Source: a virus. From it: a DNA stretch of 22,157 nt. The notes beneath the pieces are model-generated. The model searched no databases. It worked only from the letters and a program-made list of their open reading frames with translations, and had not been told where the DNA came from. The stretch is taken from the IMG/VR virus record IMGVR_UViG_3300028388_000946, positions 1 to 22,157 of that record. One strand, given 5' to 3'. The position numbers were made by a program, and so were the translations under genes. Below, piece by piece: positions 1 through 22,157 of this stretch; positions within the stretch are counted from its first letter, which is position 1; every line of letters begins with the position of its first letter.

Positions 1-857
1 CATCACTGACACGAACACCTAGCGAAAGCAGCAACAGCGGTTCGGCTATCTCACTTGGCGGGACAGCAAAGGTTTCAATCACGACTGTAGCTGATGACAT
101 GAACCGCTTGCAAAATTCAGGGTCGGATATCGTTACGGTGTCGGCAGCGGGTGCAGCGGTGACAGGTAACATCACGGTTACAGGCACAGTCGATGGTGTG
201 GACATTGCAACGCGCGATGGCGTTTTAACAAGCACAACCACAACAGCAAACGCGGCACTGCCAAAGGCTGGCGGCACCATGACGGGTGCTATCACGTTCG
301 CAGCGGGTCAGACGTTTGATGGTCGTGACGTATCTGCGGATGGGTCTAAGCTAGACGGTATCGAAAGCGGTGCGACAGCGGATCAGACTGCATCAGAGAT
401 ACTCACAGCGATCAAGACAGTAGACGGTGCGGGTTCAGGATTGGACGCTGACACGTTGGATGGGCAGCAAGGGTCATACTATTATGCTGCGTCAAACCCT
501 AACGGGTACACAACATTCACAGCAAACCAATCGTTGAACACAACTAGCAGCCCGACATTCTCCACTGTCACAGCGGCAAACTTTAACACAACATCAGATG
601 CTACGTTGAAAACAGACGTGTCAACGCTGACAGGTTCGTTGGATTTGGTAAGCGCAATGCGCGGCGTATCGTTTGGGTGGTTAAGCGGTGGCCCTACAGA
701 GGTCGGCGTAATCGCGCAAGAGGTTGAGGCGGTTATCCCTGAATTAGTCAGCACGAATGACGAAGGGATTAAATCGGTTAAGTATGGCAACATCGTGGCT
801 GTGCTGATTGAGGCTGTCAAAGAGTTGAAAAGCGAAATCGAAGAACTGAAACGCTAA
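1..857 (+). CDS. Tail fibre/tailspike protein with C-terminal S74 self-cleaving chaperone (5' partial)
   Basis: The frame is open through the left edge (first complete codon at base 3), so the N-terminus is missing; the first ATG in view (99) lies inside the gene. The visible part has fibre-type repeats such as GTMTGAITF and SKLDGIESGATADQTASEI, which are common in trimeric phage fibres. The last ~90 residues look like a peptidase S74 (endosialidase-type intramolecular chaperone) domain. Counting from the ATG at 99, S166-D-A-T-L-K171 matches the conserved S-D-x-x-x-K motif, in which Ser and Lys carry out autocleavage after trimerisation. It is followed by GVIAQEVEAVIPELV, V-KYGN-VAVLIEA and a terminal helix rich in K and E, all typical of the family. 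In that family the chaperone helps the fibre trimerise and is then released. The gene is probably part of the receptor-binding apparatus; the receptor cannot be read from this sequence. Confidence 0.88.
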   Translation, partial: SLTRTPSESSNSGSAISLGGTAKVSITTVADDMNRLQNSGSDIVTVSAAGAAVTGNITVTGTVDGVDIATRDGVLTSTTTTANAALPKAGGTMTGAITFAAGQTFDGRDVSADGSKLDGIESGATADQTASEILTAIKTVDGAGSGLDADTLDGQQGSYYYAASNPNGYTTFTANQSLNTTSSPTFSTVTAANFNTTSDATLKTDVSTLTGSLDLVSAMRGVSFGWLSGGPTEVGVIAQEVEAVIPELVSTNDEGIKSVKYGNIVAVLIEAVKELKSEIEELKR

Positions 858-875
858 TAGTGAAAGGACACGAAG

Positions 876-1259
876 ATGGCGATTAAAGTAAACGGCACTA
901 CCGTTATTGATGATAGTAGGAACCTATCAAACGTAGGCGGATTAAAAACCATTAACAGCACAAGCATTCTTGGCTCTGGTAACATTTCGGCTGGTGCTTC
1001 AACGACATACGGTGCTGTTGGGACTTATATTTTAGGCGCAGAAGATAATGGCGAATACACTGAAAATACAACTTTATCAGGGTCAAGCTTATACATCGGA
1101 GGCTTTACAACTACCTCAGATAGTATCGGATTTGATGCTAACGGTGGCTCAATGCGATTGGTGCGGGGTGGTACTGTGTCAGGAACTTGGCGAAGAATGA
1201 ATAGATCAAATCATGGCGGGACCGACTTTCATGGCGGTATATATGTAAGGATTTCTTAA
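876..1259 (+). CDS. Small tail-fibre-like protein
   Basis: The 127-aa product begins with a fibre-like opening (AIKVNGTTVIDDSRNLSNV) and then INSTSILGSGNIS, a phrase seen in many phage fibre and collar proteins. The C-terminal half is Gly/Ser/Thr-rich and ends in short aromatic and histidine stretches (WRRMNRSNHGG, TDFHGGIYVRIS), consistent with a fibre tip. The ATG has AAAGGA 8 bases upstream. The gene lies 18 bp after the S74 fibre and 1 bp before the assembly-chaperone gene, so a role as a fibre tip or minor tail protein is inferred. Its DNA looks AT-richer than the rest of the structural block. I do not recognise a specific family. Confidence 0.75.
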   Translation: MAIKVNGTTVIDDSRNLSNVGGLKTINSTSILGSGNISAGASTTYGAVGTYILGAEDNGEYTENTTLSGSSLYIGGFTTTSDSIGFDANGGSMRLVRGGTVSGTWRRMNRSNHGGTDFHGGIYVRIS

Positions 1260-1260
1260 A

Positions 1261-1677
1261 ATGAGTGAACAAGTAATAATTACAGAAGCCCGTAACGCAT
1301 CTTACATTGACGCAGATGGAAGCATTGACTGTGAGATTAACCATCCTGAGTTTGGGTGGATACCTTACACACTGCGTGATGATGACCTAGATACCACTGT
1401 TGATAATGAGGCTGTTAAAGCAATCCTTGGCTCTAACATTGCAGCATACGTTCCACCTACACAAGAAGAACTAGACGCACAAGCAGCGGCAGCGGTTCGT
1501 GGTCAACGTGACTACCTCTTAGCAACTGAAGTAGACCCTATCGTATCTAACCCACTGCGTTGGGCTGACCTAACAACAGAGCAACAGAACGCATGGTCTG
1601 CATATCGTACAGCATTGTTAGACATTACAGATCAAGCTGGCTTTCCGCACAGTGTAACGTGGCCCACTAAACCGTAG
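1261..1677 (+). CDS. Tail assembly chaperone (Phage_tail_APC-like)
   Basis: The 138-aa product has the two-part layout of phage tail assembly chaperones of the Phage_tail_APC group. A variable N-terminal half is followed by a helical C-terminal half carrying RDYLLATEVDPIVSNPLRW, then LTTEQQNAWSAYRTALLDI and a closing PxxVTWPTKP. The Ala/Gln-rich linker AQAAAAVRGQR comes just before the conserved part. In related phages such genes sit directly next to fibre genes and assist fibre or tail assembly, as here. The ATG starts 1 bp after the stop of the upstream gene, with AAGGA 9 bases before it. Confidence 0.82.
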   Translation: MSEQVIITEARNASYIDADGSIDCEINHPEFGWIPYTLRDDDLDTTVDNEAVKAILGSNIAAYVPPTQEELDAQAAAAVRGQRDYLLATEVDPIVSNPLRWADLTTEQQNAWSAYRTALLDITDQAGFPHSVTWPTKP

Positions 1678-1684
1678 GTAAGAT

Positions 1685-2299
1685 ATGCTTGGTTTCGCCC
1701 CGATAGCAGCAACGCCTTTAGGCACACCTAGTCCAAACGAAAGTTTCGTAATGCAGGTGACGTCTGGCACCTTTGCAGTAAGCTATCAGGGTGCAGGCAA
1801 GCTAATAACAGACGTTTACCCAAGCGGCACGTTCACACTAGATGGGCGTGCTGTTGGCTTAACTGCGCAGCGTCCGTTCCCAGTGGATGCGGGGGCGTTC
1901 ACCGTTATTGGGCAAGACGTTGAGCTAGACTATGGTTTTGGTATTGTCGTTGACAGCGGCAGCTACACGCTTACGGGTCAGGATGTAATCTTTGACACGG
2001 GCTTTGGCATTGTCGTTGATAGCGGATCGTACACGCTCACTGAGCAAGACATAAACATCCACATATCAATGAACGCGGTGAACGGGTCGTTTACTGTCAC
2101 AGGGCAGAACATTCCCAAGGGTATCAGCGAAGCGTTTGACGAAGGTACGTTTGCCTACACGGGTCAGGATGCAGATTTCACTGTTCAGCGGTTGTTTGTG
2201 GCAAGCAATGGATCGTATACTGTCACTGGATACGACATAAAAATCCGCGGCTGGCTGACGCCCTCAATACCGCCAGAAATATGGACGAAAGTGGCGTGA
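1685..2299 (+). CDS. Beta-repeat structural protein with about seven tandem ~23-residue repeats
   Basis: The 204-aa protein consists almost entirely of a repeated unit with consensus GS[YF]T[LV]TGQD plus 12-15 spacer residues. Clear copies include GTFTLDGRAV, GAFTVIGQDV, GSYTLTGQDV, GSYTLTEQDI, GSFTVTGQNI, GTFAYTGQDA and GSYTVTGYDI. Two adjacent copies share the segment GFGIVVDSGSYTLT exactly. Such short beta-strand repeats suggest a beta-solenoid or stacked-hairpin rod, but the fold is inferred. Its place between the assembly chaperone and a fibre-like gene suggests a minor tail or head-decoration protein. The start ATG has a modest Shine-Dalgarno (AGGTAAG). I see no known enzyme motif. Confidence 0.78.
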   Translation: MLGFAPIAATPLGTPSPNESFVMQVTSGTFAVSYQGAGKLITDVYPSGTFTLDGRAVGLTAQRPFPVDAGAFTVIGQDVELDYGFGIVVDSGSYTLTGQDVIFDTGFGIVVDSGSYTLTEQDINIHISMNAVNGSFTVTGQNIPKGISEAFDEGTFAYTGQDADFTVQRLFVASNGSYTVTGYDIKIRGWLTPSIPPEIWTKVA

Positions 2300-2332
2300 G
2301 GTGCTATTGTGCGGACAGTAAAGGATTAAATC

Positions 2333-2695
2333 ATGGCTATTAGCATAACGAAACCCGTCGTAAATGGATCCAATAATACCTGGGGGGATCAGATTAACAC
2401 GGCGCTAGACACCATTGTCGACGCCGTCAACGGTTCGGACGCCGACAGCCCCATCAATCTGCTAGACGGCTCAACCGCAGGGACAGTAGCAAATGGTAAG
2501 GCCGTTGTTTACGGCGACGCCGGTGAGGTTGTTGGCACATCTCTTGCGCTAGATAACGCGAATGGCGATTGGACGTTTGAGGTGTCATCCGATAAGTTAA
2601 TTATCAAATACGGCGGCGTCTCTAAGTTGGAAATTGACACGTCAGGAAATCTTACAGCCGTTGGCGACGTACAAACTGCCGGCACTATCTCATAA
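2333..2695 (+). CDS. Small fibre-like structural protein
   Basis: The 120-aa product opens with ITKPVVNGSNNTWGDQINTALDTI. Variants of this phrase begin many phage tail-fibre or appendage proteins, where the helix likely docks to the tail. The C-terminal part (WTFEVSSDKLIIKYGGVSKLEIDTSGNL) reads like the repetitive beta-stranded shaft of a fibre, but the protein stops early with no receptor-binding domain. AAGGA lies 7 bases before the ATG. It may be an adaptor or a remnant of a longer fibre; the sequence alone does not decide. Confidence 0.75.
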   Translation: MAISITKPVVNGSNNTWGDQINTALDTIVDAVNGSDADSPINLLDGSTAGTVANGKAVVYGDAGEVVGTSLALDNANGDWTFEVSSDKLIIKYGGVSKLEIDTSGNLTAVGDVQTAGTIS

Positions 2696-2706
2696 GGAGC
2701 GCCTTG

Positions 2707-5397
2707 ATGGCTCTTGTCCCGTTAGATATTCCCCCAGGCTTCCACGGCAACGGCACTGACCTAGAGGAAAGCAATAAGTGGATCGACGGCAGCCTAGTGC
2801 GCTGGCTAGACGGATCACTGCGCCCGATTGGCGGGTGGCGTCAGCGCGTTGATAGCGTCACGTCGTCAACTGTCCGCGGGATGCACTCATGGCAGGCTAA
2901 CGACAACACCGCGTGGATGGCCTGCGGATCGTATCGAGAGCTAAAGGCAGTCAACGGCGGCGGGACTGTTTACGACATCACGCCCGACGACCTAGTTGAG
3001 GGCCGCGAGGACGGCATAATCGGCACGGGCTATGGCGCGGGTCGCTACGGCCGAGGCTTGTTTGGCGTTCCGATACAGCCAGAATCCGACAGCATCCCGT
3101 TCCCGGCTACAACGTGGGACCTTCAAAATTTCGGCGAAATACTGATTGCGTGCAGCGTGGATGACGGCGTCATCTGGGAGTGGGACCTGACGTTTACACC
3201 GGGTTCAGAGCTTGTCACCAACGGCGATTTTGCGGCGGACAGCGATTGGACAAAGGGCGTCAACTGGACAATCTCAGGCGGCGTCGCTGAGTATCAGCAA
3301 AACGTCAAGACATTCGACGCCGACGACGCGGCGGAGATAGACTACGCCACCGACACAATCACGATCACAGCGCACGGATTTAGCGATGGCGACGAGGTGA
3401 CCTATACGGTCCCGGCGGCGCCCGCGACGGCTGTGGGCGGTTTAACGACTGCGACTAATTACTTTATTGTCGGATCCACGGCCAACACGCTGCAACTAGC
3501 GGCGACGTCGGGCGGCGCGGCAATTGACCTGACGCAAAACGCATTGACGTTTGATGGCGACGATGCGGCGGTGGTTGACGTGGCGACAGATAAAATTGTC
3601 GACACAAACACATTCACCACTGGCGACTATGTGACCTACAGCAACGGCGGCGGAGTAGACATCGGCGGCCTTACCGACGGCGCCAACTATTACATCATCG
3701 CGGCGACTGCGTCGGAGTTTCAGCTATCGCTCACCTCTGGCGGCGCTGCAATAGATTTGACGGCCAACAATGAGGTCACAATCGACAGTACAGACGTGGC
3801 GGTCGTTGACGCGACTAACGATAAGATTATCACAGCTAACACGTTTAGCGACGGCGAGATCGTCACATATAGCAACGGTGGCGGCACAGACATCGCCGGC
3901 CTAGTTGATGGCACTGACTACTACATCATCAATGCAACGGCGACTGAGTTTCAGGTTTCCGCTACGTCAGGCGGCGCGGCGGTAGATATCACCGGCGTAG
4001 GCGTTGGCGCAGCGCATGTGTTCCGCCAAGACATCGGGTCAACGCATTCGTTTACCGTGGATCACGGCGACAACCATGAGCTGGCGCGCGTTAATTTCGG
4101 TGTGCTAGAGCAAACTGTCTCTGGCCTCACTGCGACGCCAGACAAGCAGGACACGCACGACGTCATCGTGACGCTGATTGATCCTGATGACGACAGCGAC
4201 GCGACGACGGTTCCAGACGTCAACGTCAAGGTAACGGGCACGACTAGCACGACGGTTTTAGTTGACCAGAAGCTAAGCGTTGGCACAAACCGTTTCCGCT
4301 TTGGCGCTGATGACACTGAGGTTAAAATTGAAATCGTGCCAAACGCGTACGACACGCCAAATTTTGACATCGACGACGTGTCACTGCGTTGGTATCCAGT
4401 TGCTGAGCCGGTAGACAATGCGCCGATAGATAACCTAGGCGTGCATGTCACTGAGGAGCGTTTTATCTTTGCGCTAGGTTCTGGTGGCGATCCCCGTAAG
4501 GTCGCGTGGTGCGATTTCGAGGATCGAGACACTTGGACCCCGTCGACAACAAATCAGGCGGGATCGCAAACGCTACAGACGAGCGGCCAAATCATGTGCG
4601 CCGTTCAGGGTCGAGGCAATTCTCTTATTATCACCGACACAGACGCGCACAGCGCGACATACGTCGGCCCGCCCTACATCTACCAGTTTAACCGCGTGGG
4701 CACGCACTGCGGGGCTGTGTCACGCAAATCAGCGGTGTCTACGGACAAGGGCGTTTTCTGGTACGGCCAGGAAAACTTCTTCTATTACGACGGCAACACC
4801 GTAAGCGTGCTGCCATGCGACGTCCACGATTTAGTGTTTGGCGATTTTAACACGTCGCAGCAATCAAAAGTGTGGGGCATGGTGAACGGTGCGCACCAAG
4901 AGGTCTGGTGGTTCTACCCAAGCGGCAATGCCACTGAGTGCGATAAATACGTCGCGTTCGACCTGATGGAGCGCCACTGGCTAGTCGGCGACCTCGCGCG
5001 GACGTCTGGCGTGTCGCGCGGCGTGTTTACATATCCGATCATGGCGCAGCGCCTGGCGGACAGCACAGACCTTATGGATCATGAGGTTGGCCACAACTAC
5101 GACGGCAGCACCGTGTATGCAGAAACCGGACCCATGTCTATGGGCGTCGGAGAGCAGATCGCCAAGGTAAACAACGTCATCCCCGACGAGAAAACGCAGG
5201 GCGACGTGCAGATGACATTTAAGACGCGCTTCTATCCCAACGGGACGGAGAGCAGCCACGGTCCGTTTGACCCGACAAACCCGACATCCGTTAGATTTAG
5301 CGGCAGACAGGTGCGGATGCGTGTCGAGCAGGATCAGGCGGTCGATTGGCGTGTCGGCATCATGCGCCTGAACACCGTCCCTGGAGGCACTAGATAA
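2707..5397 (+). CDS. Tail hub / DNA-stabilisation protein (P22 gp10- or T7 gp12-like) with inserted CBM-like and repeat domains
   Basis: The 896-aa product starts with IPPGFHGNGTDLEESNKW and VRWLDGSLRPIGGW, an opening I associate with hub-type proteins of marine podoviruses. The C-terminal third (about 570-896) resembles the beta-propeller region of P22 gp10 and T7 gp12, with R-x-VAWCDFEDRDTWTP, SLIITDT, GVFWYGQENFFYYDG and a DLMERHWLVGD segment. Between these parts, residues ~168-565 look like a carbohydrate-binding-type jelly roll, from ELVTNGDF to IDDVSLRW. That domain is itself interrupted at ~202-431 by three ~75-residue repeats. ATG 2707 is preferred over TTG 2704 because AAGGAG then sits 7 bases upstream. 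The stop overlaps the next start (TAATG). In the virion this protein would close the head-tail channel. Confidence 0.8.
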   Translation: MALVPLDIPPGFHGNGTDLEESNKWIDGSLVRWLDGSLRPIGGWRQRVDSVTSSTVRGMHSWQANDNTAWMACGSYRELKAVNGGGTVYDITPDDLVEGREDGIIGTGYGAGRYGRGLFGVPIQPESDSIPFPATTWDLQNFGEILIACSVDDGVIWEWDLTFTPGSELVTNGDFAADSDWTKGVNWTISGGVAEYQQNVKTFDADDAAEIDYATDTITITAHGFSDGDEVTYTVPAAPATAVGGLTTATNYFIVGSTANTLQLAATSGGAAIDLTQNALTFDGDDAAVVDVATDKIVDTNTFTTGDYVTYSNGGGVDIGGLTDGANYYIIAATASEFQLSLTSGGAAIDLTANNEVTIDSTDVAVVDATNDKIITANTFSDGEIVTYSNGGGTDIAGLVDGTDYYIINATATEFQVSATSGGAAVDITGVGVGAAHVFRQDIGSTHSFTVDHGDNHELARVNFGVLEQTVSGLTATPDKQDTHDVIVTLIDPDDDSDATTVPDVNVKVTGTTSTTVLVDQKLSVGTNRFRFGADDTEVKIEIVPNAYDTPNFDIDDVSLRWYPVAEPVDNAPIDNLGVHVTEERFIFALGSGGDPRKVAWCDFEDRDTWTPSTTNQAGSQTLQTSGQIMCAVQGRGNSLIITDTDAHSATYVGPPYIYQFNRVGTHCGAVSRKSAVSTDKGVFWYGQENFFYYDGNTVSVLPCDVHDLVFGDFNTSQQSKVWGMVNGAHQEVWWFYPSGNATECDKYVAFDLMERHWLVGDLARTSGVSRGVFTYPIMAQRLADSTDLMDHEVGHNYDGSTVYAETGPMSMGVGEQIAKVNNVIPDEKTQGDVQMTFKTRFYPNGTESSHGPFDPTNPTSVRFSGRQVRMRVEQDQAVDWRVGIMRLNTVPGGTR

Positions 5398-6053
5398 TGC
5401 CAGCGATACCTCCGATCATAGGCGAGGACGTGAGGGAGTGGGGGCGCAATCTAAACTTATTCCTGCAACGCAACCTGGGGCGCATATTCTTTAAGACGGA
5501 CGCCGACAGCCCAGCGGAAAACGGCGTTTTGCTTTGGGACGACGTCAACGGCTACCCTGTGGTGTCTAAGGACGGCGCGTTCGTTCAGGTCGTCTTGGAG
5601 GATGGCCACGCATCGCTGTACCGCACAACGGACGTCACAGCGGCCGCGACAGACACCGCATACGCCATCCAATATGACGCGCCGACGGGCAACGAGGGCA
5701 TAACGCTAGACGGCACGGACGCCACGAAAATCGTATTTGCGAATGCGGGCGAATATCTACTGACGTTCTCAGCGCAGATATCGTCAACGTCGTCTAGCAC
5801 GGTAAAGTTTTACTTCTGGCCAAGGCTGAACGGCACCGACGCGCCTAATAACACCATCGTTTACTCGCTACACCAAAACGACGCGACGCAAGTGTTATCG
5901 CGTGCGGCTAAGTTTGACGTGAGCGCGGGTGACTATTTGCAGGTCATGTGGGCAGTGGACAGCACGTCTGGCTATTTGGACGCGACATCCGCCACGGCGT
6001 TTGCCCCAGCAGCGCCAGCAACCACGCTCCACATAACGCGCTTACATGGGTAG
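5397..6053 (+). CDS. Structural protein with C1q/TNF-like jelly-roll domain
   Basis: The 218-aa protein has an N-terminal helix (VREWGRNLNLFLQRNLGRIFF) that could serve for docking. After about residue 80 it has an all-beta domain with the pattern of C1q/TNF-like phage appendage domains: AYAIQYD, ITLDGTDATKIVFANAGEYLLTFSAQI, VKFYFWPRLNG and FDVSAGDYLQVMWA. Such trimeric jelly rolls are frequent in phage tail and head decoration proteins. Translation is probably coupled to the hub gene by the TAATG overlap, suggesting it is made with the hub and attaches nearby. No catalytic motif is visible. Confidence 0.72.
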   Translation: MPAIPPIIGEDVREWGRNLNLFLQRNLGRIFFKTDADSPAENGVLLWDDVNGYPVVSKDGAFVQVVLEDGHASLYRTTDVTAAATDTAYAIQYDAPTGNEGITLDGTDATKIVFANAGEYLLTFSAQISSTSSSTVKFYFWPRLNGTDAPNNTIVYSLHQNDATQVLSRAAKFDVSAGDYLQVMWAVDSTSGYLDATSATAFAPAAPATTLHITRLHG

Positions 6054-6062
6054 GGTTCACGT

Positions 6063-6509
6063 TTGACCGATAATGTTGTAAAGTTGAAAAAAAGACAGGT
6101 CGTCAGAGTTGAGCCAATTGCGGAGGACGTCGACGTAGCGTTAGAGAAATCGCTGAAGATGTTGCTACCGTCAATTGAGGCATACGCCAGAAACGTATCG
6201 CTTGAGGACATTGTCGAGGATTTGCTTGAGCAGCGCAGCCTGCTGTGGCACGTCTACATCGAGGACACGTTGGCCGCCGCGTTTACAACTAGCGTCGTGC
6301 GACACCCTCAACGTCAAACGCTTTTCATCGAGTTTATGGGCGGCGTTGACATGAAGGTCTGGATGAAAGCGGCGCTGGCAGTATTGTCAGATGTTTGCAG
6401 AGCGGCAGGCCTTTCGGCGATTGAGGCGGATGGGCGAGTAGGCTTCAGTCGCTACGCAGAGAAAAACGGTTTTGTCGAAACGCATCGACACTTTGAAATG
6501 GAGATTTAG
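6063..6509 (+). CDS. GNAT-fold-like virion-associated protein (T7 gp13 position)
   Basis: The 148-aa product starts at TTG. Its later half has the strand-helix pattern of a GNAT acyltransferase: WHVYIEDTLAAAFTTSV, TLFIEFMGGVDMKVWM, a helix ALAVLSDVCRAAG, SAIEADGRVGFSRY and AEKNGFVETHRHFEMEI. I do not see the usual acetyl-CoA loop (R/Q-x-x-G-x-G/A); FMGGVDM stands where it would be expected, so catalysis is doubtful. Small GNAT-like proteins of this sort lie just before the ejection proteins in T7-like phages (gp13), and the same order is found here. A structural or assembly role is therefore as likely as an enzymatic one. Confidence 0.62.
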   Translation: MTDNVVKLKKRQVVRVEPIAEDVDVALEKSLKMLLPSIEAYARNVSLEDIVEDLLEQRSLLWHVYIEDTLAAAFTTSVVRHPQRQTLFIEFMGGVDMKVWMKAALAVLSDVCRAAGLSAIEADGRVGFSRYAEKNGFVETHRHFEMEI

Positions 6510-6511
6510 TC

Positions 6512-7324
6512 GTGGGCAGCAAATCAACGACAGTGTACGAAACACAAAATACGACACAAGAGCAGAAGATGCCGGTGTTCCAAGAGGAGTTCCTGAAGGA
6601 GGACCTCCTCCCGGTTGCCCGCGATATCGCCAAGCAGCCGTTTACAGCGTACACGGGCGAACGCGTTGCGATGCCGACGGACCTGCAACAACAGGCGTAC
6701 ACTGGCTACGAAAATTTGGCGGTGCCAGAATCCATGCGCGTCGCAATGGATCCCGCGGCACGTCAGCAACGCCTTATGGAAATCCAAGATCAAATGGCGC
6801 CAGCACTAAATCGCCAGTTTGCCCAACAGGGCATCGGCAAGGAGGCGCAAGCGATTAAGGCGGGCGCGTTTGGCGACCGTCGCGACGTATACGAGGGCGA
6901 GCGGCAAGCGGCGCTAGACGCCCAGGCGTACAACTTAGCAGCGCAGGAGCTTGACCGTCAGGCGGCGCAGGGGCTGCAAGGGCTGCAAACTGAGCAGGCG
7001 ATCCTAGGCGCGCAGATGGGCGCAGGAGAAGCGCGACGCACGCTAGAGCAGCAAGGGCTGGACGTAGATTTTGCGGAGTTCATGCGCCAACAAAACTACC
7101 CGCTAACGCAATTTGGCGTCCTTACGGGCGCAGCCGGTGCGATCCCGTCGGGCTACGGCACAACGACAGGAACGTCGTCCGGGTTCTCGAATACAAGCGT
7201 GCGCGACCCATTGGCGGGCATCGGCATGGGCTTACAGGCGTTTGGCGGCTTGGGTATGGCGGGCTATGGTCCGTTTGGCGGGCTTGCAAACAAGGGTTTA
7301 CAGGCTAACCCGCTAAGTTTCTAG
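6512..7324 (+). CDS. Internal virion / ejection-type protein (small)
   Basis: The 270-aa product starts at GTG, 2 bp after the previous stop. It is rich in Gln and Ala, with long helices (PAARQQRLMEIQDQMAPAL, ALDAQAYNLAAQELDRQAAQ). It ends in a Gly-rich hydrophobic segment (AGIGMGLQAFGGLGMAGYG) that could enter a membrane. This layout and its place first of three such genes fit the smallest ejected protein of podoviruses (T7 gp14 or P22 gp7 role). The match is by character and position rather than by a motif, so the specific function is inferred. Confidence 0.62.
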   Translation: MGSKSTTVYETQNTTQEQKMPVFQEEFLKEDLLPVARDIAKQPFTAYTGERVAMPTDLQQQAYTGYENLAVPESMRVAMDPAARQQRLMEIQDQMAPALNRQFAQQGIGKEAQAIKAGAFGDRRDVYEGERQAALDAQAYNLAAQELDRQAAQGLQGLQTEQAILGAQMGAGEARRTLEQQGLDVDFAEFMRQQNYPLTQFGVLTGAAGAIPSGYGTTTGTSSGFSNTSVRDPLAGIGMGLQAFGGLGMAGYGPFGGLANKGLQANPLSF

Positions 7325-7333
7325 GAGGCGATG

Positions 7334-8473
7334 ATGGCACAATATATACTCACTGAAGACGACATCGCCACGCTTGGGATTGAGGGTCAGGCGATGCCCG
7401 GTGAACCCGCTACGCCAGAAGAGATGGTAAAGCTAGGCGTTCAAGTAGCCAACACGGCGCCAGACGGGTCGCCTATCGTGCCGTCAGATGTCCCAGTGGA
7501 GCAGCAAACAACGGGCACCCCAGCGCCGATCACGCCACCAGCGCCAGCACCCGCGCCTGCCGACGGCGCCCAGGTGCCGTATAGCATGACGGAGCTTATG
7601 ACTGCGTTGCAGGGCGTGCAGGGGCTGCAAGCGGGGCAAGAGACGCAGGACGACCCATACGGCAAGATGAGCAAGACGCAGCGCCGGATGCTAGCGTTTG
7701 CCGCGATCAGCGACGCAGGCCGCGCGCTGCAAGGCAAAGAGGGCACAATGGTGCAGTCGCTACTTGGCGATTTTACAAAGCGTGCCGATCAAGCGCGCAA
7801 GGCGGCGGCGACAACGCAGGCGCGTGCAATGATGGGCATGGTCGCGCAAAACATGCAGTCTATCGCAGATCCGCGTGAACGCCTAGAGATGTTGAACAAT
7901 TATCTGGTGCAGGGCGTGATTGATCCGACGGTTTACTCAGCAATGGCGGGGCAAATCACAGCGCAAATTCAAAACCAAAAGCTAGCGGCAAGCAGCGTCG
8001 AGGGCGCCGCAATGACGCTAGACACTGTGGGCGATCTGCGTGACGCGTTAAGAGAAAATCCAGGGCTAACGACAGGACCTGTCGGCTGGGCACTTGGTAA
8101 GCTGCCATTTGGCCCTGCGGCGGAAGCGCAAAACTTAGTTGCCACGCTACGGTCAAACTTGGCGCTAAACGCTCTTAAAGAGCTAAAGAAGGTCGCGGGC
8201 GGCATCGGCGCTATCTCAAACACTGAGATGGAATTGCTCGAAAACGAAATCACACGCCTTGACCTAGCCGTTGGCTATGAAGAGTCAATGGATGCGCTAG
8301 ACAGGATTCAGAAACGCTACCGTCGTATGATTATAACAGCATACAACGACCCCGACGTTAGCAGCGAGGCGCTGAACGAAATATTAGGCGGACGCCCTGA
8401 GTGGACGATGAACAGCTCAGAGGGCGACGGCAGCGGCGGCGGAAGTATTGTCCCAAATGAAGAGGACCTATAG
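7334..8473 (+). CDS. Internal virion / ejection-type protein (middle)
   Basis: The 379-aa product has a Pro/Ala-rich low-complexity stretch at about residues 55-80 (TPAPITPPAPAPAPADG). A helical body rich in Ala, Gln and Met follows, and a Gly/Ser-rich tail (GDGSGGGS) ends it. ATG 7334 is preferred over ATG 7331 because AGGAGG at 7323-7328 then has a 5-base spacing. The stop abuts the start of the next gene (TAG then ATG). No enzyme motif is recognised. Position between two other ejection-type genes suggests a virion-internal protein injected with the DNA. Confidence 0.58.
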   Translation: MAQYILTEDDIATLGIEGQAMPGEPATPEEMVKLGVQVANTAPDGSPIVPSDVPVEQQTTGTPAPITPPAPAPAPADGAQVPYSMTELMTALQGVQGLQAGQETQDDPYGKMSKTQRRMLAFAAISDAGRALQGKEGTMVQSLLGDFTKRADQARKAAATTQARAMMGMVAQNMQSIADPRERLEMLNNYLVQGVIDPTVYSAMAGQITAQIQNQKLAASSVEGAAMTLDTVGDLRDALRENPGLTTGPVGWALGKLPFGPAAEAQNLVATLRSNLALNALKELKKVAGGIGAISNTEMELLENEITRLDLAVGYEESMDALDRIQKRYRRMIITAYNDPDVSSEALNEILGGRPEWTMNSSEGDGSGGGSIVPNEEDL

Positions 8474-10675
8474 ATGGCAAACGAGAGCAACCCCGGTTAC
8501 TGGCTAGACCAAGCGCGTAAGGCGGAGGCTGCGGGTAAATCGCAGATGGAGGTTTTATCGCTAGTCGATAAGGCGCGTGCAGCGAAAAAGCGTAGGGACC
8601 TAGAGGGCCGCGGCTACAAGGTGCTAGAAGAGTTTGACCAAGGGCGCATCGTGCAAGGCGAGAGCGGCAAGATGACATACGCCGGGTCAGGTTTCTCTAC
8701 ATCGGATCCCGCGGATATCGCATTAATCCGTGAGCTAGGCGGCAACGAAGCAGAATACATTAAGCAGAAAGAGGCGCGCAACGTAATCGGCCAGACAGGC
8801 GAAGGGCTATCGCGCCTGACATCTGCCATCAAGGGCATCCCGTACATCGGCGAATATTTTGACGAAATGGTCGGCGCAACGGTTGGCGAAAAACAAATGC
8901 AGCAAGCGCGCTTAGCGGCGCAGGCGCGTGAAGACATCGCGCCTGGCACTGTGGCGGCGTCACGCGTCGCGACAGGCGTTGGCACGGCTATACCGCTAGC
9001 GGCAGGTCAGATTGCAATGCTACCCGCAAACCTAGCGGGCCGCGTGTTGGGCGGTGCAGCTTTAGGCGTGGCGGAGGGTGGCCTTGAGGGCTACATCAGC
9101 GGATACGGCTCTGGCACAGACACAGCGTCACGCCAAAAGGCGGCGGCAGAACGTGGAACTACAGGCGCAGCGTTTGGCGGAGCGCTGGGCGGCGCATTGC
9201 CGCTTGCGACAGGCGCGGCGGGTCAGGTTGCGCGTCAGTTTATCGAGGCACCAGCAAAAGATGTCGGGCGTAAAATCGGCGCACAGGACCAAGCGTTAGA
9301 GCTGCTGAGCAGGGCGGCGGAGGTTGACGCGCCGACAGCGGCCGCAAACCTAGAGCGCGCGGGTCAATACGCGTCTATGGGCCAGATGGGGCCGACAATG
9401 CAGGGGCTGCTAGACATCGTGGCTCAGTCGCCGTTTGGCGGCAGCATCGCGCGTCAGAACATTGAGGAGGTCGCCGGTCAGGCGGGCGTCCAGTTCAACA
9501 ACTTGTTAGACGACACCCTTGGCGGACCAGTGGCCGCGCAGCAAGTGAAAGATTTGCTGATGGAGACAACGTCGACAGCGCGTAAGAATGCATACGACGC
9601 AGCGTACAACGCGACCATTGATTTTGGCCGCAAAGAGGCGGACGAAATGCTCGATCTGCTAGAGCGCGTCAATCCGTCAATCCTAGATAAGGCGGCCAAC
9701 ATCGCGCGTATGGAGGGCGTCCCGTCCCTAAATAAGCTGGTCAAGATTGGCGACGACGGCACCATTGAAGGGTTTACAGATTTACCTGACATGCGTTTTG
9801 TGGACTATGTCACACGCGCGCTAAACGACGTCGAAGGTGTCGGCGCCGCAGAGGTTAAGAACGCACAGCGCTCACTGGCGGCGCAAATCCGCGAAAAGGC
9901 GGACAAGCTGGTGCCAGAATATGGGCAGGCGCGTGACCTAGCGGCAAGCGTGATCGACATTCGAAACGCAATTGACCTAGGCGAGACAATGCTAAAACCG
10001 GGCACCAAGGTGTACGACGTTGAGCTAGCCGTTAAGACAATGAAGGGCGCCGAAAAGAACGCCCTGAGGCAGGGTTTGCGCAGCTACCTAGACGAGACAA
10101 TGGGCAACGTGAAAACGTCACTGACGGATCCAAATTTGGACGTCAGAGAGGTGTTGCGTGGCCTCAAGGACCTATCTAGCCGCAACAACCAGACAAAGAT
10201 TAAGGCGATCCTTGGGGATGCGGAGGCAAAAGAGTTCATGCGCCAGTTCGATGAGGTGTATTCAGCGATGAATATGCGCGCGTCGTCAGCGCGACAATCC
10301 GCAACGCTGCCGCGTCAGATGTTTAAAGAGGCGGCCGAGGATGTCGTAAAATCGAGAGAGACGACAGGCCAGCTAATGGGTGAGCGTGGGCCAATGACAG
10401 GCGCGATGGAATCCTTCCGCCGGTCAATGCCTAACCAAGCGCCTAGCACGACTGAATCAATGGAGCTGCTAGCCCGTGAGCTAGCGCTGCCACTGACACG
10501 TCAGGTGTCTCTGGACGAGTTAATCCGTCAGCAACAGCAGCTACGCCGTGCGGCGCCGCAATTGCAGCGCGGGCGTGAGGTGTTCGAGGGGGCGTCTCGC
10601 GCCGGCACGATAGCCGCCAAAGGGCTAACGATGGGCGCGGTTCCTGGTCTACTAGACTACTACAACAACCGTTAA
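8474..10675 (+). CDS. Large internal virion / ejection-type protein
   Basis: The 733-aa product has a charged helical N-terminus. Residues ~160-255 form a Gly/Ala zipper-like hydrophobic segment (VATGVGTAIPLAAGQIAML, GRVLGGAALGVAEGG, AFGGALGGALPLATGAAG), the kind used by ejected proteins to insert into or cross membranes. A long helical body rich in Arg, Gln and Glu follows to the end. I see no lytic transglycosylase motif like the one at the T7 gp16 N-terminus. It is the last and largest gene of the structural block. Its stop codon overlaps, on the opposite strand, the stop codon of the 58-aa gene. CTA leucine codons followed by G are very frequent here. Confidence 0.65.
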   Translation: MANESNPGYWLDQARKAEAAGKSQMEVLSLVDKARAAKKRRDLEGRGYKVLEEFDQGRIVQGESGKMTYAGSGFSTSDPADIALIRELGGNEAEYIKQKEARNVIGQTGEGLSRLTSAIKGIPYIGEYFDEMVGATVGEKQMQQARLAAQAREDIAPGTVAASRVATGVGTAIPLAAGQIAMLPANLAGRVLGGAALGVAEGGLEGYISGYGSGTDTASRQKAAAERGTTGAAFGGALGGALPLATGAAGQVARQFIEAPAKDVGRKIGAQDQALELLSRAAEVDAPTAAANLERAGQYASMGQMGPTMQGLLDIVAQSPFGGSIARQNIEEVAGQAGVQFNNLLDDTLGGPVAAQQVKDLLMETTSTARKNAYDAAYNATIDFGRKEADEMLDLLERVNPSILDKAANIARMEGVPSLNKLVKIGDDGTIEGFTDLPDMRFVDYVTRALNDVEGVGAAEVKNAQRSLAAQIREKADKLVPEYGQARDLAASVIDIRNAIDLGETMLKPGTKVYDVELAVKTMKGAEKNALRQGLRSYLDETMGNVKTSLTDPNLDVREVLRGLKDLSSRNNQTKIKAILGDAEAKEFMRQFDEVYSAMNMRASSARQSATLPRQMFKEAAEDVVKSRETTGQLMGERGPMTGAMESFRRSMPNQAPSTTESMELLARELALPLTRQVSLDELIRQQQQLRRAAPQLQRGREVFEGASRAGTIAAKGLTMGAVPGLLDYYNNR

Positions 10676-10848
10676 TCAGCTTTCGCCGGGCGCGTCTTGC
10701 GTGCGGCCTTAGCTTTATCCAGGTCGCGGTCTAACTCTTCAATGAGGGCCGCGGCCTTTTCACATGTACGGTACATCGCCAGATTGTTGTTAATGCGGTG
10801 CGGGTTTTTCAGTAAACGCACCAGTTCAGTTTGGTCGTCGGTAAGCAT
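10672..10848 (-). CDS. Small helical protein of unknown function, 58 aa, convergent to the structural block
   Basis: The minus strand reads ATG at 10848 to TAA at 10672 and gives 58 residues: MLTDDQTELVRLLKNPHR, then a helix with NNLAMYRTCEKAAALIEEL and DRDLDKAKAARKTRPAKAD. The start has an excellent ribosome-binding site (AAAGGAG, 7 bases before ATG). The sequence alternates charge as a real soluble helical protein does. Its TAA lies inside the shared TTAA with the stop of the 733-aa gene, so the two genes end on each other. No family is recognised. The Asn/helix start and basic tail would allow nucleic-acid binding or a regulatory role, but this is only suggestive. Confidence 0.72.
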   Translation of the reverse strand: MLTDDQTELVRLLKNPHRINNNLAMYRTCEKAAALIEELDRDLDKAKAARKTRPAKAD

Positions 10849-10911
10849 CTATTACTCCTTTTTTGTTAACTATTTGCACAATCGGGGTTGCGCCACAATA
10901 GAAACATAAGA

Positions 10912-10929
10912 TATCTCAGATTTGAGATA
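10912..10929. promoter_or_regulatory. Operator-like inverted repeat TATCTCA-gatt-TGAGATA
   Basis: Perfect 7-base arms flank a 4-base centre, with no T-run after it, so it resembles a protein-binding site more than a terminator. It lies 64 bp upstream of the 58-aa minus-strand gene and about 120 bp upstream of the 11053 gene, so it could control either. The helix-turn-helix proteins encoded at 11836 and 12470 are candidate binders, by inference only. Confidence 0.5.
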
Positions 10930-10942
10930 AGCGCTCATGCCT

Positions 10943-10960
10943 ACCCTAGCGCACTAGGGT
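10943..10960. promoter_or_regulatory. Operator-like inverted repeat ACCCTAG-cgca-CTAGGGT
   Basis: Perfect 7-base arms flank a 4-base centre, 13 bp after the neighbouring palindrome. The two have the same arm and loop lengths but different sequences. No T-tract follows. It could be an operator or, if transcribed, an RNA hairpin in a leader. The CTAG core is shared with ACCTAGGT in the other control region at 15262-15269. Confidence 0.45.
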
Positions 10961-10987
10961 GCCTCATGTTTGTCTCTCCCTGTACTA

Positions 10988-11028
10988 GCCCCGCCCGGTT
11001 CTCCTCTTTTCCGGCGGGGCATTTTTTT
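10988..11028 (+). terminator. Rho-independent terminator after the structural block
   Basis: Arms GCCCCGCC (10988-10995) and GGCGGGGC (11013-11020) form an 8-bp all-GC stem, followed by A and seven T. On the minus strand no T-run follows the stem, so it works rightward only. It would end structural-gene transcripts. It also lies just 25 bp before the 11053 gene, so any promoter further upstream would have this terminator in its leader. Confidence 0.85.
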
Positions 11029-11052
11029 AAAAACGATTGTAATTACGACGTT

Positions 11053-11379
11053 ATGGTCAACGTGAGCGGAGAAGGTTTCACAAAGTATGGTCAGTTTGTT
11101 GATTGCGAATTTGGCCGTTGGGTTTTTAAATCAGATGATCCCGAATTATCCGATTATTTTATGGTTCATTTTGAAGCGGCAGACGAGGTTTCTATTTGCG
11201 ACTTGCCATCAATGCTAAAAGTTTTTCGCTCTGCGTTTGAAGAGCGTGACGCATTAGTTGATGCAGAGTTAGCTGCGGAGAAAGCGTCAGACGCGGCTGT
11301 TATGCGCTACTTTGAGGAGGCGGGATGGGAGGATACTTTTATTGAGCAAGATATGATGGCGCGTGGAGGTCTTTTATAA
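11053..11379 (+). CDS. Hypothetical acidic protein, 108 aa
   Basis: I take ATG 11053 as the start, because upstream of it the frame runs through the terminator and palindromes. There is no clear Shine-Dalgarno, so the start is uncertain. The product begins MVNVSGEGFTKYG and continues with a likely beta segment (FVDCEFGRWVFKSDD, YFMVHFEAADEV). It ends in an acidic helical region (LVDAELAAEKASDAAVM, WEDTFIEQDMM). The stop overlaps the next ATG (TAATG), which ties it to the following small genes. I do not recognise a family. Confidence 0.62.
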   Translation: MVNVSGEGFTKYGQFVDCEFGRWVFKSDDPELSDYFMVHFEAADEVSICDLPSMLKVFRSAFEERDALVDAELAAEKASDAAVMRYFEEAGWEDTFIEQDMMARGGLL

Positions 11380-11561
11380 TGAGCGACGTTGACGCAGTAG
11401 GGTGGGAGGCGAAGATCGCCTACCACCAGGCAAAAATAGATAAACTAGAGCGCGAAAACCGCGGCGTTCGCTCTAGCAGCATAAGCGCCGATACTGGCCA
11501 CCACTACGGCTGGATCGCATACTACCGCGGACTATTGGAGGAAAACGATGCAGAAAAATAA
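11379..11561 (+). CDS. Small hypothetical protein, 60 aa
   Basis: The gene starts on the TAATG overlap with the 11053 gene, suggesting translational coupling. The 60 residues include a helical segment with heptad-like spacing (WEAKIAYHQAKIDKLEREN) and a second aromatic helix (GWIAYYRGLLEEND). The pattern is that of a small coiled-coil or helical-hairpin protein. It overlaps the following 33-aa gene by 14 bp. No family is recognised. Confidence 0.62.
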   Translation: MSDVDAVGWEAKIAYHQAKIDKLERENRGVRSSSISADTGHHYGWIAYYRGLLEENDAEK

Positions 11562-11649
11562 TTGGAACAAAGCAGGGTGGGAAGACTACGCCTGCTTTAT
11601 TATTGCCGCCGCGTTTGCGGCAATCATGTGGGTGATTGTCTATGGCTAA
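11548..11649 (+). CDS. 33-aa single-pass membrane protein
   Basis: ATG 11548 has GGAGG at 11537-11541 with 6 bases of spacing, the best ribosome-binding site in this cluster. The product is MQKNNWNKAGWEDY followed by an uninterrupted hydrophobic helix (ACFIIAAAFAAIMWVIVYG) ending at the stop. Charged or polar residues precede a helix of about 19 residues, so a single membrane span is expected. It overlaps both neighbours (14 bp with the upstream gene; ATGGCTAA with the downstream start). Phages use such minute membrane proteins for superinfection exclusion or lysis timing, but nothing here identifies a role. Confidence 0.68.
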   Translation: MQKNNWNKAGWEDYACFIIAAAFAAIMWVIVYG

Positions 11650-11836
11650 GTGGGATCTCTCAAAGCTGGACATGGACCCAGACGTACCGGTCATCATTGG
11701 CCGCATTCAGCGAAAGGTCGAGGTGATGAGGCTCGATCAAAAATCATCGGGATCTACCCGATACCACGATAGCAACGAAATCCTGACATTACTGGATATG
11801 CTAAAACGCCATCTCAAAATCGAGGAGAATAAATAA
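11642..11836 (+). CDS. Small hypothetical protein, 64 aa
   Basis: ATG 11642 overlaps the stop of the 33-aa gene by 8 bp, and its own stop overlaps the next ATG (TAATG). The 64-aa product starts MAKWDLSKLDMDPDV and ends with a helix (SNEILTLLDMLKRHLKIEENK is its core region). It is charged and probably soluble. A TTG codon two residues earlier is less likely as a start. No family is recognised; an unbroken chain of overlaps places it in the same operon as the helix-turn-helix genes. Confidence 0.62.
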   Translation: MAKWDLSKLDMDPDVPVIIGRIQRKVEVMRLDQKSSGSTRYHDSNEILTLLDMLKRHLKIEENK

Positions 11837-12477
11837 TGGAAAACCTATCAAACCTAGAATGCGTGATCACTCAGCTTCACGGTAAGGGCGGACGTGCGAT
11901 CCGCGCAGACAACTTAGAACAGGTATACATGGCCCGCTCACTGTGCCAGTTACTCATTGCGCTAGACTACAAAGAGCGCGACCGCGTTGATCTAGACATT
12001 CAGCCAAACGCAAACACGGAAAACAAATACGTCCCGTGGGTCGCAATGCACATTGCGCGCAAAGAAAACGTCGTCGCGCTATCGAAGCCCGACCCGACGC
12101 CTACGGCTATCCCAGAATGGGCGCAACCCGCGCCAGCACCTACAGCTATCGCTGACCAGATTTGCGGGATCCTGGAAGACAACGCACGTCAGCAAGAGAT
12201 GGCGCTAGATCAGGAGCCAGAGCCAAAGTGGGGCCACTGCTCACGCGAGATGGTTGCGAAAGCGTTAAAAGAGCTAGGCGGATTTGCTAGCACGCGCGAA
12301 CTGGCAGACGCCGTTGGACTAGAATCGACGGCAAATTGCCGGTCGACGCTAGAGAAAATGTGGAAGACAAACGACGTGCTAAAGATCAGCGTGAACAACT
12401 ACGGCAAGAAGGCCGCGGGGCGCACATACTGGGCGCGTGACTACGAAACCATTGACTATGTGCTTGGCGATGAGTGA
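11836..12477 (+). CDS. Protein with C-terminal winged helix-turn-helix
   Basis: The 213-aa product has an N-terminal helical/beta domain of unknown type (to about residue 75). A Pro/Ala linker follows (KPDPTPTAIPEW, QPAPAPTAIADQI). The C-terminal domain reads as a winged helix: MVAKALKELGGFASTREL, AVGLESTANCRSTLEKM and then a turn into two strands (VLKISVNNYG, AGRTYWAR). The pattern helix-G-F-A-S-T-R-E-L-A-turn-helix resembles DNA-binding regulators that sense promoter sites. It may be a phage transcription regulator acting on the palindromes upstream of 11053, by inference. It is coupled to both neighbours by overlaps (TAATG before, ATGAGTGA after). Confidence 0.65.
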   Translation: MENLSNLECVITQLHGKGGRAIRADNLEQVYMARSLCQLLIALDYKERDRVDLDIQPNANTENKYVPWVAMHIARKENVVALSKPDPTPTAIPEWAQPAPAPTAIADQICGILEDNARQQEMALDQEPEPKWGHCSREMVAKALKELGGFASTRELADAVGLESTANCRSTLEKMWKTNDVLKISVNNYGKKAAGRTYWARDYETIDYVLGDE

Positions 12478-12835
12478 ACCTATCCGCAGATCGTTGGAGG
12501 GCTTTAAGTGGCCCGCCAACACGGCGCCCACAGAGGATTTGTGGGCTAAGTGTGGCAAGCTGATGCTGATGGACGCCCAGGACTGCAACAAGCGCTACGT
12601 CAAGCGCATGGGCGGCGCTAATTGGATCGCGGGGCTAAAGGGTAAGGCGGCAGGATTAAAGGGCGGCAGGCCCCCTGAAAAGCCGAAGAAGCTGCCACGC
12701 AACGCTAGGTTAGTGCAGCGGGGATTGGACAGGGGGATGAAGCGCAAAGATATCGCGGACCTCCTAGACATCACGCCGATGGCGGTGTCGGACTACATAC
12801 GAAGGTACGACCTACAAAAACAAGAGAAACAATGA
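12470..12835 (+). CDS. Helix-turn-helix DNA-binding protein
   Basis: The start ATG 12470 overlaps the previous stop by 8 bp, which I prefer over the upstream GTG 12437. The 121-aa product has an N-terminal region with WPANTAPTEDLWAKCGKLM and a basic stretch with KGGRPPEKPKKLPRN, similar to an AT-hook-like arm. A C-terminal helix-turn-helix follows: LVQRGLDRGMKRKDIADLL, then DITPMAVSDYIRRYDL as the recognition helix. It is the last gene before the terminator at 12839. It is probably a transcriptional regulator or DNA-binding accessory protein; the target is unknown. Confidence 0.7.
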   Translation: MSEPIRRSLEGFKWPANTAPTEDLWAKCGKLMLMDAQDCNKRYVKRMGGANWIAGLKGKAAGLKGGRPPEKPKKLPRNARLVQRGLDRGMKRKDIADLLDITPMAVSDYIRRYDLQKQEKQ

Positions 12836-12838
12836 TAT

Positions 12839-12862
12839 AAGGCCCTCATGGGGGCCTTTTTT
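12839..12862 (+). terminator. Rho-independent terminator closing the 11053-12835 cluster
   Basis: Arms AAGGCCC and GGGCCTT form a 7-bp stem around a 6-base loop, followed by further T residues (six T from the arm onward). It starts 3 bp after the stop of the helix-turn-helix gene. On the minus strand the downstream T content is poor, so it acts mainly rightward. Confidence 0.85.
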
Positions 12863-12863
12863 A

Positions 12864-13238
12864 TTGGAGGACGTAGCCATCCCTTATGCAGATAAAGAGC
12901 GCCAAAAAGCGTACAATAAAGAGTACCGTAAACAGTACTATCAGAAGAATAAGAGAAAGATACAGGACAGAATAAACAGCTACCGCCGCCGGATGCGAAT
13001 TGAATACCGGGAATGGAAATCAACGCTATCCTGCGTAAAGTGTGGATACTCGCACCCTGCCGCCATTGATTTTCACCACGTCATAAAAAGCCCAGACAAT
13101 CAGCGCGTCACTGACCTCGTGCGCAATGGCCGTTTTGGCGCAGCTAAGAAGGAGGCGTTAGAGCGTTGCATCGTGCTATGTTCTAATTGCCACCGCGTGC
13201 TACATGATGAGGAGAATCGTGCGGAGAGCCAGAAATAG
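12864..13238 (+). CDS. HNH endonuclease
   Basis: The 124-aa product carries the classic HNH zinc/nuclease arrangement: C57-V-K-C60, D69-F-H71-H72 and C106-S-N-C109-H110-R-V-L-H114. The N-terminal 45 residues are basic and helical (RQKAYNKEYRKQYYQKNKR), as in many phage-encoded HNH proteins, and would bind DNA. It may be a homing-type nuclease or help in packaging or replication. The start is unsettled. TTG 12864 lies just beyond the terminator T-run and has no ribosome-binding site. GGAGG at 12866-12870 instead points 8 bases ahead to an ATC codon (12879). The first in-frame ATG (12993) would remove the basic arm but keep the HNH core. Confidence 0.85.
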   Translation: MEDVAIPYADKERQKAYNKEYRKQYYQKNKRKIQDRINSYRRRMRIEYREWKSTLSCVKCGYSHPAAIDFHHVIKSPDNQRVTDLVRNGRFGAAKKEALERCIVLCSNCHRVLHDEENRAESQK

Positions 13239-13296
13239 TGTCGGGCTATACTGGGGACCAACAAAACCGCCCGTGGTATGGACGCGGCACGTTGAT
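13239..13296. other. Convergent gap between the HNH gene and the lysis cassette
   Basis: This 58-bp gap separates the rightward HNH gene from the leftward spanin gene. I see no strong stem with a T-run on either strand, so there is no recognised intrinsic terminator for either operon. Confidence 0.6.
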
Positions 13297-13680
13297 TTAC
13301 TCTCCGCTCCGTCGTTTTAATCTAGCCAGTGGTGACGTCAACATCAAAATTGCGTTCCAGATAGCAATTCCCATTTGACTAGGTGTTGGCAGCAACCAAC
13401 CCAGTAGCGCAACCAGAATAAGCCACATGGGCGTGTCCTGGTTGTTCACTGTGACCGTTTCGGCTGGGCCCAGCTCAACCTCCTTGATCGTCTCCGTCTG
13501 GACTACGTCCCGCCCAGCGGTAGTCGTCGTCTCTTGCTTCACGGCTGTTTGTTCCACCTCGCGGGCGATGTTTGTACCAATCGGTGTCACGCTCACCCCA
13601 CCAGATGGCGCCAAGAAAGACGGCAACCCCAAGCAGCCCCCAAGTAACAGGGGCAAACATATGACTAACCCTTTAACCAT
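13297..13680 (-). CDS. Probable unimolecular spanin (lipoprotein plus C-terminal membrane helix)
   Basis: With ATG at 13680 the product is 127 aa. It begins with a lipoprotein signal: basic K3, hydrophobic VICLPLLL and a lipobox L13-G-G-C16. A polar periplasmic region of about 65 residues follows, rich in Thr, Val and Glu. Then comes a hydrophobic helix at 85-97 (MWLILVALLGWLL) and a basic end (ARLKRRSGE). An outer-membrane lipid anchor plus a C-terminal inner-membrane span is the topology of u-spanins such as T1 gp11, which fuse the two membranes in the last step of lysis. The length is also close to T1 gp11. It overlaps the amidase gene by 16 bp and is last in the cassette. A start 8 codons earlier would disrupt the signal. 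Confidence 0.7.
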   Translation of the reverse strand: MVKGLVICLPLLLGGCLGLPSFLAPSGGVSVTPIGTNIAREVEQTAVKQETTTTAGRDVVQTETIKEVELGPAETVTVNNQDTPMWLILVALLGWLLPTPSQMGIAIWNAILMLTSPLARLKRRSGE

Positions 13681-14096
13681 GCTTTGACGTCGAAGCAGGG
13701 GCACGCCTTGCTAGATACTTCATTATGGCCCCAGATTTTGCGGATCTTGTGTTCGTCTTTCAGTTTGGCGATTAGATCGCGCAGCGCGACCTCTTGCTCT
13801 GGCGTAAAGTTTTCTGCGAAATCATCTTCACGCGTGCCGCCGTGTCCGCCTAGCAGGCAGATGCCAATGGATCCTTTATTATGGCCCTTAGCGTGCGCCG
13901 GGGTGCGTTCAATCGGGCGGCCGTTCTTCACCTCACCGTCGCGGCAGATGACGTAGGTGTATCCGATATCTGACCACCCCCGGTCTTGGACGTGCCACCG
14001 CTTGATCTCCGCGACCTTCTGGCCGTTAGATTTCCCCTCGTACCAACTAGGGCGCGTCGCGCTACAGTGGATGCCAATGCTAGTTATTTTTCTCAT
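13665..14096 (-). CDS. N-acetylmuramoyl-L-alanine amidase (T7 lysozyme-like endolysin)
   Basis: The 143-aa product matches T7 lysozyme (Amidase_2 family) in length and throughout. Zinc ligands correspond to H10 (IHCSAT), H124 (WGHNEV) and C132 (KACPCFDV). The catalytic Tyr and Lys correspond to Y46 (DIGYTYVI) and K130. Other conserved pieces are IKRWHVQDRGW, AHAKGHNKGSIGICLLGG and NFTPEQ. The enzyme cuts the amide bond between muramic acid and the peptide stem. It has no signal peptide, so it needs a holin to reach the wall. The start overlaps the holin stop (ATGA). T7 lysozyme also inhibits its phage RNA polymerase, but no such polymerase lies in this window. Confidence 0.95.
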   Translation of the reverse strand: MRKITSIGIHCSATRPSWYEGKSNGQKVAEIKRWHVQDRGWSDIGYTYVICRDGEVKNGRPIERTPAHAKGHNKGSIGICLLGGHGGTREDDFAENFTPEQEVALRDLIAKLKDEHKIRKIWGHNEVSSKACPCFDVKAWLKG

Positions 14097-14305
14097 TTTT
14101 TCGTTCCTCCTGAGAACCCAAAGTATGAGCCAACAACCGCAGACAACGACCCGTACATCATCATCAACACGGCGCTGGCCTCGTTCATGCGTGCGGGATC
14201 AAAGATGACCGCAAACGTCGATATGATCATCATGCCTAGGCAGGCCCACGTCATGCGTCTCTTATTTGTCTGGTATGTCTCTTTGTCCGGTATCAGCTCG
14301 TTCAT
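14093..14305 (-). CDS. Holin candidate (two transmembrane helices)
   Basis: ATG 14305 gives 70 aa with a GGAAGG ribosome-binding site about 8 bases upstream; a TTG six codons earlier has none. The product has a charged N-terminus (MNELIPDKETYQTNKRR), a hydrophobic helix at ~19-35 (WACLGMMIISTFAVIF), a short loop with DPARMNEA, a second helix at ~45-63 and a basic C-terminus (GGTKK). Two spans with charged ends and immediate overlap with the endolysin gene (ATGA) are what class II holins show. It would form the holes that release the amidase. M18, just before the first helix, could be an alternative start. Confidence 0.72.
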   Translation of the reverse strand: MNELIPDKETYQTNKRRMTWACLGMMIISTFAVIFDPARMNEASAVLMMMYGSLSAVVGSYFGFSGGTKK

Positions 14306-14405
14306 CCGCGTACCCTTCCGCAATCCTTTTCGACGTCGTAATTATAACGATTTTGCCATTTTTGTATACGGCCCACCGGCCGCGGTTTATCTCGACTAAA
14401 ACCAT
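14262..14405 (-). CDS. Possible overlapping small gene, 47 aa, in the lysis cassette
   Basis: On the minus strand an ATG at 14405 opens a 47-codon frame ending with TAA at 14262. It starts inside the last codons of the coiled-coil membrane gene and runs 44 bp into the holin gene in another frame. It fills what would otherwise be a 90-bp gap in a tightly overlapped cassette. The product reads as a plausible small beta protein: MVLVEINRGRWAVYKNGK, then IVIITTSKRIAEGYADE and a polar end. The ribosome-binding site is weak (a G-rich stretch just before ATG). No membrane helix is predicted. Existence is probable but unproven; function is unknown. Confidence 0.5.
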   Translation of the reverse strand: MVLVEINRGRWAVYKNGKIVIITTSKRIAEGYADERADTGQRDIPDK

Positions 14406-14836
14406 CCCCGGCTACCGCCAACCATTGCCACCAGGGCGCCTAGCGCCAGTATGCCCATAATGACGAGCATAATGATCACGATGGCCTCTTGCCGCTCCTG
14501 CGCCTCGATCCGCGCCTTACGCTCGGCCTCACGCCTCTCATTGGCGATATCGCGGCGCAGCTTTAACAGCTCCTGCCACTGCGAGAACCCACGCGTCGCG
14601 ATGATCATTTCACGAAGCTGCTCTTCTGCGTCAATGGCCGCCTGCCGCTTCATGAACGTGTCAAGCGCCTCCTCGTTGGCGGATGCAAACGGGCTGTCTT
14701 TTTTCTTCTGGTGATTCTTTTTGGCGGTGTCGACGCTGTCAAAAAAACCCGCAATCTCTTTCGACATGCTGTGAATTTGTTTACCGGCGGAGATGCCTCC
14801 CTTGATAGCTGCCAGAGCTGTGAAGGGGTCAATCAT
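14396..14836 (-). CDS. Coiled-coil protein with C-terminal membrane anchor, 146 aa
   Basis: The product begins MIDPFTALAAIKGGISAGK and contains a long helical charged region (residues ~35-117), with NEEALDTFMKRQAAIDAEE and LRRDIANERREAERKARIE. It ends in one hydrophobic helix at ~119-140 (IVIIMLVIMGILALGALVA). The tail anchor and coiled coil suggest an inner-membrane protein facing the cytoplasm. Similar proteins seem to occur next to lysis or tail genes in other marine phages, but I know no experimentally defined role. It is linked by overlap to the 46-aa gene before it. It could be a lysis regulator or a structural protein. Confidence 0.68.
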   Translation of the reverse strand: MIDPFTALAAIKGGISAGKQIHSMSKEIAGFFDSVDTAKKNHQKKKDSPFASANEEALDTFMKRQAAIDAEEQLREMIIATRGFSQWQELLKLRRDIANERREAERKARIEAQERQEAIVIIMLVIMGILALGALVAMVGGSRGWF

Positions 14837-14973
14837 TTTGCGAACGCATCATTCAAGAGAATGACCTCTAGCTTCTGCACTTGCAGCGTCAGCTCGTGTG
14901 TCGTGGAGATGTTCCAGCCGATCAGCGCAACGACTGCCGCGAACAGCACTGACATGATAGCTTTTTGGTCCAT
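14833..14973 (-). CDS. 46-aa single-pass membrane protein
   Basis: The minus strand reads ATG at 14973 to TGA at 14833. The product is MDQKAIMSVLF followed by a hydrophobic helix (AAVVALIGWNI) and then an amphipathic, leucine-heptad region (HELTLQVQKLEVILLNDAF). A short cytoplasmic end, one membrane span and a periplasmic or cytosolic coiled coil are expected. The start directly follows the TAA of the upstream gene, and its end overlaps the next start (AATGA). The layout resembles the upstream 76-aa protein, so the two may pair. I recognise no family; a part in lysis is inferred from position only. Confidence 0.66.
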   Translation of the reverse strand: MDQKAIMSVLFAAVVALIGWNISTTHELTLQVQKLEVILLNDAFAK

Positions 14974-15204
14974 TTAATTATCCGCCATTTTCTCCAGCGT
15001 TAAACGGATTTGCTGGATGTTCTCATCAATACGCGCCGACATGATAGCCTGCGTTTGTGTCGTATCTTCTAGCTTTTGGATCATGATTTCGTGGCGCGCT
15101 ATATTACGGGCGTTTTCATCGACGCCACTGGCAAGCATAGACACATACCAAACGACGCCCGCTGCCTGCACGAAAACTGCTAAAACGATCCCAAATTTTT
15201 CCAT
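14974..15204 (-). CDS. Small membrane-anchored coiled-coil protein, 76 aa
   Basis: The product has an N-terminal hydrophobic helix at ~4-27 (FGIVLAVFVQAAGVVWYVSML), then a continuous amphipathic helix to the end (NARNIARHEIMIQKLED, DENIQQIRLTLEKM). One N-terminal span plus a coiled coil is also the form of many i-spanins and of small phage membrane regulators. A spanin-like lipoprotein lies at the other end of the cassette, so an i-spanin role is less needed. The start has GGTGG 6 bases upstream. It is the first gene of the leftward operon that starts in the divergent intergenic region. Confidence 0.7.
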   Translation of the reverse strand: MEKFGIVLAVFVQAAGVVWYVSMLASGVDENARNIARHEIMIQKLEDTTQTQAIMSARIDENIQQIRLTLEKMADN

Positions 15205-15302
15205 GTCGATCCACCGCCTGGTCTTTTTAGAAATTTATCACAATGAACCCTCTTGCGCCATACCTAGGTCAGATGTTAACAGTCTGTTAGATGGAGGCTA
15301 CA
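15205..15302. promoter_or_regulatory. Divergent control region between lysis and replication operons
   Basis: This 98-bp region is the only space from which the leftward lysis cassette and the rightward replication operon could both start. It contains ACCTAGGT (15262-15269), the 13-bp palindrome at 15277-15289, and the GGAGG of the RHH gene. No convincing sigma70 -35/-10 pair stands out on either strand. The phage may use weak promoters that need an activator. Confidence 0.55.
15277..15289. promoter_or_regulatory. Palindrome TAACAG-T-CTGTTA, likely operator of the RHH gene
   Basis: This perfect inverted repeat has 6-base arms and one central base, ending 3 bases before GGAGG of the RHH gene. 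RHH proteins of the Arc/MetJ type bind short palindromes and often repress their own gene. Autoregulation and control of the divergent lysis genes are therefore reasonable inferences. Confidence 0.55.
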
Positions 15303-15470
15303 ATGACAGATACAAAACAAATTGGCCCACGCATCCGCGAGGATGTCTATGAGGCGCTGCAAAAGCATTCGGACAAGACACGAACGCCAATGTCAAAGAT
15401 GGTTGAATATGCTTTGATGGATCTTCTGAAGACAGCGGGGTATCAGTTCGAAAATGATTATCGGTATTGA
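15303..15470 (+). CDS. Ribbon-helix-helix regulator, 55 aa (Arc/MetJ-like)
   Basis: ATG 15303 has GGAGG with 5 bases of spacing. The 55-aa product reads KQIGPRIREDVYEALQKHSD for strand and first helix, then TPMSKMVEYALMDLLK for the second helix, and a short end. The pattern of strand, helix, turn at T-P-M-S and helix is that of ribbon-helix-helix DNA-binding proteins, which act as dimers or tetramers. It is first in the rightward operon and overlaps the RuvC-like gene by 17 bp. The palindrome directly upstream suggests it controls itself and perhaps the divergent lysis operon. Confidence 0.82.
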   Translation: MTDTKQIGPRIREDVYEALQKHSDKTRTPMSKMVEYALMDLLKTAGYQFENDYRY

Positions 15471-15900
15471 TTGCGGCTATAGAACGGGCGGCGTTGCCTT
15501 AGTTGGAGATGATTGGGCGGAGGTCCATGATTTGCCAACCTACGACGAGGGTGGTGTCGATGTGGTTGCGCTGATGGACATTTTGACATCGGTTGACCGG
15601 GTCGATCACATCTTTATCGAGAAGCAACAGGCGATGCCAAAGCAGGGCGTGTCATCCACGTTCAAACTGGGCTACGGGTTTGGTCAGATCGTGACGACGG
15701 CTGCGTTATCGCGGACGCGCTACACTCTGGTCACGCCTAACACATGGAAGCGCTCAATGAATTTACCACGCGACAAGGACGCGGCACGGCGGATGGCGCA
15801 GCAATGGTTTCCGGACCTTGCGTCGGAGCTGAAGCGCAAGAAAGACGAACACAAGGCCGAGGCGCTGCTGATCGCGCTGTATGGCAGGGGGAAGGCGTAA
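15454..15900 (+). CDS. RuvC-like Holliday junction resolvase
   Basis: The 148-aa product fits the RuvC/RNase H fold. D6 lies in the first strand (IIGIDCGYRTGGVAL) and E56 in the fourth (HIFIEKQ). A middle G-Y-G-F-G-Q-I helix follows, and then TPNTWKRSMNL. The last acidic site is in DEHKAEALLIAL (D131, H133, E136), where classic RuvC has DxxD, so the final ligand appears to be Glu. The enzyme would cut branched DNA during recombination or before packaging. It sits between the RHH regulator and the RecE-like exonuclease, and its stop overlaps the exonuclease start (TAATG). Confidence 0.88.
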   Translation: MIIGIDCGYRTGGVALVGDDWAEVHDLPTYDEGGVDVVALMDILTSVDRVDHIFIEKQQAMPKQGVSSTFKLGYGFGQIVTTAALSRTRYTLVTPNTWKRSMNLPRDKDAARRMAQQWFPDLASELKRKKDEHKAEALLIALYGRGKA

Positions 15901-16691
15901 TGCCAGTAGTTGAGACAATGTCGAACGAGGAATACCACCTCAATTGGGCGCTGAGCGCCTCGGGCGCCAAAACTATCGCGCTAGAATCACTGGCGCACTT
16001 TAAACACGCCAAGCGCAAGCCAAGCGCCGCGTTTGATCTGGGCACGGCCGTGCATACGCTCGTGCTAGAGCCGCACAGATCCAAGACGGTTTGGTGTGGG
16101 CCAGAGACACGCAGGGGCAACGCCTGGAAGGAGCAGAAGGACGCAGCCGACGCAGAGGGCGCGGTGCTACTCACAGAGGCGGACTATCATCAGGCGGTTG
16201 ACATGGCGAACGCCGTGCGGTCGAATGCCGCAGCCGCGGCGCTGCTCAGTGGCGACCTGTTGGTTGAGGCGAGCGTGTTCTCACGCGACGAGGTCATCGG
16301 CGTTGATACGCGCTGCCGTCCAGACGGGTGGCGCCGCGACATTGCCGCCGTGATTGATTTGAAGACGACAATAGCGCCCAGCCCTGAAGCATTTGCGAAG
16401 CAGGCGGGCAATCTTGGGTATCATATCCAGGATCAGTTTTACCGCCGGACAATGATGTTGGACGGGCACGAGGTAGACAGGTTTATTTTTATCGCCGTGG
16501 GCAAGGACGCACCCTACCCCGTCGGCGTTTACGAATTGGACGCGGAGAGCCTGCACGAGGGCGAGCTGGCGGTCCAATACGCGCTGGAGCAGTACGCAGG
16601 CGCGTTGAAGAGCAACGTGTGGGACTATGGGTACGGGGAATTGCAAACCCTGCGCATACCTAATTACGCGTTCAAATTTACGGCAAACTAA
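15900..16691 (+). CDS. RecE/exonuclease VIII-like PD-(D/E)XK nuclease
   Basis: ATG 15900 overlaps the RuvC stop and gives 263 aa. The start region YHLNWALSASGAKTI is typical of the family. H52 (FDLGTAVHTL), D142 (TRCRPDGW), D153 and K155 (VIDLKTT) match the catalytic set of RecE, including the 11-residue gap between the two Asp and the D-x-K spacing. YHIQDQFYRR follows as the conserved late helix. The enzyme would degrade one strand of double-stranded ends, giving 3' tails for annealing. I see no RecT/Beta-type annealing protein in the window; the SSB gene follows immediately. Confidence 0.88.
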   Translation: MPVVETMSNEEYHLNWALSASGAKTIALESLAHFKHAKRKPSAAFDLGTAVHTLVLEPHRSKTVWCGPETRRGNAWKEQKDAADAEGAVLLTEADYHQAVDMANAVRSNAAAAALLSGDLLVEASVFSRDEVIGVDTRCRPDGWRRDIAAVIDLKTTIAPSPEAFAKQAGNLGYHIQDQFYRRTMMLDGHEVDRFIFIAVGKDAPYPVGVYELDAESLHEGELAVQYALEQYAGALKSNVWDYGYGELQTLRIPNYAFKFTAN

Positions 16692-16705
16692 GTCAGGAGA
16701 CACAT

Positions 16706-17290
16706 ATGCCTATTTCATTTGGTTCCGGGGACGGAGAAAACACTGGTATCTACATTCGTGGCAACCTACCGCAAAATCGTTGGTGGGCAAAAACGGAAGC
16801 GGGGGACGAGCCTATCGACATGGACCGCGGCTTTGCTATCGACATTGCCAACGTCACGTTCGGATGGCTGCACATTGACGTCGGCATCCGCGATTGGCAG
16901 CCGTGGCCATCGCCATCAACGCCAACGCCACGCCCAAGCGAAAACCACAAGAACGGTTTTGAGGCGACGTGTTGGCTGAGCGACGGCCGTGAGGCGACGT
17001 TCAGCGGCAATTCGTATGGCCTGGGTCAGTTCATCGCTAAGCTGTACAACAAGGCCGAGCAGATGCCTGAGTGGAACCAGGGCATGGTGCCAGTGGTTCA
17101 GGTCACCGCGACGACGCCTGTCGTCATCGGCAAGGGCACGTCCTACGACGTCGGCTTTAACATCGGCAAGTGGATCAACAAGCCGGCGGCCGACGCAGCA
17201 CCCGCGGCACCTGTGGCGGCGGCACCCGCGCCAACACCCGCCCCTGCACCCGCAGCGGCGCCTGCCGGGGATGACAATTTCGGCTTCTAA
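16706..17290 (+). CDS. Single-stranded DNA-binding protein
   Basis: The 194-aa product has an N-terminal beta-rich part (SFGSGDGENTGIYI, LPQNRWWAK, NVTFGWLHIDVG) and a central part with FEATCWLSDGREATFSGNS, VVQVTATTPVVIG and YDVGFNIGKW. A 30-residue Pro/Ala linker follows and the protein ends in GDDNFGF. The OB-like core, flexible linker and acidic-aromatic tip together define phage SSBs; the tip resembles that of bacterial SSB, which recruits other replication proteins. It lies between a RecE-like nuclease and a primase-helicase, both of which act on single-stranded DNA. A Shine-Dalgarno (AGGAGA) lies 6 bases upstream. Confidence 0.83.
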   Translation: MPISFGSGDGENTGIYIRGNLPQNRWWAKTEAGDEPIDMDRGFAIDIANVTFGWLHIDVGIRDWQPWPSPSTPTPRPSENHKNGFEATCWLSDGREATFSGNSYGLGQFIAKLYNKAEQMPEWNQGMVPVVQVTATTPVVIGKGTSYDVGFNIGKWINKPAADAAPAAPVAAAPAPTPAPAPAAAPAGDDNFGF

Positions 17291-17303
17291 AATTTTACAA
17301 CGT

Positions 17304-17323
17304 GGGGCGCGTCCGCGCGCCCC
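17304..17323 (+). other. GC-rich RNA hairpin between SSB and primase-helicase genes
   Basis: Arms GGGGCGCG and CGCGCCCC form a perfect 8-bp stem around a TCCG tetraloop. It starts 13 bp after the SSB stop and ends 25 bp before the helicase start. No T-run follows, so it is not a standard terminator; it may stabilise the upstream message 3' end or act as a processing site, allowing more SSB than helicase. Confidence 0.6.
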
Positions 17324-17348
17324 GCTAATAGGCGCACAGGGAAAATAA

Positions 17349-19544
17349 ATGTCAGACGCATATTTTAGCAAAGTGAGGGAGAGCGTTGTCGGCGAGGTCA
17401 TGGCGACGCTAAAGGGCGGCAGAAACGAGACACTAAACAAGGCAGCGTACACGCTGGGCAGGCACGCACACTTGTCGCCCGCGAACATTGACGCCGCCAT
17501 TGTTGAGCTGCACGGCGCAGCCAAGACAATCGGCCTGAACGACATCGAGATAAAGGCGACCATTGGGTCAGGGTTTAAGCGTGGCGGCGAGAACCCAAAG
17601 GAGCTGAAGGATTCGGACACGACGCCATACACGGTTTCTGAGTTCGACCGATTGATCGGGCGGCTTGCGGCGCAGGACATGCTTGTCCGCGACGAGGAGA
17701 CGCGACAGGACAAGATTAAAAAGGCGAGCGAGGCGTGGGAGCGCGCGGTGCCTATCACGCGCGACAATAAGCTGGCGACGCGTCCGGCGTTGCTATACCT
17801 GAACAGCCGCGGGCTGCGCGCCAGTTCGGCGGTAGACGTGGCGCGGTACAGTCCGAGCGTATACGACGGTCCGGCGATTATCTTTCCGGCGCGTGACCCA
17901 GAGGGCAATGTGCAGGGTATTCAGGCGGTATTGCTTACCCCTGAAGGAGAGAAGCGCGAACACAACGGGATCACGAAATATTCGCGTGGCGTATTGGCGG
18001 GAAATGTAATGCACATTGGCGATCCGCAATGCGGTAAGCCGATTTGCATTGTTGAGGGGCCAGAGGACGCGCTCAGCGTGCGTCAGGCGTGTCAGGATGA
18101 CGCGGTGGTTGTCTGCACGTTCGGCAAGGCCGGCATGTCCACATACAACGCCCCACGGGCGTCAGACGTCACGATCTGCGCCGACCCCGACCTAGACGTG
18201 GAAAAGGCGGCCGACGTATTGCGCGGCGACGGAAGTATTGCAGTCAGCGTAGTTCGGTTCGATACCCTCGGCATCGACAGCGTGAAGGACGCCAACGACT
18301 ACCTGCGCGAGGTCGGAGACGAGAAGCTGCGCGAGGCGTTGGCGATGGCAAAGCGTGTCGAGGAGGAGAAGCGCGAGCAATTGGCGAGCGAGATGCAGTG
18401 GCCGACGCCATACGAGCCGGTGGATCCCGCAAAGATACCGCCCAGGCGTTGGGTGTACGGCACGCACTACATCCGCGGTTACGTCAGCGTCGTGGCGGCG
18501 ATGGGCGGCATAGGCAAGTCATCCATGCAGATGGTGGAGGCGGCTAGCGTGGCAATCAATCGCCCGCTGCTAGAGGAGCCGGTGAGAGAGCAGACGAACG
18601 TGTGGATCATCAACCTAGAGGATCCGCTGGAGGAGATGCACCGCCGTTTCGCGGGCGTCATGATGCACTATGGCATCACAAACAAGGAGATCGCTGGGCG
18701 CATATTCCTAGACGCAGGCCGCGACATCAACATCACGTTCGCCAAGCAAACGCGCGACGGCATCGAGGTGATGGAGGACATCGCGCAGCGCATGATCGCA
18801 AAGATAAAGGAGTGCGACATCGGTTTAGTCTTGATAGACCCCTGGGTAGGGGCGAACGCAATCAACGAAAATGATAATTCTGCGATGAACGCGGCCGTCG
18901 CGGTCGTGCGACGCGTGGCGGACGAGACGGACGCGGCAATCTGCCTGACGCACCACATACGCAAGACAAACGGCGAGGATGCCACCGTTGACTCCATCCG
19001 GGGCGCAGGATCGCTAATCGGGGCGGCCCGTGCCGCGCGCGTGCTAAATCGTGTCAGCCAAGACGAGGCGCTCAAATTGGGCGTCACGGAGGAGGAGAGC
19101 CTGGGCATCATGCGGGTGGACGACGGCAAGGCAAACCTAGCCCCGCCGGCCGCAAAGGCGCTGTACCGGCGCATGGTCGGGGTGGAGCTGCCCAATGGGG
19201 AATACGTCGGGGTCGCGACGCCGTTCAAGCTGCCCGACCTGTTCGACGGGGTCAAAGCAAGGGACGCGATGGAGGTGCAGAAGCTCGTCGGGGCCGCGGC
19301 GGAGCGGGATGAGCCGTACCGCCAAAACATACAGGCGAAGCAATGGGTCGGACATGCGGCGGCAACTGTGCTACAGTTGGACGTAGACAAGCCACACGAA
19401 AAAGCGCGCTGCAAGGCAATCGTCAAGAAGTGGTTAGAGACGGACGTTCTGCGAGCGGAGACGTGGCCAAGCAAGCGAGACGGGCGCGACGTGCCAGTGG
19501 TTGTCGTTGGAACGTGGATCACAAGGGATGAGGCAGGGCTATGA
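17349..19544 (+). CDS. Toprim primase - RepA-type hexameric helicase fusion
   Basis: The 731-aa protein combines two replication parts. A Toprim domain has E236 in ICIVEGPEDAL and the D-x-D pair D279/D281 in TICADPDLD, after a region typical of phage Toprim proteins (ALLYLNSRGL, IIFPARDPEGNVQGIQ). A RecA-fold helicase of the RepA/AAA_25 type follows: Walker A GGIGK390-SS, Walker B VLIDPW (D497), LTHHIRK with H535-H536, and RGAGSLIGAARAARVL. The last ~120 residues resemble a winged-helix tail. I see no Cys-rich zinc finger in front, so template recognition and primer synthesis may need a partner. It is likely the main replicative helicase. The stop overlaps the next ATG. Confidence 0.86.
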   Translation: MSDAYFSKVRESVVGEVMATLKGGRNETLNKAAYTLGRHAHLSPANIDAAIVELHGAAKTIGLNDIEIKATIGSGFKRGGENPKELKDSDTTPYTVSEFDRLIGRLAAQDMLVRDEETRQDKIKKASEAWERAVPITRDNKLATRPALLYLNSRGLRASSAVDVARYSPSVYDGPAIIFPARDPEGNVQGIQAVLLTPEGEKREHNGITKYSRGVLAGNVMHIGDPQCGKPICIVEGPEDALSVRQACQDDAVVVCTFGKAGMSTYNAPRASDVTICADPDLDVEKAADVLRGDGSIAVSVVRFDTLGIDSVKDANDYLREVGDEKLREALAMAKRVEEEKREQLASEMQWPTPYEPVDPAKIPPRRWVYGTHYIRGYVSVVAAMGGIGKSSMQMVEAASVAINRPLLEEPVREQTNVWIINLEDPLEEMHRRFAGVMMHYGITNKEIAGRIFLDAGRDINITFAKQTRDGIEVMEDIAQRMIAKIKECDIGLVLIDPWVGANAINENDNSAMNAAVAVVRRVADETDAAICLTHHIRKTNGEDATVDSIRGAGSLIGAARAARVLNRVSQDEALKLGVTEEESLGIMRVDDGKANLAPPAAKALYRRMVGVELPNGEYVGVATPFKLPDLFDGVKARDAMEVQKLVGAAAERDEPYRQNIQAKQWVGHAAATVLQLDVDKPHEKARCKAIVKKWLETDVLRAETWPSKRDGRDVPVVVVGTWITRDEAGL

Positions 19545-19771
19545 AGAGCGACGACTTGATACACTTATTTACGGAGCGCAACGGGCAGCGTGAGCTGGTG
19601 CAGATCGACATGGCGCACATTGATTACTGGGGCGTCATTGATCACGGTAGCGAAGAAGGCCACGGGATCATTGAGCTGCAATTTTTCGACGGCCAGACGG
19701 AAACCGTCCTGATCGACCCCAACGCGTGGCGTTCAATCTTTGATCACTATTTATTGCGGGGGTGGGCATGA
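19541..19771 (+). CDS. Small hypothetical protein, 76 aa
   Basis: The ATG overlaps the helicase stop (ATGA), and the stop overlaps the next start. The product is acidic, with alternating strands (LVQIDMAHIDYWGVID, GIIELQFFDGQTETVLID) and a final helix (PNAWRSIFDHYLLRGWA). It reads like a small alpha/beta protein. No known motif is present. Its translation appears coupled to the helicase, suggesting a replication-linked accessory role without identifying it. Confidence 0.66.
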   Translation: MKSDDLIHLFTERNGQRELVQIDMAHIDYWGVIDHGSEEGHGIIELQFFDGQTETVLIDPNAWRSIFDHYLLRGWA

Positions 19772-20007
19772 GCAGACACACGCCAATGTCTAAGGCGAGG
19801 CATCCAGACGCGCCGCGTGAGCATTACGAGGTGGCGCACATTACGTTCGAGATAGATCCGGACGGCAAGACGTTCGCCCTGATACCGGGGCAGGCGCACC
19901 AGGCGAAGGATCGGCGGCCGCTGTTCAGTGGCCACATAGATAAGGGGATGCACGAGCAGCTCAGAGAGCTAGCCTACCGCATCCGCCAGTTGGAGATGGA
20001 CATATGA
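19768..20007 (+). CDS. Small hypothetical protein, 79 aa
   Basis: ATG 19768 (ATGA overlap with the previous stop) is preferred to the GTG two codons before it. The product is basic and His-rich at its start (MSRHTPMSKARHPDAPREH). It then has strands VAHITFEIDPDGKTFALI and a C-terminal helix with MHEQLRELAYRIRQLEM. It overlaps the next gene by 4 bp. I recognise no family. Confidence 0.6.
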   Translation: MSRHTPMSKARHPDAPREHYEVAHITFEIDPDGKTFALIPGQAHQAKDRRPLFSGHIDKGMHEQLRELAYRIRQLEMDI

Positions 20008-20219
20008 GCGACCGCATCGTGGGGCGCATTGTGTGGGACGAGGAGGAGCAGATGAGCAGGATCGAGTGGGACGCAGCGCAGATGCCAATGGGCAGCGCGG
20101 ACGTCAACGATCAGCAATTCGTCGTCGACGTCGTCGATGGCGTTAGCCAAGATATTGAGCTGATGGAGCTGATCGTCCACGCGCTGGTCTATGCGGAATA
20201 TGAGGGGCGGATGCACTGA
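20004..20219 (+). CDS. Small acidic hypothetical protein, 71 aa
   Basis: The gene starts on the ATGA overlap with the preceding one. The product is strongly acidic (DEEEQMSRIEW, DVVDGVSQDIELMELI) with a late helix containing VHALVYAEYEG. It is the last gene of the helicase-coupled series, and the repeat region begins directly afterwards. No family is recognised. Confidence 0.6.
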   Translation: MSDRIVGRIVWDEEEQMSRIEWDAAQMPMGSADVNDQQFVVDVVDGVSQDIELMELIVHALVYAEYEGRMH

Positions 20220-20230
20220 TGTATGCACGT

Positions 20231-20394
20231 CCGTATATACACTACCGCACCTTGAAAACGTGGTGCGGAAAACTGCCGAAGGTGCGGAGGAAACACCGTA
20301 TTACGCCACCGCCGCACCACCTCGTATATATATACGAAGGTGCGGCGGGGGTTCGGGGTTCGGTAAATAGTGCGGCACGCAAGGTGCGGTAAAT
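20231..20394. repeat. Iteron-like region: GGTGCGG repeats with large hairpins
   Basis: Six exact copies of GGTGCGG or its complement occur in about 150 bp: forward at 20262, 20281, 20339 and 20383; inverted (CCGCACC) at 20245 and 20312. A variant AGTGCGG is at 20369. CGGTAAAT occurs twice (20361 and 20387), and CGTATATA recurs near 20232 and inside the hairpin. Two inverted pairs can form hairpins: 20245-20268 and the longer one at 20311-20346. A 57-codon frame also crosses the region. Clustered repeats, AT palindrome and nearby replication genes suggest a replication origin or a DNA-protein assembly site. Confidence 0.65.
20311..20346. repeat. 36-base imperfect palindrome / cruciform candidate
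   Basis: Outer arms GCCGCACC and GGTGCGGC and inner arms TCGTATAT and ATATACGA pair perfectly, 16 base pairs in all. The only interruption is an internal loop of ACC opposite A, and the centre has no loop. The AT-only core would melt easily under negative supercoiling. No T-run follows, so it is not a terminator. Confidence 0.75.
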
Positions 20395-20419
20395 CGTGGG
20401 AGCGACAGAGGAGCTGGCA

Positions 20420-21028
20420 ATGGGACAGACTAAGCAACGTGTAAATAAAACAAACGCAAGGCAGCGCGGCAGAGATGCGGCTGGCCATGTGAAGGTGGGT
20501 GAGGATGCGCTCGTGATTAGCGCGGGCGTGTGGGGACAGCTCGCGCCGCTAGATCGGATAGCGCGGGAGAAGACGGCGAAGTGGGGCGATACTCTGCCCA
20601 GCTTGGTAGAGCCTGAACTGGCGGGACGGTTTGAGGCGGCCTACGAGCGGCTGAAGGAGCTGGTGGAGGCTAACGACGTCGCGGGCGTGAATAAGGTTGC
20701 CGCGCAGCTCATGAGGGCGTGGGACGTGCTAGAGCAGACCGCAGAGGCTGCGGGGCACAAGCCGCTACCGCCGCACGCGTATTGCGTGGAAATTGACGGC
20801 GGGATAACATGCTTTGCGATGCACGGGTGGGTGGAGCTGCGTAAGAAGCACCCGCACTGGTGCGTGTATAGCTTTGAAGACGTGGCAAGGTTGCTGCGGT
20901 TCGATTGGACAGAGAAGATGCTGAATGAGGCGTACAGCGCGTTCCCAGAGGCAAAGGTGACGCGCGTCATACGCGATGGTGATAGCCGGGTAAACTGGGA
21001 TCTCGGCGGCGACGATATACCGTTTTAG
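20420..21028 (+). CDS. Hypothetical protein ending in an SSB-type tip (DDIPF)
   Basis: ATG 20420 has GGAG 6 bases upstream and is preferred to the GTG at 20396. The 202-aa product has a basic N-terminus (GQTKQRVNKTNARQRGRD). A helical middle follows, with YERLKELVEANDVAGVNKV and AWDVLEQTAEAAGHKPLPP. A later alpha/beta part contains YCVEIDGGITCFAM, HPHWCVYSFEDVARLL and NEAYSAFPEAKVTRVI. It ends with DLGGDDIPF, like the tip of bacterial SSB that docks replication and repair proteins. I do not recognise the rest of the fold. It lies between the repeat region and packaging genes; it may be a DNA-binding accessory of replication or recombination. Confidence 0.75.
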   Translation: MGQTKQRVNKTNARQRGRDAAGHVKVGEDALVISAGVWGQLAPLDRIAREKTAKWGDTLPSLVEPELAGRFEAAYERLKELVEANDVAGVNKVAAQLMRAWDVLEQTAEAAGHKPLPPHAYCVEIDGGITCFAMHGWVELRKKHPHWCVYSFEDVARLLRFDWTEKMLNEAYSAFPEAKVTRVIRDGDSRVNWDLGGDDIPF

Positions 21029-21037
21029 GAGGTAGAC

Positions 21038-21304
21038 ATGAAACGAGCGGAGATATTGCAGGAAGCGGAGCGGCTGATAAGCGGTGATCGTGCAAACGAT
21101 TACGGCGACGCAAAGCGAAACTTTTTAGATGTTGCGGCGCTGTGGTCGTCATACTTGGATGAGGACATCACCGTCGTTGACGTGGCAAACATGATGATGC
21201 TGCTGAAGATTGCGCGGACAAAGAAATCACCGGGCAAGGCGGATAGCTGGATCGACATCTGCGGCTACTCAGCTTTAATCGGGGAGATCAAGACGGATGG
21301 CTAG
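21038..21304 (+). CDS. DUF6378-like phage protein
   Basis: The 88-aa product matches my memory of the DUF6378 group: an opening with AERLISGDRANDYGDAKRNF, then VAALWSSYL, VDVANMMMLLKIARTK and DSWIDICGYSAL. Such small helical proteins are widespread in phages next to nucleotide or packaging genes; the helical pattern recalls MazG-like folds, but I see no complete catalytic ExxE/ExxD set. AGGAGG lies before the ATG. It overlaps the terminase small subunit by 8 bp. Confidence 0.75.
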   Translation: MKRAEILQEAERLISGDRANDYGDAKRNFLDVAALWSSYLDEDITVVDVANMMMLLKIARTKKSPGKADSWIDICGYSALIGEIKTDG

Positions 21305-21737
21305 GAGCGAGGTTGCAAAGGCAAAGCTGGCAGCGTTGGATAAGGTGGGCGAGGATGACCTGTTCGAGCTACTGGCGACGGGGACGTCAATGCGTGACCT
21401 GTGCAAGCAGTACGACGTAGGGCATAAGCTGTGGTATCGCTGGCTCGATAGCGCGCCTGGGCGTCGTGACAGGTACGAGGCAGCGCTGATGGAGGCTGCG
21501 CATTATTTCGCAGACAGAGCGGTCAAGACAGCGCAGATGACGGATCCGTCGACGGTCAACGCTGACCGGCTGAAGGTCGACACGGACAAGTGGATCGCGT
21601 CCAAGCTGAACAGCCAATACGACACGCGGCAGAAGGACGTCGCGATCAACATCAGCGTGAACGATTTGCACGCGCAGGCTGCGCAGTTACTTGGCGACGT
21701 GATCGAGGGTGAAGCGGAGGACGTGAGCGATGATTGA
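21297..21737 (+). CDS. terS: Terminase small subunit (Sf6-like)
   Basis: The 146-aa product has the layout of Sf6-type small terminases. An N-terminal helix-turn-helix (LATGTSMRDLCKQYDVG, then KLWYRWLDS as recognition helix) binds the packaging site. Helices with YEAALMEAAHYFADRAVK follow, and then the characteristic ADRLKVDTDKWIASKLN. The acidic C-terminus (EGEAEDVSDD) would contact the large subunit. The role is to select phage DNA and present it to the terminase motor. No complete large-subunit gene is in view; it may lie beyond the right edge. Confidence 0.83.
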   Translation: MARSEVAKAKLAALDKVGEDDLFELLATGTSMRDLCKQYDVGHKLWYRWLDSAPGRRDRYEAALMEAAHYFADRAVKTAQMTDPSTVNADRLKVDTDKWIASKLNSQYDTRQKDVAINISVNDLHAQAAQLLGDVIEGEAEDVSDD

Positions 21738-21900
21738 CGGTGAGCAGATCAAGGTGGTCGAGATCAAGGACAACGAGGACGGCTCAGCGACGCTGACAGT
21801 GGACATGTCGGAACAAGCGTACCACTTTTTCTTTGAACACGGTTTCCGTAAGGTGTTGATGAGCGCAATTGATAAGGAGGTTTCCAGTGGTGGCGATTAA
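21730..21900 (+). CDS. Small phage protein of unknown function, 56 aa
   Basis: ATG 21730 overlaps the terminase small-subunit stop by 8 bp. The product reads MIDGEQIKVVEIKDNEDGS followed by ATLTVDMSEQAYHFFFEHG and a last helix RKVLMSAIDKEV. This strand-strand-helix pattern with E-D-G-S is shared by many small phage proteins I have seen beside packaging or replication genes. No function is known to me. The end of the gene contains the full ribosome-binding site used by the next frame. Confidence 0.7.
   Translation: MIDGEQIKVVEIKDNEDGSATLTVDMSEQAYHFFFEHGFRKVLMSAIDKEVSSGGD
21874..21880 (+). promoter_or_regulatory. Strong ribosome-binding site AAGGAGG
   Basis: This full anti-Shine-Dalgarno match lies inside the end of the 56-aa gene, 6 bases before a GTG-GTG at 21887. 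It is among the strongest ribosome-binding sites in the window, and points to translation starting at 21887. Confidence 0.6.
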
Positions 21901-22084
21901 CGGTGAAAACACGCATCGGCGTACGAACGCGCACGCGTCCGCGCGCGTAACTGAACGGGCGTTCAATTGCAACCGTTTGACACAATATGTTGTGCCATTG
22001 CGCGCCGCGCATAACTCAATAATACGATGCATCGCGCAAACGCCTTATTTATATGTCGTATGCAAGAAGTGGAATTTAACATAA
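21887..22084 (+). CDS. Doubtful ORF, 65 aa, behind a strong ribosome-binding site
   Basis: GTG 21887 is placed ideally behind AAGGAGG, and the frame stays open for 65 codons to TAA at 22084. The product is basic and Cys/Arg/His-rich (ENTHRRTNAHASARVTE, FNCNRLTQYVVPLRAAHN, CIAQTPYLYVVCKKWNLT). It does not show the clear strand or helix pattern of its neighbours. Either this is a divergent small protein, or the sequence beyond 21900 is damaged or foreign and the true gene is lost. I rate it low. Confidence 0.3.
   Translation: MVAINGENTHRRTNAHASARVTERAFNCNRLTQYVVPLRAAHNSIIRCIAQTPYLYVVCKKWNLT
21981..21994. repeat. Small inverted repeat CACAA-tatg-TTGTG
   Basis: Five-base arms flank a 4-base centre, overlapping a TTGACA (21977-21982) that resembles a -35 box. 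No -10 hexamer is found at the right distance, so promoter function is doubtful. It may be an operator or chance. Confidence 0.3.
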
Positions 22085-22157
22085 TCGACATTATCAGAGT
22101 GATCTATGCGCCTCGCGCATATCTGTGCCGCGAATCGCGTTTTGACCCCCCCCTTCT
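22060..22157 (+). CDS. Partial ORF running off the right edge
   Basis: ATG 22060 opens a frame that continues to the window end (32 codons): MQEVEFNIIDIIRVIYAPR, then AYLCRESRFDPPL. The start is helical and hydrophobic-polar in a natural way. The position after the small terminase could suit a large-subunit N-terminus, but no ATPase motif is in view. It overlaps the doubtful 21887 frame and has no clear ribosome-binding site. The C8 run at 22146-22153 may contain an error that changes the frame. Confidence 0.3.
   Translation, partial: MQEVEFNIIDIIRVIYAPRAYLCRESRFDPPL
22105..22121. repeat. Inverted repeat TATGCGC-ctc-GCGCATA
   Basis: Perfect 7-base arms flank a 3-base loop near the right edge, followed 7 bp later by the shorter palindrome CGCGA-a-TCGCG (22129-22139). 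No T-run follows. Two palindromes this close in the last 55 bases are notable, but nothing links them to a known site. Confidence 0.5.

Follow-up and report, generated by a model that had tools for sequence, protein, structure and literature searches.

The nozzles of short-tailed phages are usually regarded as conserved plugs. In the window analyzed here, a stretch of virus DNA of 22,157 nucleotides (IMG/VR record IMGVR_UViG_3300028388_000946, positions 1 to 22,157), a nozzle-type ORF carries ~400 residues inserted after the motif DDGVIWEWDL (DDGxIWEWDL in homologues). The question is what this insert consists of, how its site has been used among relatives and what it may do at the tail tip. 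A preliminary description, made from the sequence, had proposed three repeats inside a CBM4/9-type jelly roll inside a gp10-like hub protein; the ORF, its coordinates and its motifs were found as described there.

Nozzle gene and nested insert

The ORF at 2707-5397 encodes a podophage tail nozzle of the P22 gp10/Pa223/VP1/SU10 type, 896 aa in length, which closes the tail tip of a marine phage. Translation probably starts at the ATG at 2707; an in-frame TTG lies one codon 5′ of it, at 2704. The following features were assigned, with the basis of each assignment in brackets.

2707..5397, + strand: tail nozzle/hub protein (PHROG 3287, E 4e-69; AlphaFold2 model against solved nozzles)
2707..3186, + strand: N-terminal nozzle core, residues 1-160 (alignment with insertion-free homologues; DSSP of the model)
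3187..3306, + strand: jelly roll, N-terminal part (ELVTNGDF...GGVAEYQQ), residues 161-200 (independent jelly-roll profile, positions 2-41)
3325..3531, + strand: beta unit 1, residues 207-275 (unit profile)
3562..3759, + strand: beta unit 2, residues 286-351 (unit profile)
3793..3990, + strand: beta unit 3, residues 363-428 (unit profile)
3991..4098, + strand: linker with short RQDIGSTHxF-type motifs, residues 429-464 (sequence)
4099..4395, + strand: jelly roll, C-terminal part (LEQTVSGL...IDDVSLRW), residues 465-563 (independent jelly-roll profile, positions 43-135)
4414..5394, + strand: C-terminal nozzle core, residues 570-896 (PHROG 3287; model pLDDT)

Residues 1-160 contribute platform strands and presumably propeller blades 1 and 2, residues 570-896 presumably blades 3-7 together with the platform. 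These two parts, taken as the core, fell in PHROG 3287 (E 4e-69) and showed sequence homology to two solved nozzles, those of Pseudomonas phage Pa223 (core profile, E 3e-23) and Vibrio phage VP1. Searches of the whole protein against Pfam and NCBIfam gave chance-level matches only, with no nozzle or CBM family. The AlphaFold2 model of the 896-aa monomer had a mean pLDDT of 77, with most of the core at 81-93; the C-terminal core was mostly at 83-93 up to residue ~810 and the platform thereafter at 61-79. With its propeller and platform built from both termini, the model superposed on five solved nozzles across 400-455 residues (structural Z: Pa223, 30.7; VP1, 28.5; SU10, 28.4; crAss001 muzzle, 26.0; P22 gp10, 25.2). 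The comparison with P22 gp10 advised in the preliminary description, carried out on the monomer, thus returned a gp10-like hub core. The protein probably assembles as a hexamer. A homologue from phage phiM5 is annotated as present in the particle proteome.

The genes 3′ of the nozzle include a predicted DNA ejection protein. Relative L012 shows the same gene order for the 218-aa gene, the short gene next to it and the ejection-type genes. Two other ORFs of the window were noted. At 1685-2299, a 204-aa protein consists of degenerate repeats of ~22-26 residues (DSGSYTLTGQD type) and has a 280-aa counterpart at the same place in L012; at 99-857 lies a tail-fiber-like ORF, the C-terminal part of which matches many tail-fiber families.

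Homologues of ~492 aa (Octadecabacter virus DB2 gp13, MW202879 and phiM5) aligned through the insertion site unbroken, and the flanks matched PHROG 3287 and the solved nozzles, as expected of an insert within a hub protein. The repeats are therefore not an integral part of the propeller, the case that the preliminary description had set against its own reading. For the insert itself, a jelly-roll profile was derived solely from jelly rolls of other phages that occupy this site and are not interrupted. Its positions 2-41 matched residues 161-200 (E 6e-7) and its positions 43-135 matched residues 465-561 (E 4e-24). Since these pieces are consecutive in the profile, the jelly roll is cut once and resumed ~264 residues on, and three beta units occupy the gap. 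The latter were detected with a unit profile from which the window and its two closest relatives had been excluded; it found exactly three units in the nozzle, matching residues 208-275, 286-351 and 365-428 (93-99 bits each). Because consecutive pieces of one profile flank units found by a window-free profile, the nested anatomy, with a jelly roll set in a gp10-like hub and itself enclosing the repeats, is demonstrated, and the two-piece match bears out the ends ELVTNGDF and IDDVSLRW proposed for the split domain. In a model of the insert only, both pieces formed one jelly-roll domain within the span (residues 168-565) for which its absence had been considered; the N-terminal half was poorly modelled (pLDDT 59-77 in the full model and <50 in the insert-only model).

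Each unit is all beta (pLDDT mostly 85-96 in the insert-only model) and comprises ~66 residues followed by a linker of ~10, giving a spacing of 76-77. Pairwise identities were 34/66, 32/66 and 44/66 (shuffle Z 14-23). The count of three repeats was thus upheld, whereas their extent of ~75 residues was not: it includes the linkers, and residues 429-464 form an additional one. QDIGSxHxF motifs of the latter recur in differing number in L091 and L093. The same units were found in T4-type baseplate wedge, tail-fiber, head-closure-like and head proteins, and can therefore be considered a general virion module. When isolated phages were searched by tblastn with the repeat region, no match was obtained at 1e-5, a result in which the low-complexity filter may hide some matches.

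Purifying selection on the insert was strong, with dN/dS of ~0.04-0.05 for the units and the C-terminal half of the jelly roll and 0.03-0.04 for the nozzle core (window against L001/L002); the insert is therefore neither decayed nor artefactual. An assembly artefact was rejected on the same low dN/dS and because L001 and L002, which came from other samples, share the architecture.

Relatives and use of the insertion slot

The survey set comprised 204 full-length homologous ORFs, 130 of which have 490-509 residues, and most relatives of the window nozzle are without any insert. A jelly roll only (629-653 aa overall) is present in L126, L131, L158 and others of 629-636 aa, and three units in the window, L001 and L002. 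Two or three units together with one or two plastocyanin-like domains occur in L003, L011, L020 and L096-L120 (~1,010 aa). In L091-L094 (1,460-1,538 aa), 7, 8 or 9 units are found, and the jelly roll contains a second array of them; in L091 and L093 this array occupies a different loop of that jelly roll, which is therefore interrupted twice. Up to ~1,040 residues are thus inserted at one point in nozzles of up to 1,538 aa and 9 units. The expectation that the repeat number would vary between relatives was confirmed (0, 2, 3, 7, 8 or 9 units). As the relatives cover all steps between insert-free nozzles and those with >1,000 inserted residues, phages appear to remodel the tail tip by adding modules at a single position. 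Nozzles with the window-type insert came from metagenome relatives only and from no cultured phage; sequenced isolates of Paracoccus and Caulobacter have nozzle homologues without insert at this slot. Organism names on contigs binned in metagenome-assembled genomes are unreliable as hosts.

A tree built on the C-terminal nozzle core requires six changes in the presence of an insert at the slot, and the AU test rejected one origin of all inserts, as one clade (p-AU 0.0006). The unit array fits one origin, that is, one change on the core tree, with a support of 75, which is not strong. L148, with an insert, and L164, without, are sisters (support 91). The jelly rolls of L150-L157, at the same slot, differ in sequence, which points to independent filling. 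Comparison of the DNA of L012 (insert) with that of L164 (none) gave no clean junction or duplication that could be read, since the cores are just 68-78% identical in DNA.

Other insertion sites were observed as well. In a separate nozzle clade (L008, L009, L010 and L314-L327), 80-280 residues are inserted after DITP, near blades 1-2, and in L008 and L009 this insert resembles the same unit type, FCCH/endosialidase-barrel-like. L088 has a jelly-roll-like insert in yet another nozzle loop, at core position ~74.

The plastocyanin-like module was found in the nozzle inserts of L003 (residues ~365-475), L011, L096-L120, L091-L094, L115, L185 and L270; a further nozzle site and a fiber-type ORF contain it as well. 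All four ligand positions for type-1 copper (H, C, H, M) were kept in 22 of 22 distinct copies, a count that is biased because the collection pattern required these residues. Judged from sequence, some tail tips may carry copper via these predicted domains; among the papers searched, none on plastocyanin-like domains in phage tails was found. We regard it as a tentative possibility, on the doubtful side, that the blade 2/3 slot is a general plug-in port of podophage nozzles, into which independent lineages insert unrelated modules, with further nesting and with tail reach tuned by repeat number, and with some tips bearing copper.

Position of the insert compared with known nozzles

The strand order in the AlphaFold2 model presumably places the insert after the second propeller blade, and SU10 aligns collinearly. 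The insert most likely occupies a distal slot between blades 2 and 3. In SU10, four Ig-like nozzle domains between these blades form the tail tip; they are folded back in the virion and, upon straightening at genome release, lengthen the tail by 277 Å (PMC9509320). The nozzle of this Kuravirus (gp17; 7z4b/7z4f) has the same core (Z 28.4, 453 residues, 2.9 Å), with a large insert of several domains after blade 2 and before blade 3, whereas the insert of the window nozzle is a split jelly roll with nested units. The SU10 core aligned ~450 residues further on, with a weak score and collinear motifs, as expected since its insert lies upstream. No match was obtained by hhalign between the insert and SU10 gp17, and the straightening is not directly transferable because the inserted folds, best matched in the model by CBM-type jelly rolls, appear to differ from the Ig-like domains of SU10.

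In crAss001, domain IG1 lies between blades 2 and 3 and IG2 in blade 3; loops of IG2 hold the large crass domain, which is located at the tail tip (PMC10172136). The muzzle of this phage (phi-crAss001 gp44; 7qol) shares with the window nozzle the nesting, the length variation among relatives and presumably the insertion between and in blades 2-3, but its inserted domains have Ig-like and crass folds, with other nested modules. P22 gp10 (8eap), Pa223 (9nwi) and VP1 (8zkk) have the same core fold and belong to the length class of the insert-free relatives; at 442-521 residues in all, they leave no room for a 400-residue insert. In T7, the nozzle tip exits the propeller via a blade 3 loop (PMC6702177). 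By these comparisons, use of the slot for tail-tip domains is already known from SU10 and crAss001, and the filling with jelly roll and units would be a new variant.

Possible function of the insert

We consider it the likelier reading, on balance, that a hexameric podophage nozzle carries the split jelly roll and its three units in the blade 2/3 slot as tip arms for reach and contact. Arms or a skirt around the tail tip would result from six nozzle copies, with the jelly roll as the base and possibly as a low-affinity surface binder; the units would act as stiff spacers, their number setting the reach and adding repeated contact surface. Such arms would touch the cell surface first and may rearrange upon channel opening, as in SU10.

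Binding of a surface or glycan by the insert is putative, and a stricter reading makes it specific: the jelly roll would be a true CBM, the units would hold more sugar sites and the nozzle would be a receptor-binding protein, the podophage parallel of the siphophage "evolved Dit". In the latter, carbohydrate-binding insertions are known (PMC10688798); carbohydrate-binding-type modules are likewise added onto a conserved tail-hub protein there, but a different one. The distal tail of a marine roseophage also bears several carbohydrate-binding accessories (PMC10276861). Structurally, the joined halves of the jelly roll (model range 27-404) matched CBM-type jelly rolls and related sandwich folds with an rmsd of 2.2 Å over ~96 residues and a Z of 8-9.5, barely above background; the best solved matches, in the insert-only model, were a Cry1 C-terminal domain (Z 9.5), a porphyran CBM (9.1) and CBM4 1gui (8.1). 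Foldseek gave no clear match in the PDB for the whole insert, and CBM family profiles gave none up to an E of 10, either for the insert or for six homologues that are uninterrupted. Of the proposed CBM4/9-type domain, the CBM-type fold therefore holds, with moderate scores (Z 8.1 to 1gui), whereas membership of a CBM family by sequence does not. The unit profile reached endosialidase barrel structures (4hiz, E 0.007; 1v0e, 0.06), and this barrel is a known sialic-acid site (PMC12632334). The likeness to the Endosialidase (K1F, phi92) beta-barrel PF12195 and to E1_FCCH PF16190 is short (GDxVxxS...G), with best members at 1.6e-4 and 5e-4, under the gathering scores, and any kinship would be remote; the endosialidase barrel, too, accompanies a propeller. 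Repeat arrays in phages can also serve as linkers, a role reported for bacterial BACON domains (PMC6949934). Taken together, we consider a specific glycan receptor module rather unlikely.

Less probable still is a purely mechanical part, in which the insert would determine tail length, contribute to sealing and rearrange at ejection, but lack specific binding. The same slot in SU10 is a precedent, and the core stays fixed while the array length varies. Against this, the module types change (jelly roll, units, plastocyanin-like domains and the unrelated jelly rolls of L150-L157), which fits surface diversification better than a single mechanical part. Promiscuous decoration, a view proposed for many Ig-like virion domains in which recombination brings in modules that then persist without much of a specific role, would agree with the same units in unrelated virion proteins and with the many insert-free relatives, but is highly improbable given the strong purifying selection on the insert and its fixed insertion point.

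The series presents the same plug with modules nested to a depth of zero to three levels. It is a natural experiment in how tail tips acquire reach and surface-contact modules, and the structures of SU10 and crAss001 would be joined with it into one rule, that of a single permissive slot.
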